Below, in pieces: positions 1-64,000 of a stretch of 64,000 nt of DNA (the stretch's first letter is position 1; every line of letters starts with the position of its first letter). The DNA is taken from NCBI GenBank assembly GCA_001464455.1, contig LNEI01000010.1:124001-188000 (forward strand), in the 5' to 3' direction. The translations under genes and the position numbers were made by a program. The stretch comes from Acidobacteria bacterium Ga0077534. Lineage in GTDB: Bacteria > Acidobacteriota > Blastocatellia > Pyrinomonadales > Pyrinomonadaceae. A model generated the notes under the pieces. That model saw nothing but the letters and a program-made list of their open reading frames with translations, did not search any database and was not told the origin of the DNA.

Positions 1-852
1 AAGGCTGTTGTCGCGGGCTACAAAGCGTTGCAGGAAGGCAAGACCAGTCTCGACGCGGTTGAGATAGCGATCAGGATCCTCGAAGACTCTCCGCTTTTTA
101 ATGCAGGCAAGGGAGCGGTCTTTACCAATGACGGCAAAAATGAACTGGACGCGTCGATCATGGACGGAAAAACGCTCGGAGCCGGTGCTGTCGCTGGGTT
201 GAGGCAGATCAAAAATCCGATCTCGCTGGCACGTGCCGTTATGGAGAAAAGCGAGCATGTGATGATGATCGGCGAAGGGGCCGAGAAGTTCGCACGGACC
301 CAAAAGATCGATCTGGTGGATGAGAAGTATTTTTGGACGCAGCACCGCTGGGATGCTCTTCAAAACATCCTCAAGGAAGAAAAAGAGAAAGGTAAGCCGG
401 GCCATGTCGGAGTGAGTTCGGCAAGCAGGGAATCGCAGAACCGATTTGGCACCGTTGGTGCGGTGGCTCTCGATAAAAACGGAAATCTCGCGGCCGGAAC
501 CTCAACCGGCGGGATGACAAACAAGCGGTTCGGCCGCGTTGGCGATGCTCCCATCATCGGAGCCGGAACTTATGCCGATAACAAGTCATGCGCCGTTTCG
601 GCGACCGGTTGGGGCGAGTATTTCATCCGTCTCGGTGTTGCTCGCGACGTCTGTTCGATGGTCGAGTATCGCCTGATGCCGATCCAGAAGGCCGCTGATA
701 CCGTGATCAAGGAAAAACTTCAAAAACTCGGCGGCGACGGCGGGGTGATCGCGCTGGATAAGTTTGGTTTTATGGGTGTTTCGTTCAACTCAGAAGGGAT
801 GTACCGAGCCTATATCGATGCTAATGGCAAGGCGGTCGTTGAGATCTACTAA
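1..852 (+). CDS. Isoaspartyl peptidase / L-asparaginase (Ntn hydrolase), 5' truncated by the window edge
   Basis: This enzyme hydrolyses beta-aspartyl (isoaspartyl) peptides and L-asparagine. It is made as an inactive precursor that cleaves itself before a threonine, which becomes the nucleophile. The frame is open from base 1, so the true start lies outside the window; the TTG at 28 is internal. The self-cleavage site is the Gly-Thr of NRFGTVGA, with the Thr codon at 451-453. The downstream GTSTGGMTNK stretch is the usual substrate-binding segment after the nucleophile. The NAGKGAVF motif near the start is also typical of the family. Only the first few dozen residues, possibly including a signal peptide, are missing. 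cinA follows after 83 bp on the same strand. Family assignment is firm; substrate preference cannot be read from sequence. Confidence 0.93.
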   Translation, partial: KAVVAGYKALQEGKTSLDAVEIAIRILEDSPLFNAGKGAVFTNDGKNELDASIMDGKTLGAGAVAGLRQIKNPISLARAVMEKSEHVMMIGEGAEKFARTQKIDLVDEKYFWTQHRWDALQNILKEEKEKGKPGHVGVSSASRESQNRFGTVGAVALDKNGNLAAGTSTGGMTNKRFGRVGDAPIIGAGTYADNKSCAVSATGWGEYFIRLGVARDVCSMVEYRLMPIQKAADTVIKEKLQKLGGDGGVIALDKFGFMGVSFNSEGMYRAYIDANGKAVVEIY

Positions 853-935
853 GGCTCAACGATCGTCATATGCGAACTGGGTTTTGAGTTTCTTGCGAGT
901 TTTGCCACCCGCTTTAGCGGACGGTACTGCCAAAT

Positions 936-2174
936 ATGCTTTCTGCTGAAATAATCGCCATCGGTTCTGAGCTTTTGACTCCGGAAAAGACCGACACCAA
1001 CAGTCTTTGGCTGACCGCACGGCTAAACGAGATCGGTATCGACGTCAAGTTGAAGACCATCGTCGGCGACGATGGTGCACGGCTTGAGGAAACGGTGAAG
1101 GACGCGATGCGGCGTTCGGATCTGGTTATCACGACCGGCGGGCTTGGCCCGACTGAGGACGATATCACCCGCCATTTTACTGCAAACGCCGTCGGTCGGG
1201 AGCTCGTTTATCACGACGAGATCGAACAGCATCTGCGCGAACGCTTTCGCTTATGGGGGCGCGAGATGCCTGAGATCAATAAGCGTCAGGCTTTTGTCAT
1301 CGAAGGTGCGGAGATCCTGCCTAACCCGAATGGTTCCGCCGTCGGCATGTACGTTGAGATGGACGGGAAGATGCTTGCGATCTTGCCCGGGCCGCCGCGC
1401 GAGAATCAGCCGATGTTCAACGAGTATGTTTTCCCGAAGCTACAGGCAGTTTCGGGTGACGTATTTGTTCGCCGGCGAATGCTGAAGGTTTCGGGTAAAG
1501 GAGAATCGGCGGTAGATGAGGTCGCAGCTCCGATCTATACTGCGTACCCCAATGTTCAAACGTCGGTGCTGTTCAATAAGAGCGAGGTCGAGATACACGT
1601 CGCCGCAACGGCTGATACGGCGGATAAAGCACAGGCGATCGCTGACGAACTCGCGGAAAAGCTCGCTGAAGCGCTCGGAAGCGCAGTTTTCTCGACCCAT
1701 GGCGAGTCGATGGAAGAGGTTGTCGGAAAGAGACTCGCCGCTCTCGGCCAAACGGTCGCTGTCGCCGAAAGCTGCACTGGCGGGCTGGTCGGTGAGCGGC
1801 TGACCAACGTTCCGGGCTCGTCCGCTTACTTTATCGAAGGTGCGATCACATACTCCAACGAAGCCAAGATGCGGACTCTCGGTGTTCCGGCTGAGATACT
1901 CGACTCGCACGGGGCAGTGAGTGCTCAATGTGCCGAGGCGATGGCCGCGGGCATGCGTGCGCACGCTGGCACCGATCACGCTATCTCGGTTACCGGGATC
2001 GCCGGTCCGGATGGCGGAAGTGAAGAAAAGCCAGTGGGAACTGTGTTTCTTGGCTATGCGGGGCCGAGCGGCGTGAAATCGGTTAAATTCGTGCTTCCGG
2101 GTGACCGGTATCTGATACGCTGGCGGTCGAGTCAGGCTGCTCTCGATTATTTACGCCGTCAGTTGGGTAAATGA
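936..2174 (+). CDS. cinA: CinA-family protein (competence/damage-inducible protein A, nicotinamide-nucleotide amidase)
   Basis: A two-domain protein of 412 residues, the usual length for full CinA. The N-terminal half is a MoCF-type (molybdopterin-binding fold) domain with TTGGLGPTEDD at about residues 66-76; in characterised homologues this half is an ADP-ribose/NAD-related pyrophosphatase. The C-terminal half carries AESCTGG at 277-283, the nucleophile region of the nicotinamide-mononucleotide deamidase, followed by VTGIAGPDGG. Together these recycle pyridine-nucleotide breakdown products; the competence link known from Gram-positives cannot be assumed here. The ATG at 936 has no clear Shine-Dalgarno sequence, which is common in this window. 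The last 24 bases overlap a converging minus-strand ORF. Confidence 0.95.
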   Translation: MLSAEIIAIGSELLTPEKTDTNSLWLTARLNEIGIDVKLKTIVGDDGARLEETVKDAMRRSDLVITTGGLGPTEDDITRHFTANAVGRELVYHDEIEQHLRERFRLWGREMPEINKRQAFVIEGAEILPNPNGSAVGMYVEMDGKMLAILPGPPRENQPMFNEYVFPKLQAVSGDVFVRRRMLKVSGKGESAVDEVAAPIYTAYPNVQTSVLFNKSEVEIHVAATADTADKAQAIADELAEKLAEALGSAVFSTHGESMEEVVGKRLAALGQTVAVAESCTGGLVGERLTNVPGSSAYFIEGAITYSNEAKMRTLGVPAEILDSHGAVSAQCAEAMAAGMRAHAGTDHAISVTGIAGPDGGSEEKPVGTVFLGYAGPSGVKSVKFVLPGDRYLIRWRSSQAALDYLRRQLGK

Positions 2175-2480
2175 TCGCGACGATGGCGGTTCTACAGTTG
2201 GTTTGGGTTTCAGGTAGATAAACTGTAGTTCGTCGTCGGGACCAGCCTCAGTTGACCAGCCTCTTCCTAATTTTCCGTAAACAAAAATGGCTTCTAGATC
2301 GAAAAAGTCTATCTTCGCCCCTATGTTATCGGGTAAATTGAACGAATATGCCTCATCCACCAAGATAGCCAATGCGATCTTCTCGCCCTCATGCATGACG
2401 GGAAGAGTTTTCGGTGGTTGTAAAAGATCGGAGTATTGGTACTGGCCAACAGGTCTGAATGCGAGCTGGTGAAATGACAT
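2151..2480 (-). CDS. Hypothetical protein, 109 aa
   Basis: I do not recognise this protein. It fills an otherwise empty gap on the minus strand, converges on cinA and overlaps its last 24 bases. The composition looks like a real soluble protein: a hydrophobic core around ALAILVDEAYSF, then FFDLEAIFVYGK and ELQFIYLKPKP, with no low complexity. There is no signal peptide or membrane segment, and no convincing ribosome-binding site before the ATG at 2480. It may be a genuine orphan gene or a chance ORF; no family evidence is visible. Confidence 0.45.
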   Translation of the reverse strand: MSFHQLAFRPVGQYQYSDLLQPPKTLPVMHEGEKIALAILVDEAYSFNLPDNIGAKIDFFDLEAIFVYGKLGRGWSTEAGPDDELQFIYLKPKPTVEPPSSRSFTQLTA

Positions 2481-2543
2481 AGAATGCGTTTCGCTACGAC
2501 GCTTTTCCCCCTTTATCAGTCTAAAAGGCTATCAGCCCCAGAA

Positions 2544-2586
2544 GCTTTGTTCTGTGCGCTAGATAACAATCAGCACCGAACAAAGC
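2544..2586. repeat. Long imperfect hairpin upstream of the secretin operon
   Basis: GCTTTGTTC at 2544-2552 and GAACAAAGC at 2578-2586 are perfect complements. After a single mismatch, inner GTGC/GCAC arms extend the stem to 13 pairs around a 15-base loop. There is no U-tract, so it is not a standard intrinsic terminator. It could be a processing or regulatory structure, or the 5' region of the hypothetical minus-strand gene. Confidence 0.4.
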
Positions 2587-2670
2587 GGTGACGCACTAGC
2601 CATTGCTTTTTCTTGCCAATTCCTCGAAAATCGAATAGTTATTTTCTCCGATTTCCGCATCAAACCTTTT

Positions 2671-2696
2671 TGAAACTTTGCGGAAGGTCTCGCGTG
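2671..2696 (+). promoter_or_regulatory. Putative ECF-sigma promoter of the secretin/pseudopilin operon
   Basis: TGAAAC at 2671-2676 followed by TTT, a 16-base spacer and CGTG at 2693-2696 matches the general ECF-group promoter pattern (TGAAAC-N16-CGT). It lies about 59 bases upstream of the secretin ATG. A similar motif precedes the ECF sigma gene at 7499-7525, suggesting the same sigma factor could read both. This is motif reading only. Confidence 0.4.
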
Positions 2697-2754
2697 TTAA
2701 CTGTTTGGGTTAAGTCATTTTTTGACGGTCCGAATCCGAGATCCATTAATTGTT

Positions 2755-5328
2755 ATGAAAAGATCGATACACCTACGCGTTTTACTAAGTACGTTTATTC
2801 TGATATCGCTGGTTGCTCCAATTTCGGTGCTTGCGTTTGATAATGGGAAAAAGTACTTCAGTCAGGGCATGAAGCATGAGGTTGCCGAGGAATGGGACAA
2901 GGCTGTTGAGCAGTTTGCTCTGGCGGTGGCCGATAGCCCAAAGAATCCTGAATATCGGCTCCACCTCGTGAGGTCTCTGTTCAACGCATCGCAGCAATTC
3001 ATGAAGAAAGGCTCGATGGCGGCGAAAGAGAAGGACTACGAGGCCGCGTATCTGGCTTTCCGCCGGGCCTACGCTTTCGATCCGACCAACGAACTGGCGA
3101 AGTCTGAGATGGACCGGATGGTTCGGCTGCAGCAGGCGATAAACGAAGGTTCGACCGACAATAAAACCCCTGGTAAAGACGACGGTAAGGTCAAAATGGT
3201 GACGACCGGTTACAGCCCGACATCAACCGCTGGACTGCCGCCGCAGGTTTCGCAAAAGCTTGAAAAGCTCCGCGATCTTCCGTTCCCGGCAGGTGTGGAT
3301 CTTCAATTTATTGTTAAGGAGCTTGCCCGCGACCTCGACCTTAACGTGCTGTTCGATACGGAATCGTTCCGAACGACGGGACGTAAAGTTTTTATTGATC
3401 TCAAAAATGTATCGGCTGCCAGGGCCCTCGACTACATCTTTTTGCAGGAAGGGCTTTTCTTCCAGAAAGTCGGCCCGCGAACGATCATCGTCGCGACGCA
3501 GAATCAGCGGCAGAAATTTCAGCAGCTAGTTCTCAGAACGTTCTATCTCGCAAACGCCGCTCCGAAAGACATCGTTAAGGTCGTTCAGACCGCGATCCCG
3601 GCTCAGCCCGGCCGCAGTCAGACGATCGTTCTTCAGGATGAAGCGACGAACAGTGTGACGATCCGTGACACGAGTGAAAATATCGCGTTGATCGGACAGT
3701 TGATCAAATCTCTCGATAAGGATCGTGCCGAGGTCGTGATGGATGTGGCGATCTATGAAGTGAACAAGAATGATCTGCTTCAGTTTGGTAATCAGGTCGG
3801 CACGCAGTCGCAATTGCAGGGCGGGCTCGGCGGTACGCAGCAAGGCCAGATCAGGTTAGGCGGACAGGGACTGTTTGGGACTGCGGCTGGAACCGCTGCC
3901 GCGACTGTTCTCTCATCTGTTATCCCAACGGGTATTATCCTTCCGACTGCTAACCTTTCAGCGTTCCAGAGTAAGAATGACACGAAACTTCTCGCTTTCT
4001 CGCAGATACACGCTTTTAACAACGAGGATTCTTCCGCCCGAATCGGGCAGCGTGTTCCTGTTCAGAGCGCGCAGTACCTCGGGGTCGGCGGCACGACCGG
4101 TGGGCAGACCGGATTTGGGCAGACCGCGAACGTTATCAACTATGAGCAGGTCGGTTTGACGCTTAAGTTCAAACCCATCGTTTTTCCTAATCAGGACGTT
4201 CAGGTTGCCATGGAGATCGAGTCCAAGGACGTTGCGGGCGGCAGTACCGAGAATCCTGTTTTCACGGAACGAACTATAAAAGGAACTGCTCGAATTCAAA
4301 ATAACAAGACTCTCTTGCTTGCGAGCGTGAATCAGGGCGTTGAGAGTAAAGGGCGTCAGGGCCTGCCGCTACTTGGTTTGATCCCGATCATCGGTCGGCT
4401 CTTTACGGCTCCGACGCGTGACAATCGACAGGTTGACATCGTTATCGCCGTGACGCCGCGGGTCATTCGTGCTCCGGCCATCTTGCCTGAGGACGAGATC
4501 GAAAGAGCAACGGGAAGTCTTGCAGTTCCGACGACGAATACTTTGCAGGAAATGGTGATCCAGGAAGAGCGTGACGAATTGCTCGCCGCCGCTCGCCGAA
4601 TTCCAACCAACTCGGATACTCAACTGCCTGATCAACCGATCGAATATGTCAGGGCCGAGGCCGTTGACGTTAGCAAAACGAGTGTTACGGCTTCAGACAT
4701 GACGAGTGCCGAAGCTCTAGCGGCTGGAATACCCGGACTCAAACCGATCGACGCAGCACCAAGATCGCTGGAACTTACCAAGACATCGGATGTAGTAAAA
4801 TCAGCGGCGCCGGACGAAGCGAAACCTCTTCCTCAGGTCGCGGTTCCAGTAAAGACGCTTGAGATCAAGGAAAAAGTCGATACAGAACAGGCATCCGTGG
4901 TGGCGGAGCCGAAAGTCGAACCGGTTCCCGACGCGGGAGCTGTCGAGCTGCGGCTCGGTGCCGAATTCGGAGAAATGAAGGCCGGTGACAAGGTCAAGAT
5001 CCCAGTGATCATGCAGGGAGGCGGGCTTTTCCGTACGGCGACGATGGGGCTGAAATTCGACCCGGCAAAAGTCGCGGTTCGCTCGGTCACGCACGGCGAG
5101 GTCTTCGCCGGGCAGGCAAATTCGGAAGCCAAACCGTTCGTCAATGAAAAGGGCAGCCTATTTGTGACGTTCACGGCGGCTGATGAGAAAGGACTGATCC
5201 CTAACGGCACGCTCGCGTACCTTGAGGTCGAAGCTCTCGTTCCCGGCAGGCCGATGCTCGAATTTGATCGCAATATGTTCATTTTTCAGTCGGCACAAGG
5301 TGTGAATCTGCCGCTGAAATTGCAGTAG
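2755..5328 (+). CDS. Type II/IV secretion secretin (GspD/PilQ-like) with C-terminal cohesin domain
   Basis: An outer-membrane secretin of about 857 residues that would form the exit pore of a type II secretion or type IV pilus machine. The ATG at 2755 is chosen over the upstream TTG at 2722 because it opens a clean signal peptide (MKRSIHLRVLL..., ending near VLAF). Domains in order: tetratricopeptide-like repeats at about 25-115; an STN/secretin-N0 domain at about 175-235; NolW-type secretin-N; the secretin core at about 327-575, including PLLGLIPIIGRLF and the terminal DIVIAVTPRVIRAP strand; a charged linker; and a cohesin-type domain at about 730-857. The cohesin domain is unusual for model GspD but is known from acidobacterial secretins. 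First gene of an operon with two pseudopilins and a PilM-like protein; no GspE/GspF is in the window. Confidence 0.9.
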   Translation: MKRSIHLRVLLSTFILISLVAPISVLAFDNGKKYFSQGMKHEVAEEWDKAVEQFALAVADSPKNPEYRLHLVRSLFNASQQFMKKGSMAAKEKDYEAAYLAFRRAYAFDPTNELAKSEMDRMVRLQQAINEGSTDNKTPGKDDGKVKMVTTGYSPTSTAGLPPQVSQKLEKLRDLPFPAGVDLQFIVKELARDLDLNVLFDTESFRTTGRKVFIDLKNVSAARALDYIFLQEGLFFQKVGPRTIIVATQNQRQKFQQLVLRTFYLANAAPKDIVKVVQTAIPAQPGRSQTIVLQDEATNSVTIRDTSENIALIGQLIKSLDKDRAEVVMDVAIYEVNKNDLLQFGNQVGTQSQLQGGLGGTQQGQIRLGGQGLFGTAAGTAAATVLSSVIPTGIILPTANLSAFQSKNDTKLLAFSQIHAFNNEDSSARIGQRVPVQSAQYLGVGGTTGGQTGFGQTANVINYEQVGLTLKFKPIVFPNQDVQVAMEIESKDVAGGSTENPVFTERTIKGTARIQNNKTLLLASVNQGVESKGRQGLPLLGLIPIIGRLFTAPTRDNRQVDIVIAVTPRVIRAPAILPEDEIERATGSLAVPTTNTLQEMVIQEERDELLAAARRIPTNSDTQLPDQPIEYVRAEAVDVSKTSVTASDMTSAEALAAGIPGLKPIDAAPRSLELTKTSDVVKSAAPDEAKPLPQVAVPVKTLEIKEKVDTEQASVVAEPKVEPVPDAGAVELRLGAEFGEMKAGDKVKIPVIMQGGGLFRTATMGLKFDPAKVAVRSVTHGEVFAGQANSEAKPFVNEKGSLFVTFTAADEKGLIPNGTLAYLEVEALVPGRPMLEFDRNMFIFQSAQGVNLPLKLQ

Positions 5329-5347
5329 CTTTTTTTAATTGCCGTCA

Positions 5348-5986
5348 ATGTCCAAGATTTTCCGAAAACCTAACGCCGAATCCGGATACAGCTTACTTGA
5401 GTTGGTAGCCACGTTGGGTGTGCTTGCTGTTCTGGTCATGGGAACGCTTCCGCTGGCGCAGAACGCGAACAAGCGACAGAAAGAACAGCGGCTTCGAGAA
5501 TCGCTTGCGATGATGCGGCGGGCGATCGATGAATTCAGGCGCGACACTTTCGGAGCCTGTCCGCAGGGAGCTATTCCGGGAGGGCTTCCGGGACAAGGGG
5601 CAGGCGGCGGGCCGGTCGATCCACGCAGTCGCGTCGTAATAGACGACTGTACGATATTCGACAACGAAAACCTCGACCGCTACCCGCCGTCGCTTGAAAT
5701 GCTGGTGGACGGCGTAAAGGTCCGATCAAGAATGCCAAATCTGGTCAGCGGCAGCGGGATCCGCGACGGCTCGCTGCAGGCGACGGAGATCAACGAGGAA
5801 AAGGAGATAATTAAAGTCTACCTTCGCGAACTTCCAATCGATCCGATGACTGGAGAAAAAGACTGGAAACTCCGCTCGTCGTATCAGGATGTTGACTCAG
5901 AAAACTGGGACGACATAAACGTTTTTGATGTTCGATCTAGCTCGGAAGAAGAGGCTTTGAATGGAGAGAAGTATAGTGATTGGTAA
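5348..5986 (+). CDS. Type II secretion pseudopilin (GspG-like)
   Basis: This is a prepilin-type protein of 212 residues. After a short basic leader comes the N-methylation/cleavage motif SGYSLLELVATLGVLAVL, in which prepilin peptidase cuts after Gly and the Glu at mature position 5 is present. The hydrophobic helix is followed by a coiled stretch (QKEQRLRESLAMMRRAIDEF) and a C-terminal domain with the GspG-like DPMTGEKDWKLR segment. ATG 5348 is preferred to the TTG at 5339. The gene starts 19 bases after the secretin and overlaps the next pseudopilin gene by 26 bases, implying translational coupling. It would form part of the pseudopilus that pushes substrates through the secretin. A Gly/Pro-rich insert near residues 60-85 is larger than in model GspG. 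Confidence 0.85.
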   Translation: MSKIFRKPNAESGYSLLELVATLGVLAVLVMGTLPLAQNANKRQKEQRLRESLAMMRRAIDEFRRDTFGACPQGAIPGGLPGQGAGGGPVDPRSRVVIDDCTIFDNENLDRYPPSLEMLVDGVKVRSRMPNLVSGSGIRDGSLQATEINEEKEIIKVYLRELPIDPMTGEKDWKLRSSYQDVDSENWDDINVFDVRSSSEEEALNGEKYSDW

Positions 5987-6470
5987 ATCGATTTTGGATT
6001 TTAGATTTTGGATCTTGGATTCGCTCCGCGTGAGCTTTCGCGGCATTTCCAGGTCAGAACCGTCAATCCAAAATCCAAAATCCAAGATCCAAAATCAAAA
6101 GGGTTTTTCCCTTTTAGAGCTGATCATCGCGATGTTCATTATGATCATCCTGCTTTCGATCGCGATCCCGACATATGAGCGGAGCGTCAGAAACGCGAGA
6201 GAGATAGTTTTGAAGGAGAATTTGTTTCAGCTTCGCCGGGCGATCGACCAGTACGCAGGGGATAAGGGCAAACTGCCGGCTTCGGTTGACGATCTTGTGA
6301 CGGAAAAATACCTTCGCGAAAAACCTATCGACCCTATCACCGAAACTGCCGAATGGGATGAGATAATGGGCGAAGACCCCAATTCCGCTGACGGCGAGCA
6401 AGGCCTCGTCAACGTCAAATCGCTGGCACCGGGCCAGGACGTGAACGGCGTTTCCCTCAGCGAATACTAG
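5961..6470 (+). CDS. Type II secretion pseudopilin with an abnormally long leader encoded by a repeat
   Basis: A 169-residue prepilin-type protein. The cleavage motif QKGFSLLELIIAMFIMIILLSIAIP is perfect in type, with the conserved Glu at +5, but it begins only after about 48 residues; class III prepilin leaders are usually 6-30 residues. The extra leader (starting MERSIVIGKSILDFRFWILD) is translated from an inverted repeat of GGATTTT-like motifs at 5991-6102. The mature part resembles the neighbouring GspG-like protein (LREKPIDPITETAEWDEI). The ATG at 5961 overlaps the upstream gene; an alternative internal start within the repeat cannot be excluded. PilM-like gene follows after 9 bp. Either the leader is tolerated, or translation starts at a non-ATG codon nearer the motif. 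Confidence 0.82.
   Translation: MERSIVIGKSILDFRFWILDSLRVSFRGISRSEPSIQNPKSKIQNQKGFSLLELIIAMFIMIILLSIAIPTYERSVRNAREIVLKENLFQLRRAIDQYAGDKGKLPASVDDLVTEKYLREKPIDPITETAEWDEIMGEDPNSADGEQGLVNVKSLAPGQDVNGVSLSEY
5991..6102. repeat. Inverted repeat of GGATTTT/AAAATCC motifs inside the pseudopilin gene
   Basis: The left arm consists of GGATTTT-like tandem units (5991-6021) and the right arm of AAAATCC-like units (6066-6102). The 17-base blocks at 6005-6021 and 6079-6095 are exact complements. The inner spacer holds a CCGCG/CGCGG pair. The whole block is read through in frame as part of a coding sequence. Similar short-motif blocks occur at about 30731-30798, 48176-48252, 48605-48646 and 61367-61404. Confidence 0.8.
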
Positions 6471-6479
6471 ACGGACAAT

Positions 6480-7406
6480 ATGTTTTCATCGCTCACCAAA
6501 CCCAATTACCCGAACGCGGCATTGGGGTTAGAAAGTACATTCATGACGGCGGTCGCTCTTTCCGGCGGACGCCGTGGCTATTCGGTAAAGCAGGCGGGTT
6601 CGCTCGAACTTGCTCCGGGTCTCGTAACGCCAAGTTTTCTTGAACCAAACATCGTCGATCATCACGAATTTGCCGCATGCCTGCGTGAAGTGTCAGAGAT
6701 GGCGGGGCTTTTAAGGCAGAAGCGATGGTCGATCGCACTCCCGAGCAACACTGCCCGGACGGCGATCCTCGCTCTCGACAGCGTACCGGCGTCTGCTAAA
6801 GAAGCCGAGGATGTTTTGGATTGGAAAGCTGAGCAGAGCTTCGGTGCTCCGGCCGCTGAACTTCGGATCGCAAAGCAAAAGATCTCGCCCGACGCGGAAG
6901 GCCGTCAGCGTTACTTTGCGACCGCTGTCAGGCTGCAGATAATCGACGAATATGAGACGCATTTCGAGTCGCTAGGCTGGAAAGCCGGGCTGATCCTGCC
7001 GCGAGCCGTCGGTGAGGCGAACTGGCTTATGGACCGGAAAGCAACGGGCGACTCGTTGCTTATAAGCGGCAACAGCGACGGCTTTACAGCTCTGCTGATG
7101 CGCGGCAGTGAACCGGCGGTGGTTCGGTCGGTAACTTGCGCACAAAGCGAAGTAGATGACGAGATCTATCGTCTCGTAATGTTTTACAACGACCGCTTCG
7201 GTGCAGGAGGCGGCGACGTTCTTGAAAAGCTACTCGTTGTCGGCCGCAGCCTGATACCTGCGAGAGTTCAGACAATTGCCTCCGACGCTTTGGGAAGAAA
7301 GGTCAGAGTGTTGTCCCACGACGAGGTCGGATTAAACCTGCCTGATGGATCGATCAGTTTCAACGATGTGGCCGGTCCGGCAGGGCTCGCTGCTCTGGGA
7401 ACCTAG
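6480..7406 (+). CDS. PilM/GspL-like pilus assembly protein (actin-like ATPase fold)
   Basis: A 308-residue cytoplasmic protein with the pattern of the PilM family: an N-terminal segment with a conserved Gly (AALGLESTFMTAVAL) as in the actin-like phosphate-binding region, a central ILALDSVPASAKEAEDVLDWKAEQ segment typical of PilM (vhv-P-elvgkEleeair context), and a C-terminal VVGRSLIPARV strand. In type IV pili PilM binds the PilN tail and links the inner-membrane platform to the motor. Here it closes the secretin-pseudopilin operon and is followed by a strong terminator. PilN/O/P equivalents are not adjacent, so the complete machine must be encoded elsewhere. Divergent from model PilM; assignment rests on fold-level resemblance plus context. 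Confidence 0.72.
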   Translation: MFSSLTKPNYPNAALGLESTFMTAVALSGGRRGYSVKQAGSLELAPGLVTPSFLEPNIVDHHEFAACLREVSEMAGLLRQKRWSIALPSNTARTAILALDSVPASAKEAEDVLDWKAEQSFGAPAAELRIAKQKISPDAEGRQRYFATAVRLQIIDEYETHFESLGWKAGLILPRAVGEANWLMDRKATGDSLLISGNSDGFTALLMRGSEPAVVRSVTCAQSEVDDEIYRLVMFYNDRFGAGGGDVLEKLLVVGRSLIPARVQTIASDALGRKVRVLSHDEVGLNLPDGSISFNDVAGPAGLAALGT

Positions 7407-7434
7407 TCGAAGGTGAAAGCATAGATCGAGTAAG

Positions 7435-7475
7435 AAGACGCAAAACGACGGGCTTTTGCGTCTTTCTCGTTTTTG
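7435..7475 (+). terminator. Intrinsic terminator after the PilM-like gene
   Basis: A perfect 11-bp stem, AAGACGCAAAA (7435-7445) with TTTTGCGTCTT (7454-7464), closes an 8-base loop and is followed by TCTCGTTTTTG. It ends the secretin operon and separates it from the ECF sigma gene. Confidence 0.85.
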
Positions 7476-7498
7476 CCGGTGATTTTAAGCTTGCGAAG

Positions 7499-7525
7499 TG
7501 AAACAATTGGGATAAAATTACCGTA
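7499..7525 (+). promoter_or_regulatory. Putative autoregulated ECF-type promoter
   Basis: TGAAAC (7499-7504), a 17-base spacer and CGTA (7522-7525) resemble the ECF consensus. The likely start of transcription falls only a few bases before the ATG at 7539, which would give a nearly leaderless message; there is no Shine-Dalgarno sequence. ECF genes commonly read their own promoter. Confidence 0.42.
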
Positions 7526-7538
7526 GTAGACCCAAAGC

Positions 7539-8144
7539 ATGGCTGTACAGGCGATCTCGATCGATAACATTAGAACCCTGACCGACGGCGAATTGATAAT
7601 CAATTCGATCGCCGGGCGTTCCGATGGTTTCGAGGAACTCGTACGTCGCTACCAGCGGCCGATTACGAGCTATGTTTTTCGAATGCTTGGCGATTACGAA
7701 TCGTCGCTCGACGTAACCCAGGAAGTTTTCATAAAGGTCTACAACTCACTCTCAAAATACAGTTCCGAATACAAATTCTCGACATGGCTATACCGCATCG
7801 CACACAATGCGGCGGTCGATCATATGCGGCGAAATTCAATTACTCCGCAAAGTCTAGAGGCTGAGAATGCCGACGGTTCATACCAGATACAATTGGAAAG
7901 CCGGGATCTTTCACCCGAGCAAGACCGAGAGCGAAGCGAATGGAGAACCGAGATAGATACGGTCGTCAGATGCTTGCCGCCGGCCTATCGTGACCTGATC
8001 CTGCTTCGCCATGGTCGTGATCTGAGCTATGACGAGATCGCTGATATTACGGGATTGCCGCTTGGAACTGTAAAGAATCGCTTGTTCCGTGCTCGCGAAA
8101 TGATGCGCGAAATGTTTATTGAAAGAGGATTTACAGGAGTCTAG
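7539..8144 (+). CDS. ECF-family RNA polymerase sigma factor
   Basis: A 201-residue group IV sigma factor. Region 2 spans about residues 30-95, with FEELVRRYQRPITSYVFRML and the promoter-melting helix WLYRIAHNAAVDHMRR. Region 4 spans about 146-192, with LPPAYRDLILLRHGRDLSYDEIA then the helix-turn-helix TGLPLGTVKNRLFRARE. There is no region 1.1 or 3. A zinc-type anti-sigma factor lies two genes downstream, the normal partner arrangement. An ECF promoter motif sits directly upstream and another before the secretin operon, so a role in envelope or secretion control is plausible. Signal and full regulon are unknown. Confidence 0.95.
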   Translation: MAVQAISIDNIRTLTDGELIINSIAGRSDGFEELVRRYQRPITSYVFRMLGDYESSLDVTQEVFIKVYNSLSKYSSEYKFSTWLYRIAHNAAVDHMRRNSITPQSLEAENADGSYQIQLESRDLSPEQDRERSEWRTEIDTVVRCLPPAYRDLILLRHGRDLSYDEIADITGLPLGTVKNRLFRAREMMREMFIERGFTGV

Positions 8145-8147
8145 ACT

Positions 8148-8526
8148 ATGAGCTTCAACATGCAGCCTTTTGGCCCAGTCGCGCTTCAGACCTCTGAAGA
8201 AAAACAGATGGGCATGTTCCTTCACCTTTCGGGGGCTTGCATTTGCCCTGGTATGGCCGATCGGGATGGTTCTGCCCATAATTCTGTGGCAGACGCAAAA
8301 AGAGAAGATGCCCGCCCTCGACGCTCACGGCAAGATGGTCACCAATTGGATGATCTCGGCGACGATCTATTTCGCGGTTAGCTTTATTTTGATGTTTGTT
8401 TTGATCGGGTTTCTTACTATATTTGCTGTCTTCTTGCTCGCGATCATCTTTCCGATAGTCGGCGGCATCAAGGCAAACAATGGCGAGATGTGGAATTATC
8501 CGCTGACGATAAAGTTTTTGAAGTAA
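8148..8526 (+). pseudogene. DUF4870-like small membrane protein interrupted by a +1 frameshift in a G5 run
   Basis: Two overlapping frames together give one continuous DUF4870-type protein. The first frame begins at ATG 8148 behind a good AGGAG site (8135-8139) and reads ...SEEKQMGMFLHLSG. The second frame carries LAFALVWPIGMVLPIILWQTQKE and the rest to the stop at 8526. Removing one G from the run at 8231-8235 joins them into about 125 residues with three membrane segments. DUF4870 proteins normally keep the MGMFLHLS motif and the KMPALDAHGKMVTNW motif in one frame. It lies between the sigma and anti-sigma genes, with its stop abutting the anti-sigma ATG. This may be a sequencing or assembly error, a recent mutation, or slippage; otherwise the gene looks functional. 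Confidence 0.8.
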
Positions 8527-9096
8527 ATGGCGTTTGATCGCGAAAACAATTTTGACTGCCCGGTCCACGAGATCTCCGCTTATATCGACGGCGAACTGGA
8601 CGAGGTGCGCGAAAAGGAGCTAGAAACTCACTTCGAGGTTTGCCGCGATTGTGTCGATGATCTTAACGCCCAGAAGAGATTCTTGTCCGAGCTTGATCTT
8701 CGACTTAGTGACGAGGGCGAGGTTGAAGTCCCGACAAATTTTGCGAAACAGATAATTGTGAACGCCGAGAGTTCGGTCACCGGCCTGCGTCCTGCCCGTG
8801 AGCGGTACAACGCACTCTTTATTTGTGCAGGCCTGTTTCTTTTTGCTCTCTTTGCAATGGGAGCTGAATCGGGTCGCGTACTTTCGAGTACGGTCGAGAC
8901 GATGGAACAGACGGCGGCCGTCGGTGGATTTTTTGGACATGTGGTCTATTCGATATTCCTCGGTGTGGTTGTTGTGCTGCGGTCTTTTGCAAGTCAGGTC
9001 CACATGGGCGATCTGGCGGGACTCGGCCTCGCAGCATTTATCTGCACGGCGATCGTAGGTTTATCGCTCAAGTTTCGTAAGGCGGAGCGAGCGTAG
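8527..9096 (+). CDS. Zinc-binding anti-sigma factor (zf-HC2), membrane anchored
   Basis: A 189-residue protein whose N-terminal 45 residues form a ZAS/zf-HC2 domain: HEISAYIDGELDE, then H35-x3-C39-x2-C42 as metal ligands with Cys11 upstream. Such domains bind and silence the cognate ECF sigma factor. After a short cytoplasmic linker there are about three hydrophobic segments (near residues 94-114, 133-153, 165-182), so it is an inner-membrane protein able to pass an envelope signal inward. It starts directly after the DUF4870 stop and two genes after the sigma factor, which is its probable partner. The output region after the first membrane span is short and mostly membrane-embedded, unlike RseA-type sensors with a large periplasmic domain. 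Confidence 0.9.
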   Translation: MAFDRENNFDCPVHEISAYIDGELDEVREKELETHFEVCRDCVDDLNAQKRFLSELDLRLSDEGEVEVPTNFAKQIIVNAESSVTGLRPARERYNALFICAGLFLFALFAMGAESGRVLSSTVETMEQTAAVGGFFGHVVYSIFLGVVVVLRSFASQVHMGDLAGLGLAAFICTAIVGLSLKFRKAERA

Positions 9097-9100
9097 ACAG

Positions 9101-10081
9101 GTGATTTACTCCTCATCGACAACCATGCTTTACTGGCCAGTTCGCTCGATGCGGGCCGCCATTTCGCCGTTTCCTGTCGTTCTTTGGGTTCTATTATTAA
9201 TGGCGGCCGCTGCTCTTCCGCTTTTCGCCAATCCCGAAATAACAACTTCTGACGACCAGACGACGGTGATCGTAAATGACGCACCCGAACAGGACGTGAT
9301 CGCTATCGGCAAATCGGTTGTTGTACAGAAAAGAGCAAAGAGTGTGCTGGCCGTTGGGGGCGACATCGTGGTCGACGGCAGGATAGAGGGCGACGTCGAA
9401 ACCATCGGCGGCAACGTCATCCAAAAGGAGAATGGCTACATCGGCGGTGACGTTATCGTGATCGGCGGGACGTACCGCTCGGAAAGTGAGGCTCCGCTTC
9501 GTGAGGCGGGTAAGGAAACGATAGTATTCGGCGTTTTTGAGGAAGAACTGAGGTCGTTCGGTCAGGATCCGGCGGGCATACTTTCGCCTAATTTTTCGAT
9601 AGCTTTTGTCGCACAACGTTTGATAATTGCTTTGTTCTGGTTCGTGATCACCCTAGTCTTTACCACGCTTGCTCCGGGAGCAGTGGGACGCGGGGTCGCC
9701 CGGATCAATCTTTCGTACCTCAAAGTAACAGCCATCGGTGCAGCCGCGTTCATCGGCGTAGCGATCGGTATCGCGAGCGGCACCCTTTTCCTGCCTGATT
9801 ATGCTGCAGCTACTCTCGCACTGATGGGCACGCTTATTCTGTTTCTCGGGTTCGTTTTTGGCCGCGTTGTACTGCAGGTGAGCCTCGGGAAACTTATCCA
9901 GAAGCACTTTCTCGCCGGGTCAAATCAGTCAGAAACACTCGGCATCTTGATCGGTGTCCTGGGCTGGACGCTGCTGCTTTCGCTGCCATATGTCTGGGTG
10001 GCGGCTATGTTTGTTATCTTCGCCTCCGGTGTAGGGTTGGTGCTCACCGGCAAAACCTCTTCACGGTGGCAAAACGCCTAG
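9101..10081 (+). CDS. Bactofilin-like/polymer-forming repeat membrane protein
   Basis: An exported protein of 318-326 residues. After a signal segment ending near PLFANPE comes a short beta-helical stretch with the spaced G-D motifs typical of bactofilin (polymer-forming) repeats: VGGDIVVDGRIEGDVETIGGNV, then GYIGGDVIVIGG. Four or five membrane segments fill the C-terminal half. The GTG at 9101 or the ATG at 9125 could be the start. The gene follows the anti-sigma gene by 4 bp, so it probably belongs to the ECF operon and may be an envelope-stress output. In bactofilin-domain membrane proteins the repeat faces the periplasm; here the order signal peptide, repeat, membrane domain suggests the same. 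Function unknown. Confidence 0.7.
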   Translation: MIYSSSTTMLYWPVRSMRAAISPFPVVLWVLLLMAAAALPLFANPEITTSDDQTTVIVNDAPEQDVIAIGKSVVVQKRAKSVLAVGGDIVVDGRIEGDVETIGGNVIQKENGYIGGDVIVIGGTYRSESEAPLREAGKETIVFGVFEEELRSFGQDPAGILSPNFSIAFVAQRLIIALFWFVITLVFTTLAPGAVGRGVARINLSYLKVTAIGAAAFIGVAIGIASGTLFLPDYAAATLALMGTLILFLGFVFGRVVLQVSLGKLIQKHFLAGSNQSETLGILIGVLGWTLLLSLPYVWVAAMFVIFASGVGLVLTGKTSSRWQNA

Positions 10082-10220
10082 CACACAACTTTGCAGTGTG
10101 TTGACATTTCTTTACAAATAACCTCGAACCTTACTGCTAGTATTTACGTCATAGTCCTTTGAAAGGGCGATTTTTTACGTCTTTTTAGGTCATTTTAATA
10201 AGACATTACGATTCAATCAT

Positions 10221-11411
10221 ATGATGCACGTCGCAGGCTCACTTATTATATTTCTTTTTTCAGGGGCATTAGCCCTTGTCATCGGGCAGACGACTGCGGT
10301 AAAGCCATCGGTCGTGGTCGGTGATGCCGCAAGTGTCGCGGCGGACAAGATCGTCGTTGCAACGCAGAAAGGCCCGTTCGAAGTTACTATCAACGATAAA
10401 TCGGTATTCAAGAAGGTGTCCGCGGAGAATCCGACGAATCTGTCCGGAGCGACGACGGCGGCGGTCACGGACATAACGGTTGGGGACAAGCTGACAGTTA
10501 CAGGAATAATGGCGGCGGATGGTATGTCGATGCCCGCCCGTAATGTTTATTTCATTGCAAAGGCAGATATTGCTGCAAGAAACGCAAAGGAAGCCGCAGA
10601 GTGGCAGCGTCGAGGAATTACCGGTAAAGTGACCGCAGTAAATGCAGCTACGAACCAGTTGACCATTGAAACCAGGACATTAGCGGCAGCGGTCAGCGTC
10701 GTAGTCACGCCGAAGGACGGAGCGAAGTTCCTCAGATATGCTCCCGATTCGATCCGTTTCGACGAAGCAGTTCCCAGCACGATGGCGGACACCAAGGTCG
10801 GCGATATGGTGCGGGCACTCGGGGATCGAAGTTCGGACGGGACCAGTTTTTCGGCCGAGCAGCTGATCGCAGGTGCGTTCCAAACCGTTGCCGGTACTGT
10901 GAAGTCGATCGATCCAGTTAAAAACGAAGTAGTTATCAAGAACCTTCAGGACAACAAGGATGTGACTATCGTTGTCGGAGATGCATCGGTTCTAAAGAGG
11001 TTCCCACAGGAGCAGGCCGAAATGGTGGCCCGCCTTCAGATGATGGGAGCCGGCGGAGCCAGGCCGATCGGGCCAGGCGGAGCACCGGGAGCCGGAAACC
11101 CGGGCAGGCCCGCAGGTGGAGCTCCGGGGGCACAGCCCGGCCAAGGACGTCCCGGCATGGGAGGCGGTCCACGTGCCGGTGGGGTCGACGATATGCTCGA
11201 ACGCTCGCCGACCATCACGATCGCCGATCTCAAAGCAGGGGATATCATTGCTCTATCAAGCACGAAGACCGCGGACACATCGCGTCTGAAGGCGATCAAA
11301 TTATTTGCCGGTGTTGAACCTTTTTTGCGTTCGGCACAGGCTAGCGGCGGAGGCCGACGCGGGCAGGGCGGTGTGGACGGAGGGTTCAGCATCCCCGGCC
11401 TAGACCCATAA
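10221..11411 (+). CDS. Secreted DUF5666-domain protein
   Basis: An exported 396-residue protein: signal peptide (MMHVAGSLIIFLFSGALALVIGQ), then three repeated beta-rich units of DUF5666 type, recognisable by ITVGDKLTVTGIMAADG, ITGKVTAVNAATNQLTIET and VAGTVKSIDPVKNEVVIK. A Gly/Pro-rich linker occupies about residues 275-325 and the end is again GGGRRGQGG. Role unknown; DUF5666 resembles small OB-like beta modules found in surface proteins. It is followed by a strong terminator and then the TonB-dependent receptor; functional coupling is possible but unproven. Low-complexity Gly-rich segments are shared in style with the receptor downstream. Confidence 0.75.
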   Translation: MMHVAGSLIIFLFSGALALVIGQTTAVKPSVVVGDAASVAADKIVVATQKGPFEVTINDKSVFKKVSAENPTNLSGATTAAVTDITVGDKLTVTGIMAADGMSMPARNVYFIAKADIAARNAKEAAEWQRRGITGKVTAVNAATNQLTIETRTLAAAVSVVVTPKDGAKFLRYAPDSIRFDEAVPSTMADTKVGDMVRALGDRSSDGTSFSAEQLIAGAFQTVAGTVKSIDPVKNEVVIKNLQDNKDVTIVVGDASVLKRFPQEQAEMVARLQMMGAGGARPIGPGGAPGAGNPGRPAGGAPGAQPGQGRPGMGGGPRAGGVDDMLERSPTITIADLKAGDIIALSSTKTADTSRLKAIKLFAGVEPFLRSAQASGGGRRGQGGVDGGFSIPGLDP

Positions 11412-11431
11412 ACTGACTTATTATTTGCGGA

Positions 11432-11466
11432 CGGCCCGGCTACCTAACCGGGCCGCACGTCTTTTT
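11432..11466 (+). terminator. Intrinsic terminator after the DUF5666 gene
   Basis: An 8-bp all-GC stem CGGCCCGG/CCGGGCCG (11432-11439, 11448-11455) with an 8-base loop, followed by CACGTCTTTTT. It lies 20 bases after the stop and just before the receptor gene. Confidence 0.8.
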
Positions 11467-11480
11467 ACAAAACTATCATC

Positions 11481-14400
11481 ATGAAAGCCATCAAACTTTT
11501 TTTATTAGGACTTATAACACTATCGCTTTGCAGCGTTGCGTTTGGTCAGGCAAACGGCAGTCTGGCCGGTACGGTGACTGACTCAAACGGCGCTATCGTT
11601 GTCGGAGCGGCCGTCACAGTACAATCCCCGACCGGCCTACGCAAGGACACTACCTCAAATACTAAGGGCGAATATTCGGTAACTGGCCTGCTTCCGGGCA
11701 AGTACACCGTGAAGGTCTTCGCCGACAAATTTGAACTTTACGAAAACCTTGAGGTAGAGATCACGGCTGGTCAGAAAAACGAGCTTTTTGTGATCCTCTC
11801 AGTCGGCGGTATTGTCGAAAACGTCGATGTCTCGCTTACTGAGCAGGTGTCGACCGATGTTGATAATAATAAGGATGCCACCGTGCTCAAGGACAAAGAT
11901 CTGGAGGCTCTTCCGGATGATCCGGACGAACTCGCTGCAGCGCTTCAAGCCCTTGCGGGAGCGGCCGCTGGACCGAACGGTGGACAGATCTACATCGACG
12001 GATTCACGGGCGGGCAGCTTCCTTCCAAAGAATCGATCAGAGAGATCCGCATTAACAGCAACCCGTTTTCGGCTGAGTTCGACCGTATCGGTTTTGGCCG
12101 AATCGAGATCCTCACGCGACCCGGTTCTGAACGCTACAGAGGTTCGCTGAATGGCAGTTTTAACGACGAAAGCCTAAACTCACGGAATCCGTTTGCGCTA
12201 AATCGAGCACCGACTCAGTCGAGAAACTTCGGCGGCAATTTTTCGGGTCCGCTCGTGAAGGGCAAAGCTTCATTTTTTATTGACGGAAACGTTCGCCAAA
12301 ACGACAACAGTTCGATCATCAACGCTCAGATCCTGGACCCTTCGCTCAATATCATCACGTTTCGCGAAGATGTACAGCAGCCAACCCGGCGTTATCAGTT
12401 CAACCCGCGTTTCGACCTCGCTCTCAATGATAAGAACACTTTGGTCGTACGCTATGATTACAGTCAGGGAACAAACTCTAATCAGGGAATCGGCGATACG
12501 TCGTTGATGACCCGGGCGTTCGCCTCGAAAAATCGGGATCACGAGATCCGGATGACCGAGACGATGATCATCAACGCGAAAACAGTCAACGAGACGAGAT
12601 TCGAATACTCAGACCGCAACAACGAGCAGGACGGTGACAATTCGGTTCCGACGATCAACGTCTCGGCCGCGTTCACCGGAGGCGGAGCATCGATCGGCCA
12701 GAGCTTTAACAAAAGCAAGACGTTCGAGCTTAATAACTTCACCAATACTTCGTTTGGAGAAAATTCGTGGATATCGGTAAAGTTTGGCGGCCGGCTGCGA
12801 CGCGTTGACATTACCAACCGCTCGGAAAATAACTACGCCGGGACCTATTTGTTTAACGGCTTTTTCGGGGCTGATGCATGTGATATCAATTCCGACCTAG
12901 TTGTGTCGTCGATCGAGCAGTACCGCTGTAAACTGAATGGCACTGTCGGTACGCGATACAACCCAACGCAGTTCAGCATCGCGTCCGGCAATCCCGAGAT
13001 TGGGATCGACCAGACGGAATACGGCCTTTTTGCCACGAGCGACTGGAAATTCTCACCTGCACTTTTGTTGAGCTTTGGTCTGCGGTATGAGAATCAGACC
13101 AATATCAACAGCAATTTCAATTTTGCTCCAAGATTTGGTTTTGCATGGTCGCCGGGGGCCGGCGGAGCTCGTACACCAAAGACTGTTTTCCGCGGCGGAG
13201 CCGGTGTTTTCTTTGAAAGATTTGGTCAGAATAATTCGCTTCAGGCGCTCAGGAACAATGGTATTAACCAGCTGAATCTCCTCGTAAGTGCTAATGATCC
13301 GGATCCCGCTCGCCGTGCGATCGCCATCAGCTTGCTTTCGCAGCCTGCGTTCACTGGTACCGGTGTAACTAATTCTCTGACCGCTGCCCAGATCCTCGCC
13401 GTGCTGCCTCAGTCGGCCAGCACGATACGAGGCATCGCGGACGATCTGCAGTCCCCGTACACGATCCAGGGTGCGTTTTCGATGGAGCGTACTTTCGGAA
13501 CCCGATTTACTCTGGCTTCGACCTTGATACTATCCCGAACGCTGCACGCGATCCGGACCCGCAACATCAACGCCCCGATCTGTGCTACTCCAACGAACTG
13601 TGTCGGAGCCGTGCGTCCCGACCCAACCCGCGGTAACTTGAATTTCTTCGAGTCGAGTGGCGTCATTAATTCGCAGCGTGTCAACATAAATTTTCGGGCT
13701 AATATAAACCGTTCCATCTCACTAACTACTAACTATGGTCTTGGATTTTCGAAGGGAGATCAGGATACGCCTGCGTATTCGTATGATCTTAGCGGAGAAT
13801 ACGGACGGTCGGGCGGGTTCAACGGCGATATTAGGCATAGCTTAACCGTGGTCGGGAACTTTAGCTTGCCGTGGAGTATAAGTTTGAACCCTTTCGTCAC
13901 GATCAGATCCGGAGCTCCCTTCAACATCACTACTGGAACGGATTCAAATGGTGATGGTTTTACCACAGAGCGTCCGACTTTTGGTCAGCTGCAGTCACGC
14001 TGCAATGAACTCGGGCTTACTGCCTCGTTCTGTGACATTGGGGGGAATAGTTTGACCGACATCATTCCACGTAATTATGGCCAAGGCCCAAAGAGCGTTA
14101 CCGTGAACTTGAGATTTGGTAAGAACTTTGGTTTTGGCAAAACTGCGGCCCAGCGCGCGGGCGGTGACGCCCCGGCTGGAGGAGCTGGTGGCCGACCAAT
14201 GGGCGGTATGGTCATGGGTGGTCCCGGCGGTGGCGGAATGATGCGCGGCGGTGGCGGTGGTTTTGGAGGTTTCGGCGGAGGCGGCGATGCTCGCCGTCCG
14301 TACAATCTAAACATTGGCGTTAACGTCAATAACATTTTCAATATTGTAAACCTAGGCAATCCCGTTGGCAGTCTTAACTCATTCCGTTTTGGCCAGTCGA

Positions 14401-14495
14401 CATCGACCGGCGGAGGATTCGGAGGTTTTGGCGGCTTTGGCGGCGGACAGTCAGCTAATCGAAGGATCGAGCTCAGTGCGAGATTTAACTGGTAA
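11481..14495 (+). CDS. TonB-dependent receptor, Oar-like, with N-terminal carboxypeptidase regulatory domain
   Basis: A 1004-residue outer-membrane protein. Order of parts: signal peptide ending near SVAFGQ; a carboxypeptidase-regulatory-like (CarboxypepD_reg) domain at about 25-105 beginning GSLAGTVTDSNGAIV; a plug-like region at about 125-215 with IYIDGF and IREIRINSNPFSAEFDR; then a long beta-barrel ending in the aromatic C-terminus ARFNW. This architecture is the Oar/TonB-dependent type greatly expanded in Acidobacteriota and Bacteroidota. Two Gly-rich insertions, around 893-935 and 972-988, sit in presumed surface loops. The substrate is not predictable; no TonB, substrate-binding or degradation genes are adjacent. 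It lies between two strong terminators, so it is probably transcribed alone. Confidence 0.9.
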   Translation: MKAIKLFLLGLITLSLCSVAFGQANGSLAGTVTDSNGAIVVGAAVTVQSPTGLRKDTTSNTKGEYSVTGLLPGKYTVKVFADKFELYENLEVEITAGQKNELFVILSVGGIVENVDVSLTEQVSTDVDNNKDATVLKDKDLEALPDDPDELAAALQALAGAAAGPNGGQIYIDGFTGGQLPSKESIREIRINSNPFSAEFDRIGFGRIEILTRPGSERYRGSLNGSFNDESLNSRNPFALNRAPTQSRNFGGNFSGPLVKGKASFFIDGNVRQNDNSSIINAQILDPSLNIITFREDVQQPTRRYQFNPRFDLALNDKNTLVVRYDYSQGTNSNQGIGDTSLMTRAFASKNRDHEIRMTETMIINAKTVNETRFEYSDRNNEQDGDNSVPTINVSAAFTGGGASIGQSFNKSKTFELNNFTNTSFGENSWISVKFGGRLRRVDITNRSENNYAGTYLFNGFFGADACDINSDLVVSSIEQYRCKLNGTVGTRYNPTQFSIASGNPEIGIDQTEYGLFATSDWKFSPALLLSFGLRYENQTNINSNFNFAPRFGFAWSPGAGGARTPKTVFRGGAGVFFERFGQNNSLQALRNNGINQLNLLVSANDPDPARRAIAISLLSQPAFTGTGVTNSLTAAQILAVLPQSASTIRGIADDLQSPYTIQGAFSMERTFGTRFTLASTLILSRTLHAIRTRNINAPICATPTNCVGAVRPDPTRGNLNFFESSGVINSQRVNINFRANINRSISLTTNYGLGFSKGDQDTPAYSYDLSGEYGRSGGFNGDIRHSLTVVGNFSLPWSISLNPFVTIRSGAPFNITTGTDSNGDGFTTERPTFGQLQSRCNELGLTASFCDIGGNSLTDIIPRNYGQGPKSVTVNLRFGKNFGFGKTAAQRAGGDAPAGGAGGRPMGGMVMGGPGGGGMMRGGGGGFGGFGGGGDARRPYNLNIGVNVNNIFNIVNLGNPVGSLNSFRFGQSTSTGGGFGGFGGFGGGQSANRRIELSARFNW

Positions 14496-14524
14496 ACCAA
14501 TCGTCGGTTTAGCTAATCTTAATG

Positions 14525-14562
14525 GTGACGAAAACGCATTTTGTTTTCGTCACTATTTTTTT
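14525..14562 (+). terminator. Intrinsic terminator after the TonB-dependent receptor
   Basis: A perfect 11-bp stem GTGACGAAAAC (14525-14535) / GTTTTCGTCAC (14543-14553) with a 7-base loop, followed by TATTTTTTTGATTTT. Confidence 0.9.
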
Positions 14563-14595
14563 GATTTTGCTTCGACAATCTGGGAATCTCTTAAT

Positions 14596-15333
14596 ATGAA
14601 AAGTTTTTTTGTCTTCGCTATCGCTCTTTTTGTCTCGACTAGCATTCAGGCTCAGCCCGCAGGCGGTGCAAAACAGCCGGCTGCGGACAAAGCGGCTGTC
14701 GGTACGTCGAGATCGCCAGAAGATCTCGCGAAGGCCACGTTAGCGGCTCATGGCGGTGATAAGCTGAAGAAGCTGCAGACGTTCCTCGTAAAGGGCTCTG
14801 TCAATGTGAGCTTTCAGGGACAGGCGTTGCCGGGGGCTTTTTCGACGGCTGTCAGCGGTGAGAAATACTATTTTGAGATCGTCACCGCCGTCCAGCAGCT
14901 AAAACAGGTATACGACGGACGCGAAACGTCGTCCTCGCTCCAGGGATTTTCGCTGCCGCCGGTTACAAGTCTCGGTTTCCCATTGCTCACCAAAGTCGGC
15001 GATAGCGGATACGTGGTCACAGCTTTGCCGGACAATGCCAAGAAGCGAAATGGATTTCGCATGACAACGCCCGAAGGCTTCTATACGGATTTTGTTCTTA
15101 ACGAAAAGACAGGCCAGATCAAAAGCTACGAAGCAAAATGGATGACGGGCAATCAGACGATCGCAACCTCGGTCGAGATCGATGAGTTTATGACCGTTGA
15201 CGGTATCGCGGTGCCGAAGAAATACGCCCAACGCTTCGACCTGGGCCCGCTCACAGCCTATGCCAGCTTCAACGTAAAAGACATAAAGATCAATTCAACG
15301 ATCGAGGAAAGTGCGTTTGCGATAGGGAAGTAA
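14596..15333 (+). CDS. Secreted hypothetical protein, LolA/outer-membrane-lipoprotein-sorting-like
   Basis: A 245-residue exported protein; the start is ATG 14596, which opens a signal peptide ending near IQAQ, rather than the far-upstream start inside the receptor gene. The mature part begins DLAKATLAAHGGDKLKKLQTFLVKGS, a pattern common in proteins annotated as outer-membrane lipoprotein-sorting-like, followed by alternating beta strands (YYFEIVTAVQQLKQVYDG, NGFRMTTPEGFYTDFVLNEKTG, VDGIAVPKKYAQRF). This suggests a half-barrel fold like LolA/LolB, but no catalytic residues or lipobox are seen. It stands alone between the receptor terminator and a convergent gene. Exact function unknown. Confidence 0.7.
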   Translation: MKSFFVFAIALFVSTSIQAQPAGGAKQPAADKAAVGTSRSPEDLAKATLAAHGGDKLKKLQTFLVKGSVNVSFQGQALPGAFSTAVSGEKYYFEIVTAVQQLKQVYDGRETSSSLQGFSLPPVTSLGFPLLTKVGDSGYVVTALPDNAKKRNGFRMTTPEGFYTDFVLNEKTGQIKSYEAKWMTGNQTIATSVEIDEFMTVDGIAVPKKYAQRFDLGPLTAYASFNVKDIKINSTIEESAFAIGK

Positions 15334-15345
15334 ATTCCTTGGCCT

Positions 15346-15418
15346 GCGGCTATGCCGCTCTATTTGTGGAGAAGCTCAGCTTCTCCGTTACCGTAAAATT
15401 CGGTTGCGGCTATGCCGC
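15346..15418. repeat. Cluster of three short palindromes between convergent genes
   Basis: GCGGCTATGCCGC occurs at 15346-15358 and again at 15406-15418, each a 5-bp stem with a TAT loop. Between them GGAGAAGC-TCA-GCTTCTCC (15368-15386) is an 8-bp stem. They sit between a plus-strand gene ending at 15333 and a minus-strand gene ending at 15434. Repetitive-extragenic-palindrome-like; could act as bidirectional transcript ends though no U-tract is present. Confidence 0.6.
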
Positions 15419-15433
15419 CGTCGAAAGGCTGGT

Positions 15434-16390
15434 CTATTTCGCGAAGCGGCTATTCTTCCACCACTCGATCGTCCGTTTCAGCCCTTCTTCGAGCCCGACT
15501 ATCTGCTCGTACTTCAGACACTCCACGGCCCGACGGTTGTCAGCCTGCGAGTCCTTAACATCGCCCTTTCGCCCGGCCTCAAATTTGGCGACAGCGTCTT
15601 CACGGCCCGTGATCTTTTTTAGCACCTCGAGCAGTTCGTTCAGAGTGATACGATCACCGTTGGCGGCATTCATCGTTTCGCCTAGCCCGACCATTGTTTC
15701 TGATGCCTTTATATTGGCGTTGACCACATTAGCTATGTAGGTGAAGTCCCGCGACTGTTCGCCGTCACCAAAGATAACCGGCTGCTGGCCGGTCATCAGG
15801 GCATCGATAAATCTCGAGATCACACCAGAATACATCGACGCCGGATTCTGCCTTGGGCCAAAGACGTTAAAGTAGCGAAGCGAAACCGTCTCAAGCCCGT
15901 ACACGCTGTTAAATGCACGGCAGTATAGTTCGCCTGCAAGCTTAGCGGCCGCATAGGGAGAGAGCGGGTCGGGACGCATGGTTTCGACCTTTGGGAGGAC
16001 AGGTTGATCACCATACGCCGAGCTCGACGCCGCGTACACAAATCTACGCACTCCCGCGTTACGCGAGTGGACAAGCATATTGACCGTTCCATTCACGCAT
16101 ACGCGATGAGTCTCTAGTGGATCTTCGACCGAACGTGGAACGCTCGGAAGAGCCGCCTGATGATACACGATCTCGACTCCCTCGACTGCTTTCGCGACTA
16201 CGGCCTCGTCAGTGATGTCGCCCTCGATAAAATCAAAATCACCGCGAAGCTCGTCCAGATTCTCGCGAAATCCCGTCGCAAAATTGTCGATGATCCGAAC
16301 CTTCGCTCCCTGAGCGATAAGTTCCTCAGCAAGATTAGAGCCGATAAAGCCCGCACCGCCGGTTACGAGTACTTTTGTAGTGATCGCCAT
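15434..16390 (-). CDS. NAD-dependent UDP-sugar 4-epimerase (extended SDR family)
   Basis: A 318-residue extended short-chain dehydrogenase. The NAD-binding Gly motif GGAGFIG is at residues 11-17; the catalytic YxxxK is Y146/K150 (SPYAAAK), preceded by the Ser-rich ASSSAYG. The segment GDGEQSRDFTYIANVV is typical of UDP-sugar epimerases of the UDP-glucose/UDP-GlcNAc/UDP-glucuronate type (GalE/WbpP-like). The gene lies 12 bp downstream of UDP-glucose dehydrogenase and is surely co-transcribed with it. The pair could make UDP-glucuronate and epimerise it to UDP-galacturonate, or supply UDP-GalNAc-type sugars, for surface polysaccharide. The exact substrate cannot be fixed from sequence alone. 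Confidence 0.88.
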   Translation of the reverse strand: MAITTKVLVTGGAGFIGSNLAEELIAQGAKVRIIDNFATGFRENLDELRGDFDFIEGDITDEAVVAKAVEGVEIVYHQAALPSVPRSVEDPLETHRVCVNGTVNMLVHSRNAGVRRFVYAASSSAYGDQPVLPKVETMRPDPLSPYAAAKLAGELYCRAFNSVYGLETVSLRYFNVFGPRQNPASMYSGVISRFIDALMTGQQPVIFGDGEQSRDFTYIANVVNANIKASETMVGLGETMNAANGDRITLNELLEVLKKITGREDAVAKFEAGRKGDVKDSQADNRRAVECLKYEQIVGLEEGLKRTIEWWKNSRFAK

Positions 16391-16402
16391 AATGTCCTAA
16401 AG

Positions 16403-17701
16403 CTATCTGCCGACGCCGACGTACTCAAACCCCATAGCCCTCATGTCCTTCGGCTCGTAGACATTGCGAAGGTCGGCGACCTTTGGCGAGCCAAGAAGAG
16501 CCTTGACCTTTTCCATGTCGAGTGCTCGAAACTGGTTCCATTCGGTAATGATGACGAGAGCATCCGCACCAGTGATCGCGTCGTACTCGTCGACCGCGTA
16601 TTCTATCTCGGGCAGGTAGTGCTTTGCCTCGGTCATTGCAACGGGGTCGTACGCCTTAACGCTGGCCCCTTTTGCGATCATCGCCTTGATAATGTCGGTC
16701 GCCGGCGACTCCCGCATGTCGTCAGTTTCTGGCTTGAAGGAAAGGCCTAGCACACCGATCTTTTTGCCGGCGAGATCGCCGACGAGCTTTTCGATCTTAG
16801 GGATCATTGCATCACGCTGGCGTTCATTCGCTTCGACGACGGCGTCAACGATGCGGGTTTCGACGCCATACGCGTCTGCGACGGTTGTCAACGCACGCGT
16901 GTCCTTGGGAAAGCACGAACCGCCATAGCCCGGGCCGGGGTGGAGGAACTTTCGCCCGATGCGATTGTCCATTCCCATGCCTCTCGCAACGTCGTGCACA
17001 TCGCAGCCAATCGCATCGCACAGATTTGCGATCTCGTTGATGAACGTGATCTTAGTCGCCAGAAAGGCGTTCGCCGCGTACTTGATCAGTTCGGCCGCTT
17101 CGAGAGACGTAATGACAACCGGGGTTTCGATCAGGTAAAGGGGGCGATAGAGTTCTTTCATTACTTCGATCGCTCTTTCTTCATTGCTGCCGACGACGAC
17201 ACGGTCAGGGCGCATGAAATCCGAGATCGCCGCGCCCTCGCGAAGGAACTCCGGGTTTGATGCGACGCCAAAATCGGTGTCGATGGGTAAGTTCTCCGAA
17301 ACAAAATCCCGCAGCCATTTCCCGGTACCTACCGGAACGGTAGATTTTGTTACGAGGACTTTGTAGCCGTTCATCGCATCGGCGACATCCTTGGCCGCCT
17401 GGCGATAGTAGCTCATGTCGGGCGAGCCGTCAGCCTGCGGTGGTGTTCCGACTGCAAGGAAAACGACCAGCGACCGCTCCACGGCAGCTTTGATATCCGT
17501 GGTGAAATGAAGCCGTCCGGCTTCGACGTTTTTCTTGACGATCTTCTCGAGGCCCGGCTCGTAGATCGGGATGATCCCGTTGTTGAGATTGTCTACTTTT
17601 TGTTTATCAACATCGACGCATGTGACATCGATGCCAAACTCGGCGAAACACGCACCGGAAACCAATCCAACGTAGCCGGTGCCAATAACTGCTATCTGCA
17701 T
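16403..17701 (-). CDS. ugd: UDP-glucose 6-dehydrogenase
   Basis: Oxidises UDP-glucose to UDP-glucuronate with two NAD+, in the cytoplasm, supplying acidic polysaccharide precursors. It has 432 residues, the normal bacterial length. The N-terminal NAD-binding motif is IGTGYVGL (about 6-13), the central helix region has SNPEFLREG, and the catalytic Cys is C263 in GYGGSCFPKD. A C-terminal UDP-binding domain with GLSFKPETDDMRESP completes the fold. It is the upstream member of a two-gene operon with the epimerase. The ATG at 17701 is preceded by an A/T-rich region without a strong Shine-Dalgarno. A nucleotide-sugar dehydrogenase for another UDP-hexose is a less likely alternative. Confidence 0.93.
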   Translation of the reverse strand: MQIAVIGTGYVGLVSGACFAEFGIDVTCVDVDKQKVDNLNNGIIPIYEPGLEKIVKKNVEAGRLHFTTDIKAAVERSLVVFLAVGTPPQADGSPDMSYYRQAAKDVADAMNGYKVLVTKSTVPVGTGKWLRDFVSENLPIDTDFGVASNPEFLREGAAISDFMRPDRVVVGSNEERAIEVMKELYRPLYLIETPVVITSLEAAELIKYAANAFLATKITFINEIANLCDAIGCDVHDVARGMGMDNRIGRKFLHPGPGYGGSCFPKDTRALTTVADAYGVETRIVDAVVEANERQRDAMIPKIEKLVGDLAGKKIGVLGLSFKPETDDMRESPATDIIKAMIAKGASVKAYDPVAMTEAKHYLPEIEYAVDEYDAITGADALVIITEWNQFRALDMEKVKALLGSPKVADLRNVYEPKDMRAMGFEYVGVGR

Positions 17702-17763
17702 AACGAATAAATCAAGTAAAACTTAATAAAGATGTAATAGACGGGAATTCAAAACAAAATTAT

Positions 17764-17790
17764 GCGGGTCACGTAATTTACATGACCCGC
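17764..17790 (-). terminator. Intrinsic terminator after the FecR-like gene
   Basis: GCGGGTCA (17764-17771) pairs perfectly with TGACCCGC (17783-17790). Read on the minus strand the stem is followed by ATAATTTTGTTTTG, ending the transcript of the 17814-18521 gene ahead of ugd. Confidence 0.8.
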
Positions 17791-17813
17791 ACAATCAAGA
17801 ACTAAAAGAAAGA

Positions 17814-18521
17814 TTAACGAACCGGGCTGACGTTGATCGCACCGCCACCGAAATCAGTATCGTCATCCTTGGTACCGAAGTAGATACCTGCACCAGCGGC
17901 ACCAGCAGCAAGAAGCAGAAGCCATGGCCAGTTACCAACTGACGGGCCAGGAGCCGAATCAGGGCGGAGGCAAGGTTTGCAACCAGTCTGTCCCATCGTG
18001 CCTGCCATTTCCGAAGAACCAGCAGCGACGCGTTTGTCGGTCGAACCCTGACGGACAGTTACCAGACCCGAAACCGTGTCAACCCACGAGTTGGCACATG
18101 CGGTCTGGACTAGGAAGTTGTTTGCCTGGCTAACGTCTGCCATCGCCGTCAAGTGCTTGGTAGCAACTGAGGTTGCGATACCAGCGGACGGGGCAAAACG
18201 AACCTTACCCTCGTTGAGGATAGCTGTGATGCTCGCTTCAGAGAAGTTAAGAGTAAGATTCGAATTTTCCTGAATCTCAACACGGCCGACTTTGCCGAGG
18301 CTGACAACAGCACTCGAACCAGCACCAGTGGTAATGGAAGCACCCGAAAGAACGGTCGCACCGGAAACGGCAGGCTGACCATTGACCGAAACCTGTCCGG
18401 TTACCTTGATATCGCCAGCCAGATCACCGGGCAGAGCGAAGGCCACCATCGAGAAAGCACACCAGACCGCGACGAGCGTGACCGATGTAAAAGTTTTGCG
18501 TAAAATATTTTTGCCGAGCAT
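17814..18521 (-). CDS. Exported FecR-like repeat protein, paralogue A
   Basis: A 235-residue protein with a signal peptide (LVAVWCAFSMVAFALPG). The mature part carries a FecR/PEGA-like beta pattern: GDIKVTGQVSVNGQPAVSGATVLSG, then a Gly-rich SLGKVGRVEIQENSNLTL, a common layout in proteins where a scaffold domain senses or binds surface ligands. Near the end, GNWPWLLLLAAGAAGAGIYFG is a probable membrane anchor, leaving a short acidic tail ending VSPVR. An excellent GGAGGAG ribosome-binding site precedes the ATG. The gene 70 bp upstream encodes a paralogue with the same order of parts and the same final SPVR. Four Cys (ACANSW, GCKPC) are unique to this copy. Function unknown. Confidence 0.75.
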   Translation of the reverse strand: MLGKNILRKTFTSVTLVAVWCAFSMVAFALPGDLAGDIKVTGQVSVNGQPAVSGATVLSGASITTGAGSSAVVSLGKVGRVEIQENSNLTLNFSEASITAILNEGKVRFAPSAGIATSVATKHLTAMADVSQANNFLVQTACANSWVDTVSGLVTVRQGSTDKRVAAGSSEMAGTMGQTGCKPCLRPDSAPGPSVGNWPWLLLLAAGAAGAGIYFGTKDDDTDFGGGAINVSPVR

Positions 18522-18592
18522 TTAATTAATCTCCTCCAGGAATCAGTTCTTAACGAATGTAATAATACCTTATCAGGCAAACAAAAAACAAA

Positions 18593-19177
18593 TTATCTCA
18601 CCGGGCTGGTAACAGTAGCGTCGTCATCGTTGAGCGTGACGATGAGAACGACCGCCGTGGCGGCTCCGGCTATTATGGCAGCCCAAACCCACCAATTTAC
18701 ACCACCAGGGCCGGTCTGAGCTTTCGCAGCAGATGTTGAGGTGGCCGTGACTGATTCGCCGGAAGCGACAGACAGGGTCTCGCCATTTGCATTTGTGACG
18801 CTAACCGGTGAGGCCGAACCAAGCACAGTAAGCGATCCGGAAGTAACGCTACTCGAGATCGCATCGCCGTTTAGACCCAACGTAACCGTCGATCCCGGAG
18901 CGATCTGAATCTTTCCAGCCCTACCCAAATTCACAATGGCCGATTGACCGGCCGGCGTCGAGATCATGCTGGCGTCAAAAATCGTTCGACCGCTTTTGGC
19001 AGCTTCGCCATTAACGGTTACCGACTTTCCGTCGACAGACGCGCCACTGATCAATATCTCACCGACTGGCCGATTAGCACTTGCCAGCGAGACATACGAA
19101 CAAGAAACAATAAGAGCAAATAAAAGGCTCGCCGTAGTAAGGTTCACCGCATACCGCTTGGTAAGTATCGATTTCAT
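18593..19177 (-). CDS. Exported FecR-like repeat protein, paralogue B
   Basis: A 194-residue protein with the same plan as its downstream neighbour: signal peptide (SLLFALIVSCSYVSLASA), GEILISGASVDGKSVTVNGEAAKSG repeat unit, Gly motif NLGRAGKIQIAPGSTVTLGL, Ser/Thr-rich stretch, single membrane helix (WWVWAAIIAGAATAVVLIV) and acidic tail ending TSPVR. The start ATG at 19177 is preferred over 19216 because GGAG precedes it by nine bases and it opens the signal peptide. It is likely the first gene of a two-gene transcript. Probably a membrane-anchored periplasmic/outer face protein; the identical tail ending suggests duplication. Confidence 0.75.
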   Translation of the reverse strand: MKSILTKRYAVNLTTASLLFALIVSCSYVSLASANRPVGEILISGASVDGKSVTVNGEAAKSGRTIFDASMISTPAGQSAIVNLGRAGKIQIAPGSTVTLGLNGDAISSSVTSGSLTVLGSASPVSVTNANGETLSVASGESVTATSTSAAKAQTGPGGVNWWVWAAIIAGAATAVVLIVTLNDDDATVTSPVR

Positions 19178-19511
19178 TATAGATTGCTCCGGTTCTAAGG
19201 CTCGGACATCTTCCAAACCTGTAAAAGTCTTACACGAAATAGACTCTATGTCAACGAAATGCCTTAAAAATCAAGCATTTTCAGGAAAAAATCAGTCAGG
19301 AGCCTGAGCAGACAAATAGCTGATATTTATACAAAACTTATAACATGTTTTTCACGGAACTCAAAAAGAAAATCAACAAAAATAACACGACTGCCTAATC
19401 GTGGGCTCGGCTGGCGGCGTCGGCCGTCGAAAACACGGCATCATTGCCGAATTAACAGTTTTCTGGTTTAATTTGCGAAGTTCTAATACATCTTAGTCAA
19501 GGGAGTTTTCC
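19178..19511. other. Intergenic region between divergent genes (334 bp)
   Basis: This gap separates the minus-strand FecR-like pair from the plus-strand binding-protein gene and must hold both promoters. A Shine-Dalgarno AAGGGAG lies just before the ATG at 19512. No ORF, clear palindrome or consensus promoter is convincing to me. Confidence 0.5.
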
Positions 19512-20555
19512 ATGAAGATAAAAATAGTTGCAGTACTGCTTTTTCTCGCAGGTTTAACAGCTTGTTCAAGCCAACCGGCGGGAGAGAAGAAGTTGAAAAT
19601 AGGTTTTGCCATGGACACGCTTAAGGAAGAGCGTTGGCAGCGGGATCACGATGCGTTCAAGGCGGCCTGCGAGCGGATGAATGTCGATTGCGTCATTACG
19701 ATCGCCGACAATAAGGCCGATAAACAGGCGAACGACGTTGAGAATCTACTAACGCAAAAAGTAGATGCCCTCGTTATTGCGCCTCACGACGCGACCCAGG
19801 CAGCATCGATGGTCGAAAAGGCCAAGGCTCAGGGCGTACCGGTCATCAGCTATGATCGACTGATAAACTCTGAAAAAATTGATGCGTATATTTCGCATCA
19901 GGTTCCGGTCATCGGCCGTAAGATCGCTGAATATGCACTTCAAAAGGCCCCGAAAGGAAACTATGTGATGGTTTACGGTGCGTCGACCGACAACAACGCC
20001 GTCATAATGAAGAAGGAGCAACTGTCGGTGTTGCAGGCCGCCATCGATAAGAAAGATATCAAGATCGTTGCCGACAACTTTATTACCGACTGGCGCCCGG
20101 ATGAGGCCTTGAAAATGGCTGAGAACGCGCTGACGCAAAATAATGACGATGTTCAAGCGTTCGTGGTCTCAAACGATGGAATGGCAGGCGGCGTTATCTC
20201 TGCTCTTGATAAAAAAGGACTTGCCGGAAAAGTGATCGTTACCGGACAGGACGCGCAGCTCGATGCTCTGCAGCGGATCGCTGAAGGTAAGCAGACGATG
20301 ACTGTGTACAAGGCCATTGCTCCGCTCGCCAACGCTGCTCTTGAGACGGCGATCAAGCTTGCAAAAAAAGAAAAGATCGACACCAAACCTTTTATGAACG
20401 ATACCCTGAAAAAAGAGATTCAGGCGATCCTTCTCGAGGTTACGACCGTCGATAAAGCAAATCTCATGGAGACGGTCATCAAGGATGGTTGGGCAAAGTT
20501 TGAGGATGTTTATAAGAACGTTCCGGAAGCAGATCGCCCGAAAAAGGCTAACTAG
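19512..20555 (+). CDS. Sugar ABC transporter substrate-binding lipoprotein (xylose-binding XylF type)
   Basis: A 347-residue periplasmic-binding-protein-like (type I, ribose/xylose group) lipoprotein. The signal peptide ends in the lipobox LTAC with Cys18 as the lipidated residue. Family landmarks include IGFAMDTLKEERWQRDHDAF, ADNKADKQANDVENLL, APHDATQAASMVEKAKAQGVPVISYDRLI and VVSNDGMAGGVISAL, matching D-xylose-binding proteins most closely. It would deliver a pentose or similar sugar to an ABC importer, but no permease or ATPase gene is nearby. A ROK sugar kinase follows after 12 bp, probably in the same transcript, so the pair may serve capture and phosphorylation of one sugar. Confidence 0.88.
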   Translation: MKIKIVAVLLFLAGLTACSSQPAGEKKLKIGFAMDTLKEERWQRDHDAFKAACERMNVDCVITIADNKADKQANDVENLLTQKVDALVIAPHDATQAASMVEKAKAQGVPVISYDRLINSEKIDAYISHQVPVIGRKIAEYALQKAPKGNYVMVYGASTDNNAVIMKKEQLSVLQAAIDKKDIKIVADNFITDWRPDEALKMAENALTQNNDDVQAFVVSNDGMAGGVISALDKKGLAGKVIVTGQDAQLDALQRIAEGKQTMTVYKAIAPLANAALETAIKLAKKEKIDTKPFMNDTLKKEIQAILLEVTTVDKANLMETVIKDGWAKFEDVYKNVPEADRPKKAN

Positions 20556-20567
20556 CAAAGGTAACTA

Positions 20568-21491
20568 ATGAAAAAGGTAGTTCTTGCAGCCGATCTGGGC
20601 GGCACGAATCTTCGCATTGCGGCCGTCGATGAAACGGGACAGCTTCTGCGTCTCGTTAAAAAGCCGATCCCGAGCGAGGTTTCGCCGCGCAATTTGATGG
20701 AGCAGATCGGCGAAATGGCCGAGGAATGCTGTCTGCCGGAGGTGGCTGCGAAGAGAAGCTTTTCCGCTGTGGCGTTTACGGCCCCGGCCCCTGTCGCGAA
20801 AGACTTCGACGGCGTGCTGACCAAGCTTCCTAACATTCCGAGTTTGGTCGGTATGAACCTCAAGGCCGAACTCGAAAAGCTTTTTGACCTGCCCGTCACC
20901 ATCGAGAATGATGCAACAGCCGCCGGGATCGGTGAGAACTGGATCGGTGCGTCGAAAGGTATCGAGAATGCTATCTGCGTGACCTTGGGAACAGGGATCG
21001 GCGGCGGTATCATCGTCAATGGTGAACCCATACGTGGAAAGGACGGCATCGGCGGTGAGGTTGGGCATATTTGTGTCGAGCCCGAAGGCTTTTCGTGCGG
21101 ATGCGGAAGTCATGGCTGTGTCGAGCAGTACGCCTCGGCGACAGCACTTGTAAGGTCGGCGCGTGACCGCGGGATGCGGATCGAAACGGCGAAAGATGTG
21201 TACGATGCTTTCAAAGCCGGGAATGGGATGGCCGACGCCGTTTTCCGCTCGATGGGGCGGCATCTCGGGATCATGCTTGCCGGGCTTGTAAACGCGTTAA
21301 ATCCTGAAATGCTTGTAATTTGTGGTGGGGTCACTCAGGGCTGGGATGCGTTTGCGTCTCACACTGAGGCAGAGATACGGAATCGAGCTTATGCCGTTGG
21401 GGCTGAGCGGGCAAAGCTCGTTCGCGGCCTGCTAGGAGACAATGCCGGCATTATAGGGGCTGCCCGGTCCGCTTTTCTGTCAATGAAATAG
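20568..21491 (+). CDS. ROK-family sugar kinase (glucokinase type)
   Basis: A 307-residue cytoplasmic kinase phosphorylating a hexose with ATP. The phosphate-binding loop is ADLGGTNLRIAAVD at the N-terminus; ENDATAAGIGEN contains the catalytic Asp; LGTGIGGGIIVNG is the second ATP motif. The ROK zinc signature GHICVEPEGFSCGCGSHGCVEQ is intact with its three Cys and His. The latter is also found in ROK repressors, but there is no N-terminal helix-turn-helix, so this is an enzyme. It is 12 bp downstream of the xylose-type binding lipoprotein. Glucokinase is the most common activity for this length and motif set. Confidence 0.9.
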   Translation: MKKVVLAADLGGTNLRIAAVDETGQLLRLVKKPIPSEVSPRNLMEQIGEMAEECCLPEVAAKRSFSAVAFTAPAPVAKDFDGVLTKLPNIPSLVGMNLKAELEKLFDLPVTIENDATAAGIGENWIGASKGIENAICVTLGTGIGGGIIVNGEPIRGKDGIGGEVGHICVEPEGFSCGCGSHGCVEQYASATALVRSARDRGMRIETAKDVYDAFKAGNGMADAVFRSMGRHLGIMLAGLVNALNPEMLVICGGVTQGWDAFASHTEAEIRNRAYAVGAERAKLVRGLLGDNAGIIGAARSAFLSMK

Positions 21492-21521
21492 GGTTTGGTT
21501 TTCTACAAGGAGGTTGCGGAT

Positions 21522-23489
21522 ATGACTTCAGCTTTTGTTTCCCTGTTTTTCGCTTCAGCGATATTTTTCTTTCCTCAGACACATTCCTCGTTCTTTTGGA
21601 ACGCGAGTTCATTAGCGTCGAGCGGGAAGATCAATGTTACGGTTCGAGACAGTTTGACCGGCCGCCGCGTTTCAGCGGAATTGCGATCCGTCTCGGGCGG
21701 CGAAGAAGGACGCGTGTTTACCGACGAACTTGGTCGAGGCGCGATCAATTCCGTCGGCCGAACTGACATACAGATCTCGGCTTCCGACTATTCGAGATTA
21801 GACACGTACTTTATCGCCGGGGAAGGCGAGCTGGACGTGACGATTTGGCTCGATCCAGTCGACCTGAAGGCACGCCTCGCGGCGGACGCCGCAGACCCGG
21901 CATCGTCCGAAGACTCGAGAACTGTTTTTGAGGGTTTCGTTTACGACAAAGCCGGAAACCCCGTCGTCGATGCCGAAGTTTCCATTGATATTTACTCAAC
22001 GAACGTCCGCACGAACTCGATTGGAGCCTTTCGACTAGCCCTAGAAACTCCGCCGGTTAATGAATCTACGGAGTTGCCGGGACAGGGAACCTTGGTAGTA
22101 AAAAACAGTGATCGCGTTATCTATCGACGTAGCGATATGTTTATCGTTAGCGGCAAATCCCGGTTGATCATCGATATTGACGAATCGGTCGTGGAGGCCG
22201 ACGGGCGCCATAAATTTCAGTTGGGACGCGAGGAACTTGCCGATGTTTTCGAACAGCCGGCCGTAGCCGAGCCTTTCTTTACCGAAGCTCCTGGCGCGGT
22301 GCCGGTGCCGCAGAGTATCCGAGTTGGTTCCAATTGCCAAGCGGGACTCCCGCTAAGTTGCACGACTGTCAACGTCTACGCGATCGATACCTACACCAGA
22401 AACGGGCTGGATGATGAATGGATCGCATCGTGGAACGCGAACTCCGTGAAAGCCGGCGCTATCGCTTATAGAAGCTACGGTTCGTATCACGTTTATCACC
22501 CGAGGGTGCCGGCGAGCTATGACATTTGCAACACGACCTCGTGTCAGGTAAATGATCCGTCGGACACCCACGTCAATTCTAATAACGCAACTGCTCAAAC
22601 GACCGGTTCGATAGTAACCAATGCCGCCGGGACCGATGCACTTTTCGCAGAGTACTCGGCAGAAAACAATCTGGCTCCCGGCTGTCCGGATGGATCCACG
22701 GGCAGGCCGGAACACAACTGGCCGTGTCTAGCCGATCCGGTAGACGTTGGAACGACTTACTTCGGCCATGGCCGCGGGATGTGTCAGTGGGGATCACAGC
22801 GTTGGTCGATCAATCAGGGCAAGGATTTTGTTTGGGTCGTCAATCACTACTACAATGCGAACGGAAATCCGTCGGGCATGCGGAATGGGGTCTTGCAGCT
22901 CGGGCCTGAGACACTGCTTCCGCCGCCAAATCTTGTTGAGCCGGGCAACGTAACGGCTCCCGGCACATCGGTTTCGACACTGACACCTACATTTCAGTGG
23001 GATGCGGTTGCTGGGGCGGACGGTTACTCGATCTATATCAGCAAGTTTAACGGCTCAACGTATGACCTGGTTTATAACTCTGAGACCGCGCTTGGCCAGC
23101 CGATCACGTCGACGAGTTTCACGCTTCCGGCGGGGATCGTTGTCGCGAATGGCCAGTACCGCTGGAACATGAGCAGCCATATCAGCGTCGGCTACGGAAC
23201 GCCGAATACCTTTCGCAATTACTTCACCGTTAGCCCCACAACAACAGTATCAGGGCGTGTGACAAGCCCCACGGGCCTTAACCTCCGCAACGCGATCGTT
23301 GCGATAACCGACGCTCAGGGCGTGAAGCGGACGGCGACGACCAGTTCGTTTGGCATATACACGTTTACAGGAGTTGCTTTAGGTGAATCTCACACCATTG
23401 CTGTCTCCACAAAGCGGTACCGCTTTACGCCGCAGACGCTGACGGTCAATTCCAACCTGACTGACGTGAATTTCGTTGGTCTTGAATAA
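21522..23489 (+). CDS. Large secreted SpoIID/LytB-domain protein with C-terminal regulatory-like domain
   Basis: A 655-residue exported protein. ATG 21522 is chosen because AAGGAGG sits eight bases upstream and it opens a signal peptide (SAFVSLFFASAIFFFPQ). Domains in order: two beta-sandwich (carboxypeptidase-regulatory-like) modules at about 30-190; a SpoIID/LytB domain at about 260-440 with VNVYAIDTYTRNGLDDEWIASW, KAGAIAYRSYGSYHV, and the late GHGRGMCQWGSQRW motif; a fibronectin-like module; and a final domain of about 80 residues ending LTDVNFVGLE. SpoIID enzymes are lytic transglycosylases acting on denuded glycan; catalytic Glu could be in the GLDDEW region. The last domain is shared with the convergent neighbour at 23591, as if it were an export or attachment module. 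Confidence 0.85.
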   Translation: MTSAFVSLFFASAIFFFPQTHSSFFWNASSLASSGKINVTVRDSLTGRRVSAELRSVSGGEEGRVFTDELGRGAINSVGRTDIQISASDYSRLDTYFIAGEGELDVTIWLDPVDLKARLAADAADPASSEDSRTVFEGFVYDKAGNPVVDAEVSIDIYSTNVRTNSIGAFRLALETPPVNESTELPGQGTLVVKNSDRVIYRRSDMFIVSGKSRLIIDIDESVVEADGRHKFQLGREELADVFEQPAVAEPFFTEAPGAVPVPQSIRVGSNCQAGLPLSCTTVNVYAIDTYTRNGLDDEWIASWNANSVKAGAIAYRSYGSYHVYHPRVPASYDICNTTSCQVNDPSDTHVNSNNATAQTTGSIVTNAAGTDALFAEYSAENNLAPGCPDGSTGRPEHNWPCLADPVDVGTTYFGHGRGMCQWGSQRWSINQGKDFVWVVNHYYNANGNPSGMRNGVLQLGPETLLPPPNLVEPGNVTAPGTSVSTLTPTFQWDAVAGADGYSIYISKFNGSTYDLVYNSETALGQPITSTSFTLPAGIVVANGQYRWNMSSHISVGYGTPNTFRNYFTVSPTTTVSGRVTSPTGLNLRNAIVAITDAQGVKRTATTSSFGIYTFTGVALGESHTIAVSTKRYRFTPQTLTVNSNLTDVNFVGLE

Positions 23490-23518
23490 CTCAAAAGATC
23501 ATTTTCAGAAAAGATAAA

Positions 23519-23557
23519 GGCGAAACGGCACAGGAGCGGGTCCCGTGCCGTTTTGCC
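23519..23557. terminator. Bidirectional terminator between convergent secreted-protein genes
   Basis: GGCGAAACGGCAC (23519-23531) and GTGCCGTTTTGCC (23545-23557) form a 13-bp stem with one G-T wobble and a 13-base loop. It sits between genes ending at 23489 (+) and 23591 (-). Confidence 0.82.
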
Positions 23558-23590
23558 TATTTCGAAATGGATGTCGCTATGCGACGTTGA

Positions 23591-25165
23591 TCATTCGAGT
23601 CCGACAAAGATGATATCAGCGATATTTCCCTGAATTTGAACGACCTTTGCGGCGTATCTATAGCGTTTTGAGAAAACGCTGATCGTATACGTCTCGCCGC
23701 CTCTGATCCCGGGAAAACTGTAAACGCCGAACGAACTCGTCGTGGCGGTCTGCCGAACGCCGCGATAGTCAGTGATGGTTACTATCGCATTCCTAAGACC
23801 GAGACCTGAGGGGGTGACCACTTGGCCTCCGACGTTGTAGATGGGGCCAATCGTAATGTAAAAGTCAGTCGGAACGTCAACGCTCGCACATATCTGCCGG
23901 CCTGCAAAGTTTGGGCCCGGGAAGCCCGGTGGCAAGACCGTTCTGTCAACCAACTGTCCACCTTCGCGGTGAAGAATGCGAAGCCGGGCGAATTCCTCAG
24001 GGTCGTCTACGGTGAAATCAATAAAACAGGCCAGCACCGGCCCCGCGAACGGTGCGGAAGTAGTGATGTTGTAGTGCGTACTTCCCTGACGCATCGAGTA
24101 GCCAGGAGGTGTGAAGCCGGGAGCGACCTCCGGAATATTTGTGAAAAATGTATTTCCGGGCTGGAAAACGGTTGCGAACGATGCCGAAACAAGGCCGCTC
24201 GGATCGGTTACCGTTACATTCGTCCCGGGTGGTGTATTTGATGCCGGCGTAGGAGTAGGACTCGGGGTCGGGGTTGCCGTAGGCGTCGCAGTCGGCGTCG
24301 GAGTCGCGGTTGGAGTTGGAGTTGGCGTCGCGGTCGGCGTCGGAGTTGGTGTCGCCGTTGGAGTCGGTGTTGCGGTTGGAGTTGGAGTTGGCGTTGGCGT
24401 CGCGGTCGGCGTCGGAGTTGGTGTCGCCGTTGGAGTCGGTGTTGCGGTTGGAGTTGGAGTTGGCGTTGGCGTCGCGGTCGGCGTCGGCGTTGGAGTTGGA
24501 GTTGGCGTCACGGTCGGCGTCGGAGTTGGTGTCGCCGTTGGAGTCGGTGTCGCGGTTGGAGTTGGCGTCGCGGTTGGAGTTGGAGTTACGGTCGAAGTCG
24601 GTGTTGGTGTCGGAGTTGGAGTTGGTCCGCCCGTTCCAATTTGTATTATCCCAGACTGATAGGTTGCTGAGACCAGTGATCCGGTAGCTGTCGAAATACT
24701 CTGACCGGTGGGTGTTGACCCAAAACTTACGATCGATGGACCGGATGCTGCTCCAGCGAGAACATCAAAGCGAACGATCAACATCTGCCGGGTTCCCGCC
24801 GCATAGCTGTTTGTTGTATCCGCCAGAATACCCAGACGTCCAAAGCCTGTTTGCGATGGGTTGGTTCCTAACGAGGTGCTCGGCGGAACTCCGTTGCCAA
24901 GGGTCACAAAAGGATTTGCAAGCTTGGTAGGATCAAAATTCAGAGTGAAACTTATCGAAGCTTCGTTGCCCTGCGCGTCTAGCTCGATCACTGCGTTCAC
25001 CTGCTGGCCTTGCTGAGTGCTGACGTCCACGACCCTGATGACCCGCCCGCCCTGAGCCGTCACTTTCGAGTTCAACGACCCGCCTGCAACCGCTGCCACG
25101 ATCAGCATCGCGGCGGTAAAAATTTTGAGCCCAAAAGTGAAACGCGAAAAGACGTGAACTTTCAT
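23591..25165 (-). CDS. Secreted cohesin-like protein with Thr-Pro repeat linker and shared C-terminal domain
   Basis: A 524-residue exported protein. The start ATG 25165 opens a signal peptide ([14 protein letters not shown]). Residues about 35-170 form a cohesin-type beta-sandwich ([36 protein letters not shown]), a fold used for protein docking. A long Thr-Pro(-Ala) linker of roughly 130 residues follows, encoded by a hexanucleotide-based minisatellite. Then come a beta-rich domain with [18 protein letters not shown] and a terminal ~80-residue domain ending [10 protein letters not shown], clearly homologous to the end of the convergent SpoIID protein ([24 protein letters not shown] in both). 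The layout resembles linker-separated extracellular enzymes or adhesins. Partner and function unknown. Confidence 0.8.
24246..24628. repeat. Minisatellite encoding the Thr-Pro linker
   Basis: An array of GTTGGA/GTCGGC-like hexamers, read on the minus strand as Thr-Pro-Thr-Pro-Thr-Ala. Superimposed is a 72-base (24-codon) higher-order unit: 24327-24398 and 24399-24470 are identical by eye, and the unit starts again at 24471 before diverging. The length is a multiple of three, so unit gain or loss keeps the frame. Confidence 0.9.
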
Positions 25166-25522
25166 ATTAAATGTTGCCTCGAAAAGAATATGGCGTGCCG
25201 AGGAATGTGATGGGCCGGCGAAGGTCGGCCTGGTCCATGCAGGCCGTGAAAACGGTAGAATGTTTAACAAGGTCAAAAAATGACCAACTTCCATACTATG
25301 CTCGTGCACGGGCTGTGTCAACGGGATTTTTTTCTAACGAGTCAAATGGCGAATCTTAGGGCAATATTTGGCCTCTGGTTCCGTGAACACGACTGTGCCA
25401 AGATAGCTCAACAGCATCTTGCCTTTTTGAGCTGAATAGGGTACTGTATTCGTTTGCTACGAAGCGCGTAGATTCGTGTCGAGTGGGTTTCGCGACCCAC
25501 TTTTTATTTTGCTTTGGTAACG
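25166..25522. other. Intergenic region with structured leader before rimP (357 bp)
   Basis: This gap separates the divergent cohesin-protein gene and the rimP operon. From about 25400 it holds a series of hairpins on the plus strand: AGCTCA/TGAGCT arms near 25405-25431, CTACG/CGTAG near 25457-25472, then the terminator-like stem described separately. The first ~230 bp show no ORF or clear structure. Confidence 0.5.
25482..25510 (+). promoter_or_regulatory. Terminator-like attenuator hairpin immediately upstream of rimP
   Basis: AGTGGGT (25482-25488) pairs with ACCCACT (25495-25501) over a 6-base loop and is followed by TTTTATTTTG, the form of an intrinsic terminator, only 12-13 bases before the rimP ATG. 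Nothing upstream on this strand needs terminating, so it may attenuate the rimP-nusA-infB operon; nusA operons elsewhere are autoregulated by NusA in the leader. Confidence 0.5.
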
Positions 25523-26008
25523 ATGGATAAGGTTTCGATAACTGAGTACGTTAGAAGCGTTGCGAAAAAGGTGGCCGAGGCTAATGCCGTTGAACTCGTT
25601 AACGTCGAAACTGCGGGCACGAAAAGAGACCTGGTCGTAAGGATCTTTATTGACAAGGAAGGTGGCGTGACTCTGGAAGACTGCACGATCGTATCCCGCG
25701 GCGTCGAAGACATCCTTGATGAAGAAGATGTGATCCCGACGCGCTACGTCCTGGAAGTTTCATCGCCGGGTATCGAGCGAGAGCTTTTTTCGCTAGCGGA
25801 TTTTGTCAGATTTACCGGTGAGTTGGCAAAGATCAAGACAAATGTTGAGATCAGCGGGCAAAAGAATTTTGTGGGCAGGATCGAAAGGGTCGAGGGCGAA
25901 ACGATAACGATCGTTGACCGGACCGCTGGAGAAGTGAGTTTTGATCACTCAGCGGTCGTAAAAGCGAATTTGAAGATCGATCTTTCAAAAGAATTTGGCC
26001 ACAAGTAG
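25523..26008 (+). CDS. rimP: Ribosome maturation factor RimP
   Basis: A 161-residue cytoplasmic protein needed for 30S subunit maturation. It shows the RimP pattern: an N-terminal alpha/beta domain (VELVNVETAGTKRDLVVRIFIDKEGGVTLEDCTIVSRGVEDIL), the diagnostic YVLEVSSPGIERELF motif, then a small SH3-like C-terminal domain. ATG 25523 is chosen over TTG 25514. First gene of the conserved rimP-nusA-infB-rbfA cluster, which supports the call strongly. A terminator-like hairpin directly precedes it. Confidence 0.95.
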   Translation: MDKVSITEYVRSVAKKVAEANAVELVNVETAGTKRDLVVRIFIDKEGGVTLEDCTIVSRGVEDILDEEDVIPTRYVLEVSSPGIERELFSLADFVRFTGELAKIKTNVEISGQKNFVGRIERVEGETITIVDRTAGEVSFDHSAVVKANLKIDLSKEFGHK

Positions 26009-26039
26009 GCAGCAGTAGGGAAATTAAAATGAGCGTGAA

Positions 26040-27506
26040 ATGGTTATGACATCATCCATCGGACAGAGTATAGATATTTTGTGCAATGAGCAGGGCTTGG
26101 ACCGCGATATGATCATCGAGGCCATGAAGGATGCCGTGAAAGCGGCTGCCCGCAAGCAGTTCAAGGATAAAACCGGCGATAGCGTTCAGGTTGATTGGAA
26201 CACCGAAGAAGGCCAGATCGAGATCTCGGCCCAGAAGACGGTCGTCCAGACCGTCGAGGACCCCCTGACCGAACTTTCGCTCGAAGAAGCCGTTGAGCTG
26301 GCCGGCGATGAGATCGAGATCGGTGATATGCTCCTGCTTCCGCTGCCGACCGAAGAACTCGGCCGAATTGCCGCCCAGACTGCTAAACAGATCCTCGTTC
26401 AGAAGGTTCGCGAAGCGATCCGCGAAAAAGTTTACGACGAATACATCGATCGAAAAGGCGAGCTGATCAATGGCACCGTCAAGCGTTTCGAGCGTGGCGA
26501 CATGATCGTCGATCTTGGCAACAATCTCGAGGCGATCGTTCCGCGTAAAGAACAGTCCCGCGGCGAGATGTGGAATCAGGGCGAACGCATACGCGTCGTT
26601 ATTATCGACGTTTCGAAAGAGCAGAAAGGACAGCAGATCATTTGCTCGCGTGCGTCGGCAGAACTGCTCAAGCGTTTGTTTGAGATGGAAGTGCCTGAGA
26701 TCTACGACGAAACTGTCGTCATTAAATCAGCGGTGCGTGAACCGGGCGACCGAGCAAAGATCGCCGTTACGTCCAACGAAAAGGACGTCGATCCGGTCGG
26801 AGCTTGCGTCGGTATGAAAGGTTCGCGTGTTCAGGCGATCATTAAGGAACTTCGCGGCGAGAAGATCGACATTATCGAATGGTCGGACGAGCCGTCAGTT
26901 TTTGCTGCAAACGCATTGTCGCCCGCCAAGGTTTCGCAGGTTCGAATTACACACATCGACACTCGCCTGATGGAAGTCATCGTGGGCGAAGATCAGTTGA
27001 GTCTCGCTATCGGTAAGAAGGGGCAAAATGTTCGCCTCGCGACCCGCCTCGTCGGCTGGGACATCAAGATCGTTAGCGAAGAGCTTCTTAAGAAGGAAAT
27101 TGCTCAGAAGATGGGCAAGATGATGGCTTCTGGCCAGCCTGTGCCGGTCGATTCGCTTGAGGGTGTTACGAATGCGCAGGCGGAGCTTCTGGCGGCGAAG
27201 GGAATTGCGGATGTTGAGGCATTAGCCGCGGCATCTGTCGATGATCTCGTGGATATTCTCGACGTAAGTCTCGATGACGCGGAAGCGATCAAGGTGGCAG
27301 CAAATGTCGTCGTAAACGCCCGCAACTCAGAAATGGGTATCGAAGAAGAGGCTGCCGAACCCGAAGTTGAGGAGCAGGCAGTTGAAGAGGGTTCGGAAGA
27401 GACGACGGAAGTTGAACCAGCCGAAGAGGCTGAGACTGCGGAGGATGCCGGTCCCGAGACAGAACCAGAAGCCGGGTCAGACGGTGAGGCAGAAGTAGAG
27501 AAATGA
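26040..27506 (+). CDS. nusA: Transcription termination/antitermination factor NusA
   Basis: A 488-residue RNA-polymerase-binding elongation factor controlling pausing, termination and antitermination. Order of domains: N-terminal polymerase-binding domain (about 1-130); S1 RNA-binding domain (about 135-200, GELINGTVKRFERGDMIVDLG); two KH domains (about 200-345, including GACVGMKGSRVQAI and LSLAIGKKGQNVRLA); one helix-hairpin-helix-like repeat at about 375-425 (LEGVTNAQAELLAAKGI...); and a highly acidic Glu/Ala-rich tail of about 60 residues. The acidic tail is unlike E. coli's paired AR domains but is seen in several phyla. The ATG at 26040 is followed by another at 26046. Second gene of the rimP operon. 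Confidence 0.96.
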   Translation: MVMTSSIGQSIDILCNEQGLDRDMIIEAMKDAVKAAARKQFKDKTGDSVQVDWNTEEGQIEISAQKTVVQTVEDPLTELSLEEAVELAGDEIEIGDMLLLPLPTEELGRIAAQTAKQILVQKVREAIREKVYDEYIDRKGELINGTVKRFERGDMIVDLGNNLEAIVPRKEQSRGEMWNQGERIRVVIIDVSKEQKGQQIICSRASAELLKRLFEMEVPEIYDETVVIKSAVREPGDRAKIAVTSNEKDVDPVGACVGMKGSRVQAIIKELRGEKIDIIEWSDEPSVFAANALSPAKVSQVRITHIDTRLMEVIVGEDQLSLAIGKKGQNVRLATRLVGWDIKIVSEELLKKEIAQKMGKMMASGQPVPVDSLEGVTNAQAELLAAKGIADVEALAAASVDDLVDILDVSLDDAEAIKVAANVVVNARNSEMGIEEEAAEPEVEEQAVEEGSEETTEVEPAEEAETAEDAGPETEPEAGSDGEAEVEK

Positions 27507-27597
27507 TCAACTTAATCAGAATTATGGAGCAATACGTAATATGAAGTAGATCAGATCTGGTAGTGAGAGCGTTGGAGTTTTGGGGAAAAGTTAATTT

Positions 27598-30354
27598 ATG
27601 GCGATAGGAAAGAGTATCAGAATCTACGATCTTGCACGCGAGGTGAAACAGGACACAAAACGCGTCATGGAAGATCTGCGCCGAGAGGGAGCCGACGTGA
27701 GCGTCGCGTCGAACTCGGTACCGTTTGAGATCGCCGAGAAGGTCAGAAGCAAGTATTTTCCAAAGACCGAAACGGCACCCAAAAGGGCGATCAAGGTCAT
27801 CAAGGCGGCGAAAGTGGAACACACCTCGCCATCCGATGAGATCCACGAAACTGTTGAGCCAATTTCGGCGGATGTTCAGGTCGAAGCACCAGTATCTATT
27901 GCTGAGCCGGTCACGACTGAAAAGGCTGCTCCACCTGTAGCCGGGCCGTCGTCCGTAAAGAAGCTCTCAAAGAAGGTTGTCCCCGAACCAGAAGCAGTTG
28001 TCGCCGAGGAGATCCCGGCGGTCGAAGTACCGGAGGCCGTCGCTCCTACTCCTTCTGCTCCGATCATACGTCGTGTTGCGAAGCCGAAAGCGGTCGAAGA
28101 GGCTGTCGCCGAACCGACCGTCGAAGACACAACTGATGTCGTCGAAAACGTTGAGGCCGAGGCGGAAGTTCCGGTCGTTGCAGACGTTGCGGCCGAACCG
28201 GTTGTGGGCCCCGGCGGAACGACCGTCAAGCGGCTGACCCTTAGCCCGGATGCTTTGAAGAAGGGCATCAAGCCTGGGGATCGTCTCGTTTCGAACGCGC
28301 CAACCAAGACTGGAAGTCTGCTTACCCCAACTCGCGGCCCTGATGGCCGTCAGTTGCGTGGAACTCCGGGCGAGAATGCCGCCCCGCAAATGACCTACAC
28401 GCCGCCGGCGGACAATCGCCGCCGTCCGGGTCGTTCAGGGGGCCGCAAAGGAAACGATAAGGGAGCGAGGTTCGCAGAACGTGATGTCGACGCTCCACAG
28501 AAGCGTTCGATCGAAGAGCGTGTGCTCGGTCAGGTCGGTGCGGTCGATCTTCAGAATCTTAGAGCGGTTCGGCTTACGGAGGGTGCGACCATTCGCGAAT
28601 TTGCCGAGGCTCTCGGTGTAACCCCGCGAGATATTGTTCAGCTTTTGATCAAGAAAGGGGTTTTTGCGACGCTCAACCAGCCCATCGGCGAGAAAATGGC
28701 CAAAGAAATGGCCGCCGGCTTTGGGTTCGATGTCAGTTTCGTTCCATTCGAAGACATGGTCATCGAGCAGGAGTTCGAAGAACTCATTGCGGCCGATGCA
28801 GATGATGTGGAGCTTTCCAGAGCTCCGGTCATTACGGTGATGGGCCACGTCGATCACGGAAAAACGTCGCTTCTCGACGCGATCCGCTCAGCAAACGTCG
28901 CCGGTGGTGAAGCCGGCGGTATCACGCAGCACATCGGAGCGTACAGTGTTTTAGTGCCGAATTCTGATGATCCGAAAAACCCGCGTCGCGTGGTTTTCCT
29001 CGATACGCCGGGCCACGAAGCGTTTACCATGATGCGAGCCCGCGGTGCGAAAGCGACGGATATCGTAATTTTGGTCGTAGCAGCCGATGACGGCGTCATG
29101 CCTCAGACGATCGAGGCGGTCGAGCACTCAAAAGCAGCAGGCGTCCCGATCATCGTTGCCATAAATAAGATCGATAGGCCCGATGCCAATCCGGATAAAG
29201 TTAAGCAGGGCTTGGCGGGACTTGGTCTGCAGCCCACGGATTGGGGCGGTGAAACGGAAATGGTTGCGGTTTCGGCTAAGACGCGTGACGGTCTCGACAC
29301 TTTGCTTGAAACAGTCCTTCTACAGGCAGACATTCTCGATCTGAAGGCAAGCCCGACGCGTCGAGCATCCGGTGTTGTTCTCGAAGCAAAACTCGACAAG
29401 GGCCGTGGAGCCGTTGCAACTGCTCTCGTTCAGCAGGGAACTCTGAAGGTCGGCGATCCGTTCATTGTCGGACAGTTTTCAGGCAAGATCAGGGCGATGT
29501 TCTCGGACCGCGGCGAATCTGTCCAGCAGGCCGAACCGGCGACGCCGGTCGAGATACTTGGTTTGCAGGGCGTTCCGCAGGCCGGCGACACTTTCCAGGT
29601 CGTTGCGGATGTAGAACGAGCACAGGATATTGCCCAGCAGCGTCAAATGCACGCCCGTCAGGCAGCGATGCTCAAGACCACCAAGCGTGGTATCGAATCG
29701 CTGGGTATGGCGGAGATCAAAGAGCTTCTCGTCATTCTCAAGGCGGACGTCCAAGGTTCGGTCGAGGTGCTCAAGGGGACGCTCGAAAAACTTTCGACCG
29801 AGAAGGTCAAGGTTCGCGTCATACGCGCAGGCGTCGGCGCCATTGCCGAATCTGATGTGCTTTTGGCATCCGCCACGCAGGCGGACGACGCTTCGACGGC
29901 GGTTGTCATCATCGGATTTAACGTACGGCCCGAAGCACGCGTTTCCGATATTGCAAAGCACGAAGACGTTGACATTCGTCTCCACTCGATCATTTACAAG
30001 GTCGAGGAAGAGATCACCGCAGCGATGATCGGTATGCTCGATGCGATCGAGAAAGAAACGATCCTCGGTAAGGCCCTGGTTCAGGAAACGTTCAAGGTCT
30101 CGCGTATCGGTACTATTGCAGGCTGCCGCGTCAGCGAGGGCGTTATACGCCGACAGGCAAAAGCAAGGCTACTGCGTGACAGTGTGGTTATCTGGGAAGG
30201 CGACATCTCGACGCTCAAGCGGTTCAAGGATGATGTCAACGAGGTCAAGACCGGCTTCGAATGCGGCATCAGCCTCGTTAACTTCAATGACATCAAGATC
30301 GACGATGAGATCGAGGCATTTGTGATCGAGAAGATCGCGGCTACGGAGTTGTAG
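27598..30354 (+). CDS. infB: Translation initiation factor IF-2
   Basis: A 918-residue GTPase placing initiator fMet-tRNA on the 30S subunit. The N-terminus has the IF2_N motif ([24 protein letters not shown]), followed by a long Val/Pro/Glu-rich linker, a second IF2_N-like segment near 325-370 ([20 protein letters not shown]), then the G domain with P-loop GHVDHGKT at 416-423, the DTPGHEAF switch region and NKID. Domains II-IV follow, ending in a standard C-terminal fMet-tRNA-binding domain. ATG at 27598 lies 91 bp after nusA and directly precedes rbfA with one base between. Length and order are typical. Confidence 0.97.
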
Positions 30355-30355
30355 T

Positions 30356-30730
30356 ATGCGCCGCCCGGAACGCCTTGGAGAGGCGTTAAAGATCGAGATC
30401 GCGGAGGTAGTTGGCTTTGAGCTGACCGATCCGCGCATTGAAATGGTCACGGTAACGGACGTCGAGTTGTCGGCTGACCTGCGTGACGCGAAGGTCTACG
30501 TCTTGATCCGCGGAGACGAAGCCGAGATGGATCAGGCGTTGAGATCGCTGCGAAATGCGTCGACATTTATTCGGCAGCAGGTGGCAATGAATTTGGACCT
30601 AAGGCATGCGCCGCACGTACATTTCGTACGCGATACGGCGGAAGAAAATGCCGGGCGGGTCAGTGAGATCCTTGATGATCTCACGCGGCGTGGGGAAATT
30701 AAGAAGGATGATAGTGAGAGTGTGAAGTAA
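30356..30730 (+). CDS. rbfA: Ribosome-binding factor A
   Basis: A 124-residue KH-fold protein that binds the 16S 5' helix and helps 30S maturation, particularly in cold. It begins MRRPERLGEALKIEIAEVV, shows the family's ELTDPRIEMVTVTDVELSADLRDAKVYV core, and ends with HVHFVRDTAEENAGRVSEIL. The ATG is one base after the infB stop, so translation is coupled. Last gene of the ribosome/transcription cluster before a repeat-bearing gap. Confidence 0.95.
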   Translation: MRRPERLGEALKIEIAEVVGFELTDPRIEMVTVTDVELSADLRDAKVYVLIRGDEAEMDQALRSLRNASTFIRQQVAMNLDLRHAPHVHFVRDTAEENAGRVSEILDDLTRRGEIKKDDSESVK

Positions 30731-30798
30731 AAAGGTAAAAGGCGAAAGGCAAAATGAAACCCAATTTTTGCCTTTTGCCTTTCGCCATTTGCCTTCCG
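30731..30798. repeat. AAAGGCA-type short-motif inverted repeat
   Basis: GGCGAAAGGCAAAA (30741-30754) is the exact reverse complement of TTTTGCCTTTCGCC (30773-30786), flanked by more AAAGG/CCTTT copies. It lies between rbfA and nrnA and could act as a transcript end, but the motif composition matches the dispersed short-motif blocks elsewhere in the window. Confidence 0.75.
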
Positions 30799-30817
30799 TT
30801 CTTACTCGAACGAGAGA

Positions 30818-31783
30818 GTGCTTAGTCAAGTTGTTGAGTTAATTGAAAATAAGGAAGTCTTCGCGATCACGACGCATATCAAGCCTGATGGCGACGGTGT
30901 CGGATCGTCGTTGGGGCTTTGCTGGCTCTTGCGTTCGCTCGGGAAAGAGGCGGAGGTGATCGTGCATGGTGAGGTCCCACCTGCCTACAGAAGCCTGCCG
31001 GGTGCGGATGAGATCCGCGATGTCAGGTACGTAAACGGAAAATACGACGCTATCTTCGTTATCGAATGCAGCGATGTCAGCCGTCCCGGCATTGCCGGCC
31101 TTGAGAATCAGTTCACCGTAAATATTGACCATCACGCGACCAGCGAACATTTCGGGACTATTAACTGGATAGATTCGACTGCGTCGGCTGTTGGTGAAAT
31201 GATCTATAACCTGTGTAAGGCGATCGGCGGAAGAATAACAAAAGAGATCGCCGAATGCGTCTACATGGCGCTCGTTACCGACACCGGCTCGTTCCACTTC
31301 CCCAACACTTCCGATAGGACGCTCAAAGTCGCGTCTGAATTAATTAAAGCCGGAGCGAAACCTGAAAAGATCGGCGAGGCTGTTTACAACAACTATCCCT
31401 GGTCGCGGATAGAACTGATGCGCCGCGTACTCGCCACAGTCAAACGTGACGATACCGGAGCGGTTGCGTCGATTCGTCAAACGCTTGAAATGTCGGACGA
31501 ATCTGAAGCGATCGACGGAGACAACAATGGTTTTGTAAACATTCCGCTCGCTGCCCGCGAGGTCAAGGCCGCACTCTACATGCGAGAGATCGCTCCCGGA
31601 AAGTATCGGGCAAGCCTCCGGTCGAAGGGCGACATAAATGTTGCCCGGGTAGCAGAAAAATTTGGCGGCGGTGGGCACAAGAATGCTTCCGGACTTAGTA
31701 TAGAAGGCGATTGGGACCAGAAAGAGGCTGAGATCATCGCCGCACTGGTCGAGGCGATCAAGAAGTCAGAACCGCCTGCGTAA
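30818..31783 (+). CDS. nrnA: DHH/DHHA1 phosphoesterase, NrnA-like oligoribonuclease / pAp phosphatase
   Basis: Degrades short oligoribonucleotides (nanoRNA) and 3'-phosphoadenosine 5'-phosphate. It has 321 residues. Metal-binding motifs are H20-x3-D24-x-D26 (THIKPDGD), D84-region ECSD and the DHH signature D104-H105-H106. The DHHA1 domain ends with GGGGH at 283-287. GTG 30818 is the start. The last residues, SEPPA plus stop, are encoded by the left arm of the 101-bp inverted-repeat element that begins at 31765, so the natural C-terminus has been set by that element. Its presence behind rbfA is a common gene order in many phyla. Confidence 0.92.
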   Translation: MLSQVVELIENKEVFAITTHIKPDGDGVGSSLGLCWLLRSLGKEAEVIVHGEVPPAYRSLPGADEIRDVRYVNGKYDAIFVIECSDVSRPGIAGLENQFTVNIDHHATSEHFGTINWIDSTASAVGEMIYNLCKAIGGRITKEIAECVYMALVTDTGSFHFPNTSDRTLKVASELIKAGAKPEKIGEAVYNNYPWSRIELMRRVLATVKRDDTGAVASIRQTLEMSDESEAIDGDNNGFVNIPLAAREVKAALYMREIAPGKYRASLRSKGDINVARVAEKFGGGGHKNASGLSIEGDWDQKEAEIIAALVEAIKKSEPPA

Positions 31784-31865
31784 ACGGGCGGAAATCTACT
31801 CTTTTTCTGATCAACGCTGAGCATTCGCAACTAACCTGCCGCCCGCTTACGCAGGCGGTTCTGAC
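31765..31865. repeat. 101-bp inverted-repeat element, copy 1
   Basis: Left arm 31765-31791 and right arm 31839-31865 are 27-base complements with one mismatch (core GTCAGAACCGCCTGCG). A homologous copy is at 56825-56927. The 47-base interior shares sequence with the other copy. The left arm encodes Ser-Glu-Pro-Pro-Ala-stop at the end of nrnA; the right arm ends two bases before the cobO ATG. Confidence 0.92.
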
Positions 31866-31867
31866 TT

Positions 31868-32449
31868 ATGGCTGAGAAACGCTACAAATGGCGGCGCGAT
31901 GATTATCGCGAAAACACGAAAGGCCTGCTAATGCTCAACACCGGCGACGGGAAGGGCAAGACGACGGCGGCAATTGGCGTGATGGTCCGAGCCGCGGGTC
32001 GCGAGTTAGAATGCTGCATGATCCAGTTCATGAAATCCCGCAATGACCGTTACGGTGAACACGAATCCTTTGAAAAATTAGGAATCGAGGTTCACACAAT
32101 GGGCGATGGCTTCACGTGGGACACAAACGACAAGTCACAGGATATAAAGACATCTGAGGAAACCTGGGCACTTTGCGTTGAAAAGATGCGAGCCGGGGAC
32201 TACGATCTGCTCGTTTTCGACGAGCTTCTTTATGTACTGAGCTATGGATTTTTGGATATTGACGCGGTGCTCGGGGAAATTCGCTCGGTTCGTGCCGAAA
32301 AACCCCACCTTCACATCATTTTGACGGGCCGAAATATCGACAACGCCCTCGAGAAAGTGATCGAGGCGGCAGACCTCGTCACCGAGATGAAAGAGGTGAA
32401 GCATCCATTCTACGCCGGCATTTACGCGCAACAGGGGATCGAGTTTTAA
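31868..32449 (+). CDS. cobO: Corrinoid adenosyltransferase (CobO/BtuR type)
   Basis: Transfers the adenosyl group of ATP to cob(I)alamin or cob(I)yrinate diamide, making coenzyme B12 forms. It is 193 residues. The P-loop NTGDGKGKTTAA lies near 24-35, followed by IQFMKSRNDRYGEHESFEKLGIEVHTMGDGFTW and the metal-binding DYDLLVFDELLYVLSYGFL segment. It needs a cofactor user: methylmalonyl-CoA mutase support genes (mce, meaB) lie at 56-58 kb. The ATG follows the repeat element by two bases, so any ribosome-binding site would be inside the repeat arm. No corrinoid riboswitch was seen. Confidence 0.93.
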   Translation: MAEKRYKWRRDDYRENTKGLLMLNTGDGKGKTTAAIGVMVRAAGRELECCMIQFMKSRNDRYGEHESFEKLGIEVHTMGDGFTWDTNDKSQDIKTSEETWALCVEKMRAGDYDLLVFDELLYVLSYGFLDIDAVLGEIRSVRAEKPHLHIILTGRNIDNALEKVIEAADLVTEMKEVKHPFYAGIYAQQGIEF

Positions 32450-32464
32450 CAAAAATATTTCTTC

Positions 32465-33025
32465 ATGAAACAGATCGTTGAAAAGAGATCACCGGCCGGT
32501 TTCGTTGACTACTTTGCGCTTGCGTTTACAACCTGGGGTGTCGGCTATCTGCCCTTTGCACCCGGAACCTTTGGTTCAATGGTCGCAGTCGCGATCTATC
32601 TTGGTATCGAACGCCTACTGCCGTTTATCGAAACATCTGTCTTTCAGATCTCATCGCACTCCGCCTCGTCGGTCGCATGGGAGCATTCGGCTGTCGCGGT
32701 CGTGCTGGCGATCTTTATTTTAGTGGGCATTTGGGCATCGACGCGAGCGGTGCCGCTTCTCGGCAACTCAGATCCGTCGCAGGCAGTCGTTGACGAACTG
32801 ATGGGCCAGTTCATCACGTTTCTTTTTGTCCCGTTTGGGCTTTCCTGGCCTCTGGTACTGGCGGGATTTCTGCTGTTTCGCCTGTTCGACATCTGGAAGC
32901 CATTTCCTATCGATGATCTTCAGATCCTGCCAGGCGGGATCGGTGTCTGTGCTGATGATATCGTCGCGGGCGTTTACGCGGGGATATGTCTGGCAGTGCT
33001 ATACGCTTTCACCCTGATCTTATGA
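32465..33025 (+). CDS. pgpA: Phosphatidylglycerophosphatase A
   Basis: An integral-membrane phosphatase that dephosphorylates phosphatidylglycerophosphate in phospholipid synthesis. Length 186 residues. Landmarks: GVGYLPFAPGTFGSMVA near the N-terminus, VDELMGQ in the middle, the FRLFDIWKPFPI motif, and the GGIGVCADDIVAGVYAG end. Four or so membrane helices. It overlaps the DUF1835 gene by 4 bases (ATGA), so translation is coupled. About 15 bases separate it from cobO, likely one transcript. Confidence 0.93.
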   Translation: MKQIVEKRSPAGFVDYFALAFTTWGVGYLPFAPGTFGSMVAVAIYLGIERLLPFIETSVFQISSHSASSVAWEHSAVAVVLAIFILVGIWASTRAVPLLGNSDPSQAVVDELMGQFITFLFVPFGLSWPLVLAGFLLFRLFDIWKPFPIDDLQILPGGIGVCADDIVAGVYAGICLAVLYAFTLIL

Positions 33026-33744
33026 TCTACCATGTTTTGCCCGGCGATGCTCCGGTCGAAGAATTTCGTAAAACCGCGATCGAAGGCGAGGTTATCGTCT
33101 GCCGCGAAGCGTTTATTGCTGGCCCGATCGACGCGAGCGATCCCGAACAGTTTTGGGACGAGCGTGCCAAGTTCGTTCTGACCGAGTACGGCGAAGATGA
33201 GATCGTGTATCACGAAAAGGTCGCGGCTGAACTCGAAAGGATCGCTGATATAGGGCCCGGTGACGAGGTTAATCTTTGGTTCGAGTACGAGTTATTCTGC
33301 AGCGTAAACCTGTGGTTCTGCCTCTCTAGATTGACGGGTTCCGGGGCGAAGATCTTTCGAGTCGAGCCGATCGTTCTGAGTGAGAAGGAACGCTGGGCGG
33401 GTTTCGGGAAATTTGACGCCGCCACGTTCAAAGTCTGCTTCGATGCTCGGCAGCTCGTTTCGCAAGGCGACCTAAAACTTGGCTCTGACCTGTGGTCCGC
33501 GTTTGTCCACCGGGACGCTGCCGTGCTGCATGAACTATCAAACTCATCGTCGCCATGTTTTACCTACCTCGGCGAGGTTGCCAGAGCGGCGGCCGAGATC
33601 GAAACGAAACCGTATGATATTCTTCGCGAGTTGCGATCAAAAGGATTGATGGATTTTGAAAGCGTATTCCCGGAGTTTGCAAAACAGGCTGGCGTTTACG
33701 GCTTCGGCGATCTGCAGGTTGCGCGAATGCTCGATAGTTTGTGA
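33022..33744 (+). CDS. DUF1835-domain protein
   Basis: A 240-residue cytoplasmic protein. ATG 33022 overlaps the pgpA stop in the ATGA arrangement; the longer upstream reading is a shadow. The start MIYHVLPGDAPVEEFRKTAIEGEVIVCREAFIAGP resembles the DUF1835 signature (a short HxLxGD... followed by D/E-rich metal-like segment FWDERAKFV). The middle has a nucleotidyl-like WFEYELFCSVNLWF strand. A DUF3658-type C-terminal region seems present. Function is not known for the family. Co-transcription with pgpA and cobO gives no clear functional hint. Confidence 0.75.
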   Translation: MIYHVLPGDAPVEEFRKTAIEGEVIVCREAFIAGPIDASDPEQFWDERAKFVLTEYGEDEIVYHEKVAAELERIADIGPGDEVNLWFEYELFCSVNLWFCLSRLTGSGAKIFRVEPIVLSEKERWAGFGKFDAATFKVCFDARQLVSQGDLKLGSDLWSAFVHRDAAVLHELSNSSSPCFTYLGEVARAAAEIETKPYDILRELRSKGLMDFESVFPEFAKQAGVYGFGDLQVARMLDSL

Positions 33745-33785
33745 CCCTTGCTCGAAAGGTCAGGCTCACTCCCATTGTTTTTCCT

Positions 33786-34835
33786 TTATGACGGGTCGGA
33801 CTCGTTTTTTTCGTCAATTTTTACGTTGATCTCTGGCTCTCGCTGAAATATCCAGCCTCTTTGCCAGAAGTAGATCAGCAAAATAACCGTTACCAAAGCC
33901 ATTACGCCAAGCGTCGCATAGTATCCGAATTGCGTCTTCAGTTCGGGCATGTGCTCAAAGTTCATACCATAGATCCCAGCTATCAGGCTGAGCGGCAGGA
34001 TGATAGCTGAGAGAACGGCCAGCGTCTTCATCACATCGTTTGTTCGATTTCCGATAACTGCGAAATGTATATCAAAAAGGCCGGCTACAAGGTCGCGATA
34101 GCTTTCGGCGAGATCTGAGATCCGCTGCAGATGATCGTGAACGTCACGGAAAAACGGAAGTACATTTTCCGGGATCTGGGAGAATTCACCGTGGGACATT
34201 CGATACAAAACTTCAAGTTGTCGTGAAGAAATGCGTTTAAGGCGGGCGACGCTTCGCCGTACGTCCATTACGTCGCCGAGCACGACATTGCTGGCTTTCT
34301 TCATATCGAAAACCCGCTCTTCGAGCGTGTTAATTGTCTCGTCAAACTCGTCCACGATCGGCATATAGAGGTCCACAAGTTCGTCGAGAATACGCATCAA
34401 CATATAGGCGGAGCCTCGCTGGCATAGGAATGTCGTGCTACGCATCTGTTGTTTGACTGTTTTGATGCTGCGGAAGCGTTGCGTGTGAAAGGTAACCACG
34501 AAATTTGGGCCTAGATACCCGTCTAGTTCTTTGGTAACAAAGTTCGCAGAATTCGTCTCACCCGGCTTGATACCGTGAACAATAAAGAAAAGATAATTTT
34601 CAAAAGCCTCGACCTTTGGCTGGTTGCGGGTTTCATGACAGTCTTCAACCGTGAGCGGGTGGAATTTGAAGATCGATAGAAGAATATCGCGGCTCTCAGC
34701 GATCTGTTCCGGGGTTTCGCCCTTCAGATCGACCCAGACAACGTTCGACTGGTCCGCGAGCAGTGAGGGCAGGTCTGCGGCCCCGAACCCTTCTTCAACG
34801 TGATCTGCGCCTTTCCTATATACAAAAACTTCCAT
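33786..34835 (-). CDS. corA: CorA-family magnesium/cobalt transporter
   Basis: A 349-residue pentameric Mg2+ channel. The N-terminal cytoplasmic domain begins MEVFVYRKGADHVEEGF (ATG 34835 chosen; the longer reading to 34922 has no support). LTVEDCHETRNQPKVEAFENYLFFI is a family landmark, a long stalk helix follows, and the GMN selectivity signature is in IYGMNFEHMPE at about 287-297, between the two C-terminal membrane helices. A basic/acidic tail ends it. It lies alone on the minus strand, convergent with DUF1835. Mg2+ is the likeliest ion. Confidence 0.93.
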   Translation of the reverse strand: MEVFVYRKGADHVEEGFGAADLPSLLADQSNVVWVDLKGETPEQIAESRDILLSIFKFHPLTVEDCHETRNQPKVEAFENYLFFIVHGIKPGETNSANFVTKELDGYLGPNFVVTFHTQRFRSIKTVKQQMRSTTFLCQRGSAYMLMRILDELVDLYMPIVDEFDETINTLEERVFDMKKASNVVLGDVMDVRRSVARLKRISSRQLEVLYRMSHGEFSQIPENVLPFFRDVHDHLQRISDLAESYRDLVAGLFDIHFAVIGNRTNDVMKTLAVLSAIILPLSLIAGIYGMNFEHMPELKTQFGYYATLGVMALVTVILLIYFWQRGWIFQREPEINVKIDEKNESDPS

Positions 34836-34959
34836 ACATATGCGTGTGAACCCGAGTATTTTGCCACCACTGGGCGGTGTGAACAAATCTATCGAACCCA
34901 AACTGTGTGCTGGCTTACACACTTTTCTCTGAGAAATGAATTAGAATTGTAAGTGGGTT

Positions 34960-35076
34960 CGATTGTAACCTCCGTGAGGTATGCTACTACCGAAGGATGT
35001 TGGATCGAGCTTATCGGGATTCGAATCGCCCGAAACCTAAGGATGGGTCGTGTCTTACCGGCCCATCCTTTTCGTT
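34960..35076 (+). ncRNA. Candidate structured RNA ending in a strong terminator
   Basis: In a gene-free gap there is a succession of hairpins: ACCTC-CGT-GAGGT (34968-34980), TCGGG/CCCGA (35014-35018, 35029-35033) with a self-complementary loop, and a terminator AAGGATGGG/CCCATCCTT (35039-35070) followed by TTTTCGTTT. A terminator with no gene upstream on this strand suggests a small transcript, or a leader of the ABC gene at 35113. No known RNA family was recognised. Confidence 0.35.
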
Positions 35077-35112
35077 TACGACAAGACGGCGTGCTAATCT
35101 ACTTCCAAACGA

Positions 35113-36066
35113 ATGAGCGAACTAGCAACGACATTACGCGTTGACCATATCACAAAGCGCTTTGGCGATTTCACCGCCGTCGAAGACCTCAGCTTTGAGC
35201 TGAAGGCGGGGCGGGTTTTTGGTTTTCTGGGGCCAAACGGAGCAGGGAAAACGACGACCATTAGAATGATCGTCGGTATCACCGCTCCGGACGAAGGGCG
35301 GATCGAACTTTTTGGCGAAACGATGTCGTCAAAGCTTCAGGACCGGATCGGCTATCTTCCCGAAGAACGCGGCCTGTACAAGAAGATGAAGATAGTGGAC
35401 CAGCTTCGCTATTTTGCCGCCTTGAAAAATGTCCCCGCCAATGTTGCTGAAAAACGCATCGATCGCTGGCTCGAACGTCTCGGGTTGGGAGCGTGGAAGG
35501 ACAAGAAAACAACGGATCTTTCCAAGGGAATGCAGCAGAAGATCCAGTTCATCTCGACCGTTCTCCATGACCCGGACCTGCTGATCCTCGACGAACCTTT
35601 TTCGGGGCTTGATCCGGTAAACGTCGAATTTATGATCGAGGTCCTAAGCGAATTCCGCGATCAGCATAAGACACTCATCTTTTCGACCCACTTAATGGAA
35701 ACGGCGGAACGGCTTTGCCATGACATTATCTTGATCAACAAATCGCGAAAAGTTGTCGGCGGAAGTCTGCGCGAGGTGAAAGCAAGTTACGGAAAAAATC
35801 TTATTGCTTTGCGCGTGACCGGCGGTGACGCCGTCTTGAACGACAGGGCGATAGTCGCCCGTGTCGACGAGCACGCCGATGAGATGTACGTCGAACTTAC
35901 GGACGGTGTCGACCCGCAGCTTCTTCTGAAACGCCTGATCGACAGCGGTGCGCACATTTCGAAGTTTGAACAGGTCGAGCCGACACTCAACGATATTTTT
36001 ATTGAACTGGTAGGCGGAAGCGAGGCGGAAACGCCTGTGTTAGCGGGCGGGGCGCACGCCGCATAA
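35113..36066 (+). CDS. ABC-2 exporter ATP-binding protein (NatA-like)
   Basis: A 317-residue ATPase. Walker A is GPNGAGKTT (40-48), the signature LSKGM 136-140 and Walker B LLILDE 156-161, with the D-loop SGLD after it and a switch His in STHLME. The C-terminal extension of about 90 residues (DUF4162-type) is usual for this ABC-2/NatA class. The ATG follows an intrinsic-terminator-like structure closely. It pairs with the permease gene 54 bp downstream. NatAB systems export sodium or toxic compounds; the substrate here is unknown. Confidence 0.92.
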   Translation: MSELATTLRVDHITKRFGDFTAVEDLSFELKAGRVFGFLGPNGAGKTTTIRMIVGITAPDEGRIELFGETMSSKLQDRIGYLPEERGLYKKMKIVDQLRYFAALKNVPANVAEKRIDRWLERLGLGAWKDKKTTDLSKGMQQKIQFISTVLHDPDLLILDEPFSGLDPVNVEFMIEVLSEFRDQHKTLIFSTHLMETAERLCHDIILINKSRKVVGGSLREVKASYGKNLIALRVTGGDAVLNDRAIVARVDEHADEMYVELTDGVDPQLLLKRLIDSGAHISKFEQVEPTLNDIFIELVGGSEAETPVLAGGAHAA

Positions 36067-36120
36067 GTGAACTTCTTAGGGGAAGCCGCCGCGAGCGTAA
36101 TGGGTGCGGCTCGGACATAG

Positions 36121-37473
36121 ATGCGAAAATTTCTTGCGGTCGTAAAACACGAGTATAAAAAGATCGTCCTTAAATGGACGTTCCTGATCGGCACGCTGCT
36201 TTTTCCGCTGCTCGGTGCGGGATTTGCGATCGTTCCTGCGCTGATCTTTTCGCTTAAGGGCGAGCCGACTCGGCTCGTCGTGGTCGATCCGACGGGCGAG
36301 ATCGGCCCTAGGCTGAAGGAGAATCTCTCTGCGGATAAGATAGCCGCGCGTGCTCGTGCTGCAGCCGAGGACGCTCTGAAAGAGCTGAACGCGACGCAGG
36401 ATGAGAAGCTTCGCAGCGGAACGAGCCAGCTTGCGTCGGGTTTTCAATTCGTTGAAATGGATACTGCGGGTCGCTCGCCGGAGCAACTGCGTGAAGAGCT
36501 AAATTTAAGGGCCGCATCGGACCAGATCGACGCATACCTTCTGATCCCGCCGGATATCGACGCGAAGGATGCAAAGTTTGAGTTTCGGTCAAGAAAGGCG
36601 GGCGATTTTGTCGCAAACGACACCATCAAGGACGCACTGAACGCCGCCGTTCGCTCACAGCGGCTCGCTGATGCAAATATCAGCGAAAACGTCCTAAAAG
36701 ATATCAACAGAACGGTCGCTTTTGACTCAAAATCGATCAGCGAAAAGGGTGAGGAGAAAGACGGAGATTCGCTCTTCCTCGCGTCGCTAGTCATCGGGAT
36801 GATGATCTACATCAGCCTGACGATTTACGGCCAGGTGATAATGGGTGCGGTTGTCGAGGAGAAAGAGACACGGATCGCCGAGATACTCTTCTCGTCGGCC
36901 AGGCCTTTTGATCTGATGTTCGGCAAGCTGGTGGGCGTCGGGCTCGCGGGCCTTACGCAGCTTAGCATCTGGGTCGGATCGCTCGTCGCGATCGGGATAT
37001 TTCTCTCGACTCAGGCCGAAATGGCTCCGTTTCTTGGGGCTTTGCCAAACGTGACGCCGCTGATGATCGCGTACTTTTTTGCATATTTCATCGTCGGCTA
37101 TTTCACTTACGCCGCCATCTTTGCCTTGATCGGTTCGATGGTGACGACGGTCCAGGAAGGCGGGCAGTTTGCGTTTCCGCCGATCATGATAATGCTGATC
37201 GGCTTCTATTTCGGCTTTGCTGTGATCCGCGACCCGAATTCGACACTGTCATTCTGGGTTTCGATCTCGCCGTTTTTTGCGCCGCTGACGATGCCCATCA
37301 GAATACTTGCCGAGATGCCGCCGTTCTGGGAGATAGCCCTTTCGCTCGGTATCAACGCTTTGGCAATAGCAGGGTTGGTTTGGCTCGCCTCTCGCGTTTA
37401 TCGCGTAGGCATGTTAATGTACGGCAAACGTGCGACAATTCCGGAAGTTTTGAAATGGATAAGACAGGCCTGA
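36121..37473 (+). CDS. ABC-2 type permease (NatB-like)
   Basis: A 450-residue membrane protein: one N-terminal helix (LIGTLLFPLLGAGFAIVPALIFSL), an extracytoplasmic domain of about 180 residues, then five or six helices between about 217 and 430 (SLFLASLVIGMMIYISLTIYG; VGLAGLTQLSIWVGSLVAIG; IAYFFAYFIVGYFTYAAIFA). VEEKETRIAEILFSSARPFDLMFGK is the usual coupling region. It follows the ATPase and overlaps by 19 bases the lipoprotein gene downstream, so all three are probably an exporter operon. Confidence 0.9.
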   Translation: MRKFLAVVKHEYKKIVLKWTFLIGTLLFPLLGAGFAIVPALIFSLKGEPTRLVVVDPTGEIGPRLKENLSADKIAARARAAAEDALKELNATQDEKLRSGTSQLASGFQFVEMDTAGRSPEQLREELNLRAASDQIDAYLLIPPDIDAKDAKFEFRSRKAGDFVANDTIKDALNAAVRSQRLADANISENVLKDINRTVAFDSKSISEKGEEKDGDSLFLASLVIGMMIYISLTIYGQVIMGAVVEEKETRIAEILFSSARPFDLMFGKLVGVGLAGLTQLSIWVGSLVAIGIFLSTQAEMAPFLGALPNVTPLMIAYFFAYFIVGYFTYAAIFALIGSMVTTVQEGGQFAFPPIMIMLIGFYFGFAVIRDPNSTLSFWVSISPFFAPLTMPIRILAEMPPFWEIALSLGINALAIAGLVWLASRVYRVGMLMYGKRATIPEVLKWIRQA

Positions 37474-38216
37474 ACTTCACTCCCAAGCTAGCGGCATGCG
37501 TTCTCGCGGCCGTGCTCGCGACGGGATGTTCCTCGAACGAAATGCCGAAGAAGACGGCTGTGGCTACTGAAAAGATGCCGATCCCGCCGGCGGCGGAGAA
37601 GGTTGAAAAGCCGGTCAATGTCAGTTTCTCGACCTACTCGAAAGAATGGCCCGTCGGCTGGCAATGGATCGACCCGGCTGAACGCACGCTTCCTACGCCC
37701 AAGAATGTAAACAAAGGCGTTCTGACCGTAACGATCCCGACTGGGAAAGACCTTAGGCCGGACAACCTAACAGCCCCGCGGTACGTTAAGCCGATAACCG
37801 GTGATTTTCAGATCGAGACGCGAGTCGCTTTCGCCCCGAAGGAAAATTATCAGGGAGCCGGGCTTTTGGTTTATGTCGATGACAACCGGTTTCTGCGTTT
37901 CGAGCGGGCGTACGGCGGTGTCGGCGGCGGTGCCGATGGGCTGCGGATCGATGCCCGTGACCGGCAGGATTACAAACCTGTCCTGACGCCCGACGACATG
38001 CCGACCGAACTGGCCGAGCTCGATATGAAAATAGTCAGATCCGGCAGCACATTCACAGCCTATTGGCGTGAAAACGAAGATGGAACATGGCGTGAGGCGG
38101 GTCAGTACGAGTCAGACTTTCCGGCAACGGTTCAAGCCGGGCTGATCGCCTGTAACACGGCCCGCGAGATCGTTGCAGAGTTTGCGTATATCCGGCTGTT
38201 GCCGGGGTTGCAATGA
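37455..38216 (+). CDS. Lipoprotein with DUF1349-like (concanavalin/lectin-fold) domain
   Basis: A 253-residue protein with a lipoprotein signal peptide whose lipobox is LATGC. The start ATG 37455 overlaps the permease end by 19 bases. The mature part, after a Pro/Lys-rich spacer, forms a jelly-roll like DUF1349: PVGWQWIDPAERTL, RYVKPITGDFQIETRVAFAPKENYQGAGLLVYVDDNRFLRFER, and VRSGSTFTAYWRENEDGTWREAGQYES. DUF1349 often accompanies glycosidases and binds carbohydrate. Here it probably works with the exporter or on the cell surface. Binding role only inferred from fold. Confidence 0.78.
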   Translation: MDKTGLNFTPKLAACVLAAVLATGCSSNEMPKKTAVATEKMPIPPAAEKVEKPVNVSFSTYSKEWPVGWQWIDPAERTLPTPKNVNKGVLTVTIPTGKDLRPDNLTAPRYVKPITGDFQIETRVAFAPKENYQGAGLLVYVDDNRFLRFERAYGGVGGGADGLRIDARDRQDYKPVLTPDDMPTELAELDMKIVRSGSTFTAYWRENEDGTWREAGQYESDFPATVQAGLIACNTAREIVAEFAYIRLLPGLQ

Positions 38217-38271
38217 CGTGAACTAACTAGCACGCTGATCGTATATCAATAAAAGAAGGGAGGAAAGATCA

Positions 38272-38523
38272 ATGTCAATATTGTGGCAGCTTTTTGTTGG
38301 GTTAATTATCGGTGTCCTCGCTCGGCTCCTGTTGCCGGGTAAAGAGGCGATCGCCAGCGGAATCCTTGGATGGCTTGTAACTGCTCTGATCGGAATGGGC
38401 GGCTCGTTCCTAGGAACGATGGTCGGCCGGGCGATCTGGAAAAATGAGAATTACACGGCGGGCTGGATCCTTTCGATCCTCGGAGCAATGGGACTGTTGC
38501 TGCTTTTCCGATTCTTATTCTAA
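38272..38523 (+). CDS. GlsB/YeaQ/YmgE-family small stress membrane protein
   Basis: An 83-residue, very hydrophobic protein with three helices (LWQLFVGLIIGVLARLLLPG, GILGWLVTALIGMGGSFLGTMVG, GWILSILGAMGLLLLFRF) matching the transglycosylase-associated/YeaQ family, linked to general stress. A strong GGGAGG ribosome-binding site precedes ATG 38272. A loose ECF-type motif (TGAACT-N15-CGTA) starts at 38219, 50 bases upstream. Cellular role is not defined in the family. Confidence 0.85.
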   Translation: MSILWQLFVGLIIGVLARLLLPGKEAIASGILGWLVTALIGMGGSFLGTMVGRAIWKNENYTAGWILSILGAMGLLLLFRFLF

Positions 38524-38542
38524 ACTTCGACCAGGCGGCCCG

Positions 38543-38953
38543 TTATTTTGCGGCCGCCTGTTCCGGAAGTTCCATTTTGACCAGGCCGTCGAAGGCGACA
38601 TGGTAAGCGACGCCCTTAACGGGGATCGCCATCTCTTCCTCTGTCTTTCCCTCGGAATTGGCGATGCTTACGCTCGCGAAATAGCATGAAGCTCCGTGGG
38701 CGTTTGCGTGGTTGACCAGATCGCGAAAAACTTCTTCGCCCTCGATCCTGCCGCGGCTCGGATAAAGTTCGGTTCGGACGACAAAAAATCCCAGTTCGCC
38801 ATCTCGGCTGCCCACGATCTGCGGCTGCGTTGCCCGATCTGCAAAAACATCCGCCGATTCCAATGTCCACCCGGCTTCCGCCAACTGTTTGTAGACGATC
38901 TCTATCCCGAATGCATGAATGTCCGATTCGGTCATTAGTTCTTTTTCTTCCAT
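38543..38953 (-). CDS. Conserved hypothetical protein, 136 aa
   Basis: I do not recognise a named family. The protein is soluble, with no signal peptide: an N-terminal helix-rich MEEKELMTESDIHAFGIEIVYKQL segment, then a mixed alpha/beta core with QIVGSRDGELGFFVVRTELYP and SCYFASVSIANSEG. The initial MEEKELMTESD may contain either of two starts (38953 or 38935). It converges on the YeaQ-type gene. A gap of about 500 bp without a gene follows upstream. The amino-acid pattern and clean frame make it a real gene. Confidence 0.65.
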   Translation of the reverse strand: MEEKELMTESDIHAFGIEIVYKQLAEAGWTLESADVFADRATQPQIVGSRDGELGFFVVRTELYPSRGRIEGEEVFRDLVNHANAHGASCYFASVSIANSEGKTEEEMAIPVKGVAYHVAFDGLVKMELPEQAAAK

Positions 38954-39458
38954 CGATTCTTATTTTACGCGCTGGCCGTTAGTTGCCAAATGTCCGTGTG
39001 TGCTTAGGGTGTTGAGCGGAGCTAGATCTCGTACTGATCATCGGCGACATGAATACCCTTGACTTTTGTGCAACAATATGAGACACTGTTGCAAATATGC
39101 GATACGGCCTGCTGCAAAGCTCCCGAAGCGTTGCCATTGAGGTATTGCCACACGTGTGAACTGTTTTTTTTTCAAAAATTGGGAAATCGGGCGATAAAAT
39201 GACTGTAAAGTGTTGAATATACATGAGTTCCACGTTCCAGGAGTGCGTGAAACGGCGGTGAAACGGTGTGAAACGGGTGATCGCAAAAATCGCCGTAAGT
39301 AATAGTAAATACGACATTTGCACGGAAATATCGCGATTCGCCGTTTCCTGGGACGTGGCTCGATCTGGCAAAAACGGAACATTAATTCAACGCCCGACTC
39401 GATGCCCGGTCTACTCATTTTTGCTTTGGACGCCCGCTAACGTGCAGAATACTCGCTA
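38954..39458. other. Gene-free region before the threonine-dehydratase gene (505 bp)
   Basis: No ORF here has protein-like composition. Near 39247-39276 the 9-mer GTGAAACGG is repeated three times with 10-11 base spacing, and a TTTTTTTT run lies near 39164. These may be promoter or regulator-binding elements for the gene at 39459. Otherwise I see nothing. Confidence 0.4.
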
Positions 39459-40442
39459 ATGACAAACACAATGGAACTTTCTTCGATACGGCAGGCGGCG
39501 GAGAGGATCGCGCCGTACGTGACACGCACCCCGTTGGAATTTAGCCAGTCGCTTTCTACGCGGGTCGGTGTGCCGATCTATGTCAAGTACGAGCTGTTTC
39601 AGAAGACCGGAGCGTTCAAGGCACGCGGTGCGTTCAATAAGCTTCTGAAAATGTCGCCGGACGAGCGTTCGCGAGGTGTGGTGGCGGTCAGCGGCGGGAA
39701 TCACGCTCAGGCTGTCGCTCACGCGGCTACTGCTTTGGGCGTCGAGGCGGTCATACTGATGGCCGAGAATACACCCGCCGGTTACGTCGCGGCGACGCGC
39801 GGCTACGGCGCAACGGTTGAACTACTTCCAACTATCGCCGACGCTTTTCGACGTGTTGAGTACTACGAGGCCGAAGGGCGGATCTTTGTTCATCCCTTCG
39901 ACGACGAAGAGATAATGGCCGGAGCCGGAACTGTCGGGCTCGAAATTCTCGAAGATATTCCCGATGCGACCGATGTAGTGCTAAGCATTGGCGGCGGCGG
40001 TTTGGCAGGCGGCGTGTCAACGGCCATCAACGCGCTTAGGCCGGAGATCAGGCTTTGGGGCGTGGAAACGGTCGGAGCGGATGCAATGTCGCAGGCGATC
40101 GCTGCCGGACATCCGGTCGAACTGCCTGCGATCACCTCGATAGCCAAAACTCTCGGGGCGCCGTATGTTTCGGAACGAACCCTCGATCTGGCCCGCAAAA
40201 ACCTTGAAAGCGTAACCGTTGTAACCGACGATGAAGCGGTCGAGGCGATGGTCTTTATAGCCGAACGGCTCAAGGTGATCACCGAGCCCGCCGCATCATG
40301 TACGCTGGTCGCGGCGGAGAAGCTGCTCGATAGGTTCACGCCGGATAGCAAGGTCGTGCTGATCTTCTGCGGCGGAAACACTGGCGTTAACGACCTGTGC
40401 GGTTATATCTCGTCGCACGGATCGCTACTCAGGAAAGTCTAA
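39459..40442 (+). CDS. PLP-dependent threonine/serine dehydratase family enzyme
   Basis: A 327-residue fold-type II PLP enzyme. The Schiff-base lysine is K54 in KTGAFKARGA; phosphate-binding loop GGGGLAGGVS and SGGNHAQA are intact. Length (no C-terminal ACT domains) fits a catabolic threonine ammonia-lyase, serine racemase or similar, not the biosynthetic IlvA. It converts threonine/serine to 2-oxobutyrate/pyruvate. It stands alone. 2-oxobutyrate feeds propionyl-CoA, which fits the methylmalonyl-CoA genes later in the window. The start ATG 39459 is followed by a second Met; either is plausible. Confidence 0.87.
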   Translation: MTNTMELSSIRQAAERIAPYVTRTPLEFSQSLSTRVGVPIYVKYELFQKTGAFKARGAFNKLLKMSPDERSRGVVAVSGGNHAQAVAHAATALGVEAVILMAENTPAGYVAATRGYGATVELLPTIADAFRRVEYYEAEGRIFVHPFDDEEIMAGAGTVGLEILEDIPDATDVVLSIGGGGLAGGVSTAINALRPEIRLWGVETVGADAMSQAIAAGHPVELPAITSIAKTLGAPYVSERTLDLARKNLESVTVVTDDEAVEAMVFIAERLKVITEPAASCTLVAAEKLLDRFTPDSKVVLIFCGGNTGVNDLCGYISSHGSLLRKV

Positions 40443-40500
40443 CGACCAGGCCTCCACTTACAGAGGCCGTGATCGAGGACTGACTTCGAGTTTTTGTAAA

Positions 40501-40671
40501 TTATCTCGCTGGGGCAGCTGGTACTGATACATCAATGTCGATATCAGTCTTCTTAGCGGGGCTGGTCTTAAGGATTCCGCTGTAATAAACCAATCCGGCG
40601 ATGATGGCGACAATGATAACAAGGGCGATCGCCCAGACTGCATTGCTTCCGGTCGTGTTTTCTTCAGACAT
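40501..40671 (-). CDS. Small single-pass membrane protein, 56 aa
   Basis: A short frame beginning MSEENTTGSNAVWAIALV with one hydrophobic helix (NAVWAIALVIIVAIIAGLVYYSG) and a tail rich in Lys, Asp and Pro that ends SVPAAPAR. The longer reading up to 40875 is an extension into the next gene and is dismissed. A GGAG lies 13 bases upstream, a poor spacing. Small membrane proteins of this form are common and usually unnamed. It is divergent from the gene at 40821. Confidence 0.6.
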   Translation of the reverse strand: MSEENTTGSNAVWAIALVIIVAIIAGLVYYSGILKTSPAKKTDIDIDVSVPAAPAR

Positions 40672-40820
40672 AAAGTTAATCGTTCTCCAACAAAGAATAG
40701 ATGATTCTTTCTCAAGGATTAGAACATTATCAGTAGGTGGCTTCTGTTCGCAACCATACATAACGCGGATCGGGAAAGGTTTGCCGGAAGTATAGAAAGC
40801 GTTTATATTCGTAAATAGAT

Positions 40821-41432
40821 ATGAAACGACAGATAATCTTGTTGCTAGTAATGGCGATATGCGCCTTTTCAGCACACGCCCAAGCCTCGAACTATGACCA
40901 ACTCGTTACGAAGTTGAAAGGCGGTGATACGAACATCGACTTTAAGCTTCTACGATTCTCGTTTGCGGAAAAAACGCCGCCCGAAGGCAGGGTCGCCGAT
41001 GTCAAGCTGCAGACTCAGATGGCGACGCTCCTTAACGAAAAGAAGTTCAAGGATGTCGTAAAGATCGCTGAGGGCATTCACAAGAGCAATTTTGTCGATA
41101 TGAACTCGCACATCATGGCGGCGATGGCATATCAAGGCATGTCGGACGCGAAGAAGGCGAAGTTTCACGAAAGTGTTTATCTCGGCCTTGTGAACTCTGT
41201 TCTAAAGGATTCGGACGGAAATACTCCGAAGACTGCGTACCACGTAATATCGGTAGCCGAGGAATACGTTCTGCTCAACGCGCTCGAACTTAAACGCGGT
41301 ACGCAGGCGGTCGAGACTGTTGACGGAAGTACTTATCATGTCCTTACCGCCACTGATCCAGCTACAAATCAGCCAGTAAAACTCTATTTCAATATCGAAA
41401 AGGCTGGGATCAAACCCGAGACAAAAAACTGA
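40821..41432 (+). CDS. Secreted DUF4919-type protein
   Basis: A 203-residue exported protein: signal peptide MKRQIILLLVMAICAFSAHAQ, then YDQLVTKLKGGDTNIDFKLLRFSFAE, which is the DUF4919 signature, followed by helical repeats (MNSHIMAAMAYQGMSDAKKAKFHESVYLGLVNSV) and a small beta region (AVETVDGSTYHVLTA). Role unknown. It lies just before xseA with 23 bases between; they might share a transcript, but a functional link is not evident. Confidence 0.78.
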   Translation: MKRQIILLLVMAICAFSAHAQASNYDQLVTKLKGGDTNIDFKLLRFSFAEKTPPEGRVADVKLQTQMATLLNEKKFKDVVKIAEGIHKSNFVDMNSHIMAAMAYQGMSDAKKAKFHESVYLGLVNSVLKDSDGNTPKTAYHVISVAEEYVLLNALELKRGTQAVETVDGSTYHVLTATDPATNQPVKLYFNIEKAGIKPETKN

Positions 41433-41455
41433 GCGACGATCTTTTCCAATTTTTA

Positions 41456-42748
41456 ATGGGCGATGCCGAGCGTCGCCCGCTGACGGTTTCTGAACTTAGT
41501 TCCGAGGTCCGCAGTACCCTTGAGCGTTCGTTTGCAAACGTTTGGGTCGAGGGCGAAGTCGTTAACTTCATCCGGGCATCTTCTGGTCATTGGTATTTCA
41601 ATCTCAATGACGGCGTTTCCCAGATCAGGTGCGTCTGCTTCAAGGGTACGAACTTTCGCATCCGGTTTACTCCGCAAAATGGAATAACGGTCCGCCTTCG
41701 CGGCCGCGTCACGATCTATGAGGCTCGCGGCGAACTTCAGCTTTCCGTGGATTCGCTCGAGCCGTCGGGCGAAGGGGCTTTGGCGGCGGCATACGAACAG
41801 ATACGTGCCCGCCTCGATCGCGAAGGGCTGTTCGCTGAGGAGATCAAACGCCCGATCCCATTCTTCCCACGAAAGGTCGCCGTCGTAACCTCGCGAACCG
41901 GTGCTGCTTTTCACGATATCTATAATGTTTTGACGCGGCGTGCGAGGTCGGTCAGCATAGTTTTTGCTCCGGCGCTCGTACAGGGTGAAGGAGCAGCTGA
42001 CAGTGTCCGACGAGCAATAAAAGCAGTCAACGCATACGATAGAACGCGGGAACCGAACGAACGGATCGATGTCATGATCGTCGGACGCGGCGGCGGTTCG
42101 GCGGAGGATCTATGGGCATTCAACGACGAAGCTCTTGCTCGCGCCATCAGAGAGAGTGATATACCGGTGATTTCTGCTGTTGGACACGAGATCGATTGGA
42201 CGATCGCCGACCTGGTTTCCGATCTTCGCGCGCCAACGCCGTCGGCTGCGGCCGAGATCGTCGTAGGTCGGGAGGAGGACATTCTAGCTGATCTACAAAC
42301 TGTAGAAACGGCCCTGACTTCGATGATCGACTACAAGTTACTTTCTGCACGGTCAGGCGTGAGCTCCGCAGTCAGCGGATTTGAGTATTCATTTTCGAAT
42401 TTGATACAGCGTTTGCGGATGCGTTTCGCCGACACCGCGAGCCGATTGACTGCGGCGACGCTCCGGGCGAAAACCCTGAAGCACGGCAATCAGCTCGACG
42501 CTCTGAACCAAAGAAAGCTGACCGCGATCGAAGGAATTCTTGCATCAAAGGGGCAGCAAATGAGTTTGAACGCTGCAAAACTGGATGCTCTTTCTCCTCT
42601 AAGCGTACTGACGCGGGGTTATTCAATTATTCAATCAACGGATGGAACTATAGCCAGAGACGCGGCTGCTTTGAAGATCGGGGATAAATTGAAAATACGG
42701 CTGGAGCGTGGGAAACTTGAGGCAGAGGTTTTGTCGATCGAGAATTAA
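41456..42748 (+). CDS. xseA: Exodeoxyribonuclease VII large subunit
   Basis: The catalytic subunit of ExoVII, which degrades single-stranded DNA from both ends with XseB. It is 430 residues. N-terminal OB domain (LTVSELSSEVRSTLERSFANVWVEGEVVNFIRASSGHWYFNL), then the nuclease domain with VVTSRTGAAFHDI, the DVMIVGRGGGSAEDLWAFNDE motif and AVGHEIDWTIADLVSDLRAPTPSAAAEI, then a coiled-coil C-terminus with LDALSPLSVLTRGYSI. The stop overlaps the next ATG by one base. Assignment is solid. Confidence 0.96.
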   Translation: MGDAERRPLTVSELSSEVRSTLERSFANVWVEGEVVNFIRASSGHWYFNLNDGVSQIRCVCFKGTNFRIRFTPQNGITVRLRGRVTIYEARGELQLSVDSLEPSGEGALAAAYEQIRARLDREGLFAEEIKRPIPFFPRKVAVVTSRTGAAFHDIYNVLTRRARSVSIVFAPALVQGEGAADSVRRAIKAVNAYDRTREPNERIDVMIVGRGGGSAEDLWAFNDEALARAIRESDIPVISAVGHEIDWTIADLVSDLRAPTPSAAAEIVVGREEDILADLQTVETALTSMIDYKLLSARSGVSSAVSGFEYSFSNLIQRLRMRFADTASRLTAATLRAKTLKHGNQLDALNQRKLTAIEGILASKGQQMSLNAAKLDALSPLSVLTRGYSIIQSTDGTIARDAAALKIGDKLKIRLERGKLEAEVLSIEN

Positions 42749-43416
42749 TGTTGAAACGCCCTTTTGCTATTGCCTGTTTGGTTGTTTTCGGACTTGCTTT
42801 AGCAGCCGGGATCGGCTTTTTGATCTATTACCAGAGTCTAAAGGACACACCGCAATATTCGCTTGCGTTATTGGTCGAGGCTGCAAAACGAGATGACCGG
42901 GCGGAAGTAAATTCGCTCGTTAACATCGATGCAGTCGTTGAGGATTTTGTACCGCAGATAACGAATAAGGCCGTCGAGATGTATGGCCGCGGACAACCGC
43001 CTGAGGTTCTCAGAAAGGTGGCGAGGCTTGCCCTTCCGCTTCTGCCAGCGGTGAAGGAGAGAGCGAAAGCTGAATTGCCCCGCGTGATCCGTGAGCGCAC
43101 GGCAAAGATGGGCTCGGTCCCTTTCTTTGCTATGGTTTTAGGAGCGGACCAATACCTCGACATCACCGTCAACGGCGATGAAGCCACGGTGAAAAGCAAG
43201 CTGCCGGAGCATCAGCTCGAGATGAAGATGCGAAGGACCGGCGACAGATGGCAGATCGTGGGGGTTCGCGATGAACAGGTGGCAACAGCCATCGCCCGCA
43301 AGATAGGGCAAGAGGTCATGGCGATCGCAGTCGGCGGTGGAAGTCGGGCCGCAGATCAATTCGGCATTGGAAATCTCACCGATCTGCTAAAACAGGCTGA
43401 AGAACTTGTGAAATAG
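42748..43416 (+). CDS. Membrane-anchored hypothetical (DUF2939-like) lodged between xseA and xseB
   Basis: A 222-residue protein with one N-terminal membrane helix ([24 protein letters not shown]) and a soluble C-terminal domain. Its core ([34 protein letters not shown], then [40 protein letters not shown]) resembles the DUF2939 layout: a helix pair followed by a cystatin-like sheet. It overlaps xseA by one base and ends two bases before xseB, so all three are translated as one unit. No link to ExoVII is known; the placement is unusual. Confidence 0.72.
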
Positions 43417-43418
43417 AA

Positions 43419-43652
43419 ATGGAAAAAACGTTCGAAACATCGCTCGCTGAGCTCGAAAAGATCGTGACCCGGCTCGAAAACGGCGATCTGCCGCTCGAGG
43501 AAAGCCTCGAACTCTTTGAAATGGGTATCAAGCTTTCCCGTGAATGCCGTGAACGGCTAACCAACGCCGAGCGAAGGATCGAGATATTAACCAAGGACGT
43601 TAGCGGCGAGATCGTTGCAAAGAGCTTCGACCCGGACGACCTGCGGACCTAA
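43419..43652 (+). CDS. xseB: Exodeoxyribonuclease VII small subunit
   Basis: A 77-residue helical protein with the XseB signature ([41 protein letters not shown]). It forms the long filamentous part of ExoVII with XseA. It follows the DUF2939-like gene by two bases. Its presence in this operon with xseA confirms both. Confidence 0.95.
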
Positions 43653-43664
43653 AAAAACGCACGA

Positions 43665-43696
43665 AACGCCACGAAAGGTTCTTAGTTCGTGGCGTT
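43665..43696. terminator. Bidirectional terminator between xseB and the peroxiredoxin gene
   Basis: A perfect 11-bp stem AACGCCACGAA (43665-43675) / TTCGTGGCGTT (43686-43696). A run of seven A at 43651-43657 gives the minus strand a U-tail a few bases after the stem. Confidence 0.75.
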
Positions 43697-43721
43697 AGGT
43701 GCTGATACTTGACTAGTTATG

Positions 43722-44285
43722 TTATTGCTTCTTCGCTGCGTCCGACTTCCGCTTTTGGAGCAGGTCGCAAGCCTGGTAAGCCCCGGTAGGATCGATAGCC
43801 GTGCGTCCGACTTCGACATGTTGGATCTTGCCTTCTTTGTCAATGACGAATGTGCCTCGAACCCCGTAACCTGAGGTTTCGTTGAAAAGGCCGTAGTCTT
43901 TTGTGGTGGTTCGTTTCCAGTCACTGAGGAGCGGAAACGTGACTTTTATGTCCTCAGCAAAACGCTTATTTGCTGCGAAGCTGTCCATTGAAATGCCGTA
44001 TATCTGAGTTTCAGTTGCGTCGAATTTGGCGATATCAGCCTGATACGCCTGGAGTTCTTTCGCTCAGCCACCTGTAAAGGCGAGGACGTAAAACGCGAGA
44101 ACGACATTCTTCTTACCGCGCAGATCGCTAAGCTTTACCTCTTTGCCGGTGGTATCGGACAGCTTAAAATCCGGAGCCATATCACCGACCTTCAAATGTG
44201 TGGTCGGCGGCGCCGGCGTAGCCTGTCCAAAGGCGAAAGAAGCGGTGGCGATCAAAACGGATAACGCTAAAATGATTTTTGTCAT
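43722..44285 (-). CDS. Selenocysteine-containing peroxiredoxin (exported), UGA at the peroxidatic position
   Basis: An exported peroxiredoxin of 187 residues that reduces hydrogen or organic peroxides in the periplasm. The signal peptide is [20 protein letters not shown]; the AhpC/TSA domain begins [19 protein letters not shown]. The frame is interrupted only by TGA at 44064-44066 (codon 74), and continues in the same frame to 43722. Peroxiredoxins have the motif P-x3-T-x2-C; here the sequence reads V-L-A-F-T-G-G-(TGA)-A-K-E, so TGA takes the place of the catalytic Cys. A SECIS-like hairpin follows at 44028-44049. The only Cys in the protein is Cys173 (AYQACDL), a possible resolving residue. 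ATG 44285 has a good AGAGG site. The alternative, a stop mutation in a Cys codon, cannot be excluded, but position, frame continuity and hairpin argue for selenocysteine. selA/B/C/D are not in this window. Confidence 0.8.
44028..44049 (-). promoter_or_regulatory. Putative bacterial SECIS element
   Basis: On the minus strand, GGCG-UAUCA (44049-44041), loop GGC (44040-44038), UGAUA (44037-44033), a one-base bulge (44032) and CGCC (44031-44028) form a 9-bp hairpin inside the coding region. The apical loop begins 23 bases after the UGA and starts with G, which fits the published general picture for bacterial SECIS (loop roughly 16-37 bases downstream, G in the first loop positions). Energy and SelB recognition were not tested. 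Confidence 0.65.
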
Positions 44286-44309
44286 TAAGTTACCTCTTTA
44301 AAGTGTAAA

Positions 44310-44343
44310 TTGCCGCCAGCGAAAAATCATTCGCTGACGGCAA
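44310..44343 (-). terminator. Hairpin between Bax-inhibitor-like gene and peroxiredoxin gene
   Basis: TTGCCG-C-CAGCGAA (44310-44323) pairs with TTCGCTG-A-CGGCAA (44330-44343): 13 pairs with one mismatch. Both flanking genes run on the minus strand, so it probably ends the upstream transcript, though the U-tail is weak (ATTTACACTTT). Confidence 0.65.
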
Positions 44344-44364
44344 GTAGAATAGCGCAGTTTACAT

Positions 44365-45075
44365 TTAATCTCGCGAACTGAAGATAGAAAGAATGTACCA
44401 GAAGAGCAGTGCAACGCTCGCAAACAGCGTCAACGAAGCCGCCACATGCTGGGATGTATTGAATCGATGCAGAACATTAGACGTTTCATATAGGATCGCC
44501 GTTCCAGCAAAGGCGACCATAATGAACGCAAACACGCTGCCCAGCGAGAATCCGAAGATCGCACTCGCAATAATGAAGCCGAGGGCGGCAAATCCGCCGA
44601 TTGCGAGGATTGGGCCGAGGAACGAGAAATCGGTCCGCGTAATAAAAACGGTTAGCGTAATGCCCAAGAATAGACCGAGCGTAGTAATTCCGGCCTTCAT
44701 CAGGACCGAGCCATCGCCGGAAACGGAAGTTGCCAAATAGATGAGCGGAACAAATATAACAGCTTCAGCGAGAATGAAGACGCCTAAGCCAAGATACTGG
44801 ACTGCCTTCGATGTGTCCGATACCGCCCAGCGATTTGCGAGAAACGAAACGCCCATGAAAAGTCCAAGGACAAGCAGCCAGCCCATCGCTCCACCACTAA
44901 ATAACAGGCTAGCGATAATACCGGCTATTGGCGTTGCAAAGAAGAATGCTTCGACACCGATAAATGCGAGTATCGCGACGGCGAGCAACGTATAGGTCTT
45001 CCGAATGAACGCCGCCCGCTCAATGGGGGCCGCCTGAGCGACCGAGTTTCCGAAAGTGGTTGTGAAATTATCCAT
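44365..45075 (-). CDS. Bax inhibitor-1 (YccA/YbhL) family membrane protein
   Basis: A 236-residue protein with seven hydrophobic segments and the family's N-terminal FIRKTYTLLAVAILAFIGVEAFFF and C-terminal LYETSNVLHRF signature with the acidic residues thought to form the ion-gating pair. Bacterial members act as calcium leak or stress-modulating channels and interact with FtsH. AGGAGG precedes ATG 45075 closely, giving strong expression. It is separated from DoxX by about 60 bases and may share a promoter. Confidence 0.9.
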   Translation of the reverse strand: MDNFTTTFGNSVAQAAPIERAAFIRKTYTLLAVAILAFIGVEAFFFATPIAGIIASLLFSGGAMGWLLVLGLFMGVSFLANRWAVSDTSKAVQYLGLGVFILAEAVIFVPLIYLATSVSGDGSVLMKAGITTLGLFLGITLTVFITRTDFSFLGPILAIGGFAALGFIIASAIFGFSLGSVFAFIMVAFAGTAILYETSNVLHRFNTSQHVAASLTLFASVALLFWYILSIFSSRD

Positions 45076-45137
45076 ATACCTCCTAGTAATTTCGTAATGT
45101 TAGATGTAGATCCCGCGAAAAAAGTTCGAAGTGATCA

Positions 45138-45548
45138 TTAGGTAGTTTCTGGGCGATTACGAAAGAATATGGACTCGACGCTCCAAATGCCGGACCCTCG
45201 TGCTGCGATGTAAAGCAAGACAAAGCAATAAAGAACAGCGAGTTCACCGCGATTCTGAATCGGCAGGAACTGCTGCATACTAAAATGCCATCCGAAGTAC
45301 GCGACAGCCATTGTTCCACTCGAAATGAAGGCTGCGACGCTCGTAAATAAGCCAATCATTATGAGGATTCCGCCAATCAGTTCAATACCGCCCCCAACAG
45401 CCATTAGCGTAGATAACTCGCCGCCACCACCCTGCGAGGGAGGGAATCCGAATAATTTCTGCGTACCGTGCCACATAAACAAGAAGCCCGTGATAATCCT
45501 CATGATGGCATACGCATAGGTAGCGTATCGGCCAAGAAATCTATCCAT
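45138..45548 (-). CDS. DoxX-family membrane protein
   Basis: A 136-residue membrane protein with four helices, beginning MDRFLGRYATYAYAIMRIITGFLFMWHGTQKLFGFPP, the DoxX family signature (R...G..f...G..Kl). ATG 45548 with GGAG nine bases upstream is preferred to the TTG at 45551. Members are associated with thiol or quinone redox at the membrane; exact role is unknown. It probably belongs with the Bax-inhibitor-like gene downstream and the peroxiredoxin in a redox/stress neighbourhood. Confidence 0.88.
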   Translation of the reverse strand: MDRFLGRYATYAYAIMRIITGFLFMWHGTQKLFGFPPSQGGGGELSTLMAVGGGIELIGGILIMIGLFTSVAAFISSGTMAVAYFGWHFSMQQFLPIQNRGELAVLYCFVLLYIAARGSGIWSVESIFFRNRPETT

Positions 45549-45604
45549 CAATAAAATCTCCTATAGTAGAAATCTGATTGTATCAAAACGAGGTCAAATA
45601 GCAC

Positions 45605-46021
45605 TCAAAATGACCAAATAACATAAGCACCGCCGAGCCCAATAAGCCCGGCTATTGTCACAATCGCCCGTACGAAGCCTTTGCTCCGCCGCCCAACGAC
45701 AACTTGATACATCCCGATAGCAAATGACATCAGCCCGAAAGCGATCAGCAAGCCAAACAGGCCTAGAATGACTAGCTTTTGCTGTTCGTCGCCTGTGAAA
45801 CGTGCTCCTGTCGGGTCGGTCGCTCGAAATGCAGCGAGAGCCCAAGACACCAAATACACCATGAAGAAGGTTAATATTGCTCCGAGCACGGCGAGCAAGG
45901 CGCCGCGGATCCGTGTGGCCGTCGCGGTATGCAGACCACGTTCGCATCGAGGACAGACGGCTTCAGCCGTTTCGGCGAAATAGCCGCATCGATAACAGGA
46001 ACGCAGAACTGACGTGCTCAT
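45605..46021 (-). CDS. Zinc-ribbon membrane protein, hypothetical
   Basis: A 138-residue protein starting at ATG 46021. An N-terminal zinc ribbon is plain: CYRCGYFAETAEAVCPRC with two C-x2-C pairs. Then come three membrane helices (RGALLAVLGAILTFFMVYLVSWAL, LVILGLFGLLIAFGLMSFAIGMYQVVVG, FVRAIVTIAGLIGLGGAYVIW). Such ribbon-plus-membrane proteins are common and unnamed. It follows the pckG terminator and precedes DoxX. Not further assignable. Confidence 0.72.
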   Translation of the reverse strand: MSTSVLRSCYRCGYFAETAEAVCPRCERGLHTATATRIRGALLAVLGAILTFFMVYLVSWALAAFRATDPTGARFTGDEQQKLVILGLFGLLIAFGLMSFAIGMYQVVVGRRSKGFVRAIVTIAGLIGLGGAYVIWSF

Positions 46022-46052
46022 AAGGATCGGTTGGACGAATGATACCAAAAGC

Positions 46053-46080
46053 AAAGGCCGCCCCCAAAAGGACGGCCCTT
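46053..46080 (-). terminator. Intrinsic terminator after pckG
   Basis: On the minus strand AAGGGCCGTCC and GGGCGGCCTTT form an 11-bp stem with two G-U wobbles and a TTTTGG loop, followed by a T-rich tail. It ends the pckG transcript. Confidence 0.78.
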
Positions 46081-46108
46081 AGACTTCTTAAAGAGCGGAG
46101 GAATAAGA

Positions 46109-47998
46109 TTACTCTGCTTTTGCGACTGCCTTAACCACTTCGGGTTCCGGTCGCGGTGCCGCAAGTCCTAGTTCTGGCGAACGCCAGAGGTTCGAGACCA
46201 GCAGTTCCCGTATAAAAGTCATTTCCTTTGGCAGACGGTCATAGAGCTGGAAGAAAAGCTCGTCGTGCATTGCGATCTCCTTCAGCCACAAATCGCGGTC
46301 GAGGTTCATGACCTTGTCCCACTGTTCGCGGCTAAAATCGAGTCCGCGCCAGTCAATGTCGTCGTAGCGCGGCATCCATCCAAGTGGCGTTTCGACTCCT
46401 TTTGAGACGCCGCGTGACCGCTCAACTATCCACTTAAGCACGCGCATATTGTCGCCGAAACCGGGCCAGGCGAACTTTCCATTCTCGTCCTTGAGGAACC
46501 AGTTGACGCTGAAAATACGGGGTGGTTCCGGTATCTGTCGGCCAAAATCAAGCCAATGAGCGAAATAGTCCCCCATGTGATAACCGGCAAACGGTAGCAT
46601 TGCGAACGGGTCGCGACGTACCTCGCCGATATTGCCGAACGCAGCGGCGGTCATTTCCGAACCCATCGTCGCGGCCTGATAAACGCCGAAAGCCCAGTTA
46701 AACGACTGCTGTACAAGCGGAACGACGCTATTTCGTCGGCCACCGAATATGAACGCCGAGACCGGAACGCCTTTTGGATCGTTGAAATTTTCGTCGACGA
46801 CAGGGCACTGCGTGATCGGTGCAGTAAATCGAGCATTTGGGTGGGCTGCTTTGGCTTCGCTCGAAGGAGTCCAATCGTTGCCCTGCCAGTCGATGGCGTG
46901 TGCTGGCGGTTCGCCGTCCATTCCTTCCCACCAGATGTCGCCTTCGTCGGTCAGGGCGACGTTGGTGAAGATGGCGTTCTCCGTGATGGATTCCATCGCG
47001 TTCGGGTTCGTCGAGTAGTTCGTACCCGGTGCCACGCCAAAGAAGCCGTTTTCGGGGTTGATAGCCCGCAGTTTGCCGGTTTCGTCGGGTTTGATCCAAG
47101 CGATGTCGTCACCGACGGTGGTTATCTTCCAGCCTTCTTCCTGAAACGGCTTGGGCGGGATGAGCATGGCGAAATTGGTCTTGCCGCAAGCCGAAGGAAA
47201 CGCCGCACAGACGTAATCCTTCTTACCGTCTGGTGACTCAACACCGACGATCAGCATGTGCTCTGCAAGCCAACCCTGAGCGCGGCCGAGGGTCGAAGCG
47301 ATCCTCAAAGCGAGACATTTCTTGCCCAAAAGTGCGTTTCCGCCGTATCCCGAGCCGTACGAAACGATCGAATTTTCTTCGGGGAAGTGAACGATGTATT
47401 TGTCCTTAGGATCTGGTGAACAAGGCCACGCGACGTCGGCCTGGCCCTCAGCCAGAGGCATGCCGACCGAGTGCAGACAGCGCGTAAACTCGCCGTTACC
47501 GAGTGCGTCGAGAGCCTGTTTACCCATGCGGGTCATTATCCGCATGTTGACCGCGACGTAAGGTGAATCCGAAAGCTGCACGCCAAATTGCGAGATCGGC
47601 GAGCCGATCGGGCCCATGCAAAACGGAACGACATACATCGTGCGGCCCTTCATTGCTCCGTTGAATTTCTTTTTGAGGATCGCCTTCATTTCGACCGGGG
47701 CCATCCAGTTGTTGGTCGGCCCGGCGTCGCCCTTGGCAAACGAGCAAATGTAGGTGCGGTCCTCGACACGGGCGACGTCCGAAGGGTGCGAGCGGGCCAG
47801 GAACGAGTTCGGCCGCTTTTCGGGGTTCAGTCTGATAAACGTACCGGAATCAACCATTTCCTGACACAGGCGGTCGTATTCTTCCTGCGAACCGTCGCAC
47901 CAATGCACGGCGTCCGGCTTACAAAGATCGACCGCGTCAGTCACCCAACGGATCAGCTCTTCGTTAGTAACATTTGATGGAATATTGAGCTCAATCAT
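46109..47998 (-). CDS. pckG: Phosphoenolpyruvate carboxykinase (GTP)
   Basis: Converts oxaloacetate plus GTP to phosphoenolpyruvate, the first committed gluconeogenic step. 629 residues, the usual size for the GTP class. The nucleotide-binding motif [10 protein letters not shown] is at about 266-275 with the hyper-reactive Cys; the metal/substrate regions include [20 protein letters not shown] and [14 protein letters not shown], with RRN in [14 protein letters not shown] 47998 is preceded by CTGGAG at a good distance. An operator-like palindrome (48104-48119) and repeats lie upstream. It works with propionate/amino-acid breakdown suggested elsewhere in this window. Confidence 0.97.
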
Positions 47999-48103
47999 AA
48001 GATTCTCCAGTCTAAAGATCGTAAAAAAGCGACTATCAAAATTACAAAAACGAGCAATAACGCCCGTTTTTTGGTGTTATTTGATTACCTTATCACGACA
48101 TAA

Positions 48104-48119
48104 TGTGTTTGTTAACACA
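48104..48119 (-). promoter_or_regulatory. Operator-like palindrome upstream of pckG
   Basis: TGTGTT-TGTT-AACACA is a 6+4+6 inverted repeat about 105 bases before the pckG ATG. Closer to the gene, at about 48040-48075, a hairpin AAAACG-GC/GC-CGTTTT with a T-run could attenuate the leader. No regulator is identified. Confidence 0.35.
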
Positions 48120-48175
48120 ATAGCAATAGTTAAGCGGTTAGCTGGGAAAAATGTCGGCGGGAAAATGAGAGTTCA

Positions 48176-48252
48176 AAATTCAAGGTTCAAAATTATAAAT
48201 TCGGCACTCGAATACCTAAAACCAAAGATCAAAGGTCAAAGATCAAGCACCA
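48176..48252. repeat. Short-motif repeat block (TTCAAAA / AAAGATC)
   Basis: Tandem 6-8 base motifs, first TTCAAAATTCAAGGTTCAAAATT, then CAAAGATCAAAGGTCAAAGATC, both A/T-rich and of the same family style as the block in the pseudopilin gene. Confidence 0.7.
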
Positions 48253-48604
48253 AAGAACGAGCGTCACAGAGTTGCGTCCGGGGACGCTTTTCGGGTGGAA
48301 TTCCGAACCGTTTTATGCGTTCTCCGAACCGCTGTGACGTCGATGGTTGGACGAAACCCGATCCCATCTTGCGACCCATCGACCGGTTCCATTGTGTGAT
48401 ACATCGGCCTGACTACGCATTTTTTATACATTTCAAGCATTTTGCGTCAATTTACGCATAATACGACGTTTCACGCGGTTTAGCATTCAAATTCTCAGCA
48501 GAATATGGCAGCGTAGAAAGTCGGAGCCGGGAACGACAGTGACCGGGGCATTCAAAGCCGCGTGTTGTTAAAGCCTCAACCACGGCGAATACGGAACGTC
48601 ACGG

Positions 48605-48646
48605 ATCAAGACCAAAGATCAAAGCTCAAAGCTCCAAGATCAAAAA
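48605..48646. repeat. Short-motif repeat block (AAAGATCAAAG) directly before a gene start
   Basis: Repeated AAGATCAAAG / AAGCTCAAAG units end four bases before the ATG at 48650, so the repeat would be in the 5' untranslated region of that gene. Confidence 0.65.
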
Positions 48647-48649
48647 ACT

Positions 48650-49099
48650 ATGAAACGAAACTGGCAGCAATGTTCTCCGACACAAAGATTGGGCCGTTGG
48701 CGGGTTCCGCAGGCGACGATGAACCGCCGGGGCGACCTAAAGCTCAGCCGCGTAGCCTGGGAAATGCTGGGTCTCGCTCCGTACGCTTTCGTGCTGTTCG
48801 ACAAACCCAACCAGACCATCGGCATCCGCCCGTGCCGCGGCCATCTGAAAGACACCTTCAAACTCACCGCCGATGGCCGCCACGGAGCCGCAGTCCTAAA
48901 TCTAGCGAGTCTCCGCTACGATTTCGGCATCAAGTTCGACATCACGATCCGCTTTCACGAGATCCACGCCGACCAAGACGGCACCCTCATCCTCGACCTG
49001 ACCAAAGCCACCGCCGCCTACCACGGCCACCGCATCGGAGCCTTTCACAGCGAACGAAAAGAAAAACTCGAACGCAAACGCCAAGTCGCCCCGTATTAA
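48650..49099 (+). CDS. Conserved hypothetical protein, 149 aa
   Basis: I do not recognise a named family. The 149-residue frame is more protein-like than the overlapping one at 48562-49176 (Arg/Pro-rich, a shadow). It starts MKRNWQQCSPTQRLGRWR (very basic), then VPQATMNRRGDLKLSRVAWEMLG, a hydrophobic FVLFDKPNQTIGI segment and an LTKATAAYHGHRIGAFHSERKEKLERKRQ basic tail. The N- and C-terminal basic ends suggest nucleic-acid contact, but this is a guess. It stands alone behind the repeat block. Confidence 0.6.
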   Translation: MKRNWQQCSPTQRLGRWRVPQATMNRRGDLKLSRVAWEMLGLAPYAFVLFDKPNQTIGIRPCRGHLKDTFKLTADGRHGAAVLNLASLRYDFGIKFDITIRFHEIHADQDGTLILDLTKATAAYHGHRIGAFHSERKEKLERKRQVAPY

Positions 49100-49254
49100 A
49101 TCCGCGACACCTAAAATGCCCAAGCCGCGCCACCAAACCCTTTTTTCGCCCTGGCGTCAATTTTACGACAAGTTGAGTGATGAAGATAAGCGATGCTTCC
49201 GATTACACTCGTGTATTTCACTGCACCATAAGGGTAAGATCATCCGTTTGGTCG

Positions 49255-50202
49255 CTACGCGACGGCGGTTGATGGGTCGGGATCGGATGGCTTTGATCTG
49301 TATTGCACTAGGGTGTGAGAACAGACGGTCGCTATGATGATGATTCCGCCGAGGATGGCCCAGTTTGAGGGGCGTTCGCCGACGAAGAGGAAGACCCAGA
49401 CGGGGTTCAGGAGCGGTTCGATGAAGCCGATAATACTGGCGTCGAGTGGGCGGGTGCCGCCGCGGACTCCTTTTATGAAGAGGATGTACGAGATGCCGAT
49501 CTGGAATATGCCGAGGAAGGCGACGGCGGCGTAGTCCATGAGGCCTGCTGTCGGGATCGCGGCTATTCCGCTCGGGAGCGTGAGCAGGGCTAGCAGGAAG
49601 TTGCCGTAGATGACCGTGATCGTGCCGCTCATCCCCATTGCCCGCGGGTGGCGGAGCAGCATTATGTAAAGGCCGAGGAAGATGCCCGAACCCAGGGCGG
49701 CAATATTGCCCTGATAATCGCCGATCGACAGATCGCCCACGAAAAACAAACTCATCCCTGCCAGGCAGAAGACGACCGTCACGAGATCGCGCCAGTGAAA
49801 TTTTTCGCCGATGACAAACGGGGCGAGGATGAGGATATAGATCGGGGCGGTGTATTGGAGAAAGATCGCGTTGGCGGCGGTCGTGTGCTTTGTCGCCCAG
49901 ACGAACAGGAACAGCAGCGTCGCGTAGATCACGCTGCACATCGCCCCAAAAGCATTTATCCGCAGCCCGTCCTTCCACGTCAGGATCAGGACCGTTATCC
50001 CGGCCAGCAGCGAACGAAAAAACGTCACCTGATAGGCGTCAAGATTCGTCGCGAGCTTGATAAACATACCGCCGGTGCTCCAGAGGAGTACGGCGATAAC
50101 GACCAACATGACCGGGGAAATAGTTTTCTTGTCTTCAGACACGAGCGATATTTTAACGCAGAGACAGTTAGAACCGAGAACAAGCGACGCGAGTTTTCGC
50201 AT
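49255..50202 (-). CDS. EamA/DMT-family transporter (drug/metabolite exporter)
   Basis: A membrane protein with ten helices made of two EamA repeats (VMLVVIAVLLWSTGGMFIKLAT... and GNIAALGSGIFLGLYIML...). The second half has PLLNPVWVFLFVGERPSNWAI, the family's conserved end. Length 315 from ATG 50202; a GTG at 50142 giving 295 residues is an alternative and would place the first helix closer to the N-terminus. These carriers export amino acids, drugs or metabolites; substrate unknown. It is divergent from the secreted-protein gene at 50264. Confidence 0.88.
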   Translation of the reverse strand: MRKLASLVLGSNCLCVKISLVSEDKKTISPVMLVVIAVLLWSTGGMFIKLATNLDAYQVTFFRSLLAGITVLILTWKDGLRINAFGAMCSVIYATLLFLFVWATKHTTAANAIFLQYTAPIYILILAPFVIGEKFHWRDLVTVVFCLAGMSLFFVGDLSIGDYQGNIAALGSGIFLGLYIMLLRHPRAMGMSGTITVIYGNFLLALLTLPSGIAAIPTAGLMDYAAVAFLGIFQIGISYILFIKGVRGGTRPLDASIIGFIEPLLNPVWVFLFVGERPSNWAILGGIIIIATVCSHTLVQYRSKPSDPDPSTAVA

Positions 50203-50263
50203 CTATTCTCTATCATTTGCGTGTATCATGCTGTTGCCGTCTTTCTAGTTTTCTTTCACTACC

Positions 50264-50725
50264 ATGAACAAAAAACTTTTCTCTATTATCGCCTGTTTTC
50301 TGAACGCTTTGCTTTTTGTATGTGTGGCAAACGGCCAGCTGGCTTCCGATGTTGAAAACCGGGACGAGTTCGAACTTGTCGTTCGCCTAAACCAGCCTTG
50401 GCTTGAACTGGTAGAGTTTGCAACGAAAGTGAAGCCTGATAGCCCGTTTTCGGGCACTATCACGGATAAGAAGGGAAATATCTATAGGCTCGGAGGAATG
50501 CTGCTCCCCAAAAAAGATGGGCGCTATCGACTAGTTCTGACGACCGTTCATCCGGACGATGGCGGAATCGGAACGATGGTACCTGAGCTGGAGCTCGATA
50601 AACCGGGCATCTCACAGTGTTCAGGAAGCGGGATCGTGCGGAATTGTGTTAGGGTCAGATTGTCTAAAGTGGCGAAATCGGCTGAAGAAAATTTAGCCGA
50701 ACCACTTGACAAGATTATTCTGTAA
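50264..50725 (+). CDS. Secreted hypothetical protein, 153 aa
   Basis: An exported protein: signal peptide MNKKLFSIIACFLNALLFVCVANGQ, then a small beta-rich domain (ELVVRLNQPWLELVEFATK, GTITDKKGNIYRLGGMLLPKKDGRYRLVLTTV) and a Cys pair (SQCSGSGIVRNCVR) that may be disulfide bonded. No family recognised. Its stop codon lies inside the first TGTAAC operator (50721-50739), so the promoter region of the next operon begins in the gene end. Confidence 0.6.
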   Translation: MNKKLFSIIACFLNALLFVCVANGQLASDVENRDEFELVVRLNQPWLELVEFATKVKPDSPFSGTITDKKGNIYRLGGMLLPKKDGRYRLVLTTVHPDDGGIGTMVPELELDKPGISQCSGSGIVRNCVRVRLSKVAKSAEENLAEPLDKIIL

Positions 50726-50739
50726 CGAATATAGTTACA
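50721..50739. promoter_or_regulatory. Operator 1: TGTAAC-N7-GTTACA
   Basis: A perfect palindrome with 7-base spacer GAATATA, overlapping the stop codon of the preceding gene and 103 bases before the SDR ATG at 50842. A second identical-type palindrome lies at 50797-50815. A TetR regulator gene nearby is the likely binder. Confidence 0.65.
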
Positions 50740-50740
50740 A

Positions 50741-50787
50741 ATGTTCGGAATGCTTCACAGGTCTTAACAGCTTCCGAACATATTTTT
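50741..50787 (+). terminator. Probable terminator of the secreted-protein gene between the two operators
   Basis: ATGTTCGGAA (50741-50750) and TTCCGAACAT (50772-50781) are exact complements with a 21-base loop, followed by ATTTTTAAC. Confidence 0.6.
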
Positions 50788-50796
50788 AACTTGAAC

Positions 50797-50815
50797 TGTA
50801 ACAAATAATGTTACA
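50797..50815. promoter_or_regulatory. Operator 2: TGTAAC-N7-GTTACA
   Basis: Palindrome with spacer AAATAAT directly after TTGAAC, which could be a -35 element; another GTAAC half-site follows at 50821. Same sequence as operator 1. It lies 27 bases before the SDR ATG, ideal for repression. Confidence 0.65.
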
Positions 50816-50841
50816 GAAAGGTAACACGAGAGGGAAATGCA

Positions 50842-51585
50842 ATGTCACAGAAAATAGCACTTGTAACCGGGGCCAATCGCGGAATCGGGTTTGAAACGGC
50901 ACGTCAGTTGGGTAAACAAGGGATCAAGGTTTTGATCGGTGCACGCAGCGAGAAAAAGGGGAAAGAGGCTGAAGCGACGCTTAAGGCTGAGGGACTCGAT
51001 GTCGAATACATCAACATCGATGTCGACAACACCGAAACTCACGCCGCAGCGGCGAAAGAGATCGAGGACAAATACGGCAAACTCGATATTCTGATAAACA
51101 ATGCGGGAATTTTTCTGGCGGAAGAATTCGATGCGGACGGCGGGATGGTTCCGGCGAGCAAGACTTCGCAGGAAACTTTTCGTAAAACGTTCGACACCAA
51201 CTTTTTTAACACGATCGACGTGACGCAGAATCTGCTCCCGCTGGTCAAGAGATCGGACGCGGGGCGGATCGTGTTTTTGTCGAGCGGCCTCGGGTCGCTG
51301 GGGCTACATTCCGACCCGAGTTCGCCGATCTACAATTACAAGGTTCCGGCGTACAACATTTCGAAAACGGCTCTCAACGGCTACGTCGTCCACCTGGCCC
51401 ACGAACTCAGGGACACCAACATCAAGGTCAACACCGCCCACCCGGGCTCGGTCGTGACCGACATGAACGCCAACGGCGATATCCCGGTCGAGGAGGGAGC
51501 GAAGACTTCGGTCGATCTTGCGACGCTTCCGGCAGACGGATATTCCGGCAAATTCATACATCTAGGCCAGGAATTGCCCTGGTAG
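50842..51585 (+). CDS. Short-chain dehydrogenase/reductase (carbonyl reductase-like)
   Basis: A 247-residue classical SDR. The cofactor motif is TGANRGIGFETA near the N-terminus, then NNAGIF (about 84-89), the catalytic Ser in VFLSSGLGS and the Y-x3-K in YNISKTALNGY. It best resembles carbonyl-reductase-type SDRs (with an NPSSP-like loop, DPSSPIYNYKVPAYN). It needs NAD(P)H; the substrate is probably a reactive aldehyde or ketone. It is the first gene of the TetR-type operator region and is followed by a strong terminator, so it is controlled on its own. Confidence 0.88.
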   Translation: MSQKIALVTGANRGIGFETARQLGKQGIKVLIGARSEKKGKEAEATLKAEGLDVEYINIDVDNTETHAAAAKEIEDKYGKLDILINNAGIFLAEEFDADGGMVPASKTSQETFRKTFDTNFFNTIDVTQNLLPLVKRSDAGRIVFLSSGLGSLGLHSDPSSPIYNYKVPAYNISKTALNGYVVHLAHELRDTNIKVNTAHPGSVVTDMNANGDIPVEEGAKTSVDLATLPADGYSGKFIHLGQELPW

Positions 51586-51603
51586 ATCAGCCACAATTTA
51601 ACC

Positions 51604-51641
51604 GCACGTCACTGGTAAAGGGCCGGTGACGTGCTTTTTTT
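51604..51641 (+). terminator. Intrinsic terminator between the two SDR genes
   Basis: GCACGTCAC (51604-51612) pairs with GTGACGTGC (51626-51634), extended by TGG/CCG, and is followed by a run of seven T. Confidence 0.88.
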
Positions 51642-51675
51642 GACGAAACAGATCGGAACTAAAGGAAGGAACAAA

Positions 51676-52422
51676 ATGAGTAAATTAGCGGGAAAAGTAG
51701 CAGTAATAACGGGAGCTTCGAAAGGGATCGGAGCAGGCATCGCAAAAGCTTTTGCAGCAGAAGGGGCATCGGTCGTGGTCAACTACGCGTCGAGCAGGGA
51801 AGGAGCGGAGAAAGTCGTTGCCGAGATCGAAGCGGCGGGCGGAAAGGCGGTCGCAGTGAAAGGCGACGTTACGAAAAAAGCGGAAGCGGAAGGCATCATT
51901 CAGGCCACGATCGACAACTATGGCAAGCTCGATGTGCTTGTAAATAACTCGGGCGTTTACGGATTTCAGGCGTTGGATGAGATCACGGAAGAAAGCTTTC
52001 ACTGGATATTTAACGTAAATGTTCTCGGGCTTTTGCTCACCACTCAGGCTGCGGTAAAGCACATGAATGAGGGAGCAAGCATCATTAACATTGGATCCGC
52101 CGGAAGCGACACACACCCGCCGACCACCGCGGTTTACATGGGGTCTAAAGGAGCGGTTGATACTATTACCGGTGTTTTGGCCAAGGAGCTAGGCCCGAGG
52201 AATATCCGGGTCAACTCGTTGAATCCGGGAATGGTCGAAACTGAAGGTTCACGCGAATTGGGCATTATCGGCAGCGAATTCGAGGACTGGGCAGTTTCAA
52301 CCACGCCGCTAGGGCGTTTAGGACAGCCGGGCGACATCGCTCCGGTCGCGATTTTCCTCGCGTCGGATGATTCGGCATGGGTCACAGGCGAGAAGATCCT
52401 TGCCAGCGGGGGTGCGCGTTAA
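51676..52422 (+). CDS. Short-chain dehydrogenase/reductase (3-oxoacyl/glucose dehydrogenase-like)
   Basis: A 248-residue classical SDR distinct from the one before. Cofactor motif TGASKGIGAGIA; VNNSGVYG; Ser in INIGSAGSDTHP; Y-x3-K in VYMGSKGAVDTI; C-terminal LASDDSAWVTGEKILASGG is typical of this large FabG/glucose-1-dehydrogenase branch. Arg/Ala residues after the Gly motif (VVVNYASSREGAE) suggest NADP preference. The start ATG 51676 follows AAGGAAGGA. It converges on the TetR gene with six bases between the stops. Substrate not predictable. Confidence 0.88.
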   Translation: MSKLAGKVAVITGASKGIGAGIAKAFAAEGASVVVNYASSREGAEKVVAEIEAAGGKAVAVKGDVTKKAEAEGIIQATIDNYGKLDVLVNNSGVYGFQALDEITEESFHWIFNVNVLGLLLTTQAAVKHMNEGASIINIGSAGSDTHPPTTAVYMGSKGAVDTITGVLAKELGPRNIRVNSLNPGMVETEGSRELGIIGSEFEDWAVSTTPLGRLGQPGDIAPVAIFLASDDSAWVTGEKILASGGAR

Positions 52423-52428
52423 GGGAGA

Positions 52429-53019
52429 CTAGTCCTTAGGGAAGGCTTTCAAAGCGATCTCGGCGACGGAGTTTAGCTGGCTGCGTTTCGCTCCATTGCT
52501 CGCCTGCACCGACAATCCCCAGAGCAGCGTGGAGGCCAACATTGCGAGGCTTGAAGGATCAGAGCCCTTGGGAAGATCGCCTTCCTCAAGGGCTCTTTCA
52601 AATCGCTTTCGAATGTCGAGTTCGCCAAGGATGCGCCGCTCGGCGAGCTTTGACGAGACCGAGCCCGGAACGTCGGAAATAGAAAGCGTGCCGCACACAA
52701 AGAGGCAACCGCCGGGCCGTTCAGTATCCGTTACCAGTTCGATGACACCGTATAAAAGGCTTCGGAAAACGGAATAAGCATCAGGTTCCTCGAGAGCTCG
52801 GTTAACGTAGGATGCCGGCCCGGAACGGTATCGATCTAGAGTCGCCTGGAACAGACCTTCTTTACTCCCAAATGCAGAGTAAAGGCTTGGACGATTGATG
52901 CCGATGGCTTCGATCAGATCAGGAATAGTGGTGCGTTCATATCCTTTTTCCCAAAAGACGAGCATCGCCTTGTCGATCGCGTCGTCAAGGTCAAATTGTC
53001 GTGGTCGTCCCTTCTGCAT
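52429..53019 (-). CDS. TetR-family transcriptional regulator
   Basis: A 196-residue DNA-binding regulator starting at ATG 53019 (MQKGRPRQFDLDDAIDKAMLVFWEKGYE); the upstream extension to 53112 is not supported. The N-terminal helix-turn-helix, TTIPDLIEAIGINRPSLYSAFGSKEGLF, is a textbook TetR recognition segment; the C-terminal half carries ligand-binding helices with Cys at GGCLFVCGTL. A GTAAC-N6-ATTAC near-palindrome sits 15-30 bases upstream of its own ATG, suggesting autorepression. The strong TGTAAC-N7-GTTACA pair before the SDR gene is a likely second target. Ligand unknown, plausibly an electrophile. Confidence 0.9.
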   Translation of the reverse strand: MQKGRPRQFDLDDAIDKAMLVFWEKGYERTTIPDLIEAIGINRPSLYSAFGSKEGLFQATLDRYRSGPASYVNRALEEPDAYSVFRSLLYGVIELVTDTERPGGCLFVCGTLSISDVPGSVSSKLAERRILGELDIRKRFERALEEGDLPKGSDPSSLAMLASTLLWGLSVQASNGAKRSQLNSVAEIALKAFPKD

Positions 53020-53033
53020 GGTATGCCAAAAAC

Positions 53034-53049
53034 GTAACACAAATATTAC
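53034..53049. promoter_or_regulatory. Operator-like site upstream of the tetR gene
   Basis: GTAAC-ACAAAT-ATTAC, a 16-base near-palindrome with the same half-site as the SDR operators but a spacer one base shorter. It lies in the divergent promoter region between tetR and the hydrolase gene. Confidence 0.45.
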
Positions 53050-53166
53050 TTGACACGAAACATCCTTGCGCCATATATTTACTGAACAGTACATAAATCG
53101 CAGAGCTTTCAAAAGCTATCGTGTAGAGTGAGAGCTTTCCGGCTTTCGATAATTTGTATAACAATT

Positions 53167-53180
53167 TAACAAATTTGTTA
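53167..53180. promoter_or_regulatory. Perfect palindrome in the tetR-hydrolase promoter region
   Basis: TAACAAATTTGTTA is a perfect 14-base palindrome with TAAC...GTTA ends like the TetR operators. It is 57 bases before the hydrolase ATG. It may be a variant operator. Confidence 0.35.
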
Positions 53181-53236
53181 TCGGGCGTTTCTTTCCCAGC
53201 TGTAGGGTATATGGATGGTTTTTTCAGGGAGGAATA

Positions 53237-54064
53237 ATGGCAACTATCACTACAAAAGACGGAACTGAGATCTTCTACAAAGACACGGGCGGCGATGGCC
53301 AGCCGATCGTGTTTAGGCATGGCTGGCCGTTGACCTCGGACGACTGGAACGCGCAGATCTTTTATTTTGCGTCGCGCGGGTTTCGTTGTATCGCGCATGA
53401 CCGGCGTGGGCATGGGCGTTCGGGGTCGAGCTGGGATGGGAACGAGATGAATACTTATTCGGACGACCTCGCGGAACTGACCGCGGCGCTTGATCTGAAG
53501 GACGCGGTCCATATCGGGCATTCGACCGGCGGTGGGGAAGTGGCGAGGTACATCGGGCGTCATGGAACTTCGCGGGTAGCGAAGGCTGTTTTGATCGGCG
53601 CGGTTCCGCCTTTAATGCTCAAGACCGAGGCAAATCCGGGCGGATTGCCGATCGAGGTATTCGATGGTTTTCGGGCTTCGTATCTCGCGGACCGAGCACA
53701 GTTTTATTACGACGTTGCGTCGGGACCATTTTATAGTTTCAACCGGGAGGGAGCAAAGGTTTCGCAGGGCATTATCGATAACTGGTGGCGGCAGGGAATG
53801 ATGGGCGACTTTAAGGGCGGCTACGACTGCATCAAGGCTTTTTCGGAGACCGATTTTACGGAGGATCTAAAGAAATTTGACGTGCCCACGCTCGTTCTTC
53901 ATGGTGATGACGATCAGATCGTGCCGATCGCGGACTCGGCGTATTTGGCGGCGAAACTCGTTCCCGATGCAACGCTAACGGTCCTCGAGGGGCTTCCCCA
54001 CGGAATGTGTACGACCCATCACGAGCAGGTGAATTCAGTGCTGCTCGATTTTATTAAGGCATAA
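53237..54064 (+). CDS. Alpha/beta hydrolase (cofactor-free chloroperoxidase/esterase type)
   Basis: A 275-residue cytoplasmic alpha/beta hydrolase. Oxyanion and nucleophile elbow: [15 protein letters not shown], then GHSTGGG with Ser96. The acid residue is in HGDDDQIVP (Asp225/226) and the base His255 in LPHGMC. It closely follows the pattern of bacterial non-haem haloperoxidases, which in reality are esterases/perhydrolases. It starts with a good GGAGG site. It is transcribed divergently from tetR and is likely under the same control. A lipase-type gene follows in the same direction. Confidence 0.9.
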
Positions 54065-54100
54065 CGGCGGCCGTTATTCACAAAAAAGGAGACGAGAGAA

Positions 54101-54952
54101 ATGAAAGAATCATCATTTGAAGGCGTCGGGGGCCTGAAGATCGCGACCAAGTCGTGGGAGGCGGCAGGAAAAGCTAGGGCGGTAATGATCCTGATCCACG
54201 GATTCAACGCCCACAGCGGCTACATGGAGTATCCGGCCGAACAGCTTTCTGCCGAAGGGTTTGCCTGCTATGCCCTCGATCTGAGAGGGCGCGGCAATTC
54301 TGAGGGAGAGCGGTTCTACGTCGAGGAATTTACGGATTATCTCGGCGACGTCGACACGCTGGTCAACATCGCTCGTTCCGAGAATCCTGGTTTGCCGGTC
54401 TACGTTCTGGGCCACAGTGCCGGCGGCTTGATCGCGACGTCTTATGTTTACGAGCATCAGGACGAGATCGCGGGACTCGTCTGCCACAGCTTTGCGTTCG
54501 ATGTCGGCCTACCGCATTTGGTTCAGCTTGCTCTGGAAGGCGTGGCAAAGCTTTTGCCGCACGTTCACGTCTTTTCGCTTAACAACGCCGATTTCTCACG
54601 CGATCCGGCCCATGTTGAGCGGATGAATAACGACCCGCTCATTCACAAGGAATCTCAACCGGCTGAGACCGCAAGCGTGATGCTGCTCGCGGCCGAAGCT
54701 CTGAAAGGACACATGCCGGATATCAAAATTCCGGTGCTTATCATTCACGGAACCGAAGACAAGGCGACGCAGCCGCGCGGAAGCCAATACTTCTATGACC
54801 ATGCTGGATCAACGGACAAAACGCTCAAACTGTACGATGGCCATTATCACGATCTGTTGGCGGATATCGATAAGGAAAAGGTCATGGCAGACATTTTGGC
54901 CTGGCTCGACCAACGCATCGGGGAACAGTCGGAGGCATCAGGAACTTTTTAG
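54101..54952 (+). CDS. Alpha/beta hydrolase, monoacylglycerol-lipase/lysophospholipase type
   Basis: A 283-residue hydrolase with the Hydrolase_4 pattern: ILIHGFNAHSGYMEYPAEQLS (oxyanion region), GHSAGG with Ser106, then IIHGTEDKATQPRGS (acid) and DGHYHDLL (base His). The lid region includes LPHLVQLALEGVAKLLPHVH. It cleaves monoacylglycerol or related esters. It is 37 bases after the chloroperoxidase-like gene and has a strong AAGGAG site. Likely the same operon. Confidence 0.9.
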   Translation: MKESSFEGVGGLKIATKSWEAAGKARAVMILIHGFNAHSGYMEYPAEQLSAEGFACYALDLRGRGNSEGERFYVEEFTDYLGDVDTLVNIARSENPGLPVYVLGHSAGGLIATSYVYEHQDEIAGLVCHSFAFDVGLPHLVQLALEGVAKLLPHVHVFSLNNADFSRDPAHVERMNNDPLIHKESQPAETASVMLLAAEALKGHMPDIKIPVLIIHGTEDKATQPRGSQYFYDHAGSTDKTLKLYDGHYHDLLADIDKEKVMADILAWLDQRIGEQSEASGTF

Positions 54953-54987
54953 AAGGCAGTTTTACCAATTTGGACGGATCTAGGCGA

Positions 54988-55848
54988 ATGACTGACACTG
55001 TAAAGATACTCATCCAAACGACGATCCCTTTTATCGAGAATGATTGGCACGCCGGGCGATTTTCTTTGCTGGGTCGGCATCTCGAGTCGCTCGATCTTGA
55101 GGTGACTTTTCGTGACCGGGAACCGGGTCGAGACGGAAACGACCCGTTTCTGGCCGCGATCGATGACACGGGCTTTGATGAGGTCTGGCTGATGGCGGCC
55201 GATAACGGTAACGGACTTACTGAGGCCGAGTGTGAAGCGCTGAATAGGTTTCGATTGAAAGGCGGCGGCATTTTAACGACGCGCGATCATCAGGATCTTG
55301 GCTCTTCGATCTGCTCGATCCACGGTATCGGGCGTGCGAACTTTTTTCACTCCACCAACCCCGAACCCGACGAGACTCGTCGCATTCGTGACGACCGTGA
55401 TACCGCTATGATCGATTTTCCTAACTATCATTCTGGCAGGAACGGTGACTTTCAGGAGATCACCGTCCGGGTTCCAGATCATCCGCTGATCAGGCGTTCG
55501 AACGGGACCACGATCGAATATTTTCCGGCCCATCCGCACGAAGGAGCGATCGGAGTACCTTCGGACGACGCATCTGCCTGCGTGATCGCCTGCGGAGTCA
55601 GCAAGATATCGGGAGCGTCGTTTGACCTGATAGTCGCATTCGAACGAGATATGCGGATCGCGGGACGTGCTGTGGCCCACTCCAGCTTTCATCATTTCGC
55701 GGACTACAATTGGGACCCATCGCGCGGATGTCCTGACTTTGTCAGCGAGGCCCCCGGCGATGGTTTTGCGGTCGATCCGGACAAGCTGAATGATATAAAA
55801 ACGTATGCGGGTAATCTCGCGTTGTGGCTGGCTCCGCAAGGCAAATGA
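54988..55848 (+). CDS. Conserved hypothetical, possibly class I glutamine-amidotransferase/ThuA-like fold
   Basis: A 286-residue cytoplasmic protein starting at ATG 54988 (TTG 54970 is weaker). Its N-terminal half (VKILIQTTIPFIENDWHAGRFSLLGRHLES, FDEVWLMAADNGNGLTEAECEALNRFRLKGGGILTTRDH) reads like the Rossmann-type half of ThuA/GATase-like proteins, in which the Cys nucleophile may be replaced. The middle is His-rich (FHSTNPEPDETRR, NYHSGRNGD). No named family is certain. It overlaps the HD-domain gene by four bases (ATGA), indicating coupled synthesis. Confidence 0.68.
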   Translation: MTDTVKILIQTTIPFIENDWHAGRFSLLGRHLESLDLEVTFRDREPGRDGNDPFLAAIDDTGFDEVWLMAADNGNGLTEAECEALNRFRLKGGGILTTRDHQDLGSSICSIHGIGRANFFHSTNPEPDETRRIRDDRDTAMIDFPNYHSGRNGDFQEITVRVPDHPLIRRSNGTTIEYFPAHPHEGAIGVPSDDASACVIACGVSKISGASFDLIVAFERDMRIAGRAVAHSSFHHFADYNWDPSRGCPDFVSEAPGDGFAVDPDKLNDIKTYAGNLALWLAPQGK

Positions 55849-56381
55849 GAATGGTCGAGGAGCACATTGGCCCAATTGATAATATCCTCGCGGGTTATCG
55901 CTCAGCGATCGGAACCGAATATCAGGGTTATCGCAATCACGTCTGCCGAATGGTCAGTTTTTGCCTTGCTCTCAGCGACCTTGGCGAAGACGCGACGAAT
56001 AAGTTAATAATTGCTGGCTGTTTTCACGACATCGGCATCTGGACAGGGCCAACGTTTGATTACCTGCCGCCGTCTATCGTCGCGGCTGAACAGTATTTGA
56101 AAGAAACCGGTTTCCAAGCTTGGATCCCTGAGATCAGCGAGATGATCGACCAACATCATAAACTGACGGCCTATAAGAACGCGGAGCTCGTTGAGGTCTT
56201 TCGCAAGGGCGATCTGGTAGATTTTTCGTTGGGATCTATTAAGTCAGGATTGTCCTCGGATTTCGTGCGAGATGTTCGGAAAAGGTTCCCGAATGAGGGT
56301 TTTCACTGGATGCTGGCCAAAAGAGCCGCTAAGTGGGTCTGCCGACATCCTCTCAACCCTTTGCCTGTCCTAAAGTTCTGA
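55845..56381 (+). CDS. HD-domain phosphohydrolase-like protein
   Basis: A 178-residue protein. HD motif: H-x(n)-HD is seen as YQGYRNHVCRM with His near residue 30 and GCFHDIGIW with the metal-binding His-Asp, then DQHHKLTAY and DLVDFSLG. HD proteins hydrolyse nucleotide or other phosphomonoesters with divalent metal. It starts on the ATGA overlap with the upstream gene. The genes may form an unassigned two-component enzyme pair; not enough is visible to name a substrate. Confidence 0.75.
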   Translation: MRMVEEHIGPIDNILAGYRSAIGTEYQGYRNHVCRMVSFCLALSDLGEDATNKLIIAGCFHDIGIWTGPTFDYLPPSIVAAEQYLKETGFQAWIPEISEMIDQHHKLTAYKNAELVEVFRKGDLVDFSLGSIKSGLSSDFVRDVRKRFPNEGFHWMLAKRAAKWVCRHPLNPLPVLKF

Positions 56382-56401
56382 AATGTCGGTTTTTCAAGTA
56401 G

Positions 56402-56800
56402 CTAATGGTTAGTCTGAACCAGTTCCAGTAATACTCCGTTAGCCGACGAGGGGTGTACGAAGGCTACGAGGCAGCCTTCGGCACCGATGCGTGGGGTTTC
56501 GTCGATGAGGCGGGCTCCGTTGGCTTTTAGGCGAGCGAGCGAGGCTTCGATATCGTCTACCTCGACTGCAATGTGGTGGATGCCGCCGCCGCGTTTCTCA
56601 AGAAATTTACTAATCGGCGAGTCTTCCGATGTCGGCTCGAGCAGTTCTACGCGGCTCTCGCCGATCGGGAGCATCGCGACGCGAACCTTCTGATCCTCGA
56701 CGATTTCGGTGTGGACATTTTCAAGACCGAGAGCGTCCTCCCAAAATTTAAGGGCCTCGTCGATGCCTTTTGTGGCGATGCCCAGGTGATTGATCTTCAT
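56402..56800 (-). CDS. mce: Methylmalonyl-CoA epimerase
   Basis: Interconverts (2S)- and (2R)-methylmalonyl-CoA in propionyl-CoA breakdown. 132 residues from ATG 56800 in the vicinal-oxygen-chelate fold: NHLGIATKGIDEALKFWEDALG at the start, LLEPTSEDSPISKFLEKRGGGIHHIAVEV and the C-terminal GVLLELVQ. Metal ligands His5 (MKINHLG), His in GGIHHIAV and Glu in LLELV are present. The upstream 56854 start would read repeat-element sequence (MPPAHAGGSD) as a false leader. meaB lies upstream on the same strand; the repeat element lies between them. Confidence 0.92.
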   Translation of the reverse strand: MKINHLGIATKGIDEALKFWEDALGLENVHTEIVEDQKVRVAMLPIGESRVELLEPTSEDSPISKFLEKRGGGIHHIAVEVDDIEASLARLKANGARLIDETPRIGAEGCLVAFVHPSSANGVLLELVQTNH

Positions 56801-56824
56801 ATTTTGTCTCGCCTGCGTCGTTTT

Positions 56825-56927
56825 GTCAGAACCGCCTGCGTGAGCGGGCGGCAAAAGTGCTTCTTTATAATCGACGCTCTCAGAACCCGATACTTAACTG
56901 CCGCCCGCTCACGCAGGCGGTTCTGAC
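56825..56927. repeat. 103-bp inverted-repeat element, copy 2
   Basis: Arms 56825-56851 and 56901-56927 are perfect 27-base complements (core GTCAGAACCGCCTGCGTGAG). The right arm, read on the minus strand, supplies Ser-Glu-Pro-Pro-Ala-stop to meaB. The interior matches copy 1 at 31765-31865 imperfectly but clearly. Confidence 0.93.
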
Positions 56928-57847
56928 AGTATTGCCTCGACCGCCGAGTACGGATCCATTTTTTTCTCTGCGATCTTTCGCGCTAGATCCTCAAGCCGTT
57001 CGCCCGTACCGTTTCGACTCAATAGATCTGTCAACAACCGCTCCCGCACCAATTCGGTAAGCCGCCATTTTGCTATCGACACGCGACGGGCACTGGACTC
57101 ACCTCCGCCCGCGATGAACTCTAGATAACTCACAATAGCGGCATCGAGATCCTCAATGCCTTTATTTTCCGTCGCGATCGTCTTAATGATCGGCGGCATC
57201 CACATATCGGGGCGGTGGGCGAGGGAAAGCAGGGCTTCGAGTTCTTTTTGGGTGCGGAGAACGCCTTCGCGGTCGGCTTTGTTGATGACGAAAACATCGC
57301 CGATCTCCATTATCCCGGCCTTGATCGCCTGAATGTCGTCGCCCATTCCGGGCACCAGCACCACCACCGAAACGTCCGCTGTCTTGACGATCTCAACCTC
57401 GTCCTGGCCCACGCCCACGGTCTCCACGATGACCTTGTCATAGCCTGCTGCATCAAGGATCGCCACGGCATCGACCGTCGCACGCGAAAGGCCGCCGAGA
57501 TTGCCACGTGTCGCCATCGAGCGGATAAAGATATTTTTATCAAGCCCAAGCGTCGCCATGCGGATACGGTCGCCGAGGATCGCACCGCCCGAAAACGGGC
57601 TCGATGGGTCAATACAAACGATACCAACCTTGTTGCCCTTTTCTTTGTAATAAAAGGCCAGCTTATCGACCAGCGAAGATTTCCCCGCACCCGGCGAGCC
57701 TGTTATACCGATCACCGTTGCCCGGCCGGTCTTAGGAAATACAGCCTTCATTAACGCCGCCGCACCTTCGCCGCCATTTTCGACCTGCGTGATCGCACGG
57801 GCAACAATTCGCGGATTTCCCTCAAAAATTTGGTCGATATCGATCAT
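56909..57847 (-). CDS. meaB: Methylmalonyl-CoA mutase-associated GTPase MeaB
   Basis: A G3E GTPase that protects and reactivates adenosylcobalamin-dependent methylmalonyl-CoA mutase. 312 residues. P-loop GSPGAGKSS at 50-58; G motifs DPSSPFSGGAILGDRIRM and VETVGVGQDEVEI; NKADREGV. The final residues ILSEPPA are encoded inside the right arm of the 103-bp repeat, so the natural C-terminus was set by the element. Mutase genes are not adjacent. cobO at 31.9 kb makes the cofactor and mce lies next door. Confidence 0.94.
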   Translation of the reverse strand: MIDIDQIFEGNPRIVARAITQVENGGEGAAALMKAVFPKTGRATVIGITGSPGAGKSSLVDKLAFYYKEKGNKVGIVCIDPSSPFSGGAILGDRIRMATLGLDKNIFIRSMATRGNLGGLSRATVDAVAILDAAGYDKVIVETVGVGQDEVEIVKTADVSVVVLVPGMGDDIQAIKAGIMEIGDVFVINKADREGVLRTQKELEALLSLAHRPDMWMPPIIKTIATENKGIEDLDAAIVSYLEFIAGGGESSARRVSIAKWRLTELVRERLLTDLLSRNGTGERLEDLARKIAEKKMDPYSAVEAILSEPPA

Positions 57848-57895
57848 TTGCTTCGCTTACTAACAGTTACCAATTTTGACACCTTCCAACAAAAT

Positions 57896-57971
57896 GCGAA
57901 AGCCCGCGAGTAAGCGAGGGCGATCGGCGCAAGCGTGCGCGTATCGCCCTTGCTGACGCGCGGGCATTTGC
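57896..57971. repeat. Long imperfect palindrome downstream of DinB
   Basis: Left arm 57896-57931 and right arm 57936-57971 match at about 29 of 36 positions (cores GCCCGCG and AGGGCGAT). It sits between meaB and the DinB gene, both on the minus strand, in the gap 57848-57979. It differs in sequence from the 103-bp element and looks like another dispersed palindrome. Confidence 0.7.
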
Positions 57972-57979
57972 AATTGGGT

Positions 57980-58504
57980 CTACATCTGACCTTCGTCCGC
58001 TGAGGGCCCGTAGATCGACGGCACCGGAATGTCGTTTAGCCTTAGATAAACTGACAGCTGACCGCGGTGGTGGATGATGTGGTTCATGACAAATGAACGC
58101 ATGACGGCGACTTTCGGCATGGTGAAATAGACGGTTTCGCCGTTTCGCATGGTCCAGTTGGTCATGAAGGTTTCGTCTGAGGTTTCGGCGAGGGTAGCTT
58201 TGGCGTTTGCGATCTGTTCGTCGAAAAAGGCGAGCAGATCATCAGTTGTTTGCGGCTCAAATGGTTTATAGTCCATCGTTGCAAAATCGAGGACGTCGCT
58301 TTTCAGCGTATCTTTTGTCCATCCGAACATCTCGGCGACGTGTGATGCGAGGCGGCCGAAGGGCATCGATTTCTCATGCGGCTGCCAGCCGAATTTATCC
58401 GCCGGGATGCGTTCGAGAACGCTCCTCGTGACCTTTGCTTCGTTATCCAATTCTGCTAAAAACGCCGATGCAAGTCGGCCGGTACTTGGTGCTGCTGAAC
58501 TCAT
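57980..58504 (-). CDS. DinB-family protein
   Basis: A 174-residue four-helix protein of the DinB/YfiT superfamily, often metal-binding and linked to thiol transfer or stress. The start ATG 58504 has GGAG seven bases upstream. Landmarks: LNDEAKVTRSVLERIPADKFGWQPHEKSMPFGRLASHVAEM with a metal His, and MNHIIHHRGQLSVYLR with the conserved His pair. Role not specified by context. Confidence 0.86.
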   Translation of the reverse strand: MSSAAPSTGRLASAFLAELDNEAKVTRSVLERIPADKFGWQPHEKSMPFGRLASHVAEMFGWTKDTLKSDVLDFATMDYKPFEPQTTDDLLAFFDEQIANAKATLAETSDETFMTNWTMRNGETVYFTMPKVAVMRSFVMNHIIHHRGQLSVYLRLNDIPVPSIYGPSADEGQM

Positions 58505-58703
58505 AAAATATCTCCTTAGATTTGAATTAGGAACAGCATCATAACCCAAACGTTTCGCCAATGCAACGGCGTTGAGCGACTTTTCATGGGGGCGGCTAGC
58601 AGCGTATCGTTAAATATCCGGCTTTATTTCCGCCCGATCAAGAATTGGGCAGGTGATGAGCAAATGCTATGATTTGGACAATCGTCAATCACACATCGAA
58701 AAA

Positions 58704-60515
58704 ATGGGCATTCTTAAATTCTTCGTCGTATCCGCAATACTTTTCGTCACCGTCATCACCGGACCTTTGGCTACGCTCGCTCAAAGTGACCACGGGACGA
58801 TACCGCCCGAATGGCAAACGAAAGCCGAATCTACTGAATATAAGCAAACCTGGCGGTACGACGAAACTGTGGCATTTTCGAAGAAGCTCGACCTCGCTTC
58901 GCCTCTCATTAAATACGAAACCTACGGAAAAAGCGGCGATGGCAGGGAAATGCCTCTGCTTATCGCGGCAACCGGTCAAACGTTTACTCCTGCGCTTGCT
59001 AAACGAGCGGGCAAGGCGATCGTTTTGATACAGGCCGGAGTTCATGCGGGCGAGATAGATGGTAAGGACGCGGGATTGGCACTGCTTCGCGATATTGCGA
59101 TCACGAAGACTCGGCTCGATCTGCTCAAAGACGTCGTTATCCTTTTTCAGCCGATCTACAGCGTCGACGGGCATGAGCGCTGGTCGGCGTACAATCGCAT
59201 CAATCAGAACGGGCCCGAAGAAATGGGGTTTCGGGCAAATTCCCTCAACCTCAACCTCAATCGCGACTACATGAAAGCCGATGCTCTCGAAACGCGGGCG
59301 TGGCTGGGCTTGTGGAACAAGTGGAAGCCGGATATTTTCATCGACTGCCACGTAACGAACGGTGCGGATTTTCAGTACAACGTAACCTACGAATACGCCC
59401 ACCATCAGGAGGTCCACCCGGCGATAAAGCTCTGGATGGACGAGCATTTTGACGGCAAGGTCGTGCCGAATGTTGAGAAAGACGGCAACTTGCTGACGCA
59501 TTATGTTGAGTTTGCGGGTCGCGAGGTGACGGGCGGCGTCGCGACGTTTATCGCTACGCCGAAGTTTGCAACGGGCTATACGCCGATCCGCAATCGTGCG
59601 GGTCTGCTGATCGAGACTAACGTTTACAAGACGTATAAGTCGCGCGTTCGGGGCACTTACGACGTGCTGCGGCATTTTGTCGAGGAGATCGGCAAGTCGA
59701 AATCGAGCCTCGCGGTAGCAAATGTCACCGCCGACACGCAGTTGGTCGAACGCGGGAAAACTTACGACCCGAGCCGTCAGTTTCCGCTCGCCCTCTCGAT
59801 CGACCGATCAAAATCGACGCCGCTCGCTTTCAAGGGCGTCAAATACACGATGGAGGCGAGCACGATCTCAGGCGGGCAGCGGATAATCTACGGCACGGAG
59901 CCATTAAATATCACCATCCCGCGATATGACGAGGCGCGCATCGCGACCGCCGTCGCTCCGCCGCTTTACTACATCGTTCCGGTCCAATACCGCGAGGCGA
60001 TCGCACTGCTAAAACTGCACGGCGTCCAGTTTTCTCTACTTAAAACGCCGCTGACGACCGAGATCGAAAGCTATCAGCTTAGCGAGCCGCGATGGGGAAC
60101 AACCTCCTTCGAAAACCGCGTCACGCTGACCGCAAAGCAAACGCGGGTCAAGGAAAACCGCACATTCCTCGCCGGTTCGGCCCTCGTGCCGATGGACCAG
60201 GAAGCCGCCAATGTCGCGATCCACCTGCTCGAACCAAACGGCCCGGATTCGCTGCTCTTTTGGGGGTACTTCAACTCGGTCTTCGAACAAAAAGAAGGCG
60301 GTTCAGGCTACGTGCTCGAAAAACTAGCCCGCGAGATGCTCGAAAAAGACCCAAGCCTCCAACAGGAGTTCGATCGCTACATCCTCGAGCCTAACAACGC
60401 CCGCAGCCCGCAGGCCCGGCTACGGTTTTTCTACGAAAGATCACCGTATTACAAGGCTCAGGGGATCGGCGTTTATCCGATCGGGCGTGTGCTGAAACCA
60501 TTGGAGGTTAAGTAA
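58704..60515 (+). CDS. Secreted M14-family zinc carboxypeptidase
   Basis: A large extracellular peptidase of about 603 residues. ATG 58704 opens a signal peptide (MGILKFFVVSAILFVTVITG); a GTG at 58653 gives an 17-residue longer alternative. Zinc ligands follow the M14 pattern: HAGEIDG with His114 and Glu117, and a second His in DIFIDCHVTNGADF. RANSLNLNLNRDY is the substrate-binding Arg/Asn area. The catalytic Glu is probably in AGLLIETNVYKTY. The C-terminal half carries extra beta domains. It precedes a small coupled gene. Activity on cell-wall or dietary peptides is not decided. Confidence 0.87.
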   Translation: MGILKFFVVSAILFVTVITGPLATLAQSDHGTIPPEWQTKAESTEYKQTWRYDETVAFSKKLDLASPLIKYETYGKSGDGREMPLLIAATGQTFTPALAKRAGKAIVLIQAGVHAGEIDGKDAGLALLRDIAITKTRLDLLKDVVILFQPIYSVDGHERWSAYNRINQNGPEEMGFRANSLNLNLNRDYMKADALETRAWLGLWNKWKPDIFIDCHVTNGADFQYNVTYEYAHHQEVHPAIKLWMDEHFDGKVVPNVEKDGNLLTHYVEFAGREVTGGVATFIATPKFATGYTPIRNRAGLLIETNVYKTYKSRVRGTYDVLRHFVEEIGKSKSSLAVANVTADTQLVERGKTYDPSRQFPLALSIDRSKSTPLAFKGVKYTMEASTISGGQRIIYGTEPLNITIPRYDEARIATAVAPPLYYIVPVQYREAIALLKLHGVQFSLLKTPLTTEIESYQLSEPRWGTTSFENRVTLTAKQTRVKENRTFLAGSALVPMDQEAANVAIHLLEPNGPDSLLFWGYFNSVFEQKEGGSGYVLEKLAREMLEKDPSLQQEFDRYILEPNNARSPQARLRFFYERSPYYKAQGIGVYPIGRVLKPLEVK

Positions 60516-60733
60516 TGATCACAAAAGATGATATTCACAGAATGGATTTGAATTATCTTCTCAACGCACCACGAGCTGACATGTCGCTGGAAGCTGTGAC
60601 GAAACGAATGGAGGAGATGGGCCGACTCTGCGAGCTTTCGCGAAAGCTGGGTATCCCTTACATTTACAAGTACGTGATAGGGGAGGAAAAGATACTTGGA
60701 TTACCTCCGCCGGTCGGCGAAACCAACTCATAA
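60515..60733 (+). CDS. Small hypothetical protein, 72 aa
   Basis: A short frame translationally coupled to the carboxypeptidase: its ATG shares one base with the TAA stop, and GGAGG lies seven bases upstream. Content: MITKDDIHRMDLNYLLNAPRADMSLEAVTKRMEEMGRLCELSRKLGIPYIYKYVIGEE. Charged and helix-rich with no membrane segment; unrecognised. Strong ribosome-binding context supports it being real. Confidence 0.65.
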   Translation: MITKDDIHRMDLNYLLNAPRADMSLEAVTKRMEEMGRLCELSRKLGIPYIYKYVIGEEKILGLPPPVGETNS

Positions 60734-60817
60734 AGTAAGTGTAGATCTATGCGAGGGCGGGCGGATAAAACACGAAGGGGAATCAAGGCGGAAAGTTACG
60801 TCGTGGCAGAGTGACGC

Positions 60818-61213
60818 ATGAAATTAATTTGGATCGCTTTCACACTTCTTTTCTTTGCGAGTTCGTGTCGCGTCCTTGAAAGAATAGACGCTGAGCAGGT
60901 ATCTAATGAGGTTAAGGCAATTCGGGACGGACAGGTCACTTATAAGAAGAAGTTCGATCGGTACGGAACGCTTCAGGATCTCGCCCGAGAGGGGTTAGCG
61001 AGCAAAGCCGTCGCAGATGGCAACGAATGGGGATTTAGTTTCGCCCTCGAAGCTGATCACTCGAGCTATCAGCTTCGGGTTCAGGAAGTTCTCGAGGCTG
61101 GCAAGAAACCGAATCGGGAATTGGTATCTTATTTTTTGGATGAATCCGGAGCAATTCGCGGAAGCATTGACCCCGCAAAACCTGCGGATTCCGCGAGCGA
61201 TCGTATTTATTGA
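60818..61213 (+). CDS. Lipoprotein with pseudopilin-like globular domain
   Basis: A 131-residue exported lipoprotein: signal MKLIWIAFTLLFFASSC with the lipobox SSC. The mature part VRAIRDGQVTYKKKFDRYGTLQDLAREGL followed by WGFSFALEADHSSYQLRVQ copies the pattern of type IV pilin/pseudopilin globular domains (xQ-tYxxxxgrYgtLqdL), but with a lipid anchor in place of the methylated helix. It ends with a Pro/Ala tail. Role unknown. It lies 84 bases after the small gene. Confidence 0.65.
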   Translation: MKLIWIAFTLLFFASSCRVLERIDAEQVSNEVKAIRDGQVTYKKKFDRYGTLQDLAREGLASKAVADGNEWGFSFALEADHSSYQLRVQEVLEAGKKPNRELVSYFLDESGAIRGSIDPAKPADSASDRIY

Positions 61214-61283
61214 CGAGTTTCGTAGCGGCTCGGATATTTGCCAGAACCTCTCTAAACGGAACCGCTCGCCGTGATAGAAACTT

Positions 61284-61360
61284 TGGTGGAGACGAGGAGG
61301 ATCGAACTCCCGACCTCTGCATTGCGAACGCAGCGCTCTGCCAAACTGAGCTACATCCCC
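61284..61360 (-). tRNA. tRNA-Ala (anticodon CGC)
   Basis: The reverse complement gives a complete cloverleaf: acceptor GGGGATG/CGTCTCC with the G3-U70 pair that is the alanine identity element, D-stem GCTC/GAGC, anticodon stem CTGCG/TGCAG with loop TTCGCAA (anticodon CGC, reading GCG), T-arm GGGAG-TTCGATC-CTCCT, discriminator A and encoded CCA. It is the only tRNA in the window. Confidence 0.95.
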
Positions 61361-61366
61361 ACGGAC

Positions 61367-61404
61367 AAATAAAAGGTAAAAGGAAAAGGGCAAAAGTGCA
61401 AGTT
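61367..61404. repeat. Short-motif block AAAAGGTAAAAGGAAAAGGGCAAAA
   Basis: A run of AAAAGG-type units immediately upstream of the tRNA gene (it is on the minus strand) and downstream of the regulator gene. Same style as the block after rbfA. Confidence 0.6.
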
Positions 61405-61412
61405 CGCCGTGC

Positions 61413-62078
61413 CTATCGCAACAACCCCGCCTGCTCGGCGCGGCGTATGGCTTCGAGGCGGGTGTGGGCTCCTAGTTTTTTTAGGATGTGTTGGACGTGA
61501 TTGTTGGCGGTCGTTTTGCTGATAAAGAGTGTTTCGGCGATCTCGGCGGTCTTTTTGCCATCGCTGAGGAGGCGGAGGACCTGGCGTTCGCGGCCGGTCA
61601 GGTCTGAGACGCTGCTGGGGGAGTTGTCGCGGGTCATTATCTCCTGGAGGTTCACCGCCGGAAGGCTGGTCTCGGAGACGACGAAATCTTTGATCAGCAG
61701 TTCGAGCCGCTTCTGAACGTCGGCCGGCCGCAGGATGTGGAGCGTGCAGGGCTGATCATAGGCTGAGCTGTCTAGGATGACGACCGAGGCGTTGCACCAT
61801 TTTTCGCCGCTCGGCCCTTTTACCTTGATGTCGTAGTTTTTGAGTGGATGATGCTCGGCGGCACACTTGAGGATCGCGCAGTTTTCGCTGCACTCGCGGC
61901 CGCATTCGTCGACGCCGTGCGTTATCTCGCTGCACTGCCGGCCCATGACGGCATCTTTACCTAAACCAAACAGATCGGCCGCCGAATTGTTCCACGCGAT
62001 TATCTTGCCGTGCGGGTCGAGAGCGTAGGCGGCGTCCGCCGTTCCGTCGACCAGGCCGTTGATATCGCGAAGGTTCAT
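61413..62078 (-). CDS. PAS-domain LuxR-type transcriptional regulator
   Basis: A 221-residue regulator. N-terminal PAS domain (about 1-115), with ADAAYALDPHGKIIAWNNSAADLFGLGKDAVMGRQC and a Cys-rich loop C49, C59, C63, C67, C72 that may bind a metal or act as a redox switch. C-terminal LuxR helix-turn-helix (about 155-221): LTGRERQVLRLLSDGKKTAEIAETLFISKTTANNHVQHILKKLG. The family regulates in response to small molecules or redox. It is divergent from the small membrane gene at 62207. Its target is unknown. Confidence 0.88.
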   Translation of the reverse strand: MNLRDINGLVDGTADAAYALDPHGKIIAWNNSAADLFGLGKDAVMGRQCSEITHGVDECGRECSENCAILKCAAEHHPLKNYDIKVKGPSGEKWCNASVVILDSSAYDQPCTLHILRPADVQKRLELLIKDFVVSETSLPAVNLQEIMTRDNSPSSVSDLTGRERQVLRLLSDGKKTAEIAETLFISKTTANNHVQHILKKLGAHTRLEAIRRAEQAGLLR

Positions 62079-62206
62079 AGCGTATTCACATCATAAAAAT
62101 GATGTAAACAGATTATTGTCCGAAATGCGGCAGATAGCCAAATATATATCTAACGCGGCGGTTCGCAGACAAGCGAAAACGCCCGAAACTACTGGAGGAT
62201 TTCGTT

Positions 62207-62395
62207 ATGCCCTTAAAGATATATGCTGGTGTTTGGCTGCTTGGGATCGTTGCCGTCTTTATCACTTACCTGACCGGGAATTTCACCCCGCCGGTCGCCG
62301 TGTTCTTCGGATTCTTATCTTTTGGAGCGATCTTTATGGGGATCATGGGTGTGTTGCCGATGACGGTTTCCCCGCATCATACACACCACGAATGA
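62207..62395 (+). CDS. Small two-helix membrane protein, 62 aa
   Basis: A 62-residue protein with two hydrophobic helices (AGVWLLGIVAVFITYLTG and VAVFFGFLSFGAIFMGIMGVL) and a His-rich tail (PHHTHHE). GGAGG precedes the ATG by eight bases, giving strong support. Divergent from the PAS-LuxR gene, which may control it. Unnamed family. Confidence 0.72.
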   Translation: MPLKIYAGVWLLGIVAVFITYLTGNFTPPVAVFFGFLSFGAIFMGIMGVLPMTVSPHHTHHE

Positions 62396-62412
62396 TCGGC
62401 TGAACTTGCAGC

Positions 62413-62667
62413 CTAGACGACGACGGCCGGGAGGAGCGAACCCTTCGGATCAGAAGCAAAGGCCTGGCCGTCCTCGATCTTTCCAATAATTCCGTGAAAC
62501 GTGATATCACCCCCCGGTGTCACCACGACGACGACGTCACCTGGACTATAAAGTTTCTCGTCGATGGGAAACTTTACGATGGTGGCGTTGCCGTTTTCTG
62601 AAGAAACGACGTCGTATTCAAATGTATCGGCGTTAAAACTGATAGTTTGGCAAAAGGCTACTTCCAT
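62413..62667 (-). CDS. Hypothetical protein, 84 aa
   Basis: A small protein whose second half is beta-rich: FEYDVVSSENGNATIVKFPIDEKLYSPGDVVVVVTPGGDITFHGIIGK. It may be an SH3/OB-like fold. No signal or membrane segment, no named family. It converges on the small membrane gene. Confidence 0.6.
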   Translation of the reverse strand: MEVAFCQTISFNADTFEYDVVSSENGNATIVKFPIDEKLYSPGDVVVVVTPGGDITFHGIIGKIEDGQAFASDPKGSLLPAVVV

Positions 62668-63036
62668 AACTCAAGATTAAATCACAAATAACGCCGCAAC
62701 GCACAGATGCTAGCCCAAACCACGATAAAATGGGGAAGAAAAACCCTTGGTTGAGGCGGCTCCGGGCGTTTTTTTGTCTGATATTAGGCGGTAAATGCGT
62801 GATCTGTCACGAAATTAAGGCGGGCCGACCCCTTAACCCAGCGGGCTGACCCCTCAACCCAGCGGGCTGACCTCTCAACCCAGCGGGCTGACTGCTCAAC
62901 CCAGCGGGCTGACCTCTCAACCCAGCGGGCTGACTGCTCAACCCAGCGGGCTGACCGCTCAACCCGGCGGGTTTATCACTTGGAAGTACTGGAAAAGTGC
63001 TGATCTCTTGCCTGCGGATCGAGTTTGCGGCGGCGA
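62668..63036. other. Gene-poor gap containing a 21-bp tandem array (369 bp)
   Basis: Holds the 21-bp repeat array (next entry). On the minus strand an open frame starting with GTG at 63040 overlaps the nuclease stop (GTGA) and continues through the array to 62807; its content is only repeats, so I do not call a gene. The first ~130 bases show no feature. Confidence 0.5.
62818..62980. repeat. 21-bp tandem repeat array
   Basis: GCGGGCTGAC starts at 62820 (degenerate), 62841, 62862, 62883, 62904, 62925, 62946 and a degenerate 62967, i.e. seven to eight copies at exactly 21-bp spacing; the unit is CAGCGGGCTGACNNCTCAACC. Being a multiple of three, the minus strand stays open, encoding 7-residue units (QPAGLSS, QPAGLRG). 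Confidence 0.88.
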
Positions 63037-64000
63037 TCACGCTTTTGCTTTGGCAATTAGGTCGACGGCGATCGCGTCGTGATCGGAAAGCGGCGAGCCG
63101 TCTTTATCGGCCAGGTTTTGGACGGTCCGCGGCTCCGTACCGGGAGCTAACTCGAGCCCTTTTACCGCAAACCAGTCCAATCTTGTCGAGACTTTGCCGC
63201 CGACACGTCCCGCCGCCCAAAAAATGAACGGAAAGCACCACGCCGGCACCCAATCGGCGAGATTTGTGTTCTTTTCGATGCTGCCGATGTCGTAATGCAG
63301 CGTTCCCTGACCGATGTTATTGAGTTCGCGGAAGCGGTAACCGCGGGTTTCGAGCATATTGAACAGCGGCCTCTCGAAATATCGCTCGGGATGCGGCAGG
63401 TGGTTCAGGGCGACGTTCTTCGGCCCCATCATTACGCGTCGCCAATAGCCGAAGATCGCACGGGTTCCGCTCTGCGAGTTAAATCCGGTGGTGTTCCAGT
63501 CGCCGCCGATGATCGTCGGAAGAGGTGCGAGCGTCTCGAGATGGTCGAGGATCAGCTGCATCTGCATTTTGCGATGCTTTCGCGAACAGTGAGCGTCCAG
63601 ATGCACCGTCACCGCACGCAGATCGCCCGCCGGGTGCTCTATGTCCGCGACGATAGCACGCAGATAGCCGATCCGCTTCTCTTTGCCCCACATTTTGTCC
63701 TTGCCGTTCGGCAGAGGGACGGCGTGGACGTTCTTCAACGGAAAGCGTGAGAACATCGAGAGCCCATGGATCGAGACAGTGTTGTCGCCGGCCATCTCAG
63801 ATTCGACGCCGCTGCCTTTCTGCAGTGCGATGTATACGGGAGCGAAGGCGTAGTGGAGGCCCAGACGCTCGGCGATCTCCTTTGCAACAAAACGATTGCC
63901 GCTGCGGGCCATTCCGTAGTCGAGTTCTGTGAGGAGAAGCAGGTCGCGGTTTGCAAGTTGTTCGTGCGACGCGAGAGCATTAACGATGCCGTCGAATTTT
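63037..64000 (-). CDS. Endonuclease/exonuclease/phosphatase-family protein, 5' truncated by the window edge
   Basis: The frame stays open to base 63999, so the start lies outside the window. The protein has the EEP fold (DNase I/exonuclease III/sphingomyelinase superfamily): LLLLTELDYG with the metal-binding Glu near the window edge, AVTVHLDAHCSRKHRKMQMQLILDHL, the IIGGDWNTTGFN motif with the catalytic Asp-Trp-Asn, RLDWFAVKGLEL, and LSDHDAIAVDL with the catalytic Asp-His. Could be a nuclease or a phosphodiesterase; the MFSRFPLKN segment is typical of the family. The C-terminus is complete. Confidence 0.87.
   Translation of the reverse strand, partial: KFDGIVNALASHEQLANRDLLLLTELDYGMARSGNRFVAKEIAERLGLHYAFAPVYIALQKGSGVESEMAGDNTVSIHGLSMFSRFPLKNVHAVPLPNGKDKMWGKEKRIGYLRAIVADIEHPAGDLRAVTVHLDAHCSRKHRKMQMQLILDHLETLAPLPTIIGGDWNTTGFNSQSGTRAIFGYWRRVMMGPKNVALNHLPHPERYFERPLFNMLETRGYRFRELNNIGQGTLHYDIGSIEKNTNLADWVPAWCFPFIFWAAGRVGGKVSTRLDWFAVKGLELAPGTEPRTVQNLADKDGSPLSDHDAIAVDLIAKAKA

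Follow-up and report, generated by a model that had tools for sequence, protein, structure and literature searches.

The question raised by this locus is whether the leader of a GspG-like pseudopilin was lengthened by the insertion of a repeat and, if so, what kind of repeat it was. In the 64,000-nucleotide stretch of DNA analyzed here (the window), the pseudopilin open frame (5961-6470) lies downstream of a secretin-like gene and a second pseudopilin-like gene, and all 60 relatives searched carry an orthologue. Prepilin peptidase cuts type IV prepilins at G|F and removes the leader. A profile search matched PF07963 (N_methyl) to residues 44-69 of the protein at 31.2 bits against a cut-off of 21.2, which places the prepilin cleavage and methylation motif in the host pseudopilin; the GspG equivalog TIGR01710 was not reached (33.9 bits, cut-off 88.85). 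The secretin-like gene (2722-5328) has a C-terminal cohesin-domain match (PF00963), a pairing that we judged unusual. The features of the locus are as follows.

5339-5986, + strand: upstream pseudopilin-like gene, from its open reading frame; its 3' end overlaps the likely start of the GspG-like pseudopilin, and its matches to TIGR01710 and ComGE are weak and below the cut-off
5961-6470, + strand: GspG-like pseudopilin open frame, including the long leader; PF07963 above the cut-off, TIGR01710 below it
5976-5978, + strand: GTG, most likely the start of the pseudopilin; overlaps the upstream stop and is common to array-free relatives (TATAGTGAYTGGTAA)
5990-6021, + strand: left arm of the hairpin, about 4.6 copies of the heptamer GATTTTG (GGATTTT); inverted-repeat search and TRF
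6022-6064, + strand: loop of 43 nucleotides without a gene, containing GTG 6030, an alternative start; inverted-repeat search
6065-6096, + strand: right arm, about 5.1 copies of the heptamer AATCCAA (AAAATCC), inverted relative to the left arm and translated as SIQNPKSKIQN; inverted-repeat search, TRF and fold
6102-6107, + strand: GGT TTT, the G|F codons at which the prepilin peptidase motif GFSLLE is cut; translation of the open frame and PF07963 match

Both arms are tandem arrays of period 7 (4.6 and 5.1 copies by TRF), 32 nucleotides long, 91% complementary and separated by 43 nucleotides. A sequence-only reading of this DNA had picked out 17-base complements at 6005-6021 and 6079-6095, which we confirmed as exact, and a leader of about 48 residues; we counted 47 before the G of GFSLLE when starting from ATG 5961. 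The thresholds used throughout to detect period-7 arrays and inverted repeats (16 of 21 period matches, local score of 16) were our own choice and were not fitted to any model. The GGATTTT/AAAATCC unit is free of stop codons in all frames of both strands, and a 16-mer of it occurs six times in the window with up to two mismatches, compared with a mean of 0.16 in shuffled sequence. As RNA, the hairpin folds at -57.9 kcal/mol (z -4.7), and none of 200 shuffles folded equally well. The arms form the terminal inverted repeats expected of a MITE, and no target-site duplication was recognized by eye. A literature search with the encoded peptide and the repeat letters found no paper. REP/BIME elements, which are mobilized by RAYT, have the tetranucleotide GTAG at the base of their palindrome; an element of this kind was rejected, as neither GTAG nor CTAC occurs within 5985-6100. 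Hits to animal-type miRNA families in Rfam, far below the gathering score, were taken as chance matches of a long hairpin.

The sequence-only reading had explained the long leader by an in-frame insertion of a dispersed repeat, and comparison with orthologues agrees with it. Of 37 same-genus leaders, 31 were parsed and the other six were re-examined and had no array; one (L015) has no recognizable orthologous motif, leaving 36 examined. The period-7 array was absent from 27 of these and present in nine, so that the orthologues do not all share the long leader. At least eight different heptamers occur among the nine array-bearing leaders, with one common to two species:

G000 (the genome of the window) and G012: TCCAAAA, hairpin in both
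G006: ACTGCGG/CCGCAGT, hairpin
G036: AGTTGGC and CCCAAAT
G023: AGTGCGG and another
G025: GTGGTCA
G024: GCAAAAT
G008: ATTCCGC
G016: ATCCGCG

The closest orthologue, in G034, is 90% identical in amino acids and its frame opens with the same MERSIVIG, but it has no TCCAAAA array and its leader is short (24 residues from ATG or 19 from GTG). Its spacer looks like a decayed, degenerate period-7 stretch that falls below the call of our detector. These comparisons show that the heptamer block was inserted into the leader. With at least eight different heptamers among the nine arrays in 36 leaders, the leader site is one that is hit repeatedly by different repeats. The TCCAAAA hairpin also occupies the orthologous leader of G012, whose protein shares just 64% identity with that of G000; at this low identity, a second hit, or an old insertion since lost in G034, is the easier reading of the shared heptamer.

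The repeat is also dispersed, as had been proposed: about seven further places in the G000 genome carry the GGATTTT/AAAATCC unit. It forms a hairpin between rpmI-like and rplT-like genes (names read from translations) and single in-frame arrays in the genes for aspartate carbamoyltransferase, a DAP/arginine-type decarboxylase, a pyridoxal decarboxylase, and a DNA polymerase III alpha-like protein. The array in aspartate carbamoyltransferase (PyrB) occupies a loop that is of variable length within the genus. Among 30 PyrB loci parsed, G000 and G012 carry the TCCAAAA heptamer, G011 carries a different one, and 27 carry none. We noted in-frame heptamer arrays in the PyrB loop, with a sequence that differs by species, at L003:1495-1530 (G000 C13), L233 and L236. 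Of 30 rpsK-rpsD spacers, 22 were parsed, one of them interrupted by the end of its contig, and eight of the 22 likewise had arrays of various heptamers. Sampling 400 kb of G000 gave eight period-7 arrays, compared with zero to three each for periods 4, 5, 8, 10, 11 and 13; periods 6 and 12 were commoner than 7, with 11 arrays each, an excess that we attribute to the repetition of whole codons in coding sequence. A leader that is cleaved off would be a permissive site that can absorb foreign in-frame sequence, and the PyrB loop would be another. For annotation, N-terminal peptides such as NPKSKIQN would then be recognizable as element derived.

How far the leader is truly lengthened depends on the start codon. 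Leader length is 47 residues from ATG 5961, 42 from GTG 5976, 36 or 29 from TTG codons, and 24 from GTG 6030. The sequence-only reading had allowed either an internal start after the repeat or tolerance of the long leader. The first of these falls, since no in-frame ATG, GTG or TTG lies 3' of the right arm; what survives of it is a start between the arms. If the protein started at GTG 6030, the element would be real but the leader would have a normal 24 residues, with no true lengthening. This codon is in frame, and G012 likewise has an in-frame GTG between its arms. However, several array-free relatives open the frame with a GTG overlapping the upstream stop (TATAGTGAYTGGTAA). The open frame of L038 has no start codon other than this GTG, giving an 8-residue leader, and L013 has GTGs as its only start codons; other array-free relatives (e.g., L022 and L030) instead begin with an ATG that coincides with or follows the upstream stop. 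Moreover, six of eight untruncated array-bearing leaders stay open from the conserved GTG across the array as far as the cleavage motif; those of G006 and G016 are out of frame with it. We therefore regard a start between the arms as rather unlikely, and judged from the conserved frame, translation of the pseudopilin most likely starts at GTG 5976.

The leader's heptamer led to a gene family. To our knowledge, no function is known for PF05635/TIGR02436 genes, which are common. In G001, G036 and G012, the heptamer of the leader bounds a gene of this family just upstream of a dprA-like gene, and in G001 and G036 the inverted pairs, about 420 bp apart, enclose a gene for a PF05635 ("23S rRNA-intervening sequence protein") product. 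The family was assigned by Pfam in G001 and G036 and by TIGR02436 in G012, and dprA was read from the translation. The arrangement extends to other loci of the family. In relatives (36 of 40 TIGR02436 loci used, four with truncated flanks left out), an inverted repeat spanned the gene in 28 of 36 loci, compared with 2/1000 random and 0/144 shifted intervals, and period-7 arrays lay on both sides in 13 of 36, compared with 0/1000 and 0/144. We also examined loci from across phyla, namely, the 78 that were left when two with short flanks were dropped from the best 80 of 575 confirmed stretches, chosen with two conserved peptide patterns. These loci come from named genomes, including Bacteroidetes, Clostridia, Proteobacteria, Planctomycetes, Chloroflexi, Cyanobacteria, two candidate-phylum records and one archaeal record. 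Among the 78, an inverted repeat was found in 56, compared with 1 of 285 control intervals; a period-7 array lay on at least one side in 54 (controls, 21/285) and on both sides in 32 (controls, 1/285). Both-sided arrays of periods 5, 6 and 9 to 12 were found at none of these best-scoring loci and those of period 8 at two. By the same test, 8 of 36 loci in relatives and 22 of 78 from the best 80 of 575 across phyla had no inverted repeat. Under a stricter length filter, which retained 35 rather than 36 of the relatives' PF05635 loci and 10 of the 11 in G012, flanking inverted repeats were found at 0 of 26 pseudopilin, 0 of 27 rpsD and 1 of 29 pyrB loci, compared with 5 of 10 PF05635 loci in G012. 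These counts show that inverted heptamer arrays of the kind seen in the leader bound PF05635/TIGR02436 genes in relatives and in many phyla. Units with period-8 instead of period-7 arms were seen at L101, L110, L166, L190 and L194.

The heptamer usually differs from locus to locus, while the two arms of one locus agree (6 or 7 of 7 positions matching in 27 of 32). Polarity is also regular: at 48 of 55 loci the arm upstream of the PF05635 gene is richer in G than in C, and the nearby opposed array pairs among those listed for G012 all have one polarity (6/6). Across phyla, heptamer and protein did not covary significantly overall (55 loci, Mantel r of 0.047, 365 of 2,000 permutations as high), which speaks against a simple fixed recognition code between them, and we claim no such code. 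Only the closest PF05635 proteins (identity of at least 0.6, 51 pairs) shared heptamers more often, in 20% of cases compared with 4 to 5%. That heptamers are selected to be stop-free in all frames was rejected as a general explanation, since only 24 of 55 arm heptamers lack stops when read on the gene strand, compared with 69% of random ones.

The elements take two forms. The full form, of about 420 to 560 bp, has one PF05635/TIGR02436 (four-helix-bundle) gene between its arms, and the short form consists only of arms and a loop of about 20 to 120 nucleotides. The window holds a second short element:

30723-30798, + strand: inverted heptamer element lacking a gene (AAAAGGC / GCCTTTT), situated between two genes and upstream of a DHH-family gene

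Its heptamer is the same as that of a PF05635 element elsewhere in G000 (L112), which fills the space between the stop of one gene and the start of the next. At this site, G008 has a 7-bp spacer and G034 has no element. G012 and G035 lack a second full element (L107, with GTGGTCA arms), of which G034 has a remnant. These cases show that one and the same spacer holds a full element in some species and none in others. Beside the L112 element lies a dispersed repeat (L112:456-520) with many matches in G008 and G012, several of them arranged as opposed pairs a short distance apart. Only a few bases are common to the loops of short forms and the inner ends of a full element, a point against derivation of the short form from the full one; an origin by internal deletion is suggestive only. 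None of the 11 PF05635-family loci of G000 is bounded by the leader heptamer (TCCAAAA), so that no autonomous relative with the same ends was found in this genome.

The probable explanation of the locus, in our judgment, is that the hairpin is a gene-less member of an IVS-like class of elements, inserted in the operon spacer, translated from the overlapping GTG, and discarded at the G|F cleavage. Small elements of this class end in inverted 7-bp arrays, with a G-rich left arm and its complement as the right arm; the full unit carries its own PF05635 gene, and short units would be nonautonomous. Such units enter spacers between operon genes, and here one short unit entered the spacer between two pseudopilin genes. 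Translation would begin at the GTG overlapping the upstream stop and pass both arms without a stop, while in the transcript the arms would form a long stem. The added residues would be removed with the rest of the leader at the G|F cut, probably by prepilin peptidase, and the insertion would be tolerated because they are cleaved off. Mobilization may have occurred in trans by a PF05635 protein. Because no PF05635 gene of G000 is bounded by the leader heptamer, the supposed helper would now be absent from this genome. Binding of the hairpin by such a protein is plausible because PF05635 resembles Avd and has solved relatives (2GSC and 2RLD).

A different explanation is that these are plain heptanucleotide repeats that grew by replication slippage, with inverted pairs made by template switching, and with neither an element nor a link to a protein. 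Heptameric repeats are reported, in the available sections of PMC4692102, to be overrepresented in many bacterial genomes, with slippage proposed as the cause, and single unpaired arrays do occur here, for example, inside pyrB, lysA-like and decarboxylase genes. However, slippage does not predict inverted arms of the same unit around one gene family (28/36 loci in relatives and 56/78 from the best 80 of 575, compared with 2/1000 and 1/285), a fixed arm polarity (48/55), or the presence and absence of a whole gene-bearing unit, and we consider it improbable. That the hairpin is an ordinary regulatory or processing hairpin of the operon (a terminator, an attenuator or a site for RNase III) that selection has maintained, and not a mobile repeat, fits its strong fold and the similar hairpins that relatives have between ribosomal protein genes and between nuo genes (names read from translations), but it is very improbable, given that most relatives have no hairpin at this place, that the sequences differ where one exists, that no Rfam family reached the gathering threshold in a scan of 5700-6500, and that no U run directly follows the right arm, which led us to reject a terminator. 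If RNase III did cut the leader hairpin, start codon 5976 would be separated from the rest of the pseudopilin message.

Extending the preferred explanation, that of an inserted IVS-like element, beyond this locus is more tentative. Heptamer-bounded PF05635 units may be a very widespread mobile class, in bacteria and at least one archaeal record, with the 23S rRNA IVS as only its best-known landing site; an oligomeric four-helix-bundle protein might act on the heptamer hairpin, in DNA or RNA form, to move it, and hairpins without a gene, like single arrays, might spread by this route into operon spacers and, in frame, into both enzymes and prepilin leaders. We hold this to be possible, at somewhat less than an even chance. 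It would make one testable question of the role of the PF05635 protein and the abundance of 7-bp repeats in bacterial genomes.

Several known systems resemble these elements in part. The available text of PMC4990558 describes the IVS of the Coxiella burnetii 23S rRNA, which is cut out by RNase III and in which heptameric repeats (GACAGAT), varying in copy number between strains, precede the S23p open reading frame. The likeness extends to the inverted-repeat stem, the tandem heptamers, the PF05635 open reading frame of the full form, and a length of about 430 nucleotides, and from that text the Coxiella IVS fits as one case of the heptamer-bounded PF05635 rule. The leader copy differs in its site, a pseudopilin's coding leader instead of a 23S rRNA gene, and has no PF05635/S23p open reading frame between its arms, only the 43-nucleotide loop. 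The heptameric tandem repeats of Xanthomonas and Nostoc (GGGAATC; PMC4692102) and the TAACTGA repeats of Beggiatoaceae (PMC4679880) are, in the sections available, also of period 7, dispersed and mostly intergenic, and in Xanthomonas many convergent pairs form inverted repeats, as here (PMC4692102); their unit sequences are different. Those sections, searched for "four helix" in PMC4692102 and for "four helix bundle" and "S23" in PMC4679880, make no mention of these terms and do not tie the repeats to PF05635. According to the accessible part of PMC10053308, PF05635 resembles Avd, the accessory protein of diversity-generating retroelements, and the protein of L107 matches bAvd (PF22296) below the cut-off. 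We claim no such retroelement for PF05635 units. Rickettsia palindromic elements and MITEs are small palindromic repeats, some of which lie in frame inside protein genes. The elements described here differ in having arms of 7-bp arrays with no fixed end sequence and no recognized target duplication. Heptameric repeats and IVS elements have each been published already. Joining them as a general rule appears new, as we found no paper uniting them in the open-licence literature (which leaves out bioRxiv and most subscription journals); a description of the link outside that literature is possible.

The window holds further repeats. Period-7 arrays of the TTCAAAA and GATCAAA types, apparently intergenic, lie at 48172-48201, 48209-48256 and 48603-48650, and a short AAAAGGT array of the same period lies at 61365-61398. 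Longer tandem repeats at 24262-24619 and 62820-62971 (18/36/72-bp and 21-bp units) are unrelated in sequence to the leader heptamer.
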